DNA of 64,000 bases, taken from assembly GCA_947470805.1 (NCBI GenBank), contig CANIVU010000017.1:1-64000 (forward strand), read 5' to 3'. Every line of letters begins with the position of its first letter. The stretch's first letter is position 1. The notes below the pieces were generated by a model that saw only the letters and a program-made list of their open reading frames with translations, searched no databases and was not told where the DNA came from. Source of the DNA: Acidobacteriota bacterium (GTDB lineage: Bacteria; Acidobacteriota; Terriglobia; Bryobacterales; Bryobacteraceae). The translations under genes were made by a program, and so were the position numbers. Below are positions 1-64,000 of this stretch, piece by piece.

Positions 1-101
1 AGCAGTTGAGCCGGGCGGAACGGTGGGCGCGTTTGCTGCGCGTGATTTTCCGTGAGTTCTATCCGAGTGGGCCGGTGGCGGCGTTGCCGGCACCCGTTTG
101 A
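1..101 (+). CDS. C-terminal fragment of an unidentified protein
   Basis: The third forward frame is open from the window edge to a TGA at 99-101 and gives about 32 residues ending FREFYPSGPVAALPAPV. Codons end mostly in G or C, as in the confident genes nearby, and the other two frames stop early. The gene starts before the window and the piece is too short to assign a family. It could also be chance open frame. Confidence 0.35.
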   Translation, partial: QLSRAERWARLLRVIFREFYPSGPVAALPAPV

Positions 102-169
102 ACGGGTTCAACTGCCGGATTTAGGATGATGCCGTACTTCGGAAGAATCCTTCCCCCAAATTTCGAGCC

Positions 170-829
170 ATGGCCCTTCGAAGACTTGGCGAGATTGCAG
201 CAGAAGGGAAGGACTTCGACGAAGCCAAGCGACTGTACAAAGAATCGTTGGAAATCTCGAAGCGCGCGGACTATTCACGGGGAATGGTAGCCGCTCTATC
301 GAGCATGGCCCAAATTGAGGAATCGAGGAATGAGGCAGTAGCGATGCTAAAAGAATCGGCCCATCTACTGGCCGAGAGTTGCTTGTGGCCCGATCTAGTT
401 ACTATTCTTTATAACCTAGGATGCAAAGCTGGCGTAGGCGTTCCATATTGGGCACAGGCGCTTTGGCTCGCCGGAAAGGTCAAGGTCGCCCCGATGAGAG
501 TCGCGCTAGTGTGTGGATATCTGGGAGTGGCGCTCGGCCCTAAGCACATACTAACCCGCGGTGTTGCAGGGATTGCCATCCGTGCGGCTAGAAACGTGCC
601 GGAAACGGATCCCCACTTCGAGGAGGTAATGCGCCCTTCTATGGGACACTGGTTCAAAATCGCAGTTTGCGAAGGAGTGCGGCAAGAAGAGTTTGAGGCG
701 TGGCTCGGTGCGGAGATGCAGAAGCCGTTGGACCGTGCGGCGTTTGAGGCTGGGCTGGAACAGCTAATTGGGGACACGTGGCTATTTGACCGGACGAAGG
801 TTGGGGCGACGAAAGGGCAGGGGGCTTAA
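170..829 (+). CDS. TPR-repeat protein, possibly 5'-truncated
   Basis: 219 residues. The first 65 or so form two helix-turn-helix units of tetratricopeptide type (LGEIAAEGKDFDEAKRLYKE, then a second helix pair), a protein-protein interaction fold. The rest matches no family I recognise. The start lies in mid-repeat and no Shine-Dalgarno is obvious, so this may be the tail of a longer TPR regulator; a TAG at 122-124 closes the frame upstream. Base composition is visibly less GC-rich than in the next gene, which suggests separate ancestry. The stop codon directly abuts the ATG of the metallophosphoesterase, so the two are probably co-transcribed. Confidence 0.6.
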   Translation: MALRRLGEIAAEGKDFDEAKRLYKESLEISKRADYSRGMVAALSSMAQIEESRNEAVAMLKESAHLLAESCLWPDLVTILYNLGCKAGVGVPYWAQALWLAGKVKVAPMRVALVCGYLGVALGPKHILTRGVAGIAIRAARNVPETDPHFEEVMRPSMGHWFKIAVCEGVRQEEFEAWLGAEMQKPLDRAAFEAGLEQLIGDTWLFDRTKVGATKGQGA

Positions 830-3106
830 ATGCGATATGTTCCTGGGTTGCTGCTATTGGCGGGGGGCGGGGTGGGGCTGTGGTTCTGGCCGGGGTGGAT
901 TGCCTTATTTGCGGTGGCGGCGGGCGCGGGGGTGTTGCTGACGGTGCTGGCGGATGCGCGGTGGCGGATTGGGGGAACAACCATACCGTTTGATTGTAAG
1001 GATGTGAAAATTGCGCACATCTCCGATCTGCACTTTCCGACGAGCAGCCCGGAGGCGGCCGATGCGCTGCGAGCATCGCTGGTTGTGCAGAAGCCGCATT
1101 TTCTGGTGGTGACGGGGGATTTGCAGAATCACCCGGTGCTGGGGGCGCGGGCGGTGCGGGAATGGATTCGCGAAACGGCCAAGGAATGCCAGATTACCGA
1201 TGAAAATCGCGTGATTGTGTTGCCCGGGAACCATGACCTGTTCGTTACCGGGCTTTTCGGCATTGGACCGTTGGCCGAGTGGCGATTTCGACGGACACAT
1301 GGGAGCCCGCGGACGGGTGTTTACTACATTCCGACGGCGAATGTGGTGTTTCTGTATTTGGATTTGAATCCGCTGTTCGCGTTGGCTTCGGCGGAAGGTG
1401 TTGTGTACGAACACCGGTTGCAGGCGCTGGAACAGGCCATGGAAGACCACCCGGCACGGACAGGGATTCGTACGGCAACACGGATCCTGCTGGTGCACCA
1501 GCATCCGTTTCCGGTACCCTACGGCGGCAAAGATTTTCTGCTGGCGACCAAGGAGACACACCGGCTGCTGCGGTTTGTGGCGCAGCAACAGATTCATGTC
1601 ATTTTGCATGGGCACAAGCACTACGCCACGTGGTCCGACGCGCGGGTGGGGGGCGCGGGGGACTATGCGCGGTTTGTACAGATTCTGGGAGCCGGTTCGG
1701 CGATGAAGAGCCATGATTTTGACCCGCGCGGACACAACTACAACCTGCTGACGATTAATGACCACGGTGTGCGGCGGATCCGGCAGTTTTTTAAGCCGGA
1801 AAGCGAGCGGGTGTTTGTGGAGAAAGCGCCATCGACAGCGGAGCGGATGCTGCAAAACCTGATAAACACGGCGTTTGGGCCGAAGTATCGGGTGGATGAG
1901 ATTGAATGGAATGTGACGATCCGGGGCGATGGGAGCGCGACCAATCTGTACACACGGCGGCGGGTGGCGGTGGAGAACCAGGAGCACGCGTTGATGCCGA
2001 TTCCGGGGCAGAAACTGGTGGGGGGACACGTGACCGACTACGTGATCGCGGACGGGCCGGCTGACTGGACGCTGACAAAGACTTCGGCGGACGACGATCC
2101 GGATTACCTGGTGTCCTGTCCGGGGGCGGCGGGGAAGGAAGAACACTCCGTGACACTAATGGCTTATGAGTTTGGCAGCTATGCGCTGGACGGGATGAGC
2201 GCCTTGAACCTGAACCTGCCGCTGGTACAGGGCACACAAGACCACGAGGACTATTTGGAGTACACACTGCGGGACGCGGTGAAGACGCTACGGCTGGAAC
2301 TGCAATTTCCCGAGGGCTTTGAGATCCGTGAACCAGCGCTGCGAGCCGAGGAGGTGATGGGCGGGGCGCGGAACCGGCTGCCGGGCGGGCGGGCGCTGCC
2401 GGCGACGGCGGTGGTGGGACGCACATTAACGGCGACACTGGCGGAGCCGGAGCCGAACCTGACATACCGGCTGAGCTGGCGGGTGAGCGCCGTGGCGCTG
2501 ACGAGCCGGGACGATGTGGCACAAGCCCGGCGGCGGGTGTTTGTGGAAAACCTGTTTGCGGCGCGGGTGGGGGCGCGCACGGAGTTGAACCAGTTACTGG
2601 GGGTGATTGCACAGACAGTGTTTCAGACGCTGCAAGAGACGCTGGCGGTGGAGGCGCTGCCGAAGCTGCGATTCGACATCAGCGTGATGATTCCGAGCCA
2701 GAAACTGCCGGGGGAGGGCGAGCGGCAGGAGTTGGAGATCCTGGCCGGATTCCAGGTGAAGAATCCGGCGTTCCGGTTACGGATTGGACGGGGGAACGCG
2801 GGGGTGGCGTTTCTGGGCGGGGCGACGCGCTGCTTCGATGTGCAGGGAGCGGTGAGAGACCTGGCGACGGACACCTACCTCAAGGATGAGAAGGGCGACC
2901 GGCATACGTTTCTCGCCTCTTATCCGCTGATGGATCCGCAGACGAAGGCGCCACTGGCGGTGGTGAGCGTGGGTGCGCTGGACGCCGAAAGCGGACGTAT
3001 TCTGTTGGGGTTGAAAGAACGGGCGTGCCAGGAGAAGATCCTGACGGCACTGCACCGGGACGTGCTTACGCGGTTATTCAAATTGGCTAAGATGAAAGAG
3101 AGGTAG
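830..3106 (+). CDS. Membrane-anchored calcineurin-like metallophosphoesterase
   Basis: 758 residues. Two hydrophobic segments at about residues 3-42 anchor the N-terminus. The dimetal phosphoesterase domain follows, with the ordered motifs SDLHF (DxH), GDLQN (GD), GNHD and HGHKHY (GHxH), by about residue 265. The family hydrolyses phosphomono- or diesters; the substrate here is unknown. The C-terminal 450 residues are unassigned and include a beta-rich stretch and a region near 590-740 that resembles a GAF-like sensor, which is a guess. It starts on the base after the TPR gene's stop and is followed 4 nt later by a 55-residue gene. Confidence 0.85.
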   Translation: MRYVPGLLLLAGGGVGLWFWPGWIALFAVAAGAGVLLTVLADARWRIGGTTIPFDCKDVKIAHISDLHFPTSSPEAADALRASLVVQKPHFLVVTGDLQNHPVLGARAVREWIRETAKECQITDENRVIVLPGNHDLFVTGLFGIGPLAEWRFRRTHGSPRTGVYYIPTANVVFLYLDLNPLFALASAEGVVYEHRLQALEQAMEDHPARTGIRTATRILLVHQHPFPVPYGGKDFLLATKETHRLLRFVAQQQIHVILHGHKHYATWSDARVGGAGDYARFVQILGAGSAMKSHDFDPRGHNYNLLTINDHGVRRIRQFFKPESERVFVEKAPSTAERMLQNLINTAFGPKYRVDEIEWNVTIRGDGSATNLYTRRRVAVENQEHALMPIPGQKLVGGHVTDYVIADGPADWTLTKTSADDDPDYLVSCPGAAGKEEHSVTLMAYEFGSYALDGMSALNLNLPLVQGTQDHEDYLEYTLRDAVKTLRLELQFPEGFEIREPALRAEEVMGGARNRLPGGRALPATAVVGRTLTATLAEPEPNLTYRLSWRVSAVALTSRDDVAQARRRVFVENLFAARVGARTELNQLLGVIAQTVFQTLQETLAVEALPKLRFDISVMIPSQKLPGEGERQELEILAGFQVKNPAFRLRIGRGNAGVAFLGGATRCFDVQGAVRDLATDTYLKDEKGDRHTFLASYPLMDPQTKAPLAVVSVGALDAESGRILLGLKERACQEKILTALHRDVLTRLFKLAKMKER

Positions 3107-3110
3107 CGGT

Positions 3111-3278
3111 ATGACGATTGAAGTGAAACCAGTGACGACGCAGTCGGAAGCGGTGGTGGCGTTTAAGGTCATTGTCACCGATACGAACAACGCGCCGGCG
3201 GCGGCGGATGTGGAGTTGCGCGGGATTGGGCGCGAGGTGTTTGAGGCTTTGGAGCGCGCGGAGAAGAGCGAGCGCTAG
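3111..3278 (+). CDS. Small 55-residue protein of unknown function
   Basis: ATG at 3111, TAG at 3276-3278, starting 4 nt after the metallophosphoesterase stop, with a possible ribosome site in GAGAGG just upstream. The protein begins MTIEVKPVTTQSEAVVAFKV and ends in a charged tail EALERAEKSER. It has no signal peptide or membrane segment. Codon bias toward G/C at third positions fits a real gene. Its stop shares a CTAG palindrome with the stop of the convergent sialidase-like gene. No family recognised. Confidence 0.6.
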   Translation: MTIEVKPVTTQSEAVVAFKVIVTDTNNAPAAADVELRGIGREVFEALERAEKSER

Positions 3279-4351
3279 GGCTGCCAGATGGTGGCGGCGA
3301 TGAAGCGGACTTTGGCGTTGTCGAGGTTGTAGTAGTACACAGAGACCACCTTGCCGTCGGGACGCTGGACGGAGCGGGGGTAGCCGAGATCAGTGTTGCC
3401 GCCGTCGGTGCGGAGGATGACTTCTTCGCTCCAGGTGTGGCCGTTGTCCTTGCTGGTGCGGGCGCGCATGCCGAAGGGCGGGCGCCGGTAACCGTAGATC
3501 AGGGCGAGGCGGCCGTCCTTTAGTTTTAGCAGGCTGGGCGGGTTGCCGGCGCCGATTTCGGGCGCGATTTTGCCTTCGTATTGCCAGGTCTTCGCGTCGT
3601 CCTGGCTGCGGTAGGCCTCGATGAAACCCTTGCGGCGGATGGCGGTGTAGATCTCTTTCGCGCCGAGGCGGAGGCTGGCGGGCATGATGGCGTAGTCGTC
3701 TGGTTCGGGACCGATGAGGCTTTCGAGGGTCCAGGTTTTACCGCCGTCGCGGGTGCGGGTGGCGGCGACGCGACCTTCTTTGCCGTTGGATTTGGCGAGG
3801 GTGGTGAAGAGGAGGAGGTCGTGTTTGCCGTTGACGATGTAGTCCGTGCGGGCGGCGGTGCCACCGTGGCCGAAGTCGGGGAGTTTGCAGGGGCCGGACC
3901 AGGACTTGCCGCGATCGTTGGAGTAGTAGTAGCGGCTGGGGCCGGGGTTGCCGGTCATGCGGGCGGTGAAGGCGAAGTTGGGGTTGGTGAAATCGATGCC
4001 GCCTGGGCAGTCCTTCGGCTCGGGGCCTTTGCCGCCGGGGAAGGATTGGTACTTGATATTGGGCGGGAGTTCGAGGCTGGGAGGCTCTTCGATCTTCCAG
4101 GTTTCGCCGCCATCGAGGGAGCGGGCGAGCAACTGCTGGGGCGGGAAGTTGCGGTTGATGGCGTGGCCCTTTTCGTGGAACTCCCAGACGCCCGCGTCGA
4201 AACCGACGACCATTTCATTGCCCCAGGACCACATGCCGTGATTGGCGGGCCATCCGGCGAAACGGCCTTCCTTTTCGTAGACCACTTTGTGGGCGGGCGG
4301 TTGGGCGGAGAGGGCCGCGAGGGTTAGGAGTGCCAGGAGCGGGAGGCGCAT
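3275..4351 (-). CDS. Secreted sialidase-like (BNR/Asp-box) protein
   Basis: 358 residues with an N-terminal signal peptide (MRLPLLALLTLAALSAQ). Five Asp-box motifs are visible: SLDGGETW near residue 78, SNDRGKSW, TRDGGKTW, a variant SQDDAKTW and SKDNGHTW. Evenly spaced Asp boxes mark the six-bladed propeller of the sialidase superfamily. Members of this type in Acidobacteriota and Planctomycetota are mostly annotated only as exo-alpha-sialidase, so cleavage of sialic acid is not established. It probably acts outside the cell or in the periplasm. It is convergent with the small gene on the plus strand. Confidence 0.85.
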   Translation of the reverse strand: MRLPLLALLTLAALSAQPPAHKVVYEKEGRFAGWPANHGMWSWGNEMVVGFDAGVWEFHEKGHAINRNFPPQQLLARSLDGGETWKIEEPPSLELPPNIKYQSFPGGKGPEPKDCPGGIDFTNPNFAFTARMTGNPGPSRYYYSNDRGKSWSGPCKLPDFGHGGTAARTDYIVNGKHDLLLFTTLAKSNGKEGRVAATRTRDGGKTWTLESLIGPEPDDYAIMPASLRLGAKEIYTAIRRKGFIEAYRSQDDAKTWQYEGKIAPEIGAGNPPSLLKLKDGRLALIYGYRRPPFGMRARTSKDNGHTWSEEVILRTDGGNTDLGYPRSVQRPDGKVVSVYYYNLDNAKVRFIAATIWQP

Positions 4352-4368
4352 CCCGCTAGTGTATGCCT

Positions 4369-4719
4369 TTAGGCGAGATAGGCGTCGAGGTTATCGGACG
4401 CGGTGGCGCGGCCGGGACGGGGCAGGATGACTTTGCGCTTGTCCGGGTCCGGGCAGGGGCGATAGAAAACGGCGGTGTGGCCGACCATGGAGACGAGCGT
4501 GGCGCCGGTGTTGGTTTCGATTTCGGCGGAGAGTTCCTTGCGTTCGTCCTGGAGATTGGTGAAGCGGAGCTTCAGGACTTCGTGGCAGAACAGGGCGGTT
4601 TCGAAGCTCCTGTAGAAGTTGGGCGTGAGTCCGAACTTGCCGAGTTGCATGGACGCGGGAGCGCCGTGCGCCAGCCGGCGGATGAACTTCTTTTGCGAAT
4701 TGGTGAGATGGCTGGACAT
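4369..4719 (-). CDS. yhbY: YhbY-family (CRM domain) ribosome-assembly RNA-binding protein
   Basis: 116 residues, close to the usual YhbY length of about 97 with a short C-terminal extension. The N-terminal LTNSQKKFIRRLAHGAPASM, the GLT segment and the final VSMVGHTAVFYRPCPD align with the CRM fold. YhbY binds pre-50S ribosomal subunits. The GxxG loop typical of CRM proteins is changed here (LGKFGLT). It lies 24 nt downstream of the GNAT gene on the same strand. Confidence 0.85.
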   Translation of the reverse strand: MSSHLTNSQKKFIRRLAHGAPASMQLGKFGLTPNFYRSFETALFCHEVLKLRFTNLQDERKELSAEIETNTGATLVSMVGHTAVFYRPCPDPDKRKVILPRPGRATASDNLDAYLA

Positions 4720-4743
4720 ACGCTTTTAGTTTAGCGGGTTTGA

Positions 4744-5235
4744 CTATAGTTCGCGTTGCATGATGACGGTGTCGATCCAGCGATCAAACTTGTTGCCGAC
4801 ATTGGTGAGGGTGCCGACGGTGCGGAAGCCGACGGATTTATGGAGAGCGATGGAGCCGGTGTTGGCGCTATCGCCGATGATGGCTACCATTTGACGCCAG
4901 GGTCCCGTTTGGCAGTTTTCGATGAGGGCGGAGAGGAGGGCTTTGCCGTGGCCGCGGCCGGTATGGGCGGGGTCCAGATAGATGGAATCTTCGAGGGTGA
5001 AACGGTAGGCGGGGCGAGGCCGATAGTGGCTGGCGTAGGCGTAACCGATCACCTCTCCGTTTTCGGCTTCGCAGACGAGGTGGGGGAGTTGATGTTTTAG
5101 GGCCGCGGCGCGGCGGGCGGCTATCTCGACGGGACTGGGCGGGTCGAGTTCAAACGTCGATGTGGTGGACTCCACATAGTGACGGTAGATACGGGCGATG
5201 GCGGAAAGATCGGCTTCGGTCGACGGGCGAATCAT
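4744..5235 (-). CDS. GNAT N-acetyltransferase of the phosphinothricin/MnaT type
   Basis: 163 residues, the normal length for this family. It begins MIRPSTEADLSAIARIYRHY and carries the acetyl-CoA-binding loop GRGHGKALL near residue 95, followed by ASH/YRPRPAYR and a C-terminal WIDTVIMQREL. These are hallmarks of the YncA/PAT group, which acetylates the amino group of methionine sulfoximine, phosphinothricin or similar amino-acid analogues. The true substrate is not fixed by sequence. Confidence 0.88.
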   Translation of the reverse strand: MIRPSTEADLSAIARIYRHYVESTTSTFELDPPSPVEIAARRAAALKHQLPHLVCEAENGEVIGYAYASHYRPRPAYRFTLEDSIYLDPAHTGRGHGKALLSALIENCQTGPWRQMVAIIGDSANTGSIALHKSVGFRTVGTLTNVGNKFDRWIDTVIMQREL

Positions 5236-5295
5236 ATGACACCCTCGCTTAGGATAACTTGAGCGAGGGCGTCATACTTGTTACAGATACCCGGG

Positions 5296-5742
5296 TTAGG
5301 GTTTTACGATTTGGGCGGCGACGGCGCGGAGGTTATCGGCGGGGTCGGAGAGGGACATGGTGGTGATGCGCTCTTTGAAGTCGGCCCGTTTGAGGAGGCC
5401 GGCGGTGGAGAGGGCGAGTTTGCGAACGCCATCATCGGCGTCGTTGAGGGATTTGATGACCATGTCGGAGGGCGCGTCGGCGGTCATGTTGCGGAGACCG
5501 TGGGCGACGGCGATGCGGACCTGGGGATCGTGGTGGTCGGCGGCTTTGCGGAGCAGCGTGATGGCCTGAGGGCCGCCGATGAGAGTGGCGGCGTAGGCGG
5601 CTTTGGAGGCCTTGAGAGGATCGGCGGATTCGGCGATCATCTGGAGGTGAGGAACGGCTTCGGGACCGAGGGCGGCGAAGACGGCGTAATTGGGTTCGTC
5701 TTTGTCGATTTCGGAAAGAACCTGTTGCATAGTAACTGACAT
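5296..5742 (-). CDS. HEAT-repeat protein
   Basis: 148 residues made almost wholly of HEAT-type alpha-helical pairs (AVPHLQMIAESADPLKASKA; DPQVRIAVAHGLRNM; DGVRKLALSTAGLL). It has no signal peptide or membrane segment. The ATG is preceded by AGGGAG in the 15-nt gap after the LGFP metalloprotease gene, so the two are very likely one transcript with the protease first. HEAT proteins scaffold or bind partners, so a role in binding or restraining the neighbouring protease is possible, but this is inference. Confidence 0.8.
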   Translation of the reverse strand: MSVTMQQVLSEIDKDEPNYAVFAALGPEAVPHLQMIAESADPLKASKAAYAATLIGGPQAITLLRKAADHHDPQVRIAVAHGLRNMTADAPSDMVIKSLNDADDGVRKLALSTAGLLKRADFKERITTMSLSDPADNLRAVAAQIVKP

Positions 5743-5757
5743 GTTGTATCTCCCTAC

Positions 5758-7074
5758 TTAGTTCGTTGCCGGGCTGGCGAGCATCGTGGCGGCTTCGGCG
5801 GCGATGATGTCGGGCGGGGGGTTGGTGATGTTATCGGTCCCGAGGCCGGTCATGAGGCGGTTGTTATCGCTGACATGAGAGAGGCCGAGGACGTGACCGA
5901 TTTCGTGAGCGAGTGTCCAGGCGGAAGCGCCGCTGGCCACGGCGGCGCCGAAGCGGCCGGCGGGGTGGCTGGCGCATCCATTGTACGGCGGCTGGGTGGA
6001 ACGGACGAAGTAGGCGACGACGTCGTTGGCAGCCATACTGTTGCGGTTGTTGAACAGGGCCGTTTGTTCGGCGGTGACGGAGCCGGAGGTGCAGCCGCCG
6101 ACATCGAGATCGTTGAGCGCGGGGAGACTGAGAGTTTCAAACGACACGTATTTGACGCCGATCTGCGCGGTGGCGTAGGTAAGGCGCATGTTGGAAATCA
6201 TCTGATTGATGGTGAAGCGGGTGGGCGCGGTGAGGCACTTGATGTGCAGGCGGACCGTCTGGCGGCAGGCGAGTGCGCCGGTGGCTGGGGACCAATAGAT
6301 GGACCCGTGTTGGAACTCGCTGTAGCGGCCGATGCCGTCTTCGGTGGTGAGTTCGTCGCTGGTGGGATAGCCCAGGAAGCTGCGTTCCCAGCCCATGGAG
6401 GCGTAGAGGGAGCGGATGGCGCCGTGGACCTCGTGGGCGCCGGTGGCGGGGGTCCAGTAGATGGATCCGCCCTGGAAGTGATTGTAGCGGCCGACGCCGT
6501 CGGGGGTGGCCGATTCGTCGGTGGTGGGGTAGCCGAGGAAGCTGCGTTCCCAGCCCATGGAGGCCCATTTGGCGCGGATGAGGCCGTGGACTTCGTGGGC
6601 GCCGAGTGCGGGGGTCCAGTAGATGGAACCGCCCTGGAAGTGGTTGTAGCGCCCGGTGCCGGCGGGGGTGGCGGTTTCGTCGGTGGTGGGGTAGCCGAGG
6701 AAGCTGCGCTCCCAGCCGAGGGAGGACCATTTGCCGCGGATCTGGCCGTGGACTTCGTGGGAATCGGTGGCGGGGGTCCAGTAGATGGAACCACCCTGGA
6801 AGTGGTTGAAGCGGCCGGTGCCATCTGGGGTGCGGGTTTCGTCGGTGGTGGGGTAGCCCAGGAAGCTGCGTTCCCAGCCGAGGGCGGCCCAGCGGTCGCG
6901 GATGCGGCCATGGATTTCGTGGGCTCCGGAGGCGGGGGACCAATAGATGGACCCGCTCCGGAAATGACGGTAATGGCCTATGCCATCCGGGGCTGTGAGT
7001 TCGGCGGTGGTGGCTGGTCCGAGCCAGCCGGCGGCACCGCCGAGAGAGGCGTATTTTACATCGATATCTGACAT
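5758..7074 (-). CDS. LGFP-repeat protein with C-terminal matrixin-like zinc protease domain
   Basis: 438 residues. The first ~270 are five LGFP repeats with a 54-residue period (GWERSFLGYPTTDE, then GSIYWTP and H-EVHG), a fold associated with cell-wall or envelope binding. The C-terminal ~165 residues are a small M10-like metalloprotease ending in HEIGHVLGLSHV (HExxHxxGxxH) near residue 405, followed by a Met (LMTG) in the position of the met-turn. There is no signal peptide, so any export would need a non-Sec route or lysis. The HEAT-repeat gene follows directly. Confidence 0.88.
   Translation of the reverse strand: MSDIDVKYASLGGAAGWLGPATTAELTAPDGIGHYRHFRSGSIYWSPASGAHEIHGRIRDRWAALGWERSFLGYPTTDETRTPDGTGRFNHFQGGSIYWTPATDSHEVHGQIRGKWSSLGWERSFLGYPTTDETATPAGTGRYNHFQGGSIYWTPALGAHEVHGLIRAKWASMGWERSFLGYPTTDESATPDGVGRYNHFQGGSIYWTPATGAHEVHGAIRSLYASMGWERSFLGYPTSDELTTEDGIGRYSEFQHGSIYWSPATGALACRQTVRLHIKCLTAPTRFTINQMISNMRLTYATAQIGVKYVSFETLSLPALNDLDVGGCTSGSVTAEQTALFNNRNSMAANDVVAYFVRSTQPPYNGCASHPAGRFGAAVASGASAWTLAHEIGHVLGLSHVSDNNRLMTGLGTDNITNPPPDIIAAEAATMLASPATN
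6270..7030 (-). repeat. 162-bp tandem repeats encoding LGFP units
   Basis: The DNA word AGGAAGC, part of the GWERSFLGYP coding block on the opposite strand, recurs at 6374, 6536, 6698 and 6860, exactly 162 bp apart. Each period encodes one 54-residue LGFP repeat and a more diverged unit lies at each end. The inner units are nearly identical, so expansion or gene conversion has been recent. Confidence 0.85.
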
Positions 7075-7167
7075 ACGGTTCCTTTTCCGAGCGGGGTATT
7101 GGGTTCGCTCGTACCTACTGTTTCCATGGTGGGAACCAGGGGGAAACCGTATCAGACCATTTTGCTT

Positions 7168-8313
7168 TTAGAGCAGCGGGTGAGTGCGTTCGCCGCGTTC
7201 GTAGACGACGTGGGCGCGGCCGACCAGGAGCGGGTCGAGCGGGCCGATATATTCGAGGTTTTTGTTGGAGTAAGGGAGTTTGTGGAGTAAGTAGCGCATG
7301 CCGTTGAGGCGGGCGCGTTTCTTACAATCGGACTTAATGACGGTCCAAGGAGCGTCGGCGGTGTCGGTATAGAAGAACATCGCCTCCTTGGCCCGGGTGT
7401 AATCGTTCCACTTATCGAGCGAGGCGAGATCGACAGGGGAGAGTTTCCACTGTTTGAGGGGGTGGACCTTGCGTTCCTTGAACCGGCGGCGTTGTTCTTC
7501 CTGGCTGACGGAGAACCAGAATTTGATGAGGTGGATGCCGGAGCGAACGAGGTTGCGTTCGAACTCCGGGGCCTGGCGCATGAACTCGGCGTATTCGGAT
7601 TCGGTGCAGAAGCCCATGACCTTTTCGACGCCGGCGCGGTTGTACCAGGAGCGATCGAAGAGGACGATTTCGCCGGCGGTGGGGAGGTGTTCGATGTAGC
7701 GTTGGAAGTACCACTGGCCGCGCTCTTCGATGGTGGGTTTTTCGAGCGCGACGACGCTGGCGCCGCGGGGGTTCAGGTGCTCCATGAGGCGTTTGATGGT
7801 GCCGCCCTTGCCGGCGGCGTCGCGGCCTTCGAAGAGGATGACTACCTTCTGCCCTTCCTTTTTGACCCAGTTTTGGAGCTTGAGGAGTTCGACCTGGAGG
7901 CGGTATTTCTGGCGCTCATAGGCCTTACGGGTCATTAGATTTTGGTAGGGGTAGGCGCCTTCGCGCCAGTTATCGACGAGTTCGAGATCCTGATTGACGG
8001 GGTTGGGATCGACGAGGCGACGGTGTTCCTTGATGCGGCGTCGGATGAGGGTGAGATCGTCGGGCGAGGTGCCTTGGAGGAGGGCGTTCAGCTGATCGAG
8101 AAGCTGGGTGCTGCGGGCGTCAGTGGCGGCATCGTCGAGGACGTCCTGGATGACGTTGGCGCGGGCTTCGATGGCGGCGGCGCCGGATTCCTTGGCGGCG
8201 AAGGTCTCAATGGTGGCGGCAGTTTTTGCTGGCGCGATGTCACCCTGGCGGGTGCGGCGTGGGCGGGGAGTTTTAGCGACTCCGTTGGGCTTGGAAACGG
8301 ACTTCGAGTTCAC
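7168..8313 (-). CDS. ppk2: Polyphosphate kinase 2 (PPK2), class I type
   Basis: 381 residues. A disordered basic N-terminal extension of about 110 residues precedes a complete PPK2 domain: the Walker A loop GRDAAGKGG, GQWYFQRYIEHLPTAGEIV, the Walker B/lid region FDRSWYNRAGVEKVMGFC, and the C-terminal KDxARLN-like block KKRARLNGMRYLL. PPK2 moves phosphate between polyphosphate and nucleoside diphosphates. A single domain with the RSWYNRAGVE motif fits class I. The start is GTG; later starts within the extension cannot be excluded. Confidence 0.92.
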   Translation of the reverse strand: MNSKSVSKPNGVAKTPRPRRTRQGDIAPAKTAATIETFAAKESGAAAIEARANVIQDVLDDAATDARSTQLLDQLNALLQGTSPDDLTLIRRRIKEHRRLVDPNPVNQDLELVDNWREGAYPYQNLMTRKAYERQKYRLQVELLKLQNWVKKEGQKVVILFEGRDAAGKGGTIKRLMEHLNPRGASVVALEKPTIEERGQWYFQRYIEHLPTAGEIVLFDRSWYNRAGVEKVMGFCTESEYAEFMRQAPEFERNLVRSGIHLIKFWFSVSQEEQRRRFKERKVHPLKQWKLSPVDLASLDKWNDYTRAKEAMFFYTDTADAPWTVIKSDCKKRARLNGMRYLLHKLPYSNKNLEYIGPLDPLLVGRAHVVYERGERTHPLL

Positions 8314-8342
8314 GGTAGGCCTGCTGCCTTGATTGTAGGCCT

Positions 8343-9041
8343 TTAATGAGCAAATACCAGGGTGCCGAAGTTCTCGGGGACATGATTGGGATCACGGTTG
8401 AGGACGCAGGTGGGGTTCCAGCAGAGGAAGTGGCGGACGGGGTCCTCGCCCTGGCCTTCGATGCGGTAGAGGTTCATGCGCCAGCGCGTGCCGGGGGTGA
8501 CCGGTTTTTCGCTGACCGATTTGAGAGGGATGCGCATGGCGGCGTACCAGATTTTGGCTTTTTCGTCGATGCGGGCGGCGGTGGTCCAGCCGGAGCGCCA
8601 GGAGCGGTCGGACTTTTTATCGAGGTCGATGGCGAGATCGATCCAATCGCCGGTGGGGGCGACTTCGTATTCTCGGTAGTGGCGGATGTTGTTCCAGTCG
8701 TCACCGAGGAAGACTTCGACGACGTCGCGGTCCCAGAGTTTCACGCGCGGTTTGGAGTTGTCGGCCGGGAGGAAGATGTTGAGCGTTTCGTAACGGGAGA
8801 TGAAGAGGAAGTAGACGTCGGTGTCTGTCCAGAAGGATTTGACCTCGGTTTTGACCTTTGGGTAGTTGATCTGGCGGGAGCAGTCCTTGACGATGCTCGC
8901 TGATTGGGCGTGGCGCCAAAGAGGCGATTTGGGGTCCGTGTTCAGTTCGGTGGCGGTGGTGGCGTGTTTGATGGTGAGCGTGGCGGGCGGATTGGGAGCC
9001 ACACATTGCGGAGAGGCGAGGAGGAAGAGGAAGGGCCACAT
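8343..9041 (-). CDS. CBM9-like (carbohydrate-binding family 9) protein
   Basis: 232 residues with a short hydrophobic N-terminus (MWPFLFLLASPQCVA) that may be a signal peptide. The core SPLWRHAQSA, FWTDTDVYFLFISRYE, LWDRDVVEVFLGDD, YREYEVAPTGDWIDL and WRMNLYRIEGQ follows the DOMON/CBM9 sandwich used to bind xylan or cello-oligosaccharide ends. Stand-alone copies are common in Acidobacteriota and their ligands are mostly unknown. It lies 5 nt downstream of the CreD-like gene. Confidence 0.82.
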   Translation of the reverse strand: MWPFLFLLASPQCVAPNPPATLTIKHATTATELNTDPKSPLWRHAQSASIVKDCSRQINYPKVKTEVKSFWTDTDVYFLFISRYETLNIFLPADNSKPRVKLWDRDVVEVFLGDDWNNIRHYREYEVAPTGDWIDLAIDLDKKSDRSWRSGWTTAARIDEKAKIWYAAMRIPLKSVSEKPVTPGTRWRMNLYRIEGQGEDPVRHFLCWNPTCVLNRDPNHVPENFGTLVFAH

Positions 9042-9046
9042 GTGCC

Positions 9047-10336
9047 CTATGGTAGCTGCTGTTGGGCGAGACGTTCGGACCAGCGAATCCGGCCGGTGGC
9101 CTGCATGGCGATAAAGAGCGTGGCTATGGCGCCAATGGTGATGGCGAGGCCCGTGAAGCCGCGGAAGAAGAAGGCGTAGGAGAACAAGACGAGATAGACG
9201 AATTGGCCGATGGCGGCTTCCCGGAAGGCGAACTGGCTACCGGTTACGAGGCGGAGATAGCTGGCGACGAGGGCGATGGTGACGGCGGCGGAGAAGAGAA
9301 AGGCCATGTTGATATCGATGTGATCGACTAAGTAGGCATTGAGTAAGTGAAAGGCGAAGAAGGCGGCGGCGAGGAAGAAGTAGTTCATGGGGTGCATGTC
9401 GATGTTACGGAGGGTTGTTATCAGGAAGATGAAAAAGAAGTAGAAGAAGAGTGAGACGGGGGCGAAGTAACTGATTTCAGCGGCGAGCGGACCGGGCTGG
9501 AGTTTCTGGGGCATGGCCATGGCGATCTGGTAGCCGGAGAGGAGGCTCTGGTAGGACCAGGTGAGTTCCCAGCCAGCGGGAGTTTCGCGTTTGAGACCGG
9601 GGGCGAGAGTGTTGTCGGGGAAATCGATGTCGCGGAAGTTGGTGGTCATTTTCATGGAGAAGTCGCGGACTTCGTTGACCTTGTCGCCAAAGCTGTAGCG
9701 CCAGGATTCGAGGCCCTGAGACTTGTAGCGGACATTGAGTTTTAAGAGCTCGGCGGGTTGGGCTTGGGCGGTTAGCGTGATGGTGTTGCCTTTCATGTTG
9801 AGGGGCTGGGGCTGGCCGTTGAGCGTGACGGTGAGACCGTCGTAGATTGCCTGTTCGGCGGGGAGTGGGATGCGGAGGAGGAGGGTGCGGGGAGTGTCGT
9901 CAGGGTTGCGGAAGGCGTAATCGCCCTGGAAGGCGACGGTGTAGGTGGAGTACCACAGCAGTCCTTTTTTGCGGTGTTCGAGGTTGAGGGCGGTATCGAT
10001 GCGGCTGGAGGCGGCAGGGACGGGGGTTTGGATGGTGATCTTTTTGGTGACCTTGCGAGTGGCGCCCTTCTCCTGAATTTCTTCGGTGACGTCTTCGGTG
10101 GTTTCGCGGAGGCAGGAGGGGGCGACCTGGAGTTGGGGGGTGCCCCAGACGGACTGGATGCGGGTGCCGAGACGGTCCGCGGAGGAGTGGGTACGGGAGT
10201 TGATGGTGGAGCCGAGAATCATCCAGGCGATGGTGGTGGCGATGAAGATGGCGATGAGGGAGAGGATTCGTAGGATCACGAGGACAGGATGCCTCGTTTT
10301 TGAATTTAAGTAAAGTACTTTTGGCTGCCAAGTCAC
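9047..10336 (-). CDS. CreD-like inner-membrane protein
   Basis: 429 residues. One transmembrane helix at about residues 20-42 is followed by a periplasmic beta-rich domain of about 240 residues. Several closely packed helices come next, beginning with SLFFYFFFIFLITTLRNIDMHPMNYFFLAAAFFAFHLL. The HPMNY block before the last helices is typical of CreD, a membrane protein of envelope-stress regulons. No creBC genes are adjacent. The start is GTG at 10334-10336; a second in-frame GTG at 10277-10279 would still keep the first helix. Confidence 0.75.
   Translation of the reverse strand: MTWQPKVLYLNSKTRHPVLVILRILSLIAIFIATTIAWMILGSTINSRTHSSADRLGTRIQSVWGTPQLQVAPSCLRETTEDVTEEIQEKGATRKVTKKITIQTPVPAASSRIDTALNLEHRKKGLLWYSTYTVAFQGDYAFRNPDDTPRTLLLRIPLPAEQAIYDGLTVTLNGQPQPLNMKGNTITLTAQAQPAELLKLNVRYKSQGLESWRYSFGDKVNEVRDFSMKMTTNFRDIDFPDNTLAPGLKRETPAGWELTWSYQSLLSGYQIAMAMPQKLQPGPLAAEISYFAPVSLFFYFFFIFLITTLRNIDMHPMNYFFLAAAFFAFHLLNAYLVDHIDINMAFLFSAAVTIALVASYLRLVTGSQFAFREAAIGQFVYLVLFSYAFFFRGFTGLAITIGAIATLFIAMQATGRIRWSERLAQQQLP
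10312..10321. promoter_or_regulatory. 10-bp perfect palindrome at the CreD/permease divergent boundary
   Basis: AAAGTACTTT reads the same on both strands and lies at the start of the CreD-like gene, about 125 nt before the first permease gene, in an AT-rich stretch. It could be an operator for a regulator of either gene, but a chance palindrome of this length is possible. Confidence 0.2.
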
Positions 10337-10444
10337 ATGGTAGACTCATGAATGTGTCGTTTTTGGGAACGGAATCATTTCTAGAGCCGTTTGTCAGGTG
10401 ATGGCATCTTTTGATGGCGGTATCCGCAGTGGGCAATTTTATTC

Positions 10445-11695
10445 ATGAACGCATTCTGGTATAAACTTTCGACCGCATTCGAGTTGGCGCTGAGTTCGAT
10501 CATGGCGCACAAGCTTCGGAGTTTTTTGACGCTGTTGGGCGTAATCATTGGGGTTTCGAGCGTGGTGCTGGTGGGGGCGGCGATTGAGGGGTTGGGGAAT
10601 TATGCTAACCAGACGACGTCAAAGGCGTTTGGGAGCGAGTCGTTTCTGATTGCGCAGATTGCCAATGTGGGCAAGATGACGCGGAAGGAGCGGGCGGAGA
10701 AGTTGCGTGTGAATAAAGAGATCCGGCCGGAGGATCTGGCGTATCTGCGGGCGACGACGGGGGATCAGATGCTGTATAGCCCGTATCGGAACCGCAATGA
10801 TGACGTGAAGTATAAAGAGAACACGTTCGAGAACGCTTCGATCATCGGGACGGCGGCGGTGCTGCCGGAGATCCGAGAAGTGATTACGACGGAGGGGCGG
10901 TTTTTTACCGAGCAGGAAGAGCAGAACCGGCAGTATGTGTGCATTATCGGCGTGGATATTGCGCAGAAGTTTTTTGAGGGGGCGAGCCCGATCGGGAAGA
11001 TGATCACGATTCGGGGGCATTCGTTTCTGGTGGTGGGACTGCAGGAGAAGTTGGGAAACGCGGGGGGGCGGTCGCAGGATGGGTCGGTGTATATACCGGA
11101 TTCGGTATTTACTCGGATTATTGGGCCGTCGCGGTCGATTTCGCTGTTTGCGCGGCCGCGGCCGGAGAGCGGGTTGAACTTAGACCAGGGGCTGGATGTG
11201 GTGCGGGCGGCGCTGCGGACGCGGTTCAAGACGCGGCCTGGGGCGGTGGACAATTTCGACTTTTTGACGCCGGATTCGATTCGGGCGTTTATCGATCAGA
11301 TTTTAGGATTGATTGGGGCGGTGATTGTTCCGGTGACGATGATTTCGCTGGTGGTGGGCGGAATTGTGATTATGAATATCATGCTGGTCAGTGTGACGGA
11401 GCGGACTCGGGAGATTGGGATTCGGAAGTCACTGGGGGCGCGGCAGGCAGACATTTTGCTGCAGTTTTTGATTGAGGCGGTGTTTCTGTCGGTGCTCGGG
11501 GGGCTGATGGGATTGGCGTTGGGATATGGGATGGCGAAGGCGTTATCGCTTGCATTTGAGGTGGATTTGGAAGTGACTCCTTTTTACGTTTTCCTGTCGG
11601 TGTTTGTGTCAACGGCGGTGGGAGTGGCGTCGGGTTGGTATCCGGCGAGGCGGGCGGCACGGTTGGACCCGATTGAGGCGTTGCGGTCGGAGTAA
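10445..11695 (+). CDS. MacB-like ABC transporter permease (FtsX domain)
   Basis: 416 residues. The N-terminal helix MAHKLRSFLTLLGVIIGVSSVV is followed by a periplasmic MacB_PCD domain (residues ~45-250). Three C-terminal helices carry the FtsX signature [23 protein letters not shown] and end YPARRAARLDPIEALRSE. This type IV exporter permease works with a MacB-type ATPase, driving export or mechanotransmission. No ATPase gene is in the window. A homologous permease follows 3 nt later. Confidence 0.92.
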   Translation: MNAFWYKLSTAFELALSSIMAHKLRSFLTLLGVIIGVSSVVLVGAAIEGLGNYANQTTSKAFGSESFLIAQIANVGKMTRKERAEKLRVNKEIRPEDLAYLRATTGDQMLYSPYRNRNDDVKYKENTFENASIIGTAAVLPEIREVITTEGRFFTEQEEQNRQYVCIIGVDIAQKFFEGASPIGKMITIRGHSFLVVGLQEKLGNAGGRSQDGSVYIPDSVFTRIIGPSRSISLFARPRPESGLNLDQGLDVVRAALRTRFKTRPGAVDNFDFLTPDSIRAFIDQILGLIGAVIVPVTMISLVVGGIVIMNIMLVSVTERTREIGIRKSLGARQADILLQFLIEAVFLSVLGGLMGLALGYGMAKALSLAFEVDLEVTPFYVFLSVFVSTAVGVASGWYPARRAARLDPIEALRSE

Positions 11696-11698
11696 CTT

Positions 11699-12964
11699 AT
11701 GAAGAACGTAACGGGACGGATATCAGTTGGTGAGTTGTTGACGGTGGCGATGGATTCTGTGTGGGCGCACCGGTTCCGGAGTTTGCTGACGATTTTGGGG
11801 ATTGTGATTGGGATCACGACGGTGGTGACGGTGTCGTCGTTGCTGACGGGATTGCGGCAGGGCGTGACGACTTTCTTCTCCGAGTTTGGGCCGGATAATC
11901 TATTTATTTCGCGGTATTCCGGGGATCCGAACCAGCAGCCGCAGACGGGCGAGTTGCGACGGAAGAATGTGGGACCGGAGACGGCGGAACTGATTCGGCG
12001 ACTGGTGCCGACGGTGGAAGAAGTCAGCGTGACCATGTATTTGCCGGGGTTTATTGGGCGGAGCCCGATTACGGCGAAGGTGCCGGGGTTTGAGAGTGAC
12101 CAGGTGAACATGGTGGGGATGTCGGCGAGTGGATTTATCACGCAGCCACGGAATTTTTTGTCGGGGCGGCCGTACACGGAAGAGGAAGACCGGCGGGGGG
12201 CGCGGGTGTGCGTGATGGGGCCGAAGCTGGCCGAGGCGCTGTTTCCGAGCGGCGGGGCGGTGGGGCAACAGGTGAATGTGGCTGGGGCGGAGTACACGAT
12301 TATCGGCGTGACGGAAGAGGCGAAGGGCGGCTTTTTCGGGGAGAATCCGATTGACCGTCAGGTGACGGTGCCGTTGACGGTGGCGCGGTTGCGGTACCCG
12401 GGGATTGACCGCTTCATTGTAATTGCGAAGGCGCGGGAGAACCGGCGGGCGGATGCGGAGGAGGAGACGCGGCAGATTTTGCGGCGATTCCGGAAGACGC
12501 CGACGGCGGCGGCGGATGATTTTTCGTTGACGACGGCGGATCAGATTATTGCGCGGTTTGATTCGATTTCGCAGTTGATTGTGTTGATTTCGATTGCTTT
12601 GAGCGGACTAGGTTTGCTGGTGGGTGGGATTGGCGTGATGAACATCATGCTGGTGAGTGTGACGGAGCGGACGAAGGAAATTGGCATTCGTAAAGCCTTG
12701 GGCGCGCGGAAGGGGGACATCATCTTCCAGTTCCTTTCCGAGGCCGTGGCGCTGACGGGGGCGGGCGGAATTTTGGGAATTATTATTGCCGTGGCGGTGA
12801 CGCTGATCGTGGGTAAATTGGTGCCTTCGCTGCCGAGCGCGGTACCGCCGATGGCGCTGGCTGCGGGGTTTGGCGTGTCGGTGGCGATTGGGATTTTCTT
12901 TGGGACCTGGCCGGCGGTAAAGGCGGCGCGGTTGGACCCGGTGGAGGCGTTGCGATATGAATAG
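11699..12964 (+). CDS. Second MacB-like ABC transporter permease
   Basis: 421 residues with the same architecture as the preceding gene: N-terminal helix [21 protein letters not shown], a periplasmic domain, then [30 protein letters not shown]-type FtsX helices and [18 protein letters not shown] at the C-terminus. It starts 3 nt after its partner, so the two probably form a heterodimeric permease. The quinoprotein gene begins 5 nt after its stop. Confidence 0.92.
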
Positions 12965-12969
12965 AGGGC

Positions 12970-15078
12970 ATGCAATTTCTCATTCTGGTTTTGGCCTTCG
13001 TTGGGTTGGCGTTCGGGCAGGCTCGTAAGCCGGTTCCCGCTTCTCAGTATTCGGGGTGGAGCGCCTATCATGGCGGCCCGGAGAATCTGCACTATTCGAC
13101 GATCGGGCAGATTACGCCGGCCAATGTTTCGAAGCTGAAAGTGGCTTGGACGCTGGACACGGGCGACGCCTTTGAGGGGTCCGAGATCCAGTGCAATCCG
13201 CTGGTGTTAAATGGGGTCATTTATGCCACGTCGCCGAAGTTGCGGGTGATGGCGATTGACGGGGCGACGGGGAAAGAGATTTGGAGTTTTAACCCGTATG
13301 AGGGCGCGCCGGTGCGGAGTAAGCAGCGCAACCGCGGGCTGATGCATTGGACGGATGGGAAGCAGTCGCGGTTGTATGTGGCGGCGCAGTATAAGTTGTA
13401 TTCGCTGGATTTGAAGACGGGCCGACCCGATGGGGCGTTTGGCGGGCAGGGGTGGATTGACCTGCGGGAAGATTTGGGGCGGCCGAAGGAGGGGATGTCG
13501 GTTGGGCTGACGACGCCGGGGGTGGTGTATGGGGATTTGCTGATTATTGGGTCGATTTGCAGTGAGGGGTTGCCGGCGGCGCCGGGGGACATTCGAGCCT
13601 ATGACGCGCGAACGGGGAAGCTGCGGTGGGCGTTCCACACGATTCCGCATCCGGGCGAGTTTGGCCATGATACGTGGCCGAAGGACGGGTGGAAGAACTT
13701 TGGCGCGGCGAATAACTGGGCTGGGATGGCGTTGGATGTGAAGCGGGGGTTAGTTTACATGCCGACTGGGTCTTCGGCGTTTGATTTCTTTGGGGCGAAC
13801 CGGCCGGGGAATAACTTGTTTGCGAACACGTTGCTGTGTTTGGACGCGAAGACGGGTAAGCGCGTCTGGCATTTCCAGGCGGTAAAGCACGACGTTTGGG
13901 ATCGTGATTTTCCGACGAATCCGGTATTAGTGACTGTTCGGCGCGAGGGTAAGTTGATAGACGCGGTGGCGCAGGCGACTAAGTCCGGTCATGTGTATGT
14001 GTTTAACCGGGTGACGGGGGAGAGTTTGTTCCCATTGGAGGAGAAGGCTGTGCCGCCGTCGCCGGTGGCAGAGGAGAAGATGGCGGCGACGCAGGTGCTG
14101 CCGACCAAGCCGGAGCCGTTTGCGCGGCAGCGGCTGACGGAGGACATGTTGACGACGCGGACGCCGGAGGCGAACCGGATTGCGCGGGAGCGGTTGAAGA
14201 CGGTGAGGAGTAATGGGCAGTGGGAGCCGCCGTCGTTGGAGGGGTCGATTGTGTTTCCGGGGTTTGATGGGGCGGCGGAGTGGGGCGGGCAGGCGTTTGA
14301 TCCGGAGACGGGGCTGTTTTATGTAAATTCGAACGAAATGGCTTGGATTCTGCGGTTGGTGCCGCGGGCGAAGGCGACGGCGGCGACCAATGGGCGGCGG
14401 ATTTATGTTCGCAGTTGCGCGGGTTGTCATCGGGACGATTTGGGTGGGAGCCCGCCGGAGTTTCCGTCGTTGAAGGGGTTAGGAGCGAAGACGGATGCGG
14501 CTTCTTTGGACAAGATTTTACGGGCTGGGTTGGGGCGGATGCCGGGGTTTGCGCATTTGGGGAATGCGTCGATTGACGCGTTGAAGGCGTATTTGTTGAC
14601 GGGAGAGGAGAAGGAGGTGGTGGTGGCGCCTTCGTCGTCGGTTTTCGACCAGGCGTATACGACCGATGGATATAACAAGTTTCTGGATCCGGACGGGTAT
14701 CCGGCGATTGCGCCGCCGTGGGGGACACTGAATGCGATTTCGTTGGACACGGGGAATTATGCGTGGAAGATTCCGTTTGGGGAGCATCCGGAGTTGGCGG
14801 CGAAGGGGATGAAGGATACAGGGTCGGAGAATTATGGGGGGCCGTTGGTGACGCAGTCCGGGTTGTTATTTATTGGGGCGACTAACTTCGATAAGAAGTT
14901 CCGGGCGTTTGATAAAAAGACGGGGAAGTTACTTTGGGAGACGGTGTTGCCGTTTTCGGGGAATGCGACGCCGGCTACTTATACGGTGAAGGGGAAGCAG
15001 TATGTGGTGATTGCGGCGGGGGGTGGGAAGAGCGGGGCGGCGAGTGGCGCGGTTTATGTGGCGTTTGCGTTGGAGTAG
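12970..15078 (+). CDS. Secreted PQQ-dependent dehydrogenase with inserted cytochrome c domain
   Basis: 702 residues with a signal peptide ([17 protein letters not shown]). The eight-bladed quinoprotein propeller begins [20 protein letters not shown], with W-type repeats such as [26 protein letters not shown] and [13 protein letters not shown] cytochrome c module with the haem motif CAGCH is inserted near residue 480 between blades, a layout known in glucose/alcohol dehydrogenase-like quinoproteins. It probably oxidises a sugar or alcohol in the periplasm and passes electrons to its own haem. It abuts the permease gene (5 nt) and meets the toxin gene tail to tail with no gap. Confidence 0.9.
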
Positions 15079-15402
15079 TCAGGTGGGGCAGTCGCATTCG
15101 AGGGCGAAGCGGAGGGCGCGGCAGATGGATTCCATTTGCCGCGCGTCCAAAGTGGTTATCCTCTTGCCCAGTAGTGCTTTCGGGACCGTCATAAGGCCGT
15201 GCAGGTTCACGGCGCACAGAGTCTTCATGCCGTCGGACTCGTCCAAAAGGAGCTCTGATGGCATACCGCGAATGGTTGACGTGATGGGGGCAACGGTTAC
15301 TTTTGTAAGGTACGGCCCAACGGAGTCTCGTGTCAGAATGACGACAGGGCGCGTTTTGTCCGGGAACGGAAACGCGAAGAGATGAACGTCTCCCCGGATC
15401 AA
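15079..15402 (-). CDS. MazF/PemK-type toxin endoribonuclease
   Basis: 107 residues. It begins IRGDVHLFAFPFPDKTRPVVILTRD, where the GDV and RPVVIL strands are the MazF/PemK fold, with the conserved VAPITSTIRGMPSELLLD block and a C-terminal helical DARQMESICRALRFAL. MazF toxins cleave RNA at short motifs. The start is TTG, and its bases overlap the TGA of the antitoxin gene (TTGA at 15399-15402), the usual coupling of such pairs. Confidence 0.88.
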   Translation of the reverse strand: MIRGDVHLFAFPFPDKTRPVVILTRDSVGPYLTKVTVAPITSTIRGMPSELLLDESDGMKTLCAVNLHGLMTVPKALLGKRITTLDARQMESICRALRFALECDCPT

Positions 15403-15632
15403 TCCTCGACGTCCTCGAATAGCTTCACCCAGTCCACTTCATCTTCGACGGAGTCCGGAATCCGCTCATATCCGATGCGCTCTTGCTCTTCGAGGTCACG
15501 GATGTGGAGGCGATGCAGATGGTCCCGGAGTGCTTGTTGGATGAACGCTGAACGGTTCTCTCCCATACGAGCGGCTTGGGCATCCGCATCTGCGAGGAGC
15601 TTGTCCTCCAGCACGATCTGGATCGTACTCAT
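15399..15632 (-). CDS. Ribbon-helix-helix antitoxin
   Basis: 77 residues. The N-terminal MSTIQIVLEDKLLADADAQA strand-helix and GENRSAFIQQALRDHLHRL form a ribbon-helix-helix DNA-binding fold. The acidic C-terminus (DSVEDEVDWVKLFEDVED) would wrap the toxin. It lies upstream of and overlaps the MazF-type toxin by 4 nt, so antitoxin is made first and probably represses its own promoter. Confidence 0.87.
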   Translation of the reverse strand: MSTIQIVLEDKLLADADAQAARMGENRSAFIQQALRDHLHRLHIRDLEEQERIGYERIPDSVEDEVDWVKLFEDVED

Positions 15633-15646
15633 AGTTGTATCTTAGC

Positions 15647-18511
15647 TCAGAAGTTGAGGCGCATTTGGAGTTCGAGGCGGCGGTTGCTGGCGTTTTCGGA
15701 GAAGCCTTCGCCGTTGACCGTGCCGGCGACGCGGTTGGCCCGGCCGAAGAGCGGAGAGGTGATGTTGCCGGTGATGGGGCCGGGATTGTTGTGGTTCAAC
15801 AGGTTGCGGACCGACATGGAGACGATTAGGTTATAGCGGCGATTGACTGTAGCGGCCCCGGCTACGGCGCGGCCGCCGCCGGGAGCGGTGGCTGTCGCTC
15901 CGGGGCCGGCGACGGCGGTGCCGGTGGTGGTTGTGGTCATGGCACCCTTCGGGGCACCTCCCTTCTCCGGGCCGAAACCGATGGTTTTGGCCATGCGGAG
16001 ATTGACGTTGTACTGGCCGGGGCCGCGGCCGTAGTTGCGATTTAACAGCGTTTCGCCGGGGAGGGGGCTGGGATTTAGGACGCCGTACTGGGTGGTGATG
16101 AGGCCGGGGCGGGTGGCGTCGGAGGCGATTGACGGACGGGCGTTGAAGAGCGTTGTGCCGTAGAGGTCGCTGCCGGTGGTGATGTCGAAGGGTTGGCCGG
16201 ATTGGAGGACGACCATGGGGCTGAAGCGGACGGCGTAGGGGAGATTTAGGGTTCCGCCGAAGGTGACGCGGTGGCGGATGTCCGTTGAGGCCGGGCCGTA
16301 TTCGCCGGTGTAATCGAATTGGCGCGCGGGGAAGGTGCCGATGCCGTCGGTGTTGGAACGCGCTTTGTTGAGCACGTAGAAGCCGAAGAGGGAGATGTCC
16401 TTGGTGGCCTTGGTGGTAACGTTCACGACCATCTGGTTCTGGCGGTAGACGCCGGAGGATTCCATGAGGTAGATGGGGCCGGGGAGGCTGCGGGAGCGGA
16501 ACATGTGTGTGCCGCGGGCCATGGAATAGGTGAGGGCCATGGTGGTGTTGCGGGGCAATTGGCGTTCCCAGCTGTAAGCGGTTTGGAAGAGCTGGAGGGC
16601 CTTCATGTCGGCGCTAACGACCTGGGTGATTTGGGAGGAGCGGAAGCCGGAGAGCGCGGCAGGGTTGGGGATGGCGGGATAGAAGTCCGGGTTCGAGATG
16701 ACGTATTGCTGTTGGACTTGGCCGTTGTAGCGCTGGGCGGTGAGGGTGTTGGCGAGGGCGAAGCGATCGTAGAAGAGGCCGCCGCCGGCGCGGAAGACGG
16801 ACTTGGGTTTCTCCTTGCCCTTGGCGGGTGCCCAGGCGAGGGCGATGCGGGGGGCGACGTTGCCCCAATCGCTGATATTCGATTGGAGTTCGTAGCGGAG
16901 GCCGAGGTTGATGGTCAGGTTCGGGCGGAGGCGCCACTCGTCGCCGGCGAAGAAACCGGCGTCGAATTGGCGGACGTTGAGGGCCGGGTTGCCGGCGTTG
17001 AGCGTAAACTGGGTGGCGCCGCCGCCGAGGGCGCGGATACGCGCGGATGGCAGCCCGGCGGACAGATAAGCGAGGGTGCGGCGGTAGCGTTCGATGGAGT
17101 TGATTTGGGCCTGGGCGCCGGAGGGGAGGGGTTGGTCGTTGGCGTCGAGGATGGGGGCGAGGCCGCCGCCGAAGCTGTAGGTGCCGCCGAAGTTGTTGGG
17201 GGCGATGTTGTCATCCTGCTGCGAGCGGAGACGGGTGCCGAAGCGCCAGAAGTGGCGGCCTTTGACGAAGGTGAGGAGGTTGTGGAGTTCGAGGTTGTTT
17301 TGATTGTCGCGGGCGTTCCCGGTGGGGACGCCGCCGCTGTTGAAGGAGCCCAGGACGTCGAGGGCGGGGCCGCTGGAGCGAGGGGTGATTTGATTGGCCG
17401 TGCGGTAGTACTGGAAGCGGGTTTCGAAGATCTTCTCGCCGAGGATAGCGGTTTCGGTGAACTGGAGGGTTTGGTGGGTGTAGTCGAGGCGGTAGCCGCG
17501 TTCGGTGAGGTCGAAACTGCCGATGCCGGAGCCGTCGATTTTGGCTTTGGTGAATGTATAGCGGAGGCTGGCGACGTGGTTGTCGTTGATCTGGTAATCG
17601 ACGCGGGGGCTCAACTTCAGCATGCGTTGGGGGGTGGTGAAGATCTCGGTGAACGAGGTGGGGCGTTGGGTTTGCGGGGCGAGGGTGACGGCGTTGACGA
17701 TGGAGCCGTTGTCGACGGAATTGCGGAGGCCATCGATGGTGAACGATGCGCGTTTGCCGAGAGGACCGGTGCCGCCGCCTTCGAGTTCGTGGAGGCGCAT
17801 GGGGGCTTTGATGGTGGAGTACGGATTGCGGGAGTTCCAGAACTGGTTGGCGAAGTTGTAATCGACGTTGCCGCGGAAGATGCGGGCGCCGGGCTTGGTG
17901 AAGATTTCGACGCGGCCGAAACCGATTTTGTCGTACTCGGGCGAGAAGGGATTCGAGTTGATGCGGACTTCGCGGATGGACTCTTTGGGGGGGAGCTGGC
18001 CACCGGAGAAGCCGTCGATTAAAATGCTGTCACCATTCGGGCCCATGGTGGGGCCGGCGAGGGCTTGGAGGTCGGCGGCGAGATCGTCGGGGTTGTCGGC
18101 GAGGGCGGCGAGATCGTCGCCTTTGATGATGGTGGCGCTGGCATTTTCGGCGGCACCGGTGCGGACGGTGGGGGCGACGTCTTCATCGACCTGGAGTTTC
18201 TGGGTGACGAGGGCGACTTTGAGTTGGAGATTGAGGGTGACCGGGGCTGTCCGGAGGACCGTTTTTATTGGGGTTGGCGTGGCGAGGCCAGGGGCGGTGG
18301 CAGTGAGGGAGTAGTTGCCGGAGCGGAGGTTTAGGAAAGAGTAGGAGCCGGTTTGATTGGTGGCGGCGGTTTGGTTGAGGCCGGCGGGGCCGGTTAGGCG
18401 GACCGTGGCCGATTGGAGAATGGCGCCGGATTCATCGGTAACGAGGCCGGAGAGGGATGCTGTTTGGGCGGAGGCGACGCAGCAGAGGAGCGCGAGCAAC
18501 AGGGACTTCAT
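15647..18511 (-). CDS. TonB-dependent receptor with carboxypeptidase-regulatory-like domain (Oar type)
   Basis: 954 residues with a signal peptide (MKSLLLALLCCVASAQ). Residues ~17-100 are a CarboxypepD_reg-like sandwich (SLSGLVTDESGAILQSATVR). A plug-like region follows (DDLAALADNPDDLAADLQAL, then LIDGF and KIGFGRVEIFTKPGA). The rest is a long barrel ending in the aromatic residue of LELQMRLNF. Such receptors import large or scarce ligands across the outer membrane. It lies 51 nt downstream of the PAP2-type phosphatase and may share its transcript. An Ala/Gly/Thr-rich insert near residue 860 is low complexity. Confidence 0.88.
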   Translation of the reverse strand: MKSLLLALLCCVASAQTASLSGLVTDESGAILQSATVRLTGPAGLNQTAATNQTGSYSFLNLRSGNYSLTATAPGLATPTPIKTVLRTAPVTLNLQLKVALVTQKLQVDEDVAPTVRTGAAENASATIIKGDDLAALADNPDDLAADLQALAGPTMGPNGDSILIDGFSGGQLPPKESIREVRINSNPFSPEYDKIGFGRVEIFTKPGARIFRGNVDYNFANQFWNSRNPYSTIKAPMRLHELEGGGTGPLGKRASFTIDGLRNSVDNGSIVNAVTLAPQTQRPTSFTEIFTTPQRMLKLSPRVDYQINDNHVASLRYTFTKAKIDGSGIGSFDLTERGYRLDYTHQTLQFTETAILGEKIFETRFQYYRTANQITPRSSGPALDVLGSFNSGGVPTGNARDNQNNLELHNLLTFVKGRHFWRFGTRLRSQQDDNIAPNNFGGTYSFGGGLAPILDANDQPLPSGAQAQINSIERYRRTLAYLSAGLPSARIRALGGGATQFTLNAGNPALNVRQFDAGFFAGDEWRLRPNLTINLGLRYELQSNISDWGNVAPRIALAWAPAKGKEKPKSVFRAGGGLFYDRFALANTLTAQRYNGQVQQQYVISNPDFYPAIPNPAALSGFRSSQITQVVSADMKALQLFQTAYSWERQLPRNTTMALTYSMARGTHMFRSRSLPGPIYLMESSGVYRQNQMVVNVTTKATKDISLFGFYVLNKARSNTDGIGTFPARQFDYTGEYGPASTDIRHRVTFGGTLNLPYAVRFSPMVVLQSGQPFDITTGSDLYGTTLFNARPSIASDATRPGLITTQYGVLNPSPLPGETLLNRNYGRGPGQYNVNLRMAKTIGFGPEKGGAPKGAMTTTTTGTAVAGPGATATAPGGGRAVAGAATVNRRYNLIVSMSVRNLLNHNNPGPITGNITSPLFGRANRVAGTVNGEGFSENASNRRLELQMRLNF

Positions 18512-18562
18512 GGGTTAGAAAAGGGGCGGACCTTGGAGGGGACGCCCCATGTGTTGATCAGG

Positions 18563-19285
18563 TTACTGGAGGCCGAGAGCCGAGCGAAGTTCCGCCTTCG
18601 CCGCCTGCAGTTCTTTTCGAAAGAAAGGGTTGTTCATCATTAGGCCGATGGTGGCGTAGGCGGTCGCCTTGCTGGCCGGGGGGTCGGACGGATAGTGGAC
18701 GCCGCAGACGACCCGGTTGTGGGCGTATTGATCGGCGCGGGCGAGGATGGCGTCCTTCTTTTCCGGGACCATCTGGATGAGCACCAAGGCTTCGATGTAG
18801 CCGACGCCGGCGTGGCCGCTGGGGTAGGCGTAGTTGCCCTTATTGGGGTCGAAAGGGAGAGCCTTGCAGACGGGTTTGATTTCGGCGTCGTAGTGGAAGG
18901 GGCGGGGCCGTTTGAAGTGGGCCTTGGCGGAGTTGATGACAGGGCTGATGTCGAAGCGGGCGTGGTCGGAGAGCTGCGCGGTGAGCGGGAGCTTTTCACG
19001 GGTGAAGTTGGGGCCGAGGACGGAGGTGTAGATGAACATGCTTTCTTCGAGATCGTCGGCCTTGGCCTGTTCAATTTGGGCGGGGGTGCGAGTGGCCTGG
19101 ATGCGCTTGAGTTCGGCGATATCGGCAGCGGGGTCCGAAGGGGGTGCGGGCAGAAGTTTGAAAATGTCCAGCTGCTCGGCGAGGACGAAGCTGGGCTTGC
19201 GGTTGGCGGCCGGGACGACCGTCTGGATGGCGGCCTGGCTGAAGGCGGCGAGGGAGAGAGTGAAGAGCAATAGTTTCTTTTTCAT
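18563..19285 (-). CDS. Secreted class A acid phosphatase (PAP2 superfamily)
   Basis: 240 residues with a signal peptide (MKKKLLLFTLSLAAFSQA). The three PAP2 motifs are present in order: KAHFKRPRPF (KxxxxxxRP), YPSGHA (PSGH) and NRVVCGVHYPSD (the SRxxxxxHxxxD motif with Asn in place of Ser). Class A non-specific acid phosphatases release phosphate from organic esters in the periplasm. It sits 9 nt downstream of one TonB receptor and 51 nt upstream of another, so imported or surface phosphate esters are a likely substrate class. Confidence 0.88.
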   Translation of the reverse strand: MKKKLLLFTLSLAAFSQAAIQTVVPAANRKPSFVLAEQLDIFKLLPAPPSDPAADIAELKRIQATRTPAQIEQAKADDLEESMFIYTSVLGPNFTREKLPLTAQLSDHARFDISPVINSAKAHFKRPRPFHYDAEIKPVCKALPFDPNKGNYAYPSGHAGVGYIEALVLIQMVPEKKDAILARADQYAHNRVVCGVHYPSDPPASKATAYATIGLMMNNPFFRKELQAAKAELRSALGLQ

Positions 19286-19294
19286 TGGGTTTCC

Positions 19295-22225
19295 TTAGAA
19301 GGCGAGGCGGAGATAGAGTTGGACCTGACGGGGCGTTCCGGCGCCGACGGGCGAAGTATTGATGGGCGCGGTGATGCGGCCGAAGTTGGACGTTGAGCTG
19401 AAGTTGACGGCGGGGTTGCCGAGTTGGGGGTGGTTGAGAATATTGAACAACTGGACGCCAAAATCGGCGGCGAAGCGTTCGTGGAGTTTGGTGTGTTTGG
19501 TGACCGCGGTATCGATCTGGAAGAGGCTGGGAGCGCGGAGGACGTTGCGGCCGAGGTTGCCCCACTGGCCGACGGCGGGGACGGCGAAGGCGGCGGGGTT
19601 GACCCAGCGGCCGGTGGAGGCGTAGTCGAGATAGAGGGGCACGCCGGGGACGAGATTGGGCCGGAGGGCGGAGAGGGTGTTGCCGTCGGGCATGTCCTGG
19701 GCGCGGCGTGTGACGGTTACGTTGAGAGGAAGGCCGGTGCGGGCGGTGGAGATGCCGCTCCACTCCCAGCCGCCAAACCAACGATTGCGGGCGAAGGAGA
19801 GCTGGTAGGCGAAGTTGGCGCTGAAGACGTGGCGGGCGTCGATGGAGCTGTTGCCCTTGTCGCAGGCACGGCAGGCAACGTTTTGGGGAGCACCATCGGA
19901 CCCGCCGCCGCCGGCGGAGCCGTCGTTGATGGCGTGGGACCACATGTAGTTGGCGCGGAGGAGGAGGCCTTTCCAACGGCTGATCTGCAGGGTATTGACG
20001 AGGCCGTGGAAGCTGGAGACGCCGTCTTCCCCGCGGACATCGATTTGATCGAGGGCGGGAAGGGGGCGGAAGCCGGTGGCGGGGTTGATGACGTTGACGT
20101 GGGTGCGATTGAAGGTGTGGTAGTTCTGCTGGCCGTTGTAGCCGGTTTGGAAGCTGACGCCGTTGGAGAGGGCATGTTGGATGCTGAGGCCCCATTGTTG
20201 GGAGACCTGGTTGCGCTTATTGCGGGGCATGGAGCGCGGGGCGGTGGCGACGGCGACGCCGGGGGTGAGGAAGGCTTCGATGGGGTACGACAGATTGCGC
20301 GTGGTGGCCGAGGAGAAGGTGGCACGGACGGAGTCGTTATTGGCGGGGCTGTAGGCGTCGCCGAGTTGGGCGTCACCGTAGTAGTAGCCGCCGCCGACAC
20401 GGACGACGGTGCGATCCTTGAGGGCTTTGGGGGCCCAGGAGAGGCTGATGCGGGGGGCGAAGTTGTTGAGATCGGGGAAGGCGAAATCGGACCCGGCGGG
20501 GCAGTAGCCGCCGCAGGTCTGGATGTCGAAGGGGATGGCGCGTTTGTGATTTTCGCGGAAGACATCGTAGAACTCGTAGCGCAGGCCGATGTTGGCGGTG
20601 AGGTTGGAGCGGAGTTTCCATTCGTCCTGGATATAGCCGAAGGCGCCGGTCTTGCGCATCTGTTTGGTGGGGAGTTCGCCGGAGTATTCGGCGGTGGTGA
20701 GGCGGTTGAGAGAGAAGTCGGCGAGGCTGGCGTAGGTGAGGGTGCCGGCCTGGGCGTTGGCGTAGTCGTGAATGATGAGTTGGAGGCGGCGGATTTCGAC
20801 GCCAGCCTTGATGGTGTGGGCGCCTCGGAGGGTGGCCCAGTTATCGATTATCGACTGGGAGATGCCGATGGCGATGCGCTTGGTGTCGGCCGGGATGGCG
20901 GAGAGAGAGGGAACGGAGACGGCGATGTTGATGCCGGTGGCTGTGGTGGCGGAGTTGAGCGGCTGGGAGTAGTTGGCGCCGATGCGGAGTTCGTTGGTGG
21001 TGCGGGGGCTGGCGACGTAGAGGAAGTCGAAGAGGCCGCTGGTGGGGGCGTCGAGGTTGTAGGTACCGAGGGGGAGAGCGGCGTTGGGCGCGAAGATATC
21101 GGTGGAATTTTTGGAGAATCGGAAGTAGCCGGAGAGTTTATCGGTGAAGCGGTGATCGGCGCGGACGAGGCCGACGTGTTCGTCCTGGGAGGAGCTGCCG
21201 ACGCCGCGCCACTGGGCAACGTTGGCGTTGACGGGGGTTTGGCCGAGCGGGTAGGCCTTGAGGATGGGCTGGATGGCGGGGGTGGCGGCGGCGCGGAAGG
21301 CTTCCGAGGGAACGAAGCCGGTTTGGGTGAGACCGCGGCGCTGGACGAGACCTTCATAAGAGGTAAAGAAGAAGGTGCGGTCCTGACGGATGGCGCCGCC
21401 GAGGCTGGCGCCGAATTGGTTGAGGCGGAAGGGGGGAAGCGTGGCGCCATCGAAGGGGCTGCGGGCGTCGAGGGCGCTGTTGCGGAAGTATTCAAAGAGG
21501 CTGCCGTGGAGGTGATTGCCGCCGGCCTTGGAGGAGATTTCAACCTGCCCACCGGGGGCGCCGCCGGATTCGGCCGAGTAGAGGGCGGAGCTGACCTTGA
21601 ACTCGCTGATGGCGTCCATCGAGATCAGCAGGCGGGACTTGCTTTGGGTTTGATTGCGGATGGAGGTTGCGTCGACACCATCGACGCGGAAGTTGGAATC
21701 GTCACCGCCGCGGCCCATGAAGCGAACTGAGTTGCCGTTGCCGGCGCCCGTATCGATGGCGCCGGGCACGAGCGACATGAGATTGCCCCAGTTACGGCCA
21801 TTTACAGGGAGGCGGTTGATTTGACTGTTTTCAAAGGTGGCGCCGGTGGCGGCGGAGTTACGGACTAAGTCAGCCGTGCCGGTTACCTGAATACTAGTTT
21901 CATTGGTAACGATATCAAAGTTGAAATCGAAGGTTTTGGTTTCGCCGATGCGCATGGGGGCATCGAGCTGAATGGTACGGAAGCCGGACTTTTCGGCGGT
22001 GAGAATGATATCGCCGACGGGGAGGCCAGAGACTAAATAGAGGCCGGCTTCATTGGTCGCCACGACGCGGCGGAGGCCGGTGTTGGGATAGAGGATGGAG
22101 ACCTTGACCCCGCCGACGGCGGCGCCGGAGGGATCGCGAAAGGTGCCGGTGATGGTGGCACGATCGGCCTGGGCGAAGACCGAGCATGTTAGTAAGATGG
22201 ATGTAAGGATCAGGCGGACATTCAT
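19295..22225 (-). CDS. TonB-dependent receptor, Oar type
   Basis: 976 residues with a signal peptide (MNVRLILTSILLTCSVFAQ). An N-terminal carboxypeptidase-regulatory-like domain (TITGTFRDPSGAAVGGVKVS) is followed by a plug region (INRLPVNGRNWGNLMSLVPG and FRVDGVDATSIRNQ) and a long beta barrel ending in VQLYLRLAF. Its ATG overlaps the PepSY gene's TGA (ATGA), so it is translated from the same message as the regulator, kinase and PepSY protein. That arrangement suggests the two-component pair senses the ligand or its scarcity. Confidence 0.9.
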   Translation of the reverse strand: MNVRLILTSILLTCSVFAQADRATITGTFRDPSGAAVGGVKVSILYPNTGLRRVVATNEAGLYLVSGLPVGDIILTAEKSGFRTIQLDAPMRIGETKTFDFNFDIVTNETSIQVTGTADLVRNSAATGATFENSQINRLPVNGRNWGNLMSLVPGAIDTGAGNGNSVRFMGRGGDDSNFRVDGVDATSIRNQTQSKSRLLISMDAISEFKVSSALYSAESGGAPGGQVEISSKAGGNHLHGSLFEYFRNSALDARSPFDGATLPPFRLNQFGASLGGAIRQDRTFFFTSYEGLVQRRGLTQTGFVPSEAFRAAATPAIQPILKAYPLGQTPVNANVAQWRGVGSSSQDEHVGLVRADHRFTDKLSGYFRFSKNSTDIFAPNAALPLGTYNLDAPTSGLFDFLYVASPRTTNELRIGANYSQPLNSATTATGINIAVSVPSLSAIPADTKRIAIGISQSIIDNWATLRGAHTIKAGVEIRRLQLIIHDYANAQAGTLTYASLADFSLNRLTTAEYSGELPTKQMRKTGAFGYIQDEWKLRSNLTANIGLRYEFYDVFRENHKRAIPFDIQTCGGYCPAGSDFAFPDLNNFAPRISLSWAPKALKDRTVVRVGGGYYYGDAQLGDAYSPANNDSVRATFSSATTRNLSYPIEAFLTPGVAVATAPRSMPRNKRNQVSQQWGLSIQHALSNGVSFQTGYNGQQNYHTFNRTHVNVINPATGFRPLPALDQIDVRGEDGVSSFHGLVNTLQISRWKGLLLRANYMWSHAINDGSAGGGGSDGAPQNVACRACDKGNSSIDARHVFSANFAYQLSFARNRWFGGWEWSGISTARTGLPLNVTVTRRAQDMPDGNTLSALRPNLVPGVPLYLDYASTGRWVNPAAFAVPAVGQWGNLGRNVLRAPSLFQIDTAVTKHTKLHERFAADFGVQLFNILNHPQLGNPAVNFSSTSNFGRITAPINTSPVGAGTPRQVQLYLRLAF

Positions 22226-23310
22226 ATAGCTGGATAGCTCCGGGGTTCAAAGTCTTGCGAGGGTTTTTCGGGTACCGGGGATTTTCGACGGCGGGCGGCG
22301 AGCTTGGGCAGCCACCAGATGAGAAAGCCGGAAACGAACAGGAAAGCGGGGGTGAGGCCGAGGAGGGCGGCCAGATACCGGGAGGCGGCAGCGCCCCATT
22401 CGCCGTAGTGAAGCCAGGCGATGGTGGATTGGAAGGGTTGGCGGCCGGAAGAGAGGAGAGTTGCGTCGGCGCGGTTGAGGGAGAGTTGCGCATCGCGCGC
22501 CCAGAACTTGATGGATACAGGGCCGCCGGCGGCGCTCCAACGGACTTCGCGGATGCGCGAGGCGGGACGGAGTTTCCGGGCTTCGTTGAGGTATTTGTCG
22601 AGCGGGAGGAGCTGGGATTTGTCCCGCTTCATTTTCGGGCGGGCGGCTGCGGTTTCGAACTGAATGGGAAAGGCGAGGAAGATGCCGGTGCCGGCTTCCA
22701 GGAGGAGAAAAGCCATGGCGGCGAGGCCGACGGCGCGGTGGGTGTAGTAGTTCCAGGCCTTAGCGCCGGGGCGCGGCGGGAGGCTCCAGAGGTGGCGAAT
22801 TTGGGGCTTGGTGAGGAGCCAAAGGATAAGACCGGCGAGGGCGTTGAGAAGAAGGATTGCGCCGGCGACGCCGACGACCTTGCGGCCGGTTTTGGCGGCG
22901 AGGAAGTTGTGGTGAAGGTCGATGGTCCAATCGAGCCAGGAGAGGTTGGCGGCGCCGAGGAGTTTGCCGGAACAGGAGTCATAGACGAGGTGTTGATATT
23001 GGTTTTCGCCGTCCTTGAAACGGAGGTGAACGCGGGGGTCGGTAGAGTTGGGGAAGTAGAGGCGGTCAACCGGCTGGGAGGTTGCGGCGGCCAGTTCGGT
23101 TTCGAGATTGAGGAGTGAGGGTTCGCCGAGGCAGACGACCTGCGAGCGGACGGGCGGGAAGAGCGCGCTTTCGATTTCCGGCTGCAGGGAGATGAGTGCG
23201 CCGGTGGCGCCGAGGACGGCAAAAACGATGCCGAAGATGAGGCCTAGCCAGGTGTGAGTGAGGCTGTTCCAAACGCGAAAACGGCGGGCGGCGGGGGACA
23301 TCTGCCCCAC
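22222..23310 (-). CDS. PepSY-associated transmembrane protein
   Basis: 362 residues with four predicted helices: near residues 15-38 (HTWLGLIFGIVFAVLGATGA), ~145-165 (VVGVAGAILLLNALAGLILW), ~190-212, and near the C-terminus (YLAALLGLTPAFLFVSGFLIWWL). The HTWLG and HHNFLA His-containing helices match the PepSY_TM family, whose members include ferric-siderophore reductases. The position just upstream of a TonB receptor fits a periplasmic reductase or release factor for the imported ligand. The start is GTG at 23310 or ATG at 23301. Confidence 0.85.
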   Translation of the reverse strand: MGQMSPAARRFRVWNSLTHTWLGLIFGIVFAVLGATGALISLQPEIESALFPPVRSQVVCLGEPSLLNLETELAAATSQPVDRLYFPNSTDPRVHLRFKDGENQYQHLVYDSCSGKLLGAANLSWLDWTIDLHHNFLAAKTGRKVVGVAGAILLLNALAGLILWLLTKPQIRHLWSLPPRPGAKAWNYYTHRAVGLAAMAFLLLEAGTGIFLAFPIQFETAAARPKMKRDKSQLLPLDKYLNEARKLRPASRIREVRWSAAGGPVSIKFWARDAQLSLNRADATLLSSGRQPFQSTIAWLHYGEWGAAASRYLAALLGLTPAFLFVSGFLIWWLPKLAARRRKSPVPEKPSQDFEPRSYPAI

Positions 23311-23322
23311 AGTAACAACCCA

Positions 23323-24705
23323 CTATTTCAGGGCGATGTGATTAACCTGAGAATTGGCTGAAACCGCAGTTTCGTGGGGAATCCCATTGTTTTTCGGGAA
23401 ACGGATGCGGACATCGGCACCTTGGCTGAGGCGGGAGGTGATTTCGATTGTGGCCTTGTGGGACCGGGTGATTTGCCGGGCGAGGGCGAGGCCAAGACCG
23501 AAGCCGGCTGGGCCCGCTCCACGGGACTTGTCGGCACGATAGAAGCGATCGAAAACGTGGGGGAGATCTTCGGGGGCGATGCCGCAGCCGGTGTCCTGGA
23601 TGGAGACCTCATGATCCATATCGACGGCAATGCGGACACTTCCGCCGGCGGGGGTGTATTTGAAGGCGTTATCGAGGAGGATGGTCCAGAGGCGGCGGAG
23701 ATGGGCGTCGTCAGCGAGGACGATGACGGGGTTGGGCGGGGTGACGATGTTGACGGTGATGTTCTGTTTTTGCGCGAGGGGGAGGACGGAGGAGGCGGCG
23801 GCGCGGAGGCTGCGGGCGAGATCGACGGGTTGATGATTGGGGGCGGCGGCGGCATCGAGACGGGCCAGGTGGAGCATGTCTTCGAGGAGCTGCGAATTGC
23901 GCTCTGACTGGCGGAGGATGCGGCGGAGGGCGTTGCGTTCCGGAGAATCGGCAGGCCCGGGGTGTAGGAGCGCGACTTCGGCGGTGGAGCGGATGATGGC
24001 GACGGGCGTGCGGAGTTCGTGGGAGGCGTTGGCGGTAAACTGGCTGATTTGGCGGAAGCCGGTTTCAATGCGGTCGAGCATGTGATTGATGGTTTCGGCG
24101 AGGCGCTGGAGTTCGTCGCGCGAGGCGGGAACGGTGAGGCGGGTGGCGAGATTACGGGAGTCGATGGAGGCGGCGGCGTTGGCGATTTGCTGGACGGGCT
24201 TCAGGGCGCGGCCGGCGATCCAGTAGCCAATGGCGGAGGCGGACAGGAGCAGCAGGGGCGCGGAGAAGAGCATGATCCAGCGAATCCGTTCGAGAATGGC
24301 GGCGGGAATATTGGCGTCCATGCCGGTGAAGAAGACATAGTCCTGGCCATCGATGCGGCGGAATTCGCGGAGAACGCGGGAGGGCGTGATAGCGGGATTG
24401 GCACGGGCGTTGCGGAGGGCGGCGCCGGCGAAGAGGACGTGGCCTTCACTGGATTCGATGCCGATCCAGTCGGGTTGGAAGCCGCGGTGGTTGGCGAGGG
24501 CGGCGGCGAGGGCGGGCCATTCGAGACGGCGAACGTGGTTCTGCACGTACTCTTCGACGACGGCGCGGCGGGCGATGAGTTCGTTTTCGAGGAGCGTATC
24601 GAGGGCCGCCGAGACTCCCCAGTAGGTGGCCACTTCAACGGCCGCGACACTGGCCAGGAAGAGGATGCTGTAGACGAGGGTGAGCTTGGCGCGGAGAGGG
24701 ATCAT
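23323..24705 (-). CDS. Membrane sensor histidine kinase
   Basis: 460 residues. Two transmembrane helices (about 8-28 and 142-165) bracket a periplasmic sensor domain. A HAMP linker comes next, then HisKA with the phosphoacceptor in ASHELRTP near residue 230, and HATPase_c with N box (DNAFKYTP), G1 (DTGCGI) and G2 (GFGLGLAL). The start codon overlaps the response regulator stop (ATGA). It is the cognate kinase of the OmpR-type regulator encoded upstream. Confidence 0.93.
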   Translation of the reverse strand: MIPLRAKLTLVYSILFLASVAAVEVATYWGVSAALDTLLENELIARRAVVEEYVQNHVRRLEWPALAAALANHRGFQPDWIGIESSEGHVLFAGAALRNARANPAITPSRVLREFRRIDGQDYVFFTGMDANIPAAILERIRWIMLFSAPLLLLSASAIGYWIAGRALKPVQQIANAAASIDSRNLATRLTVPASRDELQRLAETINHMLDRIETGFRQISQFTANASHELRTPVAIIRSTAEVALLHPGPADSPERNALRRILRQSERNSQLLEDMLHLARLDAAAAPNHQPVDLARSLRAAASSVLPLAQKQNITVNIVTPPNPVIVLADDAHLRRLWTILLDNAFKYTPAGGSVRIAVDMDHEVSIQDTGCGIAPEDLPHVFDRFYRADKSRGAGPAGFGLGLALARQITRSHKATIEITSRLSQGADVRIRFPKNNGIPHETAVSANSQVNHIALK

Positions 24706-25364
24706 GGTGCGGCTTCGAGCTTGTATCCAAAGCCGCGAACGGTTTGGATGAGGCGGACGTTGTGCCCTTTGTCGATGCGGGCGCGGAGGGAGCTGATGGT
24801 GACGTCGAGATTGTTGGGATCGACGTGGATGCCGGGGCCCCAGACGGTGCGCAGAAGATCACGGCGGAGGACGACGCGGCCGGCGTTGCGCATGAGCATT
24901 TCAAGAAGCAGGAATTCCGAACGGGGGAGGGCGAGTTTTCGGCCGTTGCGGGTGACGTCGAAGGTGATGGTGTTGAGTTGGAGGTCAGCGATTTCCAGAA
25001 GAGTGGATTCGGCTTGGGGCGCGTGGCGGCGGATGAGGGAGCGGACGCGGGCGGAGAGTTCGAGGAAGGAGAAGGGTTTGGTGACGTAGTCGGCGGCACC
25101 GAGGTCGAAACCGTGGACGATATCGCCGACTGAATCGCGGGCGGAGAGTATAACGATGGGGGTGGCGTGGCCGTGGGCGCGGAGGCGGGAGGTGATTTGA
25201 AAGCCGTCGAGGCCGGGCAGCATGACGTCGAGGACGATGGCGTCGAAGGGAGTGTTTTCGGCGATGCGCAGGGCGGCGGGGCCGTCGGCGGCGACTGTGA
25301 CGGCGTAGCGATCGAGTTCAAAGCCCTCGCGAAGCGTGGCGCTTAGCTCGATGTCGTCTTCCAC
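24702..25364 (-). CDS. OmpR/PhoB-family response regulator, 5' end uncertain
   Basis: 220 residues from the first standard start, GTG at 25362-25364. The receiver domain has the acidic pair (EDD), the phosphoacceptor Asp in VLDVMLPG near residue 45 and the Lys in VTKPF. A winged-helix domain follows (FEVDVTRNGRKL-like strand, RARIDKG recognition region, VRGFGYKLE). From the GTG, the first beta strand of the receiver (HTLLIV) is not translated. It is encoded in frame just upstream, where the only plausible initiators are rare ones such as ATT at 25380-25382. An out-of-frame ATG at 25388-25390 would fit if one base were missing. Confidence 0.85.
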   Translation of the reverse strand: MEDDIELSATLREGFELDRYAVTVAADGPAALRIAENTPFDAIVLDVMLPGLDGFQITSRLRAHGHATPIVILSARDSVGDIVHGFDLGAADYVTKPFSFLELSARVRSLIRRHAPQAESTLLEIADLQLNTITFDVTRNGRKLALPRSEFLLLEMLMRNAGRVVLRRDLLRTVWGPGIHVDPNNLDVTISSLRARIDKGHNVRLIQTVRGFGYKLEAAP

Positions 25365-25468
25365 GATGAGGAGAGTGTGAATCGCTTCATTGTAGGGCGC
25401 ACTTCGGGTAAATATTGGACTGTTGCCGAATATTCACCATATATTTTCAGAATCGACGCAGAGCGAGC

Positions 25469-26635
25469 CTATCCGATTTTGTATTTCCGGATTGTGTCGG
25501 CCGGGGTTTCGGTGCTCATGCCGGGGGCGGTGGGGGCGAGGACTTCGCCGTCGACCATTTTCTGCGGGCCGCCGGTTTCCATGTAGATGGCGTTGGGCAT
25601 GGCGACCAACATGTTCATGTTTGCCGAGCCGCCGCCGTGGCTGGCGAGTTCGAGTCCGTTGGCGTCGGCCATGGCGGCGATCTCCATCCACTCGGTGACG
25701 CCGCCGGCGCGGCGGTTGTCGGGCTGGACAATGTCGGCGCCGCGCTTGTTGATGAGGTCGGCGAACTGGTATTTCGTATAGAGATTTTCTCCGGTAGCGA
25801 TGCGGATGTCGAGCTTGTCGGCGAGTTCGCGGTAGCCATCCATGTCGTGCGGCATGAGGGGCTCTTCGTACCAGAAACAACCCATGTCCTGATAGACGCG
25901 ACCGCGGCGGAGGGCTTCGTTGCGGTTGAAGACCTGGTTGGCGTCGACCATGACGCGATTGCCTTTGCCGACGGTGTCGAGGGCGAGGCGGATGCGTTTG
26001 ATGTCGTCGTCGAGATCGTAGCGTCCGACCTTGATTTTGACGGCCTTATAGCCGTGCTCCATAGCGGTAACGCAGGAGCGTTTGAAGATGCTGTAGTCGG
26101 CATCGTTATCGGCATACCAACCGGCCATGGAGTAGACGGGCATGCGGTCGCGATAGGCGCCGAGCATGCGCCAGACAGGCTGATTGGCGGCTTTGCCGAG
26201 GATGTCCCATATGGCGATATCGGTGGCGGACAGGGCAAAATGGACGACGCCGCCGACGCCGTGATATTCGAGCAAGCGCCAGAGTTCGGCGCGGATCTTC
26301 TTGGGGAAGGCCGGGTCCATGCCGGTGATGATGGGCTTGACTTCGTGTTCGAGAATCGTCTGGACGACGCGGGGGCCGCCGGGGATCATGCCAAAGTTGG
26401 TGCTGGCCCAGCCGGTGATGCCGGCATCGGTTTTGATGCGGAGGACGACGAGGCCGCTATCGACGCCGAGCTTGTGAATGGCGTCATAGGTGGGCTCTTT
26501 GGCGGGGAGCTTGAGGAGATCGGTCTCGATGCCGGTTATGCGGATTTGCTTCTGCAGGTCGGCGCTCCATGCTGCTGACGTACCGAGGGCGGCGGAGGCA
26601 CCGAGGGCGGTGGAGAGCCATTGGCGGCGATTCAT
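25469..26635 (-). CDS. Twin-arginine-exported enolase-superfamily enzyme (mandelate racemase/muconate lactonizing type)
   Basis: About 388 residues from the ATG at 26635, which gives a Tat-like leader MNRRQWLSTALGASAALGTSAAWSA; an ATG 12 nt upstream is the alternative. The barrel carries AVKIKVGRYD (catalytic Lys), VMVDANQ, YEEP and GENLY as the three metal ligands, then DIVQPDNRR and LASHGGGS with the His. Members abstract a proton alpha to a carboxylate, as in sugar acid dehydratases or racemases; the substrate is not predictable. It starts just after the end of the extended DedA-rhodanese frame, so the two are likely co-transcribed. Confidence 0.88.
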   Translation of the reverse strand: MNRRQWLSTALGASAALGTSAAWSADLQKQIRITGIETDLLKLPAKEPTYDAIHKLGVDSGLVVLRIKTDAGITGWASTNFGMIPGGPRVVQTILEHEVKPIITGMDPAFPKKIRAELWRLLEYHGVGGVVHFALSATDIAIWDILGKAANQPVWRMLGAYRDRMPVYSMAGWYADNDADYSIFKRSCVTAMEHGYKAVKIKVGRYDLDDDIKRIRLALDTVGKGNRVMVDANQVFNRNEALRRGRVYQDMGCFWYEEPLMPHDMDGYRELADKLDIRIATGENLYTKYQFADLINKRGADIVQPDNRRAGGVTEWMEIAAMADANGLELASHGGGSANMNMLVAMPNAIYMETGGPQKMVDGEVLAPTAPGMSTETPADTIRKYKIG

Positions 26636-26650
26636 GCCACCAATCATATT

Positions 26651-27598
26651 TCACCGGCGGGCGAAGGTGGGGAGTTTCACCATGTCGTCGGCGGGAACGC
26701 CTTCGAGTGGGAGGCCGGCCTTTTTCCACGCGTTGAGGCCGCCGCGAATGACGCGGGCATCGAAGCCTTTTTCTCTGAGTATATGCGCCACACGGGCGCT
26801 GGTGGCTTCGCTGTTTCAAGTGCAGTAGAGATAGATTTTCTCGGCCTCCGGAAGGGTGGCGATGGCGTCGGGGAGGCGGTTGGGTTCGAGGCGCTGGGAG
26901 CCCAGGATGCGTTGGGAATGGACGTCGTAGTAGCCGTGGGAGCGGACGTCGAAGACGGGGCCGTCGACATCGGCGGAGTCGACACGGGGGACGGCGCGGT
27001 AGACACGCGACTTCCAGGTGAGCCAGAGGCGATAGGTGACCCAGGCGAGGAAGGCCAGGAAGAGTACAAATTCGATGACGTTACCGGCGCGGCCCATGGT
27101 GTCGAGTAGGGTGGCGAGGAGGTCACGGAAGGCGAAGCCGACGCCGATATAGGCACCGACGTAGAGGATGATGCCGGCCAGATCGAGGAGGAGAAATTGG
27201 GCGAAGGGCATGCGCATGGAGCCGGCCAGCGGCGGGGCCATGGTGTTGAGACCGGGGACGAATTTGGCGAAGACGAGGACGGCGCGGCCGCGGCGGTAGA
27301 AGGCTTCGGCGGAGGTGAGGATGCAGGAGTCCGGATTGGTGGAGACGCGGCAGAGAATGCCGAGGAGCCACCAGCCGGTGTTGCGGCCGAGGAAGAAATA
27401 AATGACATCGCCGAGGAGGAAGGCGGCGATGCCGGCGAGGAGGGCGTTGCCGAGGGCGAGTTTGCCAAGGGCAACGAGGGCGCCGGCGGTTAGCAAGGCG
27501 ACGGCGGCGGGCACGGGGAGGCCGAGGGCTTCCACCAGACAGAGTGCGAAGAGGAGCCCGGCGCCGTGACGAGAGAGTGTTTCGGCCCAGTTCCCCAT
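26651..27598 (-). CDS. DedA-family membrane protein fused to rhodanese domain, with in-frame TGA (candidate selenoprotein)
   Basis: Residues 1-185 are a DedA/SNARE-associated membrane protein (GLPVPAAVALLTAGALVA, FLGRNTGWWLLG, FAKFVPGLNTMAPPLAG). A rhodanese domain starts near 205 (VFDVRSHGYYDVHSQRI). The frame meets TGA at 26816-26818 directly after IYLYCT, then stays open for 54 codons reading NSEATSARVAHILREKGF, VIRGGLNAWKKAGLPLEG and on to a second TGA at 26651-26653. That is the rest of the rhodanese fold. In homologues as I recall them the active loop is Cys-x-Cys followed by Pro/Asn-Glu-Ala/Val-Ser, so the TGA replaces the second Cys. Selenocysteine insertion would give 315 residues. 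A nonsense mutation or sequencing error would leave a truncated 260-residue protein. Confidence 0.75.
26761..26818 (-). promoter_or_regulatory. Candidate bacterial SECIS hairpin directly after the in-frame TGA
   Basis: Downstream of the TGA (26816-26818), GCGCC (26799-26795) pairs with GGCGC (26789-26785) around the 5-nt loop CGTGT. The apical loop begins 22 nt after the TGA and has G at its second position, which matches the loose rules for bSECIS elements (loop about 16-37 nt downstream, G in the first two loop bases). A longer stem, CGAAGCC (26810-26804) with GGCTTCG (26767-26761), can enclose it. A competing hairpin GCCAC/GTGGC is also possible. Folding was judged by eye only. Confidence 0.5.
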
Positions 27599-27640
27599 TA
27601 GCGTTAGTTTACTGTACGGGCGCGATTTGGCATTGGATTT

Positions 27641-27883
27641 CTAGTATTCATACCAATCCGAGTGGGCCGACCAGCCCTTGCACTGGTGGCACTGGGTGGA
27701 GTGCCATTGCTTGACGCAACCGGGGCAGACGCCGCCGGTGTCGAAGGTGTGCCATTCGTGGCCGCAGAGGCAGCCCCAGAGTTCGTCACTCGGGGGTTCC
27801 CAATCGCAGAGGGGGCAGCGGATACGCGGGCCGGTGAGGCAGGACCCGATGCCTGATTTCTCGTCTGTGATGACTTGGCTCAC
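27641..27883 (-). CDS. Small Cys/His-rich zinc-ribbon-like protein
   Basis: 80 residues from a GTG start. It holds four metal-binding knuckles: RCPLCDW, GCLCGHEWH, VCPGCVKQWH and QCHQCKGWSAH, spaced to bind two zinc ions in a zinc-ribbon or RING-like arrangement. Tryptophans follow most knuckles. No catalytic motif is visible. It is divergent from the sugar isomerase gene and shares a short upstream region with it. Function unknown; a protein- or nucleic-acid-binding adaptor is the likeliest guess. Confidence 0.65.
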   Translation of the reverse strand: MSQVITDEKSGIGSCLTGPRIRCPLCDWEPPSDELWGCLCGHEWHTFDTGGVCPGCVKQWHSTQCHQCKGWSAHSDWYEY

Positions 27884-27921
27884 GGTTGTATGGATTCATA
27901 AAACCGGTGAAAAGTTTCCGG

Positions 27922-27927
27922 TATAGT
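27922..27927 (+). promoter_or_regulatory. Possible -10 element giving a leaderless isomerase mRNA
   Basis: TATAGT lies seven bases before the isomerase ATG at 27935, so transcription would begin at or near the A of the start codon. The region between is too short for a good Shine-Dalgarno. The matching -35 region is weak. Two direct CCGGT repeats 9 nt apart (within 27904-27922) flank the spacer and could bind a regulator. Confidence 0.35.
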
Positions 27928-27934
27928 AACAGGC

Positions 27935-28798
27935 ATGCCGCGCAAAATGACGATGTGCCTGACGCCCGGATCGATTGGCGTGAAGGCGAACCAGATGGAG
28001 ACGATTCAGTACGCTCATCACTATGGCTACGAGGCGGTACAGCCGTATGGGGAAGAGTTGGCGGCGATGAGCGCGGCGCAGTTGGACGAGTGCAACGGAC
28101 GGCGGAAAGAGTACCGGTTGCAGTGGGGACAGGGTGGGATGGGGGCGGATTTCCGGAAGGATGAGGATACGTTCAGGAAGGATCTGGCGGGGTTACCGGC
28201 GATTGCAGCGGCGTTTCAGAAGGCTGGGGCGACGCGGGTGGGGACTTGGATCTCGCCACAGCACGACACGTTGCCATACGGCGCCAACATGAAGCAGCAC
28301 GCGCGGCGGCTGAAGGAAGTAGCGAAGGTGTTGGGCGACCACGGGTTACGGCTGGGGTTGGAGTATGTGGGGCCGAAGACATTGTGGACGGCGAAGCGGT
28401 TTCCGTTCGTGCATACGATGGCGGAGATGAAGGAGTTGTTGGCGGAGATTGGCGCGGGGAACACGGGGTTTGTGTTGGACACGTGGCACTGGTACACAGC
28501 TGGAGAGACGGCGGCGGATTTGGCGACGTTGAAGAACAGCGACGTGGTTTGCATCGATCTGAACGATGCGCCGGCGGGGGTGCCAGTGGAGCAGCAGATC
28601 GACAGCAAGCGCGAGATTCCGATGGCGACCGGGGTGATTGATACGGGGGCGTTTTTGAACGCACTGGCAGGGATTGGGTGTGATGCGCCGATCCGTTGCG
28701 AACCGTTCAATGCGGCGCTGCGGGCGAAGCCGAAGGAAGAGATTCTGGCGACGGTGGCTGAGTCGATGAAAAAAGCGTTTGCTTTGCTGAAGAGTTGA
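27935..28798 (+). CDS. Sugar phosphate isomerase/epimerase-like TIM barrel
   Basis: 287 residues of the xylose isomerase-like AP_endonuc_2 family. Metal-binding residues of the barrel are visible: LEYVGPKT (Glu) near residue 147, LDTWHWY (Asp, His), CIDLNDAP (Asp) and CEPFN (Glu) near the C-terminus. Members isomerise or epimerise sugars, inosose or hydroxypyruvate; sequence alone does not fix which. There is no signal peptide, so it is cytoplasmic. It stands alone between divergent and promoter-preceded neighbours. Confidence 0.85.
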   Translation: MPRKMTMCLTPGSIGVKANQMETIQYAHHYGYEAVQPYGEELAAMSAAQLDECNGRRKEYRLQWGQGGMGADFRKDEDTFRKDLAGLPAIAAAFQKAGATRVGTWISPQHDTLPYGANMKQHARRLKEVAKVLGDHGLRLGLEYVGPKTLWTAKRFPFVHTMAEMKELLAEIGAGNTGFVLDTWHWYTAGETAADLATLKNSDVVCIDLNDAPAGVPVEQQIDSKREIPMATGVIDTGAFLNALAGIGCDAPIRCEPFNAALRAKPKEEILATVAESMKKAFALLKS

Positions 28799-28809
28799 CA
28801 TTCTGCAAC

Positions 28810-28838
28810 TTCACAGTACGGGAAAGATCTGGTATACT
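28810..28838 (+). promoter_or_regulatory. Sigma-70 type promoter for the NYN-domain gene
   Basis: TTCACA (28810-28815), a 17-nt spacer and TATACT (28833-28838), with an extended -10 TG at 28830-28831. It is one of the best-matching promoters in the window. The predicted leader runs about 110 nt to the ATG at 28955. Confidence 0.6.
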
Positions 28839-28954
28839 CGGGGCATCGAGCCCTTGGCAGTAAGTGCCGCTAAACAATCGAGGTGGTGCCGATCCCAAGG
28901 GCAATTCTTTATCTGACCCATGTGTCTCGACATGGGGAAGGAGCAAGACCGGTT

Positions 28955-29794
28955 ATGCCAACAGCCATCATGGTGGATGGCGGTTTCTTCCTGCGTAGAT
29001 ACCGCATTTTGAAGGGTCACACGACGGATGCCCGTCAGGTGGCGAAAGATTTGTTCACTTGGTCCTTGAAGCATTTGGAGGGCAAGAACAACGAATTGCG
29101 AGAGTTGTACCGGATTTTCTATTACGACTGCCCGCCATTGGACAAGAAGATCTTCCATCCGATCACGAAGCAGCTGGTGGATTTGGGGAAGAGCGAAGAG
29201 GCGATATTCCGTTCGGGCGTGCATTCGGAGTTGCGTAAGCTGCGCAAAGTGGCGCTGCGGCAGGGGCGCTTGGCCGATTACGGGAACTGGGTGTTGGAGC
29301 CGGCGAAGTTGAAGCAGGTGATTGCCGGGACGTTGATGCCTTCGGATTTGAAGCCGGAGGACGTGAGCTACGAGGTGCGGCAGAAGGGCGTCGATATGCG
29401 TATCGGCCTGGACATCGCGTCGCTTACGTTTAAGAAGCAGGTGGATCAGATCGTGCTGATCGCCGGCGATGCGGACTTCGTGCCGGCGGCGAAACTGGCG
29501 CGGCGGGAAGGGATTGACTTCATCCTGGACCCGATGTGGAAAGAGATCTCCGACGAGTTGCACGAGCACATCGACGGGTTGAAATCGACGTGTCCGCGAC
29601 CGGGCGTGGCCCGGAGGATGCGCGAGGCCGAGGACTCGCATTCGCATCACGAAGCACCGGCGGCGGGCGGCGACGACGTGAAGCCGTTTCCGGCGCGGGA
29701 GTTTCCGCGGAACCAGCCGTTAGTGCCGCAGGGACGGGCGCCGATGCGGCGATTCCTGGAGCGTCGCGTGGCGATTGAAGAAGGCAACAGCTAG
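28955..29794 (+). CDS. NYN-domain (LabA/DUF88-type PIN-like) protein
   Basis: 279 residues starting at the ATG at 28955, which has GAAGGAG upstream and places the first active-site Asp at MVDGGFF. The other conserved acidic residues appear in YYDCPP, KGVDMRIGLDIASL and IAGDADFVPAAKLARREG. This is the NYN variant of the PIN nuclease fold, with members cleaving or binding RNA. The C-terminal ~75 residues are polar and probably disordered. A good promoter lies upstream and a terminator follows the stop by 24 nt, so it is a single-gene unit. Confidence 0.87.
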   Translation: MPTAIMVDGGFFLRRYRILKGHTTDARQVAKDLFTWSLKHLEGKNNELRELYRIFYYDCPPLDKKIFHPITKQLVDLGKSEEAIFRSGVHSELRKLRKVALRQGRLADYGNWVLEPAKLKQVIAGTLMPSDLKPEDVSYEVRQKGVDMRIGLDIASLTFKKQVDQIVLIAGDADFVPAAKLARREGIDFILDPMWKEISDELHEHIDGLKSTCPRPGVARRMREAEDSHSHHEAPAAGGDDVKPFPAREFPRNQPLVPQGRAPMRRFLERRVAIEEGNS

Positions 29795-29817
29795 GTTGAT
29801 TTTGTAACGGTTTTGTG

Positions 29818-29847
29818 AGCCCGGCGGCCCGTGTCGCCGGGCTTTCT
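29818..29847 (+). terminator. Rho-independent terminator after the NYN gene
   Basis: AGCCCGGCG (29818-29826) pairs perfectly with CGCCGGGCT (29835-29843) around an 8-nt loop, followed by TTTCTGTTT. The strong GC stem and partial T tract fit an intrinsic terminator. Confidence 0.8.
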
Positions 29848-29963
29848 GTTTCTGTGGAAAACCAATAAAAACAGGGCATCGGCGACATGGCTGCGGTAGA
29901 ATAAGAGCACGCCCATATGCCGGTTGAATCTGTGTTTTTCGTAGTCTTTTTCGCTGTCTGTTA

Positions 29964-30344
29964 ATGGCTAATCCGTGCGCATCGGGGGCGACGATCCAGG
30001 ACATGCTCGACGCTCTGGAAACAGAAGTCGAGGCACTGCGTTCGCTTGCGAATTTAGCGGTTCCGCGCGGTTTTGCCGTCGTCGCTCCGTCGGCGGTACG
30101 AGCCGAAATGGAGAAGGCGTCGTTGAGCGCGACGGAGTTCGCCCGGATCGCGGGAGTGTCACGAGAAGACGTGGAAGACTGGCTGGGGAACAAGATACCC
30201 ACGCCGGCGTGGGTTTTAACGACCGTGCAACTTGCCGCGCAACTGACGCCGTCGGTCCGACGGAAGATGGTGCGGCAGCCGCTTGGTCAAGCCATCATAC
30301 CCATACAGAGAGTTCATCCTTTCTCTCGCATCGAGGATCTTTAA
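29964..30344 (+). CDS. Helix-turn-helix (XRE-like) protein upstream of ParA-like gene
   Basis: 126 residues. The middle SATEFARIAGVSREDVEDWLGNKI is a helix-turn-helix of the XRE/Cro type with the recognition helix at EDVEDWLGN. The N-terminus is a short coiled-coil-like helix (LDALETEVEALRSLANLA). No convincing Shine-Dalgarno precedes the ATG. It ends 5 nt before the ParA-like gene and the two lie between terminators. The pairing recalls a ParA with a small DNA-binding partner, but it is not a recognisable ParB. Confidence 0.65.
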   Translation: MANPCASGATIQDMLDALETEVEALRSLANLAVPRGFAVVAPSAVRAEMEKASLSATEFARIAGVSREDVEDWLGNKIPTPAWVLTTVQLAAQLTPSVRRKMVRQPLGQAIIPIQRVHPFSRIEDL

Positions 30345-30349
30345 ACGTA

Positions 30350-31093
30350 ATGAGCACTGCAACCATGATTGACAAGTCGAAAACGGCCGGAGCGGGCGCC
30401 AAGCCCCGTCTGGTTTTGACGCACGGGGAAAAGGGGGGCGTGGGCAAGACGACGGTAGCCCGCCTGATCGCCGACTTTCTGGCTTCCCGTGAGACGGCTT
30501 TCCGCGCGTTTGACGCCGAAGGGCAGGCGGGTCAACTGCTGCGCTTCCACCCGGCACAGACGTCGGCGGTAGAAGTGGACAAGGCCGCGGCGATTGCCCC
30601 GGTGTTGGATTTCCTGATGGACGGCAACCCGAAGCGGTTGGCGCTGGTGGATCTGGGCGCGCGGTCGGGCGAAGACTTGAAAGAGTGGCTGTACAAGGGC
30701 GGCGCGCTGGAAGAAGCCGAGACGGGCGCATTGGGCATCACGGTGATCTATGTTCTGGGCGGCGCGGTGGATAGCGTTGGCCATTTGAAGGAATGCTTCG
30801 CGGCGCTGGGCAACGAAGTGGAGTACGTGGTTGTGAAAAACTTTGGCGTGGCGGCGAAGTTCGACGTCTACGACGGTTCGAACATCCGCAAAGACCTGCT
30901 GGCGGCTGGGGCGAAAGAGATTTCGATTCCGGCGCTGGATGGGACTGTGTACCAGTCTGTTGACAAGTCGAGCCTGGCGTTTTCGGCGTTCACCGAAGGC
31001 GAAGCGGGCTACACGGAACGGCGCTATTGCCGTACGTGGCTGCGCGAGTGCTTCACGGCGCTCGAAGAAGTTTCGGCGTCGCTTCAGGGCTAG
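30350..31093 (+). CDS. ParA/MinD-like P-loop ATPase
   Basis: 247 residues from the ATG at 30350. A deviant Walker A motif, GEKGGVGKTTVARLIADFLA, lies near residue 27-46, with the signature Lys of the ParA/MinD class, and the Walker B-like strand LALVDLGARSGED. A longer N-terminal reading would overlap the HTH gene and is not supported. Such ATPases position plasmids, chromosomes or protein assemblies. The HTH gene 5 nt upstream is its only partner, and a terminator follows. Confidence 0.82.
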   Translation: MSTATMIDKSKTAGAGAKPRLVLTHGEKGGVGKTTVARLIADFLASRETAFRAFDAEGQAGQLLRFHPAQTSAVEVDKAAAIAPVLDFLMDGNPKRLALVDLGARSGEDLKEWLYKGGALEEAETGALGITVIYVLGGAVDSVGHLKECFAALGNEVEYVVVKNFGVAAKFDVYDGSNIRKDLLAAGAKEISIPALDGTVYQSVDKSSLAFSAFTEGEAGYTERRYCRTWLRECFTALEEVSASLQG

Positions 31094-31109
31094 CCGATTG
31101 CTTGAAAAA

Positions 31110-31135
31110 GGGGGCGCTGCACCGCCCCCTTTTTT
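31110..31135 (+). terminator. Rho-independent terminator after the ParA-like gene
   Basis: GGGGGCG (31110-31116) pairs with CGCCCCC (31123-31129) around a 6-nt loop and is followed by six T residues. The T run on the opposite strand is shorter, but an A run precedes the stem, so it could also stop the convergent gene. Confidence 0.88.
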
Positions 31136-31139
31136 CTAT

Positions 31140-31715
31140 TTAGCGAAGAGTGAGTTTCAGGGCGAGTTGGAGGACGAGCGAGTCCTTCGAAACGCGGATG
31201 GATTGGACGGCGAGATCGTCCACTTTTTTAGCGAACGGGACGCCGGGTTGTTCGGCTTCCAGGGCGCGTTTGAAATCGGGCGCGAAGTCGTAGACAAGGA
31301 CGCGCGGGATGGTTTCGGCCAGGGCTTTGCAGACGGCGCGGGAGTACATGCCGTTGCGGCCATCGCTGGCTACCTCGACGTCGCGGAGGCGGAGGATGCT
31401 TTTGTCGGCGTAGGGGGTCATGCGGACTACGACGTCGAAGGAATCGCCCAAGCCGACGCAGCGGCTGAAGACGTCGAGGGCAGAGCGGCCGCTGAATTTG
31501 GCGCGGACGACGAGGCGGCCATCGGCTTCGCCGACGCGGGGATTTTCCAGGTAGGCGAAGCTGCAACGCTGCGCTTTGCTGCCTTTGACGTATTTGCGGC
31601 CCTCTTCGGTGAAGACCTGGGCGGCGATTACTTTTTGCAGGACGCCGAAGGTGAGGTGGAGTTCAACCTGGGCGAAGGCGGGCAGAGTGGCAAGCAGGAG
31701 GAGCAGCGTTTTCAC
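31140..31715 (-). CDS. Secreted protein of unknown function
   Basis: 191 residues with a clear signal peptide (MKTLLLLLATLPAFAQ). The mature part alternates beta strands and helices (VELHLTFGVLQKVIAAQVFTEEG; VVVRMTPYADKSILRLRDVEVAS; RVLVYDFAPDFKRALEAEQ) and holds three cysteines. It resembles the lipid-binding-like SMP/DUF4403-type beta proteins in feel, but I cannot assign a family. Its start overlaps the M81 peptidase stop by 4 nt, so it is co-transcribed downstream of that gene. Confidence 0.65.
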   Translation of the reverse strand: MKTLLLLLATLPAFAQVELHLTFGVLQKVIAAQVFTEEGRKYVKGSKAQRCSFAYLENPRVGEADGRLVVRAKFSGRSALDVFSRCVGLGDSFDVVVRMTPYADKSILRLRDVEVASDGRNGMYSRAVCKALAETIPRVLVYDFAPDFKRALEAEQPGVPFAKKVDDLAVQSIRVSKDSLVLQLALKLTLR

Positions 31716-33145
31716 GCCATGGGCTCCATGGGAAACATGGGGCGGCGGCGATACTGATAGGTGAAGCTGGCGGGGTCGTTGGCGGTGGGGCCGGGGGTAT
31801 CGACGAGGACGATTTCGGCGGCGACTTCGCGGTAGGCGGCTTGCGGGGCGACAACGCCTTTGACGATGAGAATATCCTTTGTTTCCGGGATGACGCCGAC
31901 GCTGCGGATCTGTTCGAGGCTCATGGGCGCCATGCGGCGGGTGGTGAGAATTACCGTGTGATTTTCGGGGGTTTCGACGACGGCGGTGAGGCCCTGGTCA
32001 CAGTGCATCCAGCCACCGTGACGGACCTTGCGTTCGGTGAACAGACCGTCGGAGAGGAGCTTCACGTGGCCGGCGCAGAAGCCCAGATTGATCTCTTTGC
32101 CGACGCCGGCGGCGACGCAGCGGTCAACCTGCGCGGGGGCGTAGAGGACGACCAGGGCATTGCGGGATCCCTGGCGGAGGCACTCTTCGAAGAGGACGAG
32201 GGAATCGGCCGCGGAGCCGCCGCCGACGTTGTCGCCGATGTCCATGAGGACGACGGGTTTGGCGGGGGCAATGGCCGCGGCCGCGACGGCTTCGGCGGGG
32301 GTGGGGAGTTTGGCGACGAGTTCGTCGCGGCGGGCCCAGGCGCGGGAGGCGAGGTATTCGACGGCGCGGTTGGCAAGGGCTTGATCGTTATCGGCGACTG
32401 CTAGGAAGGTGGTGCCCATCTCTTCGACGTCGGCGTAATAGAAGCCGAGGCAGACGCTGGCGGAGAGGATGCCGGGCCATTGGAGGACGTCTTCGAGATC
32501 GCGGAAAAGGAAAAGGTCGCTGGTTTTTTGGACAGCAATGGGGACGGCGAGGGGCGGGGCGGCGAGAGCCATTACGGGTTTGATGTGGCCGCGGAGGACT
32601 CCGCTGAGAAGGCGGGCTGCTTCGGCGCCGCGGGCGCGCTGATCGAGGTGGGGGTTGGAACGGTAGGCGACGATGGCGGTGGCGCGGTCGCCCATTTGTT
32701 GGGAGACGTTGGCGTGGAGATCGAGCGTGACGACGATGGGGAGCGCGTCGCCCACGCGGGCGCGGAGGCGGCGGAGGATTTCGCCATCGGCATCGCGGTG
32801 GGTTTCGCTGACGGTGGCGCCGTGGAGGGCGACCAGGAGGCCGTCGAGCGGGCCCATCGTGTCGAGCGCGCCGATGAGAGCGGTGGCAATGCGTTCGAAA
32901 TCTTCGGTAGCGATGGCGCCGCTGGGAACGGCGTAGGTGGAGAAACCGGGAACGGCATCGAGCCCTTCGGCGGCGCAGCCTTCGAAGAAGCCGCCTATTT
33001 CGTGGTGGGCGGTCTGCCAGTGTTGGCGCAGGGCTTCGCCCGTTGTCATTGATGTGGAGGCAAAATCCTCCCAGCGGGTGGGCACCCCGAGGAACGTGTT
33101 CGATTCGTGGAGGAAGCCGAGGATACCGATGCGGGGCTGGGACAC
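31712..33145 (-). CDS. M81-family metallopeptidase (MlrC-like)
   Basis: 477 residues, the usual length. The N-terminus IGILGFLHESNTF with the conserved His-Glu, the middle TLDLHANVS and AYRSNPHLD and the C-terminal VLMDIGDNVGGGSAAD are diagnostic of MlrC, first known from microcystin breakdown. The natural substrate outside that pathway is unknown; D-amino-acid or hydantoin-type compounds have been suggested for the wider family. The start is GTG. It is divergent from the TonB receptor gene. Confidence 0.88.
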   Translation of the reverse strand: MSQPRIGILGFLHESNTFLGVPTRWEDFASTSMTTGEALRQHWQTAHHEIGGFFEGCAAEGLDAVPGFSTYAVPSGAIATEDFERIATALIGALDTMGPLDGLLVALHGATVSETHRDADGEILRRLRARVGDALPIVVTLDLHANVSQQMGDRATAIVAYRSNPHLDQRARGAEAARLLSGVLRGHIKPVMALAAPPLAVPIAVQKTSDLFLFRDLEDVLQWPGILSASVCLGFYYADVEEMGTTFLAVADNDQALANRAVEYLASRAWARRDELVAKLPTPAEAVAAAAIAPAKPVVLMDIGDNVGGGSAADSLVLFEECLRQGSRNALVVLYAPAQVDRCVAAGVGKEINLGFCAGHVKLLSDGLFTERKVRHGGWMHCDQGLTAVVETPENHTVILTTRRMAPMSLEQIRSVGVIPETKDILIVKGVVAPQAAYREVAAEIVLVDTPGPTANDPASFTYQYRRRPMFPMEPMA

Positions 33146-33213
33146 GAACTCATCGTACTATTTCCGTGTGATTCTTATGAACAGAATGGGTGCATAAGGA
33201 ATATACGAGAGTG

Positions 33214-35856
33214 ATGAAACTACTGGCTTCGCTGTTGTGCGCGGCCACACTACTGGCTGAAGGCGCTTTGCGCCTGACGGTGATTGATTCTACGGCCGCG
33301 CCGATGCCGGCCGCTGGCACGTTGAATGAGCGACGATTCTCGACCGACGGGAAGGGCGTGGCGAACGTGCGTGGACTGGCGGCGGGGCGGTACCGGCTGA
33401 CGGTGACGCGGGCCGGGTTCGCGACGCAGGTAATGGATGTTTCCGTGGCCGATGGGGCGACGGTCGAACAGACCGTTACGCTGCGCGTGGCAGTGGCCAA
33501 TAGTGCGATTGACGTGGTGGAGGCGACACCGCTGCCGGGAATGAATTTGAACCGCAACGAGGTGCCGACTCCGGTGCAGACGGCGAATTCCGCGGACTTT
33601 GCGAGTACCAACGCCCTGGACCTGACGGAGCTTTTGAACCGGCGCATGCGGGGGGTGCACATCAACCAAATTCAGGGCAACCCGGTGCAGCCCGACTTGA
33701 ACTATCGCGGCTATACGGCCAGCCCGCTGCTGGGCACGCCGCAAGGAGTTTCGATCTACATGGACGGGGTGCGGCTGAATCAGCCGTTTGGCGATGTGGT
33801 GAGTTGGGACTTGATTCCGCGGGTGGCGATTGCGGAGATGGCGTTTATGCCGGGATCGAATCCGTTGTTCGGGCTGAACACGCTGGGCGGAGCGCTGTCG
33901 CTTCGCACGAAGAGTGGGGCCACGAATGGCGGCACGGCGCTGCAGGTGAGCGGTGGCAGTTTTGGGAGGAAAATGGCCGATTTCGAACATGGCGGGGCGG
34001 CGGCGAATGGGCTGCATTGGTATCTGGCTGGGAATCTGTTTTTTGAAGACGGGTGGCGGGAGTCGTCGCCGTCGAACGTGCGGCAGCTGTTTTCGAAATT
34101 CGGGCGGCAGCGGGAGAAGACCTCGGTGGACGTGGCGTTTTCGTATGCGAATAATGCGCTGAACGGGAATGGGCTGGGCGAGCAGCGGGACCTGGCGCGG
34201 CGGTATGCGAGCGTCTATACGAAGCCGGATATCAACACGAACCGGTCACCGTTTGTGAACGTGACGGTGCGGCATACGGCGACGGCACGGGTGACGTTTT
34301 CGGGGAACGTATATTACCGCCACATTGCCAATACGGCGTTCAATGGGGACAGCAATGAGGACTCGCTGGACCAGTCGGTATATCAACCGAGCGCGGCCGA
34401 TATTCGCGCGCTGACGGCGGCGGGATACACGGGATTTCCGTTGAGCGGGGCGACGGCGGCGAACACGCCGTTTCCTTTCTGGCGGTGCATTGCGCAGGTG
34501 TTGCAGAAGGACGAGCCGGCGGAGAAGTGCAACGGGGTGATTAACCGTTCGCGGACGGCGCAGCATAACTACGGGGCGTCGGGACAGGTGCACTGGTTTA
34601 CGTCGCGGAGCCAGTTGACGGCGGGCGCGGCAATCGATCGCAGCAGCGTGGATTTTCAACAGACGTCGCAGTTGGGGTATTTGAATTCGGACCGTTCGGT
34701 GACCGGACTGAATGCATTTGGCGATGGGATCTCCGGCGGGACGGTTGACGGAGAGCCATATGACACGCGGGTGGACCTGTATGGGAAGATTCGCACGGCG
34801 AGCGTATATGCTACCGATAAGTTGACGTTGGGGCGGGCGTGGGGGTTAACGCTATCGGGCCGGTACAACCATACGCAGATCGACAACAGCGACCGGATCC
34901 GGCGGACGGCGGGGCCGGGATCATTGACGGGGACGCATGCGTTCGGGCGACTCAACCCGGCAGCGGGGCTGACGTATAACCCGACGAAACTGGTGAATCT
35001 CTACTTCAGCTACGGCGAGGGGAGCCGGGCGCCAACGTCCATTGAACTCGGCTGCGCGGACCCGAACGAGCCTTGCAAGCTGCCGAATGCGATGGCGGGG
35101 GATCCGCCGTTGCGGCAGGTGGTGACGCGGAGTTGGGATGCCGGTGTGCGGGGCACGTTTGAGAGCAATTGGAACTGGACGGCCGGGTGGTTCCGGGCGG
35201 ATAACAGGAACGACATTCTGTTCGTGGCCGCGCCGCAGACGGGGTATGGGTATTTCAAGAACTTCGGGAAGACGCGGCGGCAGGGAGCGGAGTTCGACTT
35301 GAACGGCCGCGCGGGGCGGGTGACGGCGGGGGCGGGCTACACGTTTCTGAACGCGACGTATCAGAGTCCGGAGACGGTGAACGGAGAGTCGAACAGCTCG
35401 GGCATCAACCACATCGAGCCCGGCAACCGGATCCCGATGACGCCGCAGCACATGTTCAAGAGCTATGCCGATATTGCGGCGACGAAGAAGCTGACGGTGA
35501 CGCTGGGCGCGGTGGTGATTTCCGGGTCGTATGCGCGCGGGAATGAGAATAATCAGCACCGTCCGGACGGGCGGCTGTTTTTGGGGCCGGGGGAGACGCC
35601 GGGGTATGGCGTGGTGAACCTGGGCGGCCGGTATGCGCTGCACCGGAGGGTGGAACTTTTTGCGCAGCTGAACAATCTTTTCGACCGGAAATACTACACG
35701 GCGGCTCAATTGGGCGCGACGGCGTTTACCGACGGCGGCCAGTTTGTAGCGCGGCCCTTTGCCGCGGTGAACGGAGTGTTCCCGGTTCGGCATGCGACCT
35801 TCTGCGCACCTGGAGCGCCGCGGGGGATTTGGGGCGGGATGCGGGTACGGTTCTGA
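33214..35856 (+). CDS. TonB-dependent receptor
   Basis: 880 residues from the ATG at 33214, which opens a signal peptide ([17 protein letters not shown]); the in-frame ATG at 33190 would add eight polar residues. A short carboxypeptidase-regulatory-like domain is followed by a true plug ([52 protein letters not shown]) and a 22-strand-type barrel ending in GMRVRF. Unlike the two Oar-type receptors, the plug resembles that of metal or vitamin receptors. An ECF sigma gene starts 17 nt after its stop, so the system may be autoregulated. Confidence 0.9.
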
Positions 35857-35873
35857 TCGGGTAGAGTATTCGG

Positions 35874-36404
35874 ATGCGGACGATCCCGACAGACGCGGCG
35901 TTGCTGAACGAGTTGCTGGAGAGCAGCGCGCCGGAGGCGGTGTCGCTGGAGTCGGAAGTGACGGCGATGTTCGACACCTATCGCAACCCTCTACTGCGGT
36001 TTGCGCTTTCGCTGGGGCTGGCGGCCGCCGATGGAGAGGAAGTGATTCAGGAGGTTTTTCTGGCGCTGTTTCAACATCTGCGGGCAGGTAAACCGAAGGA
36101 CAATTTGCGGAGCTGGTTGTTCCAGGTTTGCCATAACCGGGCGCTGAAACTGCGGCAGCGGCGGCCGGCGCCGGTGTTGGTTCCGACGGCGACGGCGACG
36201 CCGGAGGAGCAGGCGATTGCGCGGCAGACGAAGGAGCGGGTGGCGGCGGCGATCCGGACGTTGCCGGAGCAGGAGCGGGTTTGCCTGGCGCTTCGGGCGG
36301 AAGGGTTGCGGTACCGGGAAATTGCGGGTGTTCTGGGAATTTCGCTGGGCGGGGTGGCGATGGCGTTGGAACGCGCGGTGGGACGGCTGAGGGAGAAAGC
36401 ATGA
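35874..36404 (+). CDS. ECF-type RNA polymerase sigma factor
   Basis: 176 residues. Region 2 (MFDTYRNPLLRFALSLGL, EEVIQEVFLALFQHL, LRSWLFQVCHNRALKLRQRR) recognises the -10 element. Region 4 (RTLPEQERVCLALRAEGL, YREIAGVLGISLGGVAMALERA) recognises the -35. The stop overlaps the anti-sigma ATG (ATGA), so the two proteins are translationally coupled. The TonB receptor upstream is a plausible target gene. Confidence 0.92.
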   Translation: MRTIPTDAALLNELLESSAPEAVSLESEVTAMFDTYRNPLLRFALSLGLAAADGEEVIQEVFLALFQHLRAGKPKDNLRSWLFQVCHNRALKLRQRRPAPVLVPTATATPEEQAIARQTKERVAAAIRTLPEQERVCLALRAEGLRYREIAGVLGISLGGVAMALERAVGRLREKA

Positions 36405-37147
36405 CACACGTTGCCGACCATGAACTGCTGATGGACGCCGATGGGGAGTTGGAGGGGCAGCGCGCGTTCGATGTGCGGGCGCACCTTACGGCGTGCGCGG
36501 TGTGCAGGCGGCGGCAGTGCGAAATTCTGGAAGCCCTGGGGATGGCCGCGGAGGAGCACCTGGAGCAGGAGTTGCCACCGATCGACGGCGCGCGGACGAT
36601 GCTGCAGGCGCGGTTGCGGCCCGACCGACGGCAGCGCACGTTCGCGGTGGCGGCGCTGGCGGCGGCGGCGTGTTTGCTGGTGATTCAGTTCCTGCCGGAG
36701 CGGGCGACCGGGTTGATGCCGAGAGCCGAGTTGACACCGGGCGCGGTGCGCGAGGTGAGCACGGAGGCGATGTGCGCGGTGGGCGAGGACACCGACCGGC
36801 GGGAAATTCCGCACGAGGTGGCGGTGGAGGTGTTCCGGAAGTATGGGATCCACGACCCGCGGCCGCGGGCGTTCGAGGTGGATTACCTGATTCCGCCGGA
36901 CCTGGGCGGGGCGGGCGATGTGCGGAACCTGTGGCCGCAACCCTACAACGAAGGCACGTGGAATGCGCGGGTGAAGGACGCGCTGGAAGACCGGCTGCGG
37001 ACGATGGTTTGCGCCGGGACGGTGCCATTGGACGTGGCGCAGAAGGAGTTGGCGGAGGACTGGATTGGCGCGTATCGGAAGTATTTCGGGTCACGGGATC
37101 CGCTGCCGGTCCACGTGGCGTTTGTGAAAGACAGGCCCTGGGAGTAA
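36401..37147 (+). CDS. Anti-sigma factor (zf-HC2) with an extra C-terminal HNH-like domain
   Basis: 248 residues from the ATG at 36401, which overlaps the sigma stop. The zinc-binding anti-sigma domain has H near residue 27 and CAVCRRRQC (HxxxCxxC). One transmembrane helix follows (FAVAALAAAACLLVIQFLP). The outer-face C-terminus contains EVDYLIPPDLGGAGDVRNLWPQPY, a motif seen in HNH-related periplasmic proteins where EVDHLI is usual. Here the His is Tyr, so nuclease activity is doubtful and a sensor role is more likely. It would hold the ECF sigma at the membrane until a signal arrives. Confidence 0.8.
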   Translation: MTHVADHELLMDADGELEGQRAFDVRAHLTACAVCRRRQCEILEALGMAAEEHLEQELPPIDGARTMLQARLRPDRRQRTFAVAALAAAACLLVIQFLPERATGLMPRAELTPGAVREVSTEAMCAVGEDTDRREIPHEVAVEVFRKYGIHDPRPRAFEVDYLIPPDLGGAGDVRNLWPQPYNEGTWNARVKDALEDRLRTMVCAGTVPLDVAQKELAEDWIGAYRKYFGSRDPLPVHVAFVKDRPWE

Positions 37148-37154
37148 GGGCCGA

Positions 37155-38525
37155 TTACCAGAAGCCGATGAGCTTCCACCAGGCGGCGCCGATGACGAGC
37201 CAGATGGCGACGTTGACGAGCGAAACCAGGAAGCCGATGCGCCACCATTCGCCTTCGGTGACGTAGCCGGCCCCGAAGAAGACGGGCGCCGAGCCGGTGC
37301 CGTAGTGGGTAATGCCGGCGTTGAGATTGGAGAAATAGGCGATGGGCAGGGCGGCGAGCATGGGGGGCGCGCCGGTGGCGAGGGCGGCGGTGAAGAAGGC
37401 CGGGTAGAGCGCGGTGACCTGCGCGGTCATGCTGGCGAAGGCGTAGTGAATGTAGAAGTAGACGACGGCGAGGAGCGTCAGCGCGAGGGGCCAGGCGAGG
37501 CCGTGGAGATGTTGGAAGAGCGCTTCGGAGACCACCTTCACGACGCCGCCGGAGTTGAGTTCATCGGCCATCATGATAAGCGGGGCGAACCAGAGGAGCA
37601 CGTCCCAGGCCTTGGTTTCGCCGATGAGTTCGTCCCAGGTGAGGAGGCCGCCGAGCAGTTGGGCGCAGATGCCGGTAAGGGCGACGAAGGCGTTGCCGAT
37701 GCCGTGCCAAGGGGAGGTGACCCAACCGAACATGACGGCGAAGAGGATGGCGATGAGGCCCTGTTCGGCGCGTGTTAGCGGGCCGAGTTCATTGAGCTTT
37801 TCGGCGGCGAGGGCGCGGGCCGGGGCGGTGTCCTGGATATCGGGCCGATGCCAGCGGTGGATGAACCAGGGCACGGCGAGGAGGGAGCAGAGCGCGGGGA
37901 CCGATGAGCCGGCGAGCCAGCCGAGCCAGGTGATTTCCACCTTGCCGATTTTCATGGCGAACTGGGCGATGAGCGGGTTGGCGACCATGCTGGTGAGGAA
38001 GACGCCAGAGGCGAGATAGTTGCCGTGGAAGCAGACGAGCATGAGGAACGAGCCGATCTTGCGGGCTGTGGGGCCGGGTTCGGAGGCGAAGGCCAAGGCG
38101 AGCGAGCGCGTGACGGGGAAGACCACTCCCCCGCCCCGGGCGGTATCGGACGGGACAAACGGCGCGACCAGCATGCCGGCGGAGACGACGGCGTAGCCGA
38201 GGCGGAGGGGAGTGGTGGCGAAGCGGCGGATGAGCAAGTAGGCCACGCGCATGCCGAGACCGGTGGTGGAGATGGCGCGCGCGAAGAGGTAGGCGGAGAA
38301 GATGAGCCAGACGGTTTGGTTGGAAAAGCCCAGCAGAACGCGGTTGGCCGGAACGGTGCCGGTGAGGGCGAGCAGCGTCATGGAGATCATGACGCTGACG
38401 CCCATGGGCGCGGGGCGCACTACGAGCGCGAGGATGGTGGCGATGAAGACCGCCAGTAATTGACGCTGGTTCGGGGCGAGACCGGGCAGGGGCGCGAAGT
38501 AGAGGAGCGCGCCCGGGAGGAGCAC
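37155..38525 (-). CDS. SLC13/DASS-family anion permease
   Basis: 456 residues with about 11 hydrophobic helices. The family signatures include FVPSDTARGGGVVFPVTRSLA (the SNT-like loop) and YFSNLNAGITHYGTGSAPVFFGAGY near the C-terminus, typical of dicarboxylate/tricarboxylate or sulfate carriers. The predicted start is GTG at 38525. An open, unstarted stretch upstream reads LSPNASTLNRWLAV and may belong to the true N-terminus, since the first helix begins right at the GTG. It is convergent with the anti-sigma gene, 7 nt away. Confidence 0.88.
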   Translation of the reverse strand: MLLPGALLYFAPLPGLAPNQRQLLAVFIATILALVVRPAPMGVSVMISMTLLALTGTVPANRVLLGFSNQTVWLIFSAYLFARAISTTGLGMRVAYLLIRRFATTPLRLGYAVVSAGMLVAPFVPSDTARGGGVVFPVTRSLALAFASEPGPTARKIGSFLMLVCFHGNYLASGVFLTSMVANPLIAQFAMKIGKVEITWLGWLAGSSVPALCSLLAVPWFIHRWHRPDIQDTAPARALAAEKLNELGPLTRAEQGLIAILFAVMFGWVTSPWHGIGNAFVALTGICAQLLGGLLTWDELIGETKAWDVLLWFAPLIMMADELNSGGVVKVVSEALFQHLHGLAWPLALTLLAVVYFYIHYAFASMTAQVTALYPAFFTAALATGAPPMLAALPIAYFSNLNAGITHYGTGSAPVFFGAGYVTEGEWWRIGFLVSLVNVAIWLVIGAAWWKLIGFW

Positions 38526-38583
38526 GGCCAGCCAGCGATTCAGGGTGGAGGCGTTGGGAGACAGAGCACTATCATAACTTTCC

Positions 38584-38916
38584 TTATGGCTTGGGGAGGA
38601 TCTGGATATCGCCGAGCCAGTATTCGAGGTCCTGGGGGCGGTGGTAGAGCGCGGCTTTGATACGGAGTCCGGGGGCGAGTTTAGCCAGATCGGCCTTCTC
38701 TTTAATGGGGAACTCCATGGTCATACCGCGCATCCAGACCTTGCCTTCGGCGTTCTGGATGTTGCCGTGGCGGACGAGGGCAAGGCGGTGAACGGCGTCG
38801 ACGCGGATGACGTCGCCTTCGAGTTCATAGCGGTCCGTCGGGATGTTGTCCGCTTTTGGCGGGCCGCAGGAGAGGGCACCGAGTAGAAGAGCGAGGAGCG
38901 CCAGGCGGCTAGGCAT
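38584..38916 (-). CDS. CusF-like copper-binding lipoprotein
   Basis: 110 residues from the ATG at 38916. The leader MPSRLALLALLLGALSC ends in a lipobox. The mature domain reads GDVIRVD and ALVRHGNIQNAEGK, then VWMRGMTMEFPIKEKADLAKLAPG. The His and the Met-Thr-Met motif match the small OB-fold metallochaperone CusF, which carries Cu(I) or Ag(I) in the periplasm. It overlaps the CcmH-like gene by 8 nt. Confidence 0.85.
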   Translation of the reverse strand: MPSRLALLALLLGALSCGPPKADNIPTDRYELEGDVIRVDAVHRLALVRHGNIQNAEGKVWMRGMTMEFPIKEKADLAKLAPGLRIKAALYHRPQDLEYWLGDIQILPKP

Positions 38917-39382
38917 GTTTTCGTTTCTCCTGCGCGGAGGCGGGGGGCGGCGGCCCATCCCAGAGGTCCCATTCATCATCCGGTGGGAGCGGGAGCGCGT
39001 CGGGAGGGCGTTGGGTACGCAGGCGATTGAGGATGAGCCCAAGCGCGGCGAGACCGGCGGCGCAGGCGGCGACCGGGGTCCAGGTTAACCAATGACCCGC
39101 GGAGCCGTCCGGGGTAGCCAGGATGCGGCGGGAGTATTGGGTGAGCAGTGCCTGTTTGATCTGGCCGTCGTCGTGGCCGAGGGCGATGCGACGGCGAATG
39201 TCGGCTCGCATTTCGTCGGCCTTCGGGGATTGATGGGTGAGCAGATTTTCGCGCCAGCAGCAGGGGGCGACGAAGGAGCGGAAGAGACGGGAGAGTCTGG
39301 GGTCGCCGTTGGACGGATCACCCCGTAATGGGCCTGCCGCGAGGGCGGCGAGGGGAATGAAGAATACACCTCTACGGTGCAT
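38909..39382 (-). CDS. CcmH-like cytochrome c biogenesis protein
   Basis: 157 residues from the ATG at 39380-39382, which has a perfect AAGGAGG upstream. A signal peptide precedes RSFVAPCCWRENLLTHQSP, then ADEMRADIRRRIALGHDDGQ and TQYSRRILATP. One C-terminal helix follows (WTPVAACAAGLAALGLILNRL). The fold matches CcmH/CycL, the thiol protein that reduces apocytochrome c haem sites, but with an adjacent Cys-Cys pair in place of Cys-x-x-Cys. It lies between a Cys-rich secreted protein and the CusF-like gene. Confidence 0.78.
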   Translation of the reverse strand: MHRRGVFFIPLAALAAGPLRGDPSNGDPRLSRLFRSFVAPCCWRENLLTHQSPKADEMRADIRRRIALGHDDGQIKQALLTQYSRRILATPDGSAGHWLTWTPVAACAAGLAALGLILNRLRTQRPPDALPLPPDDEWDLWDGPPPPASAQEKRKHA

Positions 39383-39419
39383 GGAGGCCTCCTTGGTGTT
39401 CGATTGGTTATGCAGTGGT

Positions 39420-39836
39420 TTAGGCGTCGAACGGAGGCGGCGGGCGTTGGAAGAGTTGGACGGTGCGGACGGATGGGTGGACGTGCGTCGCGAAGAGGGC
39501 GAGGGGAACTGGACAGGCTGGCGGCGGGCAATGCGACGGCTGAACGCGGGAGGGCGACAGGGAAACGGATTGGCCGGGGAGGGCCCGAGCGGAACATTTG
39601 GCGGGGCAGGCGGCGGCCGATATGGCCGGTTGGTTGAGGGAGTGCGGACGGTGGCGGCAGCAGGATTTCGCGCCCGTGCGACAGCATTGTTTGCCACAGG
39701 CGGTTTGGAAAGAAAGCAGGGCGAGAGCGTCGGGGGCGAGGAGGGCGAGCGTCAGGCACAGCGCGGCCAGCCCGCGCAATAAGCGGGGTAGCGGTGAGAA
39801 CGCTGTGAGCAGGCTGAGAAACATGCGCGGGGGCAC
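39420..39836 (-). CDS. Small Cys-rich secreted protein of unknown function
   Basis: 138 residues from GTG, or 134 from the ATG at 39824. A signal-type helix (LLRGLAALCLTLALLAPDALA) is followed by a cysteine cluster ACGKQCCRTGAKSCCRHRPH and a Pro-rich tail with three more Cys. The Cys/His cluster is reminiscent of copper-binding proteins. The position between CcmH-like and a second Cys-rich gene supports a role in periplasmic copper or cytochrome handling, but the function is unknown. Confidence 0.6.
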   Translation of the reverse strand: MPPRMFLSLLTAFSPLPRLLRGLAALCLTLALLAPDALALLSFQTACGKQCCRTGAKSCCRHRPHSLNQPAISAAACPAKCSARALPGQSVSLSPSRVQPSHCPPPACPVPLALFATHVHPSVRTVQLFQRPPPPFDA

Positions 39837-39871
39837 GATTCCTTTCGCGATTCAGAACAGGAAGGGGTTCT

Positions 39872-40246
39872 TCAGGCGAGAGGAGCAGGCGGGCCGCGCA
39901 GATGGGCGGCGGGTGCGGATTGGTCCCGCCATCCGATGGAGTGCCAGGGGGCAAGAGCCGATACAACCGACAGGGAGACGGCTGATTGGGCAACGACGGC
40001 GGCGCCCGCGTGGCCGGCGGCAGAGGACGGCGCCGACGGGTACTGGCCGCAGTGGGGAGTTGCGTTGAGTAACGCGGCACCTGGCAAATCAGCAGGCGTG
40101 GCGCGTTTGGCGCATCCGTGTTTGCCGTCGCGGCGGCAGCAGGCAGGGAGGTTTTCTTCCGCGGTCGCGGGGAAGGCGGCGAGCAGCGGCGCGAGCAGCG
40201 TGAGGCTAAAAAGGAACAACAGCGAACTGGAGATGAACCGCCGCAA
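39872..40246 (-). CDS. Second small Cys-rich secreted protein
   Basis: About 124 residues from a proposed TTG at 40244-40246, which gives MRRFISSSLLFLFSLTLLAPLLAAFPATA as a signal peptide. Longer starts would reach into the glycine riboswitch and are rejected. The mature N-terminus ENLPACCRRDGKHGCAKRA has the CCRRDGKH-C pattern that I associate with small acidobacterial secreted proteins of unknown role. It opens the four-gene cluster that ends with the CusF-like gene. The start codon is uncertain. Confidence 0.55.
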   Translation of the reverse strand: MRRFISSSLLFLFSLTLLAPLLAAFPATAEENLPACCRRDGKHGCAKRATPADLPGAALLNATPHCGQYPSAPSSAAGHAGAAVVAQSAVSLSVVSALAPWHSIGWRDQSAPAAHLRGPPAPLA

Positions 40247-40340
40247 GAATTCGATTCTAGCGGAGTTTGCCAGCCCCGCCACGGTCGCGCTACGCTTATT
40301 GGAGAACCGACCGAGTAATTCCACAATTCGCCAGAATCGC

Positions 40341-40500
40341 GCGCGGGAGAGACCTCTTTGTTGAGGCGCCGAAGGAGCAAGAGCCCCGGAAACTCTCAGG
40401 CAAAAGGACCGCCTCGATTCTTCTAAACCATCTGGAAAGTGGCTCCGCAAGAGCCCGCCGAAGAGATAACTTTTTCAGGCACCAAAGACAGAGCGGGCAG
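40341..40500 (+). promoter_or_regulatory. Tandem glycine riboswitch
   Basis: Aptamer 1 (about 40341-40415) reads GGGAGAG, GCGCCGAAGGAGCAA, then AAACTCTCAGGCAAAAGGAC, an excellent match to the glycine aptamer core. Aptamer 2 (about 40430-40500) repeats it as GGAAAG, CCGCCGAAGAG, then CAGGCACCAAAGACAGAG. A short linker joins them. The tandem lies 13 nt before the gcvP ATG, so translation control or an anti-terminator is likely, switching glycine cleavage on when glycine is abundant. Confidence 0.93.
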
Positions 40501-40513
40501 ACAAGGATCCGTC

Positions 40514-43366
40514 ATGCCTGCAAACACCAAGACTCTTGCCGCCGATTTTGCCGCCCGTCACATTGGGCCTTCTCCCAGTGACGTGGATGCGATGCTGACA
40601 ACGCTGGGCGTGCCGTCGCTCGACGCATTGATCGGCCAGACTGTTCCGGCTTCGATCCGCCATCCGCGGCCGCTCGAACACGGGCCGGTGATGAGCGAAG
40701 TGGAAGTTCTGACGCACATGCGGGAAATTGCCGCGAAGAACCAGATCTTCACCAGCTTCATTGGCATGGGGTATCACGGCACGCACCTGCCTGGCGTGAT
40801 TCTACGGAACATCTTGGAGAACCCGGCTTGGTACACGGCCTACACGCCGTATCAACCGGAGATCTCGCAGGGGCGGCTGGAGGCATTGATCAACTACCAG
40901 ACGATGATCACGGATCTAACAGGGCTGGACGTGGCGAACGCCTCCCTGCTGGACGAGGCGACGGCGGCGGCAGAGGCGATGACGGTGGCGCGCCGAGTGG
41001 CCACGCAAAAAGAGAACAAGTTTTTCGTTGACCACGATGTGCACCCGCAAACACATGCGTTGATCGTGACGCGCGCGCAACCGCTGGGGCTGACGGTCGT
41101 CAGCGGCGACCCGATGACGGCGGACTTTGCAGGCTGCTTCGGAGCGATCTTCCAGCACCCCGGTTCGCATGGCGCAATCCGCGACTTGCGCGGGCCGATT
41201 GCGAAGGTGAAAGCACAGGGCGGCGTGCCGATTGTGGCGGCCGATCCGCTGGCGCTGACGGTGCTGGCGTCGCCGGCGGAGTTGGGCGCGGAGATTGCGT
41301 TGGGATCCACGCAGCGGTTTGGCGTGCCGATGGGCTACGGCGGCCCGCACGCGGCGTATCTGGCGGTGAAGGACGCCTACAAACGGCATATGCCGGGGCG
41401 ATTGGTGGGCGTGTCGATTGACGCGCATGGCAGCAGCGCGTACCGGCTGGCATTGCAGACGCGCGAACAGCATATTCGCCGCGAGAAGGCGACGTCGAAC
41501 ATCTGCACGGCGCAGGTGCTGCTGGCGGTGATTGCGTCGATGTACGCGGTCTACCATGGGCCGGAGGGGTTGACGCACATAGCCGATCAGGTGCGGCGGC
41601 GCACGGCAGTGCTGGCGGCGGGGTTGCGGCAACTGGGCTTCACGCTGCGGCACGATGCGTTTTTCGACACCATCACCGTGGAGACGGGCGACCGGACGGC
41701 GGAGATTGTGGCGCGCGGCGCGGCGGCGAAGATGAACTTCCGCGTCGGCCCGAATTCGCTGGGCGTGACAACAGACGAGACGACGACGGCGGCGCTGATT
41801 GAAGCGGTTTGGCTGGCCTTCAGCGGCCAGACGCTGGCCTATGATAGCGTGGCCGCAGAGCCGGTAACGCCGGCCGGACTGGCGCGCGAATCGGCATTCC
41901 TGACGCACCCGGTGTTCCACCGCTACCGCAGCGAGACGGAGATGCTGCGCTATCTGCGGAAGCTGTCGGACCGCGATCTGGCGTTGGACCGCGCGATGAT
42001 TCCGCTGGGTTCGTGCACGATGAAACTGAATGCCACCACCGAGATGATTCCGGTGACCTGGCCCGAGTTCGGCGCGCTGCATCCGTTTGCGCCGGCCGAG
42101 CAGGCGGCGGGGTATCACGAGATGTTCGCGGCGCTGGAAAAAGACATCTGCGAAGTGACCGGTTATGACGCCGTCAGCCTGCAACCGAACTCCGGCGCGC
42201 AGGGCGAATACGCCGGACTGCTGGCGATTCGCGGGTATCACATCGCCCGCGGCGACGGGCACCGGACAATCTGTCTGATTCCTTCTTCGGCGCACGGCAC
42301 CAACCCGGCGTCGGCCCACATGGTGGGGTATGACGTCGTAGTGACGTCTTGCGACGCCGATGGCAATGTGGACCTGGGCGACCTGCGGGCGAAGGCGGAG
42401 TTGCATGCCGCGAAGCTGGCGGCGGTGATGGTAACGTATCCCTCGACGCACGGCGTGTTTGAGGAAGAGATCCGCGAGATCTGCAACATCATCCACTCGC
42501 ACGGCGGGCAGGTGTACCTGGACGGGGCGAACTTTAATGCACAGGTGGGCATTTCGCGGCCCGGCGATTTCGGCTCCGACGTTTCGCATTTAAACCTGCA
42601 CAAGACGTTCTGCATCCCGCACGGCGGCGGCGGCCCGGGGATGGGTCCGATCGGCGTGAAGGCGCATCTGGCGCCGTTCCTGCCGGGCCATCCGTTGACG
42701 CGGCCGGACGCGCCGGTGGGACCGGTTTCGGCGGCGCCGTATGGCAGCGCGTCGATCCTTCCCATCAGCTATACCTACATCCGCATGATGGGCGGCGCGG
42801 GGCTGAAGCTGGCGACCGAAGTCGCCATTCTGAACGCCAACTACATTGCGTCGAAGCTGGACGCGTACTTCCCGGTGCTATACAAGAATCACAACGGCCG
42901 TGTGGCCCACGAGTGCATTCTGGATCCGCGCCCGTTGAAGGACCTGTGCGGAGTGACGGTGGACGATATCGCCAAGCGGCTGATCGACTACGGGTTCCAC
43001 GCGCCGACGATGAGCTTCCCGGTTCCGGGAACGCTCATGATTGAACCGACGGAATCGGAATCGAAGTACGAACTCGACCGCTTCATCGACGCGATGATCG
43101 CCATTCGCAAGGAGATCACCGCGGTGGAAGGCGGGCGGTTCAAGATCGAGGATTCCCCGCTCCGGCACGCGCCGCACACGACGCAGTGCATTGCGCAGGA
43201 GAGTTGGACGCGGCCTTATGCGAGGACCGAAGGGTGCTTCCCGGCCGGGTCGGCAAAGGCTGACAAGTATTGGCCGCCGGTGTCGCGTATCGACAACGTC
43301 TACGGGGACCGAAACCTGGTTTGCGTGTGCCCGCCGATGGAAGAGTACGCCGACGCGAAGGCATAA
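40514..43366 (+). CDS. gcvP: Glycine dehydrogenase (decarboxylating), P protein
   Basis: 950 residues from the ATG at 40514, which has AAGGA upstream; an earlier in-frame GTG lies inside the riboswitch and is rejected. This is the single-chain form with both P1 and P2 halves. The N-terminus [19 protein letters not shown], the mid-region [11 protein letters not shown] and the PLP site [17 protein letters not shown] are all present. It decarboxylates glycine and passes the aminomethyl group to lipoyl H protein. The T, H and L genes are not in the window. The tandem riboswitch directly upstream fits glycine-induced expression. Confidence 0.97.
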
Positions 43367-43369
43367 CCG

Positions 43370-44446
43370 ATGTTGCGACGGGCGTTCGTTGCGGGACTTC
43401 CGCTGCTGGCCGGGGCTCAAACCGCTCCGGCCGTACCACCGATTCGCGGGCTAAGCCGGACGAATCTGTTGGAGTACCGGAAGGGCGACGGGAAGATTCG
43501 AATCGCGCGCACGGCGAAGGAGTGGGAGTGGCGGCGACGCGAGGCGCTGGCGGGAATGCACGAGTTGACGGGGCCGTTGCCGGGCCGGGAGAAGCGTTGT
43601 CCGCTAGCGGTGACGGTGGAGAACGAGACCGACATGGGCAGCTATGTGCGGCGGGCGATCACGTATTCCTCCGAGCCGGGCTCGCGGACGACGGCGTTTC
43701 TCTGCATCCCGAAAACGGCGCTCGCCGGAAAGGCGACGGCGGCGGTGCTTTGTTTGCATCCGACCGATAACGTCGCGGGCTACAAGGTGGTGGTGGGGCT
43801 GGGCGGACGGCCGCACCGGCAGTATGCAGCAGAATTGGCCGAGCGGGGGCTCGTGACGATCTCGCCGAGCTACGTGCAACTGGCCGATTACCAGCCGGAC
43901 CTGGACGCGCTGGGGTATCAGAGCGGGACGATGAAAGCGATCTGGGACAACGTGCGGGCGATGGATTTGCTCGACGGGCTGCCATTCGTGAAACGGGGGC
44001 GGTATGGGGCGATTGGGCACTCACTGGGCGGGCACAACGCGATCTATACGGCGGTGCACGACGCGCGAATTCGGGTGATGGTTTCCAGTTGCGGGTTCGA
44101 TTCGTTTCTGGACTACTACGGCGGGAATGTGAAGGGCTGGGTGCAGCCACGCTATATGATGCGTATGGGAAATTACGTTGGAACTCCGGAACGAATTCCG
44201 TTTGATTTTTACGAGCTAATTGCCGCATTGGCGCCGCGGCCGTTGTTTGTCAACGCGCCGCTTCGGGATGCCAACTTCCGGGCGGCGAGCGTGGACCGGA
44301 TCTTTGCATCGGCGCGGGCTGTTTATGGTCTTTGGGGCGCGGAGGCGAAGTTGGCCGTGGCGCACCCTGACAGCGAGCACGACTTCCCGGATGCGGAGCG
44401 AATGCGCGCCTATGAGTGGATTGGGCATTCACAAGATTTAACGTAA
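43370..44446 (+). CDS. Secreted alpha/beta hydrolase
   Basis: 358 residues with a short Tat/Sec-type leader (MLRRAFVAGLPLLAGAQ). The nucleophile elbow IGHSLGGHNA lies near residue 220, the catalytic His is in PDSEHDFP near the end, and the acid is probably in the VNAPLRDANF region. It resembles dienelactone hydrolase/acetylxylan esterase-type enzymes common in acidobacterial sugar loci. It starts 3 nt after gcvP, so it may be co-transcribed although functionally unrelated. Confidence 0.83.
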   Translation: MLRRAFVAGLPLLAGAQTAPAVPPIRGLSRTNLLEYRKGDGKIRIARTAKEWEWRRREALAGMHELTGPLPGREKRCPLAVTVENETDMGSYVRRAITYSSEPGSRTTAFLCIPKTALAGKATAAVLCLHPTDNVAGYKVVVGLGGRPHRQYAAELAERGLVTISPSYVQLADYQPDLDALGYQSGTMKAIWDNVRAMDLLDGLPFVKRGRYGAIGHSLGGHNAIYTAVHDARIRVMVSSCGFDSFLDYYGGNVKGWVQPRYMMRMGNYVGTPERIPFDFYELIAALAPRPLFVNAPLRDANFRAASVDRIFASARAVYGLWGAEAKLAVAHPDSEHDFPDAERMRAYEWIGHSQDLT

Positions 44447-44456
44447 AGTCCACGTT
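44440..44456. promoter_or_regulatory. Inverted repeat upstream of the hybrid kinase
   Basis: AACGT (44440-44444) and ACGTT (44452-44456) flank a 7-nt spacer and overlap the end of the hydrolase gene, about 60 nt before the kinase start. It may be an operator or a weak hairpin; evidence is limited to the symmetry. Confidence 0.2.
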
Positions 44457-44517
44457 ATTTTTGGTCGATACTATTAAGGTGCCTTCCTACGCAGAAGGGC
44501 CGTTTCTACCTGGAGTA

Positions 44518-47500
44518 TTGAGCGTTCGCAGGCGCCTGCTTGAGCTCTTTATCTGCCTTACCACATCGCTGTCGCTGCTGGCGATCTCCCCGGAAGATCG
44601 CGTGGGATCGTTGTCGGTTAGCCATTGGGGAGCCCAGAACGGCATTCCGGAGGAGACGTTTTCGGCGTTGATCGCGCCCGGCGACGGCTATGTCTGGCTG
44701 GCTTCGAACGATGGGGTGGTCCGGTTCGATGGACAGCGGGCACAGGTGTTGCGCCTGGGCGATCGGTTCCGGCCAATGGGAACCGGAAGTTGCAGCGGTA
44801 GCACGTTGAGTTCTTTGCTGCTGGGACCGGACAAGAACGTGTGGGTGGGCGCGTCGAGCGGATGTATTTTTCACGTGAAGCGGGACCGCTTCGGTGGTTT
44901 CGCCAATTTTCAGTTATCGGCGATGGAAGCACCGAATGCGGGCCGGGAAGTGAACGCCGTATTGGCGATGCGAATTTCGCCCGACCAACGGCGGGTGGAG
45001 ATCTCCCGGCGAGCGGCGATCAGCACGGTGGAGACAGCGACTTTTCTTGCGGCCCAACCGGGAGGACTCCAGAAAAGCTCCCCGGAAGTGGTGACGCATC
45101 CCGCTCCGTCCGGGCGTCGTCTGACATATACCGCACGGGGTGACGACGGCAAGCTGTGGGCGCTGATGAGCGATGGGAAACTCTACGAAGGACAGAGCCC
45201 GGGGCCGGGTTGGACCCCGGTGGCGGGCTGGTCGCAGGGGGCCGGCGTCACCGCGCAACGGCTATTGGCGGGTCGGAATGGAGCGGTGTGGATCGCGACG
45301 ACGCGCGGCGTGGTCGAGTTGAAGGACGGAACGATTCGGGAGTGGGGCGTGAAAGACGGACTGCCGGCGGCCAATGTGCTGTCGCTTCACGAGGATCGAG
45401 CCGGGTGCCTGTGGATGGGTTTGCAGCAATTCGTTTCGCGGTTATGCCGGGGGAAGATTGAATCGATATCGGTTGGCGCCGAGCAGGAGGAGATGCTGTC
45501 GGCCATCACCGAGGATCCGCAGGGGAACTTGTGGATGGGCGGACGCTGGGGGAATCTGTTCCGATTGAGTCCGGCCAATTTCCTGAGTTTCACGCGGCGG
45601 GAGGGGTTGCCGGAAAGCCACCTCACAGGCGTGACGGTGGACCGGGAGGGCGCGGTTTGGGGAAGCCTCAAGGATACCGGACTTGTGCGGATCGTCGACG
45701 GCCGAATTACGGACAATCCGCGGGGCACCGGATTCAATCAGACGCAGGCGCTGGTGGCCTATCCCGCAGGGGGCGTGCTGGCGGCCAGTTCAACGGGGCT
45801 ATATCGCGTGGACCGGAATGGGCACAGCCCCGTGCGAGTTAATGGACCCGTCCAGTTTGAAGGGCTGACGGCCCTCGACTGGGAAACGAGCGGCAATCTG
45901 CTCCTGTCGACCGGCGCTGGCCAATACAGGCTTCGCCCATCGCCGACGGGTGAGCCGTTTACCGCGGAAGTACTGACGGGGCCGGCGCGCATCCGCCAAT
46001 GGACGAAAGATCCGGCGGGACGGGTATGGGCTCTCGCTCAGTTCGCGGGCCTTCACTATCTCGACCAAGGCGAATACCGGCCGGCCGTGAACGCGGAACG
46101 CGGACGGGCCCGAGCCTGGTACAGCATCCGGTCCGATGCAGAAGGCCTGTTGTGGATCGGAACCACGGATGGCCTGGAGATCTACTCGACACGCGAAAAG
46201 CGGTTCCTGACACAAAGACCGATCCTCTTCGGAGACCAAGTCTTCCACACCAGTGAAGACCGCTTCGGCAAAGTCTGGTGCGCCACGCGCCAGGGGTTGG
46301 TTCGATTCGCTCGCAGCCGCGCGCTGGAGTTGGCGTCGGGCGTCGGCGACGAATCGCTTCGGCAGACCTTTTACGAACGCTACGGCGAGGCGCAGGCACT
46401 GCCGACGACGAACTTCGGCCTCGTCACCTCATCAACTGGGGCAACGGCGCCCGACGGACGAATCTGGATTCCTGGCTTGCTGGGGCTCGTCTCCGTGCAA
46501 CCGGCCGACTTTGAACGGACACCCCGCCCTCCGGCGGCGGTGCTATTGAAGTTGAGCAGCGACGGCAAGGCGCAGGACATCAACCAACCGCTGCGTATCG
46601 AACCCGGACACAAAACGCTTGAAATATTGTTCCAAACGCTGCGACTCGATCCGCTCGGAGGCGTCTATTGCCGAGTTCGGATGGAGGGCTTCGACGCCAA
46701 CTGGGGCGCCTGCAATGAGCAACGGACGGCGCAGTATACGACGCTTCCTCCCAGAGATTACGCCTTCGTTCTGCAGACGTCCAGCCAGCCCGGCGTCTGG
46801 AACGGGCCGGAACTGCGGGTACCTGTGACCATCGAACCGGCGTTGCATCAGCGGCTTGGCGTCCAACTGGGTGCAACAGTCCTATTCCTGGCCGGATTCG
46901 GATTTGCGCTGTGGCGGCGGCAGAAACAGTTACTGGAACGGACGCGCTGGCTGGAAGAAAAAGTGGATGAGCGGACGGCGACGCTTGAAAACGCGAAACA
47001 CGCCGCCGAAGCCGCCAACCGGGCCAAGAGCGAGTTCCTTGCCACGATGAGTCACGAAATTCGAACGCCGATGAATGGCGTACTGGGTGCGGTGCAGATT
47101 CTGGACGACTCGCCGTTGAACCGTGACCAGAAGAAACTGGTTTCGGTAATCCGTCAATCGGGGGAGGATTTGGTTGGGATCGTCGACGACATTTTGAGTC
47201 TGGCGAAAGTGGAAGCCGGAAAACTGAGCCTGGAACGCGCGCCCGTGCACATCCCTTCGCTAGCGGATTCGCTAACGGCGTTGTTCCGCCCCAAAGCAGA
47301 AGCCAAGGGAGTGGCGATCTGTTGTGAAATTGAGGATGGGACGCCGGAATGGATCTTGAGCGATCCGCAGCGCCTGCGGCAGATTCTGCTGAACCTTCTG
47401 GGTAACGCCGTGAAGTTCACCGGCGACGGCGAAGTGGCACTTCGGATTTCGTCGCCGGAACCACATGCCGTCATTGTCTTTTCGGTGGTGGACACCGGGC

Positions 47501-48171
47501 TCGGCATCGCCCCGGAGAAGATCCCCACACTGTTTGAACCATTCGTCCAAGCCGATTCTTCCACCACGCGGCGGTTCGGCGGGAGCGGCCTCGGGCTGTC
47601 GATCGTCAGCCGGTTTGTCGACGCGATGGGAGGAACCATCGACGTCCAGAGTACGCCCGAAAAGGGATCCGTATTTTTGATCACACTGCCGTGCGAAGTA
47701 ACGAATGCGCCGGCACCGGAACCCGCCGCCGCTCTCCCCGAAACCGAGCCGATCTCTGCGGCAAATGGCCGTCGTGGACTTACCGTCTTGCTGGCGGAAG
47801 ACAACAATGTCAACCAGATGATATTTCAGAAAATGCTCATCCGGCTGGGGTGCGAAGTGATTCTGGCGAAACACGGGCGTGAGGCGCTGGAAGCGCTCCG
47901 AAAGGCCGATGTCGACCTCGTCCTGATGGACTGTCAGATGCCCGAGCTGGACGGCTACCAGACCACGCGCGAACTGCGCGCCTGGGGCGGCAGTTTTGCC
48001 AGCCTCCCGGTTATCGCCCTTACCGCCAGCGCCATGGCCGAGGACCGTCAGAACTGCATCGACGCCGGCATGAACGACTTCCTCAGCAAGCCGCTCATGC
48101 TTTCCACACTCGAAGCCACGCTCACACAATGGAGTCGCCGCGTGAAAGCCCCTACGGAATCTCAGCCGTAA
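44518..48171 (+). CDS. Hybrid two-component sensor with periplasmic propeller, kinase and receiver
   Basis: About 1217 residues from a proposed TTG at 44518, which opens a signal-anchor (LLELFICLTTSLSLLA); GTGs at 44479 and 44416 are alternatives. The large periplasmic part is a two-component-regulator propeller (repeats like GYVWLASNDGVVRFDG, GAVWIATTRGVVELKDG, GLLWIGTTDGLEIY) capped by a Y_Y_Y domain (YCRVRMEGFDANWG). Next come a helix, HisKA (TMSHEIRTPMNGVLGA), HATPase (GGSGLGLSIV) and a receiver (LLAEDNNVNQM, LMDCQMPELDG). No DNA-binding domain follows, so a separate phosphotransfer partner is expected. It overlaps the convergent RidA gene by 20 nt. Confidence 0.9.
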   Translation: MSVRRRLLELFICLTTSLSLLAISPEDRVGSLSVSHWGAQNGIPEETFSALIAPGDGYVWLASNDGVVRFDGQRAQVLRLGDRFRPMGTGSCSGSTLSSLLLGPDKNVWVGASSGCIFHVKRDRFGGFANFQLSAMEAPNAGREVNAVLAMRISPDQRRVEISRRAAISTVETATFLAAQPGGLQKSSPEVVTHPAPSGRRLTYTARGDDGKLWALMSDGKLYEGQSPGPGWTPVAGWSQGAGVTAQRLLAGRNGAVWIATTRGVVELKDGTIREWGVKDGLPAANVLSLHEDRAGCLWMGLQQFVSRLCRGKIESISVGAEQEEMLSAITEDPQGNLWMGGRWGNLFRLSPANFLSFTRREGLPESHLTGVTVDREGAVWGSLKDTGLVRIVDGRITDNPRGTGFNQTQALVAYPAGGVLAASSTGLYRVDRNGHSPVRVNGPVQFEGLTALDWETSGNLLLSTGAGQYRLRPSPTGEPFTAEVLTGPARIRQWTKDPAGRVWALAQFAGLHYLDQGEYRPAVNAERGRARAWYSIRSDAEGLLWIGTTDGLEIYSTREKRFLTQRPILFGDQVFHTSEDRFGKVWCATRQGLVRFARSRALELASGVGDESLRQTFYERYGEAQALPTTNFGLVTSSTGATAPDGRIWIPGLLGLVSVQPADFERTPRPPAAVLLKLSSDGKAQDINQPLRIEPGHKTLEILFQTLRLDPLGGVYCRVRMEGFDANWGACNEQRTAQYTTLPPRDYAFVLQTSSQPGVWNGPELRVPVTIEPALHQRLGVQLGATVLFLAGFGFALWRRQKQLLERTRWLEEKVDERTATLENAKHAAEAANRAKSEFLATMSHEIRTPMNGVLGAVQILDDSPLNRDQKKLVSVIRQSGEDLVGIVDDILSLAKVEAGKLSLERAPVHIPSLADSLTALFRPKAEAKGVAICCEIEDGTPEWILSDPQRLRQILLNLLGNAVKFTGDGEVALRISSPEPHAVIVFSVVDTGLGIAPEKIPTLFEPFVQADSSTTRRFGGSGLGLSIVSRFVDAMGGTIDVQSTPEKGSVFLITLPCEVTNAPAPEPAAALPETEPISAANGRRGLTVLLAEDNNVNQMIFQKMLIRLGCEVILAKHGREALEALRKADVDLVLMDCQMPELDGYQTTRELRAWGGSFASLPVIALTASAMAEDRQNCIDAGMNDFLSKPLMLSTLEATLTQWSRRVKAPTESQP

Positions 48172-48517
48172 ACGCCGCCTCCACCCTCATCCCCGCCTGC
48201 AACTCAACGCCGTAGGCCCGGCGACAAACCGGATGGTTGCCGAAGTACTCTTTCCACACCACGTTCACGGCCCCAATATCGGCCCGCACATCCTGCAGGT
48301 ACAACCGCGCCGTGCAGATGGCGTTCCGGTCCACCCCTGCCTCGGCCAGCAGCAGATCCAGTTGCCGGAATGCCTCGCGCATCTCGGCGGCCGCACCGCC
48401 CTCCACCGGCCGGCGGCTGCCGTCCGGAATCCCGGTCACAACAGCCTCAAAAACCTTGCCGCAGTGCACAACCGCGGAACTGATCGGAAACTCGGTATCG
48501 GAATCGATAAATTTCAT
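48152..48517 (-). CDS. RidA-family enamine/imine deaminase
   Basis: 121 residues from the ATG at 48517 (a GTG at 48526 is alternative). The family pattern is present: AVVHCGKVFEAVV, EMREAFRQLDLLLAEAGVD, CTARLYLQDVRA and the C-terminal RVEAAFTAEIP. Canonical RidA has an Arg near position 105 (CRRAYGV here gives Arg in a shifted context), so activity is likely but not certain. RidA proteins hydrolyse reactive 2-aminoacrylate-type imines made by PLP enzymes. Being the last gene of an operon with two PLP enzymes supports that role. Confidence 0.88.
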   Translation of the reverse strand: MKFIDSDTEFPISSAVVHCGKVFEAVVTGIPDGSRRPVEGGAAAEMREAFRQLDLLLAEAGVDRNAICTARLYLQDVRADIGAVNVVWKEYFGNHPVCRRAYGVELQAGMRVEAAFTAEIP

Positions 48518-48526
48518 ATTCTCCAC

Positions 48527-49234
48527 TCAATAACTTAGAAATCCGCCATCGGCGACCAACGTCTCGCCGGTGATAAACGACGCACGATCGGACAGCAGAA
48601 ACGCCACCGCCTCGCCAATTTCCTCCGGCCGGCCCTGGCGTCCCAGCGGCGTCCGGCGCGTATACGGCCCGGGCACATTATCAGCACTCGCCACAGTGCG
48701 AATATCGCCCGGCGCGACGGCATTCACACGTATTCCGTGCGGCGCCAACTCGAGCCCCATCCCCTGCGCCAGCGACGCCACCGCCGCCTTCGTCGCGCAA
48801 TACAACGAAGCATTTTCCTGCGCCGCGAAACTCCCCACGCTGGCGATGTGAACGATCGCCCCGCCCACGCCCCTCCGCACCCACTCCCGCGCAGCCAACT
48901 GCGAACACAACACCGGCCCCTTCAGGTTGACGTCCAGCATGTTGTTGATGTGCTCCGCCGTCGCCTCCAGAAACGCCGACAGCGCCACCTGCCCGGTCAG
49001 CGCCGCGTTGTTCACCAGCCCGTCCACGGCGCCATACACTTCCAAAACCTCGGCAAACCAACCCTCCGGCGCACGCACATCCCCCAGGAACAGCCGCGCG
49101 CCCTCCACTTCCAACGGCACCACCGCCGGCTGCACCGCGGCCACCCGCGCCCCGTAGCCGCACAGCACCCGAGTGATCCCCAGGCCGATGCCCGTCGCCC
49201 CGCCCGTCACCACATAAACACGCCCGTTAAGCAT
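48527..49234 (-). CDS. Short-chain dehydrogenase/reductase (SDR)
   Basis: 235 residues from the ATG at 49234, the start that puts the nucleotide site at the N-terminus (MLNGRVYVVTGGATGIGLG). The catalytic Ser is in HIASVGSF, the YxxxK motif is YCATK, and the C-terminus ITGETLVADGGFLSY is typical of classical SDRs. It overlaps the preceding PLP lyase gene by 8 nt. As part of the operon it probably oxidises or reduces a hydroxy/keto intermediate. Confidence 0.9.
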   Translation of the reverse strand: MLNGRVYVVTGGATGIGLGITRVLCGYGARVAAVQPAVVPLEVEGARLFLGDVRAPEGWFAEVLEVYGAVDGLVNNAALTGQVALSAFLEATAEHINNMLDVNLKGPVLCSQLAAREWVRRGVGGAIVHIASVGSFAAQENASLYCATKAAVASLAQGMGLELAPHGIRVNAVAPGDIRTVASADNVPGPYTRRTPLGRQGRPEEIGEAVAFLLSDRASFITGETLVADGGFLSY

Positions 49235-50207
49235 TCCGTAACCAAGCCTCCATTTCCGCGCTCTCCACCACCGGCGAAGCCACGCATTCGGCCGCCACCG
49301 CAATCGAATCCGGGTCCTTCCCGCCGTGTCCGGTCACCAGGCAAACGGCCCGTTCCCGCGCGTCAATCGCGCCCGACGCCACCGCCCGCAGCCAACCCGC
49401 CGTCGCCGTCGCCCCGGCCGGTTCACAGAACACGCCTTCCTCGCTCAACATCCGCCGGTGCGCCGCAAAGACCTCTTCATCGCTCACCGCGATTCCCTGC
49501 CCCCCGTTCTCATACAACAGCCCCAAGGCCAGTGTGGCGTCAATATCCACCGGCACCGACAGCCCGCTCACGCGCGTCGTCCCGCTTGCCGGCGCCGCCA
49601 CCGCCGCCCGCGCCACCCACGCATCCACCACCGTTCCGCACCCGGCCGGCTGTACCGCGTGCACCCGCACGTCCACACCCGCCGCCAGGAACCCCCGTAC
49701 AACCGCAGAATACAAACCGCCTCCGCCCACCGGGACAAAGACGTGTTTCGGCGCCAGCGTAACCAGTTCATCGGCAATAGTAGAGACGCCCGCCATCCCC
49801 ACCGGACAGTATCGGAAGGCCGACACCACCAGCGGCACGCCTCGTTCCTGGGAACACGCGCGCAACGCCGACATCACCCGCTCCGTCACCCCGGCGTCCA
49901 CCGTGAACCCAGGCACCCGCACCACGCACGCCCCATGCGCGCGCATCTGTGCCACCTTGCCCACCGGGGCCTCCGGGGACACCACGATCACACAACGGAT
50001 CCCCGCCCGCGCCGAATAAGCCGCCAGCGCCGCCCCGGTGTTCCCGGACGAAGTGGCTAACACCAACTTTGCCCCGCCAGCCACGATCCGCTCCATTTCG
50101 CGCACGATGAACCGGTCCTTGTACGACCCGGTCGGCTGGCACGATTCCAGCTTGAACCACAGATCCGCGCCCAGTCGCGCGCTCGGCAAACACGGTGTCG
50201 GCGTCAA
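49227..50207 (-). CDS. PLP-dependent fold-type II lyase (threonine synthase/dehydratase-like)
   Basis: 326 residues. The PLP lysine sits in PTGSYKDR near residue 30, followed by ATSSGNTGAALAAYSARAG (phosphate-binding SxGN) and VPVGGGGLYS. It matches the threonine synthase/threonine ammonia-lyase/diaminopropionate-lyase group; a specific substrate cannot be named. Its start overlaps the MBL gene's stop (ATGA). The RidA gene two positions downstream would clear enamine products if this is an ammonia lyase. Confidence 0.85.
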   Translation of the reverse strand: MTPTPCLPSARLGADLWFKLESCQPTGSYKDRFIVREMERIVAGGAKLVLATSSGNTGAALAAYSARAGIRCVIVVSPEAPVGKVAQMRAHGACVVRVPGFTVDAGVTERVMSALRACSQERGVPLVVSAFRYCPVGMAGVSTIADELVTLAPKHVFVPVGGGGLYSAVVRGFLAAGVDVRVHAVQPAGCGTVVDAWVARAAVAAPASGTTRVSGLSVPVDIDATLALGLLYENGGQGIAVSDEEVFAAHRRMLSEEGVFCEPAGATATAGWLRAVASGAIDARERAVCLVTGHGGKDPDSIAVAAECVASPVVESAEMEAWLRNA

Positions 50208-50956
50208 AAGATCAGATCCCCCTGCCCGATCGTCCGCGGCACAAACCCCTTCTGCAACTCCGCCCGCGCCATATCAATATGCCTCTGCCCGCCGGAAATC
50301 GTGAATAGCCCGTGGCCCGGCAGCAGAATGTCCACGGCCAGCCCCTCCAGCTTTCCAATGTCCTCGCAATAGGACTGCAGCGAGGAATCCGGCGAATTGA
50401 TGAGCCCCACAATGCCGCCGTAGAACAAAATATCGCCCACAATCAGCCCCCTTCGTCCGCCCTGGTCAAACAAAAACGCGAACGAATCCGACGAGTGCCC
50501 GCGCACCCGAATGGCCCGCAGCGAAAAGCCTTCCAGTTCCAGCGCATCCCTGTCAACAAACTGGTGCGCCACCGGACATGGCTCCAACCGCATCTCGGCC
50601 GGATAGCCCCCCTGCGCCTGCGCGCCAGCCAGTCCACTACCCACCTCATCACCGGCCATCACCACCGGCGCCGCCAGTGCCGACGCCACCACCGGCCAGC
50701 CCAACTCCGCCGACAGCCGCGCCGCCCCGCCAATATGATCCGGATGCCGGTGCGTCAACAGAATCGTCCCCGGCCCCAGGTCCGCGCCGAACTCCTCCCG
50801 CAAATTCGCCACAATCCGGTCGTGGCCTAAACCGCTACCGCTGTCGATCAACAGGGTGCCCACCGCCGACCGCAGGGCATACACATGACAATCATACCGG
50901 CTACTCAGCCCGAACTGCCGGCTCCCAACAACATACAACCAAGGAGTAACTCGCAT
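50204..50956 (-). CDS. MBL-fold metallohydrolase
   Basis: 250 residues. The metal motif LLTHRHPDHIGG (HxHxDH), the following VRGHSSDSFAF with His and the GDILFYGG Asp give the dizinc site of the metallo-beta-lactamase superfamily. Members include glyoxalase II-like thioesterases, lactonases and quorum-lactone hydrolases. It lies directly after the sialidase-like gene with no gap and overlaps the PLP lyase by 4 nt. Lactone or ester hydrolysis inside the pathway is a reasonable guess. Confidence 0.87.
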   Translation of the reverse strand: MRVTPWLYVVGSRQFGLSSRYDCHVYALRSAVGTLLIDSGSGLGHDRIVANLREEFGADLGPGTILLTHRHPDHIGGAARLSAELGWPVVASALAAPVVMAGDEVGSGLAGAQAQGGYPAEMRLEPCPVAHQFVDRDALELEGFSLRAIRVRGHSSDSFAFLFDQGGRRGLIVGDILFYGGIVGLINSPDSSLQSYCEDIGKLEGLAVDILLPGHGLFTISGGQRHIDMARAELQKGFVPRTIGQGDLIF

Positions 50957-51991
50957 TTATTGATAAAACCAGCTTAATGGCAACGTCTTCACCCGCAGCG
51001 AAATACCGGCCGGACCCGCCGCATAGTAACTTATAAACACCTGATCGCGCAGCCACTCCACGCTCGTATAGGCGAACGTCTCCCCTGGGGTATCGTCCAG
51101 CACTTTTACATGGGCCCATGTCAGCCCCTCATCGCGCGAAACGGCCGTGGACAATGGAGTTCGCTCCTTCGGTGAATTGTTCCACACCAATATCAGGTCC
51201 CCCGTTTTGGGGTGTCGTTTGATGGATTGCGGGGACCGCGGAGACGCCACGCCCGCAATCGGATGCAACTCCGAAAATGTCTTTCCCTTGTCCCGTGAGT
51301 AAGCCCGATAGATACGGCCTAAATCGGTGCGTACCCACACCATCACGCGCCCGTCAGTTAGCTCAATCACGCCGGGTTCCTGCGCGCCCGCCTTGGATTG
51401 CGGCAGGTCGAGAACCGTCTCGCTCGGCTTCCAGCTCACGCCCTCGTCATCGGAGTAATAGATCCGCGAACGGATATGCGGATCCACGCGATAGTCCGAC
51501 GTAAAAAACAGCGGCATCAGCACCCGCCCGCCCCGGAGTTGAATCGCCCGGTCGTGGTTGAAACCCGTATAGGAGGGCGACGGCGTGATCGTCATCGCCA
51601 CAGGCGGCGAAAAGGTCTTCGCGTCGTCTTTGGAGATCCGCACCATCGGCGCACAATCGGCCTCGGAGTTCTTCCGCGCGAACAGGAACAGCACCTTCCC
51701 GCTTTTCAACCGCAACAGGTCGGGCTCCATCACGTTCATCTTGCCGATATTTTCCTGCAGCGTGAATCGCTCCCCCCACGTCTTCCCCTGGTCGGAGGAG
51801 ATCCGCGCCGACAGCCGCGCCCCGGTCCAATCCGACTTCCCATCGCCCATAAACTCCGTCCATGCCAACAACAGCCGGCCATCGCGCAGAACCAGCGCGT
51901 CGGCCTCGGAGTTGCGCATGTTGCCGGGTACGGCGGGCGCAAAGTCGGCGGCCAACGCCGCCACGCCCGCCGCCAGCAGCAGCAGCCTCAT
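50957..51991 (-). CDS. Secreted sialidase-like (BNR) protein
   Basis: 344 residues with a signal peptide (MRLLLLAAGVAALAADFA). Asp boxes are visible in SSDQGKTW, SDDEGVSW, SRDKGKTF and SRDEGLTW. Blades begin with RNSEADALVLRDGRLLLAWTEF, as in the many acidobacterial exo-alpha-sialidase-like proteins. Its substrate need not be sialic acid. The start overlaps the aminotransferase stop by 4 nt and the stop touches the MBL start, so it is translated within the operon. Confidence 0.86.
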   Translation of the reverse strand: MRLLLLAAGVAALAADFAPAVPGNMRNSEADALVLRDGRLLLAWTEFMGDGKSDWTGARLSARISSDQGKTWGERFTLQENIGKMNVMEPDLLRLKSGKVLFLFARKNSEADCAPMVRISKDDAKTFSPPVAMTITPSPSYTGFNHDRAIQLRGGRVLMPLFFTSDYRVDPHIRSRIYYSDDEGVSWKPSETVLDLPQSKAGAQEPGVIELTDGRVMVWVRTDLGRIYRAYSRDKGKTFSELHPIAGVASPRSPQSIKRHPKTGDLILVWNNSPKERTPLSTAVSRDEGLTWAHVKVLDDTPGETFAYTSVEWLRDQVFISYYAAGPAGISLRVKTLPLSWFYQ

Positions 51992-53295
51992 AGCCCGCGA
52001 ACCCGCCGCAGCGTTTCTTCCACCACTTCGGCGCCGTGGGCCGCGCTCAGATACCAGCGCCCATCCGGCAACGCCAGCACGCCGGCATCGAGCATCGCCA
52101 TCAGGAAATCGGCGTACAGCGCCTTATCAGTGGCCAGCGTGTCGCGATATTCGTGCGGGATCTCCGGTTGGAAGTGGACTTGAAACACCGCTCCTTCTCC
52201 GGTCGTCACCATCGAAATGCCCTTGGCCCGCAGCGCCTCTTCCAGGCCCGAGCGCAACTGACGCCCCAGCCGGTCCAGTTGTTCGTAGACGGCCGGCGTC
52301 AGCGTCTGCAGCGTGGCCACCGTGGCCGCCAATCCCAACGGATTGCCGTTCAACGTCCCGGCATGCACCATGCGGCCTTCGGCGATCCAGCTCATATACT
52401 CGTCGCGCCCCGCCAGCACCGATACCGGCAGCCCGCCGCCGCACGCCTTGGCGAACGTCGCCACATCGGGCGTCACGCCGTAGTAGGCCTGCCCGCCGCC
52501 CAGCGCCAGCCGGAACCCGGTAATCACTTCGTCAAAAATCAGCAGCGCGCCTTCGGCCGTGGCCTTCTCCCGCAGGTAAGCCAGGAACCCATCGGCGGGC
52601 GGCAGACATCCGCTGTTGCACAACATCGGCTCACAGATAATGGCGGAGATCTCCCGGGGATGGGCCGCGAAGGCCGCGTCCACGCTGGCCCGGTCGTTCC
52701 AACGCGCGACAACCGCTCCGGACCACGGCCGCTGCCCCGTCCCCACCGGGATCGGCGTCATCGAGCCGCAATCGTTCGCTCCCGGTTTGTAGCTCACCAG
52801 CACGCTGTCGTCCCAGCCGTGATAGTGCCCTTCAAACTTCAAATACAGCATACGGCCGGTCACCGCGCGCGCCAGCCGCAGCGCCACCTGCACGATCTCC
52901 GTGCCGCTGTTGGCGAAAGCTACTTTATCGGCGCATGGAATCGCCTCGCAGAGCAACTCGGCGGCCTCGTATTCCAAGGCGTGCTGCGCGCCGAAGGTAT
53001 GTCCCTTCGTCAACTGCGCCGCCAATGCCTCGTTCACTGCCGCCGGCGCGTGACCCAGAATCAGCGGCCCCCAGGCCAGCGTGTAGTCGATGAACTTGTT
53101 CCCATCGACGTCGGTGATCCAGGCGCCCTCGCCGTGGGAGTAGAACATCGGGTACGGTTTGGCCGAACGGCGCAGCGCCGTCGACACCCCGCCCGCCAGA
53201 CTCTTCTGTGACCGCTCATAGGCGCCCAGCGACCCCGGCGTGTTCGCCCGTATGCGCGCTTCCCGCGCCGCGACTTGAAAGTTGTATTGGCTCAT
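51988..53295 (-). CDS. Class III aminotransferase, glutamate-1-semialdehyde aminomutase-like
   Basis: 435 residues, the length of HemL-type enzymes. Hallmarks are GAWITDVDGNKFIDYTLAWGPLILGH, FANSGTEIVQVALRLARAVTGR, FEGHYHGWDD, LIFDEVITGFR and the PLP lysine in ATFAKACGGGLPVS, then HAGTLNGNPL. HemL itself makes 5-aminolevulinate, but this catabolic-looking operon makes a related transaminase or aminomutase acting on another amino acid more likely. The start overlaps the deacylase stop by 4 nt. Confidence 0.85.
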   Translation of the reverse strand: MSQYNFQVAAREARIRANTPGSLGAYERSQKSLAGGVSTALRRSAKPYPMFYSHGEGAWITDVDGNKFIDYTLAWGPLILGHAPAAVNEALAAQLTKGHTFGAQHALEYEAAELLCEAIPCADKVAFANSGTEIVQVALRLARAVTGRMLYLKFEGHYHGWDDSVLVSYKPGANDCGSMTPIPVGTGQRPWSGAVVARWNDRASVDAAFAAHPREISAIICEPMLCNSGCLPPADGFLAYLREKATAEGALLIFDEVITGFRLALGGGQAYYGVTPDVATFAKACGGGLPVSVLAGRDEYMSWIAEGRMVHAGTLNGNPLGLAATVATLQTLTPAVYEQLDRLGRQLRSGLEEALRAKGISMVTTGEGAVFQVHFQPEIPHEYRDTLATDKALYADFLMAMLDAGVLALPDGRWYLSAAHGAEVVEETLRRVRGL

Positions 53296-54206
53296 TCTTC
53301 GTCCGCTAAAAGGAATAGGGTATCGCCCTTTCGCACAATCGGCATCTCATGGGTTAACGCAATTGTGCCTGCGCGTGGCGCCGTGTAGGTTTCGAGCGTG
53401 TTTCCCAACAGATCCACCAGCCGGCCCAGCCTGTGTCCAGCGGCCACTCGATCCAACAGCGCAACCTTCAGCATCAGGAACCCATCGGCGCCCGCCGACA
53501 ACCCATCGTCGGTATTGCCTACGCCACTCAGCCGCCGTGGCGACGCCGGGATTTCGGGCACGCCCGGCAACATGTCCAGGTGCCGCAGAAGGTTGAATAC
53601 GCCGCGCCGCATCATCGCCAGATCGGCCGGCGCGATTCGCCCCGCGCCCCACGCCTCGACGTACAGAAACGGAATGCCGCGGTCGCGCGCCGACGAGATC
53701 GTCCGCCCGGGCTCAATCACCGGATGGCCCCAGATAACAGGCGCGCCGAAGGCCTCGGCGGCTGCCCGCCCGCGCTCGTCGAAGGAGGCGTAACCCGCCA
53801 TCGACGGCATCGCATACCGCACTCCGCCGCTGTGCAGATCCAGATAGAAATCGGCACGGCCGATCACCTCCCGTGCCAGCACCGCCGCGATCTGTTCGGA
53901 AAGCGTGCCATCGGGATTACCCGGAAACACACGCGCCAGATTCGCGCCGTCCACCGGGCTCGTCCGCTGCACCGCCCAGTGTGCCGGGGGATTGACGACC
54001 GGAACCGCGATCACCGTCCCGGCAAGCGCCGCCGTGTCGATCGTTTCAAATACCTCGAAGATCGCACGGACGCCTTCGTACTCGTCGCCGTGAACACCGG
54101 CGGTGACGGCAAACACAGGCCCCGGCCGCGCGCCTGTCGCCGTTAGTAGTGGCAGCGAGAGGTCCGCCGTGACCGGCAGCCACTCGCGCACAATTCCCAA
54201 AGACAT
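53292..54206 (-). CDS. Succinylglutamate desuccinylase/aspartoacylase-family zinc hydrolase
   Basis: 304 residues. Zinc ligands are in TAGVHGDEYEG (His, Glu) near residue 37 and LDLHSGG (His) near 125, with the Arg/Asn substrate-binding block VDGANLARVFPGNP between. This M14-related family removes acyl groups from N-acyl amino acids or similar compounds. It is the first gene of the seven-gene minus-strand operon, suggesting that an N-acylated amino compound is deacylated before the transaminase step. Confidence 0.87.
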   Translation of the reverse strand: MSLGIVREWLPVTADLSLPLLTATGARPGPVFAVTAGVHGDEYEGVRAIFEVFETIDTAALAGTVIAVPVVNPPAHWAVQRTSPVDGANLARVFPGNPDGTLSEQIAAVLAREVIGRADFYLDLHSGGVRYAMPSMAGYASFDERGRAAAEAFGAPVIWGHPVIEPGRTISSARDRGIPFLYVEAWGAGRIAPADLAMMRRGVFNLLRHLDMLPGVPEIPASPRRLSGVGNTDDGLSAGADGFLMLKVALLDRVAAGHRLGRLVDLLGNTLETYTAPRAGTIALTHEMPIVRKGDTLFLLADEE

Positions 54207-54555
54207 CCTGCGATCCTACACCTTTTCCGGGAAACGCTGGGGCCGATCCCATAGGTCCCGACGCGCGTCCATGGTCTGGGCCCAGGCTGCAACGTATATC
54301 CAGGGGCAGGTCACTCCCGTTGGTGCGGCCACCGGAGACCGCCAACCCGGTAGCGCACGAGGCCACACCAGTGCGCCCACCCACGGCGGCGAGCCCACCC
54401 GGCCCTACCCTTTGGCGTGCCGAAGTAAAGCCGCAGGCCGCCCCACAACGTCTCGCGCTGACGGCCGGCAGCATGCTCGTGAACAAACACGCGGCACCGC
54501 GGATTGGCGTACGCACGGGCAATGACCCGCCGGGGATCGCCATTCAGCGCGCGGC
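54207..54555. other. 350-bp gap without a supported gene
   Basis: The promoter of the seven-gene minus-strand operon should lie here, but no clear -35/-10 pair stands out. On the minus strand an unstarted frame ending at a TGA (54311-54313) reads protein-like text (VIARAYANPRC, RETLWGGLRLYFG). It has no initiator, and its upstream part collides with the PhoD stop. It may be a gene remnant, and no homologue is recognised. Confidence 0.4.
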
Positions 54556-56004
54556 CTACGCCTTCCGTGAGAACGAGTGCGAATGCACCGTCACGCCCTT
54601 CACATCCCGGTGACGGACCCGCAGCGAACAGCTTCCGCCCTCACGCGAAACATCCAGGCTGGCATACCCGCCCAGCACCCGGTGAAACCGGTGCCGCACC
54701 TTGTCCAGGCCCGGCGTCCCGCCGGCATGTTCGTCGGAAGCCGGCCCGCAACCAAACTCGTGCAATCCCGTCTCCGGGTCCACCGAGTGATACTGCCAGT
54801 GCCGGTCTCCGCAGAACGAAATCACATTCCCGTCGAAATTGTTCTTTATAAACGCACGAATCTCGTTGCTCTCGTGGGCAAACCCGGGATTGGCATGATT
54901 GTCGTTCTTCGTCGTCCGGTCCGGCCCCACGATCGGGTTCGGATTCACCAGAATCTTCCAGGTGGCCGTGCTCGCCTGCAAGGACTTCATCAACCACGCC
55001 TTCTGCTCGGCACCCCAAATGGTCTTGCCCGGTCCATCTGGGTCATCGTTCGGCGTCCGGTAATCGCGCGCCTCCGGCAACCACAGCTCAATGTCAGTTC
55101 CCGCCCGCACGGTCCGGTACATCGGCCGGCCCGTCAACGGCGCCGGAACCTGCTCCCGGAAGATCCGTTGCCCCTGCACAAACGTGAACGGCTCCATCCG
55201 CTTGTCAGGCATCGCCGGCCAGGCGTCGTTGGAAAACACGTCGTGGTCGTCCTTCTGCCAGTACCCGCCGGTGTGACGCAGGCTGTTCACCAGCGTGGGC
55301 AGGCTGTACATCCGCTGCCAGTGGTAGCGGGCGACGGCTTCGCTGTTGGCAATCGGATCTTCGTTGTCGTAGTAGACGTTATCCCCGCAGCTCAGCAGAA
55401 AGTGCGGCGCGTCCCGCTGGATGCTCTCGTACAGGTGAAAGCCATCGGGGCGATCCATGTGGCAGTACATCTGGCAGCTCAACATGGCGATGGAAACAGT
55501 CGCCGGCCGGGCCGCCACCGGCAGGGTGCGAAAGGCGCCGGTCAGTTCCCCATCCACACGCCCATTCCGCGTCGCCCGCGTCTCGATAAGATAAGTGTAA
55601 GGCGCGTCCGGCCGCAACCCGGTCAGAGTGGCTTGCGTCGCAAAGTCCGCCGCTTCGTTCACGTCCAGCCACTTCGTGGTCCCCGATGGGCCGCCCTTGT
55701 AGACGACGCGCATGTAGCCCGGGGCGCCAGCCGCGGACCCCTCCAGCGTTTCGATCTTCGTATCGGGCGGCAGGAGCTTGGCGTCTTTGTTGTGAGCCTT
55801 CCGAACGATGCCATTCGCCAGACGCTGCGAGGCGCCAGTACGGCGCATCCACACGCGGGCCGAATCGGCCGTCATCTCGCCCACTTTACAGCCGGTAGCC
55901 TGGTGCGTCTCGCCGGGCGCAGCCGCGCCGTAGGCGGCGGCTCCCAGGCCCATAGTGAGCATCTGGCGGCGGCTCAAACCGTCGGGAAAAGAGTTGTCGC
56001 GCAT
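54556..56004 (-). CDS. Alkaline phosphatase D family (PhoD-like), Tat-exported
   Basis: 482 residues from the ATG at 56004. The N-terminus MRDNSFPDGLSRRQMLTMGL is a twin-arginine leader. The fibronectin-like N-domain (VGEMTADSARVWMR) precedes the metallophosphatase part: SCGDNVYYDNEDP, KDDHDVFSND, WGAEQKAWL, and SFCGDRHWQYH with the C-terminal His/Asp. PhoD enzymes are calcium/iron-dependent phosphomono- and diesterases in the periplasm. Starts at 56040 and 56055 would put extra residues before the Arg pair and overlap the divergent SDR start. Confidence 0.88.
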   Translation of the reverse strand: MRDNSFPDGLSRRQMLTMGLGAAAYGAAAPGETHQATGCKVGEMTADSARVWMRRTGASQRLANGIVRKAHNKDAKLLPPDTKIETLEGSAAGAPGYMRVVYKGGPSGTTKWLDVNEAADFATQATLTGLRPDAPYTYLIETRATRNGRVDGELTGAFRTLPVAARPATVSIAMLSCQMYCHMDRPDGFHLYESIQRDAPHFLLSCGDNVYYDNEDPIANSEAVARYHWQRMYSLPTLVNSLRHTGGYWQKDDHDVFSNDAWPAMPDKRMEPFTFVQGQRIFREQVPAPLTGRPMYRTVRAGTDIELWLPEARDYRTPNDDPDGPGKTIWGAEQKAWLMKSLQASTATWKILVNPNPIVGPDRTTKNDNHANPGFAHESNEIRAFIKNNFDGNVISFCGDRHWQYHSVDPETGLHEFGCGPASDEHAGGTPGLDKVRHRFHRVLGGYASLDVSREGGSCSLRVRHRDVKGVTVHSHSFSRKA

Positions 56005-56038
56005 CGCCGCCAGATTATCACGCGCGGTAGCATCAATC

Positions 56039-56749
56039 ATGAGTTCCCTTCTCAATCAACGCGCCGTCGTCACCGGAGGCAGCCGCGGGATCGGCCGGGC
56101 CATTGTGGAAGCGCTGTTGGCCGAAGGGGCCATCGTCACGCTTTGTGGCCGGACGGAGGCATCGACGGCGGCCGCGCTTGCCGAACTCGCCCACCCGCAC
56201 GCGCACGGCATCGCCGCCGACGTCTCGGCCGAAGCCGATGTTGCCCGTCTCTTCGCCTTCGCCGAGGAACGCATGGGCGGCGTCGACATCCTGGTTGCCA
56301 GCGCCGGGATCGGACTTTTTCAGGCTGCTGGCGACATGGAAATCGCCGACTGGAAACGGACAATTGACATTAATTTGACGGGCGTTTTCTTATGCTCCCG
56401 CCTGGCCATTCAATGTATGCGAAAGTCCGGTGGCGGCTTCATTGTGCATCTGAGCAGCCTGGCTGGGCGCAATCCCTTTGCCGGCGGCGCGGCCTACAAC
56501 GCCTCCAAGTTCGGTTTGAATGGGATGGGGGAGGCGATGATGCTCGACCACCGCAATGAAGACATCCGCGTGACGACCATCATGCCCGGTAGCGTGGATA
56601 CGGATTTCTCCCCTCGTCCCTCCGGCAAGCCCTCGGAGTGGAAAATTGCCGCCTCCGACGTTGCCGCCATGGTCATCGCCGTCCTCTCCATGCCCTCCCG
56701 GACACTGGTTAGCCGGGTGGAGATGCGCCCCTCCCGGCCTCAGAAATAA
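56039..56749 (+). CDS. Short-chain dehydrogenase/reductase (3-ketoacyl reductase-like)
   Basis: 236 residues from the ATG at 56039; an earlier in-frame start would lie in the PhoD gene. Motifs: VVTGGSRGIGRA (NAD(P)-binding), the Ser of HLSSLAG, the YNASK catalytic pair, and DRxDDxxxxLF-type helix packing. The C-terminus MPSRTLVSRVEMRPSRPQK resembles the RkpA/YgfF-type SDRs, whose substrates vary. It is divergent from PhoD across about 34 nt. Confidence 0.88.
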   Translation: MSSLLNQRAVVTGGSRGIGRAIVEALLAEGAIVTLCGRTEASTAAALAELAHPHAHGIAADVSAEADVARLFAFAEERMGGVDILVASAGIGLFQAAGDMEIADWKRTIDINLTGVFLCSRLAIQCMRKSGGGFIVHLSSLAGRNPFAGGAAYNASKFGLNGMGEAMMLDHRNEDIRVTTIMPGSVDTDFSPRPSGKPSEWKIAASDVAAMVIAVLSMPSRTLVSRVEMRPSRPQK

Positions 56750-56786
56750 CCGCATCGGAATTTTCTGGCAGCCGCTCCCCCCGGAT

Positions 56787-56803
56787 TCGGCACGCAACTT
56801 GCT
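56787..56803 (+). promoter_or_regulatory. Sigma-54 (RpoN) -24/-12 promoter
   Basis: CGGCACGCAACTTGCT carries the -24 GG (56789-56790) and -12 GC (56801-56802) exactly 10 nt apart, as required. It agrees with TGGCACG-N4-TTGCW at all but the first T. It lies about 50 nt before the AAA+ gene's ATG. An enhancer-binding protein would be needed for activity; none is encoded adjacent. Confidence 0.6.
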
Positions 56804-56850
56804 CATACTTCCCCGTTGGAAGCCGAAACGTGTTGTAGCGGAGAAACTAC

Positions 56851-58227
56851 ATGACGCGTTGGCTGACCGATCGGAAGGACCCAGAGAAGAAAGATGTCGA
56901 GAAGGCTAAGAATTCTCCGGCCAAAGGAACGCCGCGCAGTACCAGTGGAATCGGGCAATGGCAGGTCTGGCCAGAGCCGCAGAACGTCTCCGTCCAGAAC
57001 CAATCGCAAAGGAGTAACGCAGCGATGACGTCGAATGCCAGCTTGCCAACCGCCGTACAAGGAGGTGTCCCGCTCGACCCTACGCGCACCGGGCGCGAGG
57101 CCGAATCCTTAGACACCAATCTGCGCCGCCTGGTCGTCGGACAACCGGAAGCGATTGAGCAAATCGTGAATATCTATCAGATGCATCTGACCGGGATGAA
57201 CCCTCCGGGCCGTCCCATCGGAAATTTCCTCTTCCTGGGCCCCACGGGAACCGGAAAAACTCGCATTGTTGAGGCTACAGCCGAATCATTGATCAATAAT
57301 CCCCGCGCCGTCATTAAGATCGACTGCGCCGAATTTCAACACTCCCACGAGATTGCCAAACTCATCGGCTCGCCTCCCGGCTACCTTGGCCACCGCGAAA
57401 CCCATCCGCTGCTGAGCCAGGAAGTCATCAACCAGTACCACACGGAGCGCAACAAAATCAGCTTCATCCTCTTCGATGAGATCGAAAAGGCCTCCGACGC
57501 TCTCTGGAACCTCCTGCTCGGTATCCTCGACAAGGCCACGCTCACGTTGGGCGACAACCGGAAAGTGGATTTCTCCCGCGCTCTGATCTTCATGACGTCG
57601 AACCTGGGCGCCAGCGAAATGAGTTCCATTCTGAATCCCAAACTGGGATTTGGTCTCGGTGCGGCGGCCAATGCCGGCAAGGCTCCGGCACTCGATGAGA
57701 AGATGTCGTCCAAGATCGCCCGCACCGGCGCGGACGCCGCGCGGAAAAAGTTCACCCCCGAGTTCATGAACCGTCTGGACAAAGTCGTCGTCTTTCAGCC
57801 TCTGGGCGAAGAGGAGATGCGGCGAATTCTTGATATCGAACTCCAGCAGGTGCAACACCGGATCTTCGCCTCTTCGGCGGAACGGTCCTTCGTCTTCAAT
57901 GCCTCCCGGGATGCCAAGGACTTTGTACTCTCTCAAGGGATCGACGCCAAGTACGGTGCCCGGCATCTGAAACGCGCCATCGAACGGCTGCTCGTGCAGC
58001 CACTGTCCAACTTAATCGCCACCGGGCAGATCCGCCCTGGGGATCTGGTCCGGATCGACGTTGCCGATGGCGCCATTACGTTCCATCGCGATGCGGAGGG
58101 AATGTCGCCGGCCGCCATGGTGCAGTACGGTGAGTCGTCCATGATCTTGCCGCCGATCGCGGCGATGGCCTCTGCGATCTACGAAAGCTCTCGGGGTCAG
58201 GTTGCCAAGTCTTCCCGCCGCAGCTAA
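56851..58227 (+). CDS. ClpB/ClpA-type (AAA_2) single-module AAA+ ATPase
   Basis: 458 residues. A ~100-residue polar N-terminus lacks any Clp N-domain. The AAA+ module has Walker A GPTGTGKT near 130, the aromatic-hydrophobic pore loop GSPPGYLGH, Walker B FILFDEIEKA, sensor 1 MTSNLG, arginine-finger FTPEFMNRLD and sensor 2 GARHLKRAIE. That is the D2 half of ClpA/B/C/X-like unfoldases without D1 or a middle domain. Translation may start at 56851 (AGCGGAG upstream) or at the internal ATG at 57025. A sigma-54 promoter precedes it. Confidence 0.85.
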   Translation: MTRWLTDRKDPEKKDVEKAKNSPAKGTPRSTSGIGQWQVWPEPQNVSVQNQSQRSNAAMTSNASLPTAVQGGVPLDPTRTGREAESLDTNLRRLVVGQPEAIEQIVNIYQMHLTGMNPPGRPIGNFLFLGPTGTGKTRIVEATAESLINNPRAVIKIDCAEFQHSHEIAKLIGSPPGYLGHRETHPLLSQEVINQYHTERNKISFILFDEIEKASDALWNLLLGILDKATLTLGDNRKVDFSRALIFMTSNLGASEMSSILNPKLGFGLGAAANAGKAPALDEKMSSKIARTGADAARKKFTPEFMNRLDKVVVFQPLGEEEMRRILDIELQQVQHRIFASSAERSFVFNASRDAKDFVLSQGIDAKYGARHLKRAIERLLVQPLSNLIATGQIRPGDLVRIDVADGAITFHRDAEGMSPAAMVQYGESSMILPPIAAMASAIYESSRGQVAKSSRRS

Positions 58228-58290
58228 TTGTTTAACGATGAAAAATATCTAATCCTGTAAACTAGGAGGGGTAGGTCTTGTTCTTACGGA

Positions 58291-58308
58291 AAGGAGACCA
58301 CCCTTCTG
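58291..58308 (+). promoter_or_regulatory. Strong Shine-Dalgarno before a CTG start codon
   Basis: AAGGAG at 58291-58296 lies nine bases before CTG at 58306-58308. No ATG, GTG or TTG is available in frame upstream of the iron-sulfur cysteines. The first in-frame ATG, at 58486, would remove the whole radical SAM cluster motif. Confidence 0.7.
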
Positions 58309-59316
58309 AAAACCTCAGAGATTATACGTGCATGGGGCAAAATTTTACGAGGTCAGGCCCCCTCCCTCTCAATTGAAGTTACACGGGAATGTCCCCTTCG
58401 GTGCCCGGGATGTTATGCCTATGATGATAATCATCTGGGCGGTGAAACGACGCTCAGGCAACTGCGAGACCGCAAGGGCCAGGAGTTGATAGACGGGGTA
58501 CTGGAGATTGTCGACAAACATCGGCCGTTGCATCTCTCCATCGTCGGCGGGGATCCCCTCGTCCGCTATCGGGAGATGGAAACGCTCATCCCCCTCATTC
58601 TCGAAAAAGGCGTCCACATCCAGCTGGTTACCAGCGCCTTCCGGCCGCTTCCGGAAGCCTGGGCCTCGGTGCCCGGATTGAACGTCGTTGTCTCCATCGA
58701 CGGGCTACAACCGGAGCACGACGAGCGGCGAAAACCGGCCACCTATGAACGGATCTTAACCAACATACAGGGCCAAAACGTCACAATTCACTGCACAATT
58801 ACGTCACAAATGATGCGTTCTGACGGTTATTTGGAGCGTTTTTTGCAGTTCTGGACGCCCAGAAATGAGATCAAAAGGGTCTGGTTCTCCATTTTCACAC
58901 CCCAGCGCGGGGACTCGATGGAGGAGATTTTAACGCCTTCCGAGCGCAAACAAGCCGTTGCGGACATGCTGTCTTTGCGGGAACGGCATCCCAAACTGGA
59001 CATGCATCCCAAAATGATCGCCGAGTACCTTACTCCTCCGGAATCGCCGGAAAGTTGTGTGTTTTCAATGACAACGAAAACTATCTCGGCCGATCTGACA
59101 ACGCTCATCACCCCGTGCCAGTTTGGCGGGGACCCCGATTGCGGCTCGTGCGGCTGTATCGCATCGGCCGGGCTCAAGGCGATCGCGGACCACAAACTGG
59201 GGGGAATGGTCCCCATTAGCGCCATTTTCAAGGCCTCGATAGCGATCGGCCGCCTGGTTTCCGGCGAAGAGCGGCCGCCTGTACCGCAAAAGGCTGAATT
59301 CCCAATCCTTCGCTAG
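58306..59316 (+). CDS. Radical SAM enzyme with C-terminal auxiliary Cys cluster, CTG start
   Basis: 336 residues from CTG. The radical SAM cluster CxxxCxxC is ECPLRCPGCYAYDD (Cys 29, 33, 36), followed by SIVGGDPLVR (GGDP/GGEP SAM contact) and VVVSIDGL. The C-terminus has TPCQFGGDPDCGSCGCIASAG, a SPASM/twitch-like cysteine set for a second cluster. Homologues in Acidobacteriota, as I recall, begin MKTSEIIRAWGKILRG, which matches the text after this CTG. The substrate is unknown. Stopping at the first ATG would delete about 60 essential residues. It is followed by a strong terminator. Confidence 0.88.
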   Translation: MKTSEIIRAWGKILRGQAPSLSIEVTRECPLRCPGCYAYDDNHLGGETTLRQLRDRKGQELIDGVLEIVDKHRPLHLSIVGGDPLVRYREMETLIPLILEKGVHIQLVTSAFRPLPEAWASVPGLNVVVSIDGLQPEHDERRKPATYERILTNIQGQNVTIHCTITSQMMRSDGYLERFLQFWTPRNEIKRVWFSIFTPQRGDSMEEILTPSERKQAVADMLSLRERHPKLDMHPKMIAEYLTPPESPESCVFSMTTKTISADLTTLITPCQFGGDPDCGSCGCIASAGLKAIADHKLGGMVPISAIFKASIAIGRLVSGEERPPVPQKAEFPILR

Positions 59317-59334
59317 GCAAGCGCCAGGCAAGAA

Positions 59335-59370
59335 AAAACCGCCGTGGCCCGATCAGGCCACGGCGGTTTT
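59335..59370. terminator. Bidirectional rho-independent terminator
   Basis: AAAACCGCCGTGGCC (59335-59349) pairs over 15 bp with its complement (59356-59370) around the 6-nt loop CGATCA, and T runs flank both sides. It serves the radical SAM gene and the convergent helicase gene. Confidence 0.92.
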
Positions 59371-59388
59371 CTGTTTGGTTTGAAAGAG

Positions 59389-60708
59389 TTAGCGCCCGGT
59401 CTTGCGGGGACCGCTGAACTTCTTGGGGCCGCCGAAGCCGCCACCGCGCTTGGGAGCGCTGTTGGACCAGGAAGGCGGAGTCGACTTACCGGCGGGACGG
59501 AACTGCTTGCGGGCCTGCGGCGGAGGGGGCGGGATGATTTCGCGGTCGGCGAAACGTTCCATCGGCTCCGGCATCGGGTCCAGCTGGGCCACGATCTGAC
59601 GCGTAAGTTGGACATTCAACGTACGTTCGATCTTGCGGATGTCGTTGCGCTCCTGGCGGGTGGCGAAGGTATGGGCGACGCCACGAGCACCGGCGCGGCC
59701 GGTACGGCCGACGCGGTGGATGAAGTCTTCGGGAACCATCGGCAGGTCGAAGTTGACGACGTGGGAGATACCGTCGACGTGGATACCGCGGGCGGCAACG
59801 TCGGTGGCGACGAGCACACGGTAGTCACCCTGCTGGAAGCCGGCGAGGGCGCGGTTGCGCTGGCCCTGGGTACGGTCCCCGTGAATGCTGGTGGCTTTCA
59901 CGCCGACACGCGCGAGGCGCTTGGCGAGCTTCTCTACACCGTGACGGGTGCGGGCGAAGACCAGGAAGGACCCGGTTTCGCGGCCCAGCATATGGTGCAG
60001 GAGGTCGACCTTGCGATCGTGTTCGATTTCGTAGAAGTGCAGGTCGACGTTTTCGGTGGGCTTGGTCGTGGGGCCAAGGGCGATACGGACCGGATTGGAA
60101 AGGTGCTGCGCGATGAGCTTGGAGGCGCTGGGCTCGATGGTGGCCGAGAAGAACAGCGTCTGGCGCTTTTTCGGGATCTGACCGAGGATCTGGTGCAGAG
60201 CCGGGAGGAAGCCCATGTCGAGCATACGGTCCCCTTCGTCAAGGATGACGTGGGTGACCTGGCTCAGATTCGCCAGGCGGCGATCGAGGAAGTCGCAAAG
60301 GCGGCCGGGCGTGGCGATGATGACCTGCGCACCGCGGCGGAGCGCGTTGAGCTGGGCACCTTCGGCCATACCACCGACGACGGTGGCGGCGCGGAAGCCG
60401 GTTCCCTGAGCGATCTCGTCGAACTCACGAGCGATCTGGATGGCCAGTTCACGAGTGGGGCTCAGGATGAGAGCGCGGGGGCCGACGGCTTTGCCGGCGG
60501 GGGCGGGCTGCTGCAACATCGCTTCGATGAGCGGCAGGCAAAAGGCAAGAGTCTTGCCGGTGCCGGTCTGGGCGGTGGCAACGATATCGTTACCAGCAAG
60601 AGCGGCGGGGATGGCTTTAGATTGGACGGGCGTAGGTACAGCGTAGCCCTTCTTATTCAAGTTGCCCAGAAGAATCGGGGACAACGACAAGTCAGTGAAG
60701 AGATTCAT
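59389..60708 (-). CDS. DEAD-box RNA helicase, RhlE/DeaD type
   Basis: 439 residues. The motifs in order are a Q motif (PTPVQSKAIPAAL), motif I AQTGTGKT, Ia PTRELAIQ, GG, Ib TPGR, motif II, III SAT, IV VFARTR, V ATDVAARGIHV and VI HRVGRTGRAG. Motif II reads DEGD instead of DEAD, an Ala-to-Gly change that keeps the acidic residues and is expected to remain active. The C-terminus is a basic, Gly/Pro-rich RNA-binding tail. Unwinding of rRNA or mRNA at low temperature is the usual role. Confidence 0.95.
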   Translation of the reverse strand: MNLFTDLSLSPILLGNLNKKGYAVPTPVQSKAIPAALAGNDIVATAQTGTGKTLAFCLPLIEAMLQQPAPAGKAVGPRALILSPTRELAIQIAREFDEIAQGTGFRAATVVGGMAEGAQLNALRRGAQVIIATPGRLCDFLDRRLANLSQVTHVILDEGDRMLDMGFLPALHQILGQIPKKRQTLFFSATIEPSASKLIAQHLSNPVRIALGPTTKPTENVDLHFYEIEHDRKVDLLHHMLGRETGSFLVFARTRHGVEKLAKRLARVGVKATSIHGDRTQGQRNRALAGFQQGDYRVLVATDVAARGIHVDGISHVVNFDLPMVPEDFIHRVGRTGRAGARGVAHTFATRQERNDIRKIERTLNVQLTRQIVAQLDPMPEPMERFADREIIPPPPPQARKQFRPAGKSTPPSWSNSAPKRGGGFGGPKKFSGPRKTGR

Positions 60709-60752
60709 TTAGTTTTTGAAAGGCGAAGTCAGATCAACGATCCAACTGTCGT

Positions 60753-60774
60753 CCTTGCAAAAAAATAGGCAAGG
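60753..60774 (-). other. AT-rich hairpin in the helicase leader
   Basis: CCTTGC (60753-60758) and GCAAGG (60769-60774) pair around a 10-nt loop containing a T run (sense strand). It lies in the leader about 45-65 nt before the helicase ATG. It might attenuate or stabilise the message; cold-shock helicase leaders often carry structure. Confidence 0.3.
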
Positions 60775-60919
60775 TAAAAAGTACAGGAACGGGGTTGACT
60801 TCTAATCCTTACAATCATAGCACGTTTCGACACCACGTCGGTGTGGGCGAGAGACGTTTAATCTTTTGCGGAGGGCTATTATGAGGTGATAGTGTCGAAC
60901 GATGGCGTGTGGAGGATCG

Positions 60920-61117
60920 ATGCGGCTGGCGTTCACAATTCTTTTCATTTTTGCCGGGATGACCGGAGGATTGCTGGCGGAGAACAATCCGAAGCAGCGT
61001 TCCGTGAAGAGGCAAGGCAGAGAGATGCCGGAAACCGGGTCGAAGAAGGATCAGAAGTGGGATGGTCCGGACTTCGACGCCACAAAGAACGAACGACAGC
61101 CGAAGGGTAAGCAGTAG
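60920..61117 (+). CDS. Small secreted polar protein
   Basis: 65 residues from the ATG at 60920, which has GGAGG five bases upstream; an ATG 18 nt earlier is worse. A signal peptide (MRLAFTILFIFAGMTGGLLA) is followed by 45 charged residues (KDQKWDGPDFDATKNERQPK) with no Cys and low complexity. It ends 2 nt before the GTG of the next gene, so the two are co-expressed. No family recognised. Confidence 0.6.
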   Translation: MRLAFTILFIFAGMTGGLLAENNPKQRSVKRQGREMPETGSKKDQKWDGPDFDATKNERQPKGKQ

Positions 61118-61119
61118 GC

Positions 61120-61920
61120 GTGCTGGGCCCGCTTTTGCTGGTCGCGATGGCATTGTCACCGGTGGAACGGGCGGTGGCGTATCTATCGAAGGAAGTCCCT
61201 CGGTGGCGGGGTGAGAACGGCTGCTTTTCGTGCCATAACAATGGGGACGGTGCGCGGGCGTTGTACGCGGCCGGGGTGGCGCTGGATGGGGCGGTGCTGC
61301 GGGAAACGACGGCCTGGGTAACGAATCCGTCGGTTTGGGATACCAACCGCGGGGATCCGGTGGTGAGTGACAAGAAGCTGGCGCGGATTCAGTTTGGGGC
61401 GGCGTTGCTGGCGTCCGGACGGAAGGAAACTTTGTGCGCGGCCGCGGCGTTGATTGGGAAGGACATGGGCGCGGATGGCTCCTGGGCGGTGGACGCGGGT
61501 TCACCGGCGACGTATGGGACGGTGTTGGCGACCTATTTTGCTCGGGAGGTATTGCGGTCTTGTGGGCGGGAGACGGGGTTGACAGACCGATGGCTGGCCG
61601 GGCGGCGGGCGGAGAGTGTGGTGGAGGCGGCGGCGTTGCTGATGGCGGCTCCGGACCGGGCCGATGCGCGGGAGTTTCTGCAGCGGGCGCGGACGTCCGA
61701 TGGCGGATGGGGGGAGTATCCGGGCACGCCGGCACAGGTTTTTGATACCGCTATCGCCGTGATTGCGCTGCGGGGGGATGCGCGGGGACGGGCTTGGCTG
61801 TTGGTACGGCAGCAACCGGAAGGTGGGTGGGCGGAGACGACGCGGCCACCTGGGTCGCAGAGCTATGCGCAGCATATTTCGACGACGGCGTGGGCGTTAC
61901 TGGCGCTGCTGCGGGAGTAA
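61120..61920 (+). CDS. CxxCH-containing protein with squalene-cyclase/prenyltransferase-like repeats
   Basis: 266 residues from GTG. A hydrophobic start precedes GCFSCHNNG, a single CxxCH haem-type motif, near residue 35. Later are the QW-like repeats of alpha/alpha barrels: GADGSWAVDAG, TSDGGWGEYPG, EGGWAETTRPP and STTAWALLALL. This matches the prenyltransferase/squalene-oxidase-repeat family in acidobacterial and planctomycete periplasmic proteins, which lack the DxDD cyclase acid as far as I can see. Haem attachment or a purely structural role is possible. Confidence 0.72.
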   Translation: MLGPLLLVAMALSPVERAVAYLSKEVPRWRGENGCFSCHNNGDGARALYAAGVALDGAVLRETTAWVTNPSVWDTNRGDPVVSDKKLARIQFGAALLASGRKETLCAAAALIGKDMGADGSWAVDAGSPATYGTVLATYFAREVLRSCGRETGLTDRWLAGRRAESVVEAAALLMAAPDRADAREFLQRARTSDGGWGEYPGTPAQVFDTAIAVIALRGDARGRAWLLVRQQPEGGWAETTRPPGSQSYAQHISTTAWALLALLRE

Positions 61921-62644
61921 GGTTGTTGCGAAGCGGTTCGACGCTGGGAGGCATTGGTGTTGTCCCTGTAGCCCGACGGCTTTCGTTGGCCAGGCTTTGA
62001 CGTCGGACTTCGGTGGTGTGGGCGTGCGTTTAAGCCGGTGGGACGGCTGACACTGCGGCGTTTGTCCGGCTCGGCTTGGCGCTGGGAGGCATCGGTGTTG
62101 TCCCTATGGCCCGACGGCTTTCGTTGGGTAGGTTTTGACGTTGGACTTCGGTGGTGTGGGCGCGCGTTTAAACCGGTGGGACGATTGACACTGCGGCGTT
62201 TGTCCGGCTCGGCTTGGCGCTGGGAGGCATCAGTGTTGTCCCTGCAGCCCGACGGCTTTCGTTGGGTAGGTTTTGACGTTGGACTTCGGCGGTGTGGGCG
62301 TGCGTTTAAGCCGGTGGGACGGCTGACACTGCGGCGTTTGTCCGGCTCGGCTTGGCGCTGGGAGGCATCGGTGTTGTCCCTATGGCCCGACGGCTTTCGT
62401 TGGGCAGGTTTTGACGTCGGGCTTCCGTGGTGTGGGCGCGCGTTTAAGCCGGTGGGACGGTTGACACTGCGGCGTTTGAACGGCGCAGTTCGACGCTGGG
62501 ATGGGTAGTTGGGGAAGTGCGTTCCGGCCAGTTTGGATGTGGTCGGGCGCGGTTCCTGCCGAGGCGTTCGACGCCGGGCTTCGGTGCGTTGAGGGCAAGA
62601 TTGGTGGGGCTTCGGGACGGATCCTCGGCGCTGATGCCGATTCC
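61921..62644. repeat. 138-bp tandem repeat array in a gene-free region
   Basis: Four full 138-bp units start at 61943, 62081, 62219 and 62357 (anchor GCTGGGAGG), and a fifth truncated one at 62495. They differ by only a few percent. Fragments of the unit (TTCGACGC, GGGCTTC) recur in degenerate form to about 62600. 138 bp is a multiple of 3, so frames stay open across units on both strands (46-residue period). The first unit contains a TAG in the best forward frame and no start or signal is convincing, so I do not call a gene. The remainder to 62644 holds nothing recognisable. Confidence 0.85.
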
Positions 62645-63718
62645 TTACTCGTAGCGAAGGCCGCGGGCTTCCATGATGCCCTTCATGTACCCGAAAGCCA
62701 GCACCTTTCCACCGATCGTATAGCCGCTGGATTTGCCGTTTTCCGATTCGCCGGCGAGGGCTGGGGCGTGGTCGGGACGGATGGGGCCGTCGAAACCGGC
62801 CTGGCTGTAGATGTCGAGCATGCGCACCATGTCCGTTGGGCCGTTGTCGTGGAAGGTCTCGCGGAAGTGAGTCTTGTCCCCGAGGACATCGCGGTAGTGG
62901 ACGAAGAACACCTTCTTCTTCAGACACCATTCGCGAGCGAGCGAGTAGATGTCCTCCTTCATCAGCAGGAAGTTGGCCTGGCAGAACGTCACGCCATTGT
63001 AGGGGCTGGGCACCATGGCCATGATGCGCTCGTAGTTGCGTTTGCTGTTGATAATGCGGGCAATTCCGCGGAGAGGGCTTAGGGGCGGATCGTCCGGGTG
63101 GAGAGCCATTTTCACTTTGTATTTGTCGGCTACGGGCATCACCGCTTTGATGAAGTATTCGCAGTTTGCCCACATCCTGTCCTCGCTCACCTCGCCGTAT
63201 TCGGTTAGCCCTTGTTCGTTGGCGGCGGTGAGGTCGAACTCGCTGGTGAGTGCGCCTCCGCGTTCGGGCACAGCCTGGTTCGTTCGCGTCCAGCCGAGGC
63301 CGGCCATGAAGTTGTAGCAGATCATGTGGATACCGTTCTTCGCCAACGCTTCGATGGCCCACTTGGTGTTTTCAATCTGCTCGTCACGGCCGGGGAGGCC
63401 GAGCTTGATCTTCTCAAACGGCACGGGGTGACCTTCTACTCCGGCGATTTGCATGCCGGCGGCGGCAAAGGCTTCCTTCTGACTGCGGACGGCTTCGATG
63501 TAATCCGCTTTTCGGGCACGGGCCATTCCGCCGTTGGCGATGACCCACTTGATGCCGACCTGGCGGGCGATGGTGACATCGCGGCTTTCCGGGTTGCCGA
63601 GAACCTCGGCTAGGTAGAAGCGGCCGGGGCTGGTGGCGGTGGGGGCCTTGGCGGCGGCTTCGGCGGCCGCGAATGGCAGCGCGGCTCCTTTCAGACAGTT
63701 GCGGCGCGTTAGATCCAT
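62645..63718 (-). CDS. Mannonate dehydratase-like enzyme, Tat leader
   Basis: 357 residues from the ATG at 63716-63718. The leader MDLTRRNCLKGAALPFAAAEAA is Tat-like. Features of the UxuA TIM barrel are visible: AGVEGHPVPFEKIKLG, MALHPDDPPLSPL (metal-binding His), SPYNGVTFCQAN, VFFVHYRDVLG and DGPIRPDHAPALAG. UxuA dehydrates D-mannonate to 2-keto-3-deoxygluconate in hexuronate breakdown. The export leader is not typical of UxuA, so a related sugar-acid enzyme is possible. It ends next to the repeat array. Confidence 0.82.
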   Translation of the reverse strand: MDLTRRNCLKGAALPFAAAEAAAKAPTATSPGRFYLAEVLGNPESRDVTIARQVGIKWVIANGGMARARKADYIEAVRSQKEAFAAAGMQIAGVEGHPVPFEKIKLGLPGRDEQIENTKWAIEALAKNGIHMICYNFMAGLGWTRTNQAVPERGGALTSEFDLTAANEQGLTEYGEVSEDRMWANCEYFIKAVMPVADKYKVKMALHPDDPPLSPLRGIARIINSKRNYERIMAMVPSPYNGVTFCQANFLLMKEDIYSLAREWCLKKKVFFVHYRDVLGDKTHFRETFHDNGPTDMVRMLDIYSQAGFDGPIRPDHAPALAGESENGKSSGYTIGGKVLAFGYMKGIMEARGLRYE

Positions 63719-63780
63719 GGGGTTCTTGGACCTCCTGGCCATGAACATACACCCGCACGATGGCGGCGTCTAGCCTAACG

Positions 63781-64000
63781 TAGGAGGCCCCCCGGCTTTG
63801 CCGGGGAGGCAGCAGCAGTTTGACAGATCCGGGAGTCCATCGGAGAAACTCCAGAACGTGAGCCGCCAAGCACACGAAAAGGAGAAACCCGATGGACGAG
63901 TACCAGAGTTTAAGCCATACGGCGTGGGACTGTGAATACCACGTCATATTCATACCGAAGTGCCGACGAAAGACGCTATATGCGCAACTACGCACGCATC
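63781..64000 (+). mobile_element. IS200/IS605-type insertion sequence, left part
   Basis: A 7-bp hairpin CCCCGGC-TTT-GCCGGGG (63790-63806) lies about 85 nt before a TnpA start codon, as in IS200 left ends where single-stranded hairpins mark the transposon end. The right end lies outside the window. No flanking direct repeat is expected for this family. Confidence 0.7.
63892..64000 (+). CDS. tnpA: IS200-like transposase TnpA, truncated by window end
   Basis: The first 36 residues are present: MDEYQSLSHTAWDCEYHVIF, then IPKCRRKTLYAQLR. This is the strongly conserved N-terminus of the Y1 HUH transposase of IS200, where WDC-YHV-FIPK precedes the HUH site. GGAG lies nine bases upstream of the ATG. 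The catalytic HUH and Tyr lie beyond the window, so integrity cannot be judged. Confidence 0.88.
   Translation, partial: MDEYQSLSHTAWDCEYHVIFIPKCRRKTLYAQLRTH

What the first reader, a model, noticed from the sequence alone, without database searches (positions are those of the whole stretch)
26651..27598. In-frame TGA at the active site of a DedA-rhodanese fusion: candidate selenoprotein
Directly seen: the frame reads Ile-Tyr-Leu-Tyr-Cys-Thr, then TGA, then 54 further codons that complete the rhodanese fold (ATSARV; LREKGF; GGLNAWKKAGLP) to a second TGA 15 nt before the next gene. Known: the rhodanese active loop uses Cys, and related DedA-rhodanese proteins as I recall have Cys-x-Cys at this point. 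Sec replacing the second Cys is chemically sensible, since Sec typically replaces redox or nucleophilic Cys. Inference: Sec is inserted. Codon choice after the TGA remains GC-rich at third positions, so the downstream frame looks under selection.
Basis: partly seen in the sequence, partly recalled or inferred. Interest (0 to 1): 0.92.

Follow-up and report, generated by a model that had tools for sequence, protein, structure and literature searches.

The report
DedA-rhodanese membrane selenoprotein
A soil bacterium's membrane protein very probably reads an internal "stop" signal as the rare amino acid selenocysteine at its active site, as dozens of relatives do, so reading the gene by the standard code would cut this protein short.

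Summary
Confirmed; the selenoprotein reading is strongly supported. The minus-strand frame 27598-26651 is a DedA/VTT-rhodanese fusion interrupted by TGA at 26816-26818 (LYC-T-[TGA]). The genome has tRNA-Sec, SelA, SelB and SelD. In 116 homologues (103 genomes) this codon is TGA in 72, Cys in 38, Ser in 5, Gly in 1, never TAA/TAG. Among copies in genomes at least 90% complete, 58 of 58 TGA and 29 of 38 other copies have SelB or a strong tRNA-Sec hit. A hairpin 21 nt after the TGA fits the published bacterial SECIS model; stem plus G[G/U] loop is in 70 of 72 Sec and 1 of 38 Cys copies. Sec lies two residues after the usual rhodanese Cys, not in its place.

Cys-x-Sec rhodaneses and DedA-rhodanese fusions are each described; I found no description of the combination in the library searched. 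The DedA half differs too: an Arg present in 20 of 20 rhodanese-free homologues sampled is gone in 116 of 116 fusions, and a Cys pair is gained. Function is inferred only: Sec-assisted persulfide/thiol chemistry at the membrane, with a regulatory sensor as a serious rival. Selenium incorporation has not been shown.

The parts
26651..27598 (-). DedA-rhodanese selenoprotein gene read through the internal TGA (315 residues plus stop)
27137..27514 (-). VTT/DedA membrane domain, residues 29-154
   Evidence: PF09335, 37.3 bits against cut-off 33.9
27323..27352 (-). C83-x8-C92, Cys pair in the DedA half (C83 in 116 of 116, C92 in 112 of 116 homologues)
   Evidence: both Cys in 1 of 20 rhodanese-free DedA homologues sampled
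26717..26974 (-). rhodanese domain, residues 209-294
   Evidence: PF00581, 35.3 bits against cut-off 22.2
26822..26824 (-). C259, the usual rhodanese active-loop Cys by alignment
   Evidence: alignment to 6mxv; Cys in 115 of 116
26816..26818 (-). in-frame TGA, read as selenocysteine 261
26785..26799 (-). bacterial SECIS-like hairpin: GCGCC stem, CGUGU loop, GGCGC; loop begins 21 nt after the TGA; -9.1 kcal/mol
   Evidence: model constraints from a figure legend in PMC13188914
26651..26653 (-). terminal TGA, ordinary stop
27641..27883 (-). small Cys-rich ORF (GTG start; zinc-ribbon-like by my reading, no family search), 42 nt upstream on the same strand; possible operon partner
   Evidence: found in 7 of 30 loci searched, namely the window and the 6 other same-genus copies of its subgroup

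Best explanation
The gene encodes a membrane selenoprotein. SelB and tRNA-Sec, guided by a bSECIS hairpin inside the coding sequence, insert selenocysteine at the TGA, giving a C-x-U loop in a rhodanese domain carried by a divergent DedA membrane domain. Well supported by comparative sequence: Sec insertion. Inferred only: C259 takes up a sulfane sulfur (persulfide) or forms a mixed disulfide; Sec261 resolves it through a selenenylsulfide; and the partner or target is the Cys pair C83/C92 of the DedA half, making it a membrane persulfide/thiol redox unit rather than an undecaprenyl-phosphate flippase of the usual kind. The confidence below is for Sec insertion; I put the redox-relay mechanism at about 0.4.
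For: tRNA-Sec 72.1 bits over the cut-off of 47, anticodon tca; SelB 376.7 bits; SelA 478.9 bits; SelD 365.3 bits with its own in-frame TGA in GUASK. Site codon in 116 homologues: TGA 72, TGC/TGT 38, Ser 5, Gly 1, no TAA/TAG. Copies in genomes at least 90% complete: TGA 58 of 58 with SelB or strong tRNA-Sec (E at most 1e-10, my line), non-TGA 29 of 38, Fisher p=1.3e-4. Complete SECIS stem 70 of 72 Sec, 6 of 38 Cys (p=2.5e-19, not corrected for relatedness); stem plus G[G/U] loop 70 of 72 against 1 of 38. Synonymous redraws: mean 3.8, maximum 11 of 72 in 1000 draws; for the window's own copy a complete stem in a fraction 0.0001 of 20000 draws. On a quick tree the TGA label needs at least 16 changes, 8 forced by starred branches. 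C83 116 of 116, C92 112 of 116; position 118 Arg in 20 of 20 rhodanese-free DedAs sampled, 0 of 116 fusions. AlphaFold model, mean pLDDT 89.1.
Against: No protein or selenium data. One TGA copy (G123) has neither SelB nor a strong tRNA-Sec hit, though that genome is 64% complete; 6 more TGA copies lie in genomes without a SelB hit but with a strong tRNA-Sec, and 7 in genomes with SelB and only a weak tRNA-Sec hit. 34 of 44 non-TGA copies lie in genomes that do have the machinery, so machinery alone does not decide the form. 2 of 72 Sec copies (L035, L047) lack the full stem. The stem was picked out from folds of these same sequences, so it leans towards them, and related copies are not independent; Cys copies also have more complete stems than their redraw (6 against 1.7 expected). 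The wider 71-nt stretch folds no better than shuffles (z -0.59, 50 of 200 as good). For the mechanism: no coordinates were at hand to measure C83/C92 to C259/261; the Ser and Gly copies suggest that the second chalcogen is dispensable in some lineages; 1 rhodanese-free DedA has the Cys pair too.
Confidence: 0.95

Rival explanations
1. The TGA is a real stop (or a sequencing error or a decaying gene): a 260-residue DedA protein with a cut rhodanese is made and the tail is a relic.
For: Table 11 stops there; the wider 71-nt stretch folds no better than shuffles.
Against: TGA in 72 of 116 homologues and never TAA/TAG; tail dN/dS 0 to 0.38 in 15 of 21 pairs; hairpin far above synonymous redraw in Sec copies; Sec machinery present.
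Confidence: 0.02
2. The TGA is read through, but as Cys, Trp or another residue rather than Sec.
For: Any read-through residue explains the conserved tail; Cys forms exist in relatives.
Against: TGA copies track SelB/tRNA-Sec; the hairpin meets all four bSECIS constraints quoted in PMC13188914; tRNA-Sec has anticodon tca.
Confidence: 0.02
3. Function rival: the C-x-U rhodanese is a redox or persulfide sensor that regulates whatever it is fused to, here a DedA transporter.
For: The same SECIS-bearing domain is fused to Na+/H+ exchangers (10 of 15 other long fusions scanned, of 18), trypsin-like proteases (4 of 15) and, in L184, a weak cyclase-like domain.
Against: The DedA half has its own conserved Cys pair and lost an Arg that rhodanese-free DedAs keep, which suggests a change in chemistry, not only in control.
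Confidence: 0.3
4. Function rival: uptake or delivery of selenium or sulfur oxyanions, the rhodanese taking a perselenide from reduced selenite brought in by the DedA half.
For: A DedA-selenite link is the title of Ledgham 2005 (seen only as a reference in PMC10127716); rhodanese perselenide from selenite and GSH is cited in PMC10298544 (passage).
Against: 10 of 44 non-TGA copies lie in genomes without SelB and without a strong tRNA-Sec hit, where delivery of selenium for Sec has no purpose; SelD was not sought in those genomes.
Confidence: 0.1

Closest known systems
NF041203 rhodanese_LYCAU; 'rhodanese-like domain-containing protein form 3' (CxU) in PMC13188914
   Same: Rhodanese domain with C-x-U; closest NCBIfam model to the window protein (61.1 bits); 2 of 3 stand-alone copies scanned that carry the same SECIS pattern pass its cut-off (L149 143.9, L161 118.2; L150 77.9 does not).
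   Different: The window protein and 5 of 5 other DedA fusions scanned (73.4 to 95.4 bits) fall below its 115-bit cut-off; that model is a 126-position rhodanese domain without a membrane part.
DedA (COG0586)-rhodanese fusions, PMC10127716; PA1209 of Pseudomonas aeruginosa, PMC12893004
   Same: Same two-domain architecture; the first paper calls the connection of the rhodanese to undecaprenyl phosphate unclear (passages).
   Different: PMC12893004 has no word beginning 'selen'; in PMC10127716 I sought only 'selenite', found once in a reference. Whether their proteins have the C-x-C loop or the Cys pair was not tested.
Undecaprenyl-phosphate flippases of the DedA family (UptA)
   Same: VTT domain by profile.
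   Different: Scores 40.8 bits against a cut-off of 250 (NF052604); Arg130/Arg136 of YghB, described as essential in PMC10127716 (passage), correspond by my motif and spacing reading to K112 and to N/S/G/D/A at 118.
TsoB, rhodanese/DsbD fusion-like selenoprotein (NF045694)
   Same: A rhodanese selenoprotein described as joined to a DsbD-like part (listed in PMC13188914).
   Different: Motif UxxxxU and a DsbD-like partner; not among the window protein's 8 NCBIfam matches at E up to 1.

Membership tests
Bacterial selenoproteins | In-frame UGA with conserved coding sequence on both sides | tested here: met
Bacterial selenoproteins | Homologues with Cys at the UGA position | tested here: met
   38 of 116 Cys
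Bacterial selenoproteins | bSECIS: loop 3-9 nt, stem 4-16 bp, G in the first two loop positions, 16-37 nt from the UGA, MFE at most -7.5 | tested here: met
   loop 5 nt, stem 5 bp, G at loop position 2, 21 nt, -9.1 kcal/mol; constraints from PMC13188914
Bacterial selenoproteins | tRNA-Sec, SelA, SelB, SelD in the genome | tested here: met
Bacterial selenoproteins | Selenium in the protein | not testable with these tools
   needs 75Se or mass spectrometry
NF041203 CxU rhodanese | Rhodanese domain with C-x-U | tested here: met
NF041203 CxU rhodanese | Score at or above the curated 115 bits | tested here: not met
   61.1 bits
DedA undecaprenyl-phosphate flippase (COG0586) | VTT domain over the Pfam cut-off | tested here: met
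   37.3 against 33.9 bits
DedA undecaprenyl-phosphate flippase (COG0586) | Two basic residues (YghB Arg130, Arg136) | tested here: not met
   first is Lys in 116 of 116, second never Arg in 116; rhodanese-free DedAs have Arg at the second in 20 of 20; correspondence by motif and spacing, no YghB sequence was aligned
DedA undecaprenyl-phosphate flippase (COG0586) | Conserved acidic residues that bind protons | tested here: inconclusive
   E23 in 100 of 116 and D64 in 116 of 116; that these are the acidic residues meant is recalled, not aligned
DedA undecaprenyl-phosphate flippase (COG0586) | Flipping of undecaprenyl phosphate | not testable with these tools
   needs an assay
Rhodanese (PF00581) | Cys of the active loop | tested here: met
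   C259 aligns with the loop Cys of 6mxv; its catalytic role is recalled

The most novel reading that the evidence does not exclude
A new class of DedA protein that no longer flips undecaprenyl phosphate: its membrane half has traded the phosphate-binding Arg for a Cys pair and works as one unit with a Cys-x-Sec rhodanese to move or reduce sulfane sulfur or disulfides at the membrane.
Probability: 0.35. Interest if true: 0.8.

Novelty: new variant of a known kind. Interest (0 to 1): 0.62.

Why it matters
It appears to add a membrane architecture to the selenoproteome, found here in Acidobacteria and in records titled Rokuibacteriota, Myxococcaceae, Pseudomonadales, Gammaproteobacteria and Eremiobacterota. 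Under the standard code the protein ends at the UGA, so I expect ordinary annotation to cut it short (no annotated record was checked). It also gives the published question of why some DedA proteins carry a rhodanese a concrete handle: a C-x-U loop, a new Cys pair and a lost Arg, each testable.

Tried and rejected
Pseudogene, sequencing error and plain read-through were rejected on the codon counts, dN/dS and hairpin. A second Sec at the terminal TGA was rejected because homologues end in all three stops. One search flagged TAA or TAG inside some homologues; none lies at this site. Gene neighbourhood gave no clear function: a polyprenyl-synthetase-like ORF (my reading of the translation, no family search) lies about 1.3-3.5 kb upstream on the same strand in 12 of 43 DedA-fusion loci, but the loci shown are from one acidobacterial subgroup and it could be inherited order. 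Distances between the Cys pair and the C-x-U loop could not be measured, as no coordinates were available.

Rows dropped and limits: of 118 homologue loci taken, L148 (cut by the contig end) and L147 (misaligned) were left out of the 116; other partial or low-scoring hits (a capped list) were not fetched, except 20 rhodanese-free ones. The tRNA-Sec search of 201 genomes used stricter filters that lose weak matches. 11 of the 31 genomes without SelB are not named; I got them by subtraction.

Absence in print rests on searches of a CC-licensed PMC library only: plus term searches inside PMC13188914, PMC9312934, PMC2398784, PMC1794560, PMC5029168, PMC12013277, PMC1088965, PMC10298544, PMC10127716 and PMC12893004. 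Of these ten I saw passages (and abstract and outline of PMC10127716); of other papers only search listings with abstract starts. No paper was read whole.

Full report
Observation. The minus-strand frame 27598-26651 gives 315 residues with TGA at residue 261 and a terminal TGA at 26651-26653. Pfam finds a VTT/DedA domain (29-154) and a rhodanese domain (209-294) that runs across the internal TGA.

Machinery. The assembly holding the window (8.7 Mb, 220 contigs, 100% complete, 3.1% contamination) has one tRNA-Sec over the Rfam cut-off (72.1 bits, anticodon tca; 9 weaker hits fall below it), SelB (376.7 bits), SelA (478.9 bits) and SelD (365.3 bits); SelD carries its own in-frame TGA in GUASK.

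Homologues. P0001 matched 177 of 201 genomes searched. I took 118 loci (30 returned by the search, 88 fetched by place); L148 is cut by a contig end and L147 is misaligned, leaving 116 DedA-rhodanese copies in 103 genomes. At residue 261 they have TGA 72, Cys 38 (TGC 22, TGT 16), Ser 5, Gly 1. None has TAA or TAG there. SelB passes its cut-off in 170 of 201 genomes; tRNA-Sec in 180 of 201. Taking SelB or a tRNA-Sec hit at E at most 1e-10 as machinery (my line), 71 of 72 TGA copies and 34 of 44 others lie in genomes with it (Fisher p=2.4e-4); for genomes at least 90% complete the counts are 58 of 58 and 29 of 38 (p=1.3e-4). The one exception is G123, 64% complete. 10 genomes hold both TGA and non-TGA copies.

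Selection and tree. In the 7 same-genus copies of the window's subgroup, dN/dS downstream of the TGA is 0 to 0.38 (15 of 21 pairs computable) and upstream 0.05 to 0.28 (19 of 21). On a quick IQ-TREE tree of 116 rows the TGA label needs at least 16 changes, 8 of them forced by starred branches; the root and so the direction are not known.

SECIS. Folds of each Sec and Cys copy showed a recurring hairpin in the Sec copies. In the window it is GCGCC-CGUGU-GGCGC at 26785-26799, loop starting 21 nt after the TGA, -9.1 kcal/mol, inside the constraints quoted in PMC13188914. The complete 5-bp stem is in 70 of 72 Sec and 6 of 38 Cys copies; stem plus G[G/U] at loop positions 2-3 in 70 of 72 and 1 of 38. 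With synonymous codons redrawn from each copy's own usage, complete stems average 3.8 of 72 (maximum 11 in 1000 draws); for Cys copies 1.7 of 38 expected, 6 seen. Pair 22-32 changes from G-C to A-T in three related copies (L040, L041, L043), a change on both sides. Limits: the stem was chosen from these sequences, and copies share ancestry. The wider 71-nt stretch folds no better than shuffles.

Beyond the close relatives. By my own HMMs 116 of 117 encode a rhodanese: 43 DedA fusions, 48 short rhodaneses, 18 other long proteins, 7 cut by a locus edge. DedA fusions occur in records titled Acidobacteria, Rokuibacteriota, Myxococcaceae, Pseudomonadales, Gammaproteobacteria and Eremiobacterota, among others. 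Of 15 of the 18 other long ones scanned, 10 have a Na+/H+ exchanger, 4 a trypsin-like protease, 1 only the rhodanese.

Anatomy. C259 aligns with the active-loop Cys of a solved rhodanese (6mxv) and is Cys in 115 of 116; Sec is two residues later. In the DedA half C83 is Cys in 116 of 116 and C92 in 112 of 116; among 20 rhodanese-free DedA homologues sampled both occur in 1 (L285, with no rhodanese found in the 7 kb stretch taken around it). Position 118 is Arg in 20 of 20 rhodanese-free proteins and never in 116 fusions (N 48, S 44, G 11, D 8, A 5). [quoted passage not shown] the match to K112 and position 118 is by motif and spacing, not by aligning YghB. AlphaFold on a 26-row alignment gave mean pLDDT 89.1 and pTM 0.79; the 50 PDB matches that Foldseek listed are mainly rhodanese structures by title.

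Reading. Sec insertion at residue 261 is about as well supported as comparative sequence can make it. The function is open. The C-x-U loop and the gained DedA Cys pair suggest persulfide or thiol redox work at the membrane (about 0.4). That the same domain is fused to exchangers and proteases makes a regulatory sensor a serious rival (0.3). Selenium delivery is less likely (0.1), since non-Sec forms also occur in genomes where SelB and a strong tRNA-Sec were not found.

Known and new. CxU rhodanese selenoproteins are known (NF041203, listed in PMC13188914; passages), and DedA-rhodanese fusions are known (PMC10127716, PMC12893004; passages). The window protein scores 61.1 bits against NF041203's cut-off of 115. 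I found no description of the Sec-bearing fusion in the searches listed under Tried and rejected, which cover only CC-licensed papers. I therefore call it a new variant of a known kind.

Noticed in passing
L164, L167, L168, L191, L196, L218, L242, L251, L253, L264: C-x-U rhodanese with the same SECIS pattern fused to Na+/H+ exchangers; by title mostly groups I recall as Chloroflexi, L164 Gemmatimonadetes. In the one scanned with NCBIfam (L191), NF041203 scored 91.5 bits, below its cut-off of 115.
   Followed up: partly
L152, L175, L195, L256: The same Sec-rhodanese fused to a trypsin-like protease domain, all four in records titled Rokuibacteriota.
   Followed up: partly
L184:981-1994 (-): N-terminal C-x-U rhodanese followed by a weak guanylate-cyclase match (24.7 bits, cut-off 21.9).
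   Followed up: no
window 27641-27883 (-): Small Cys-rich, zinc-ribbon-like ORF upstream of the selenoprotein gene, found beside the window copy and the 6 other same-genus copies of its subgroup, 7 of 30 loci searched.
   Followed up: partly
L055 (G000:C8:33103-34020): The genome's SelD is itself a likely selenoprotein (GUASK), with a hairpin after its TGA (-21.4 kcal/mol for 50 nt, no shuffle control).
   Followed up: partly
L285/L286 (G177:C24): A DedA protein with the C83/C92 pair but no fused rhodanese, none found in 7 kb around it, and still with Arg at position 118: a possible intermediate.
   Followed up: partly
L144 (Gly); L132, L140, L143, L145, L146 (Ser): DedA-rhodanese copies with Gly or Ser at the Sec/Cys site; L140, L144 and L146 also lack C92, and L146 has Ser in place of C259. 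The Cys copy L141 lacks C92 too.
   Followed up: partly
12 of 43 DedA-fusion loci (e.g. L162, L188, L220): A polyprenyl-synthetase-like ORF about 1.3-3.5 kb upstream on the same strand; could be inherited gene order.
   Followed up: no
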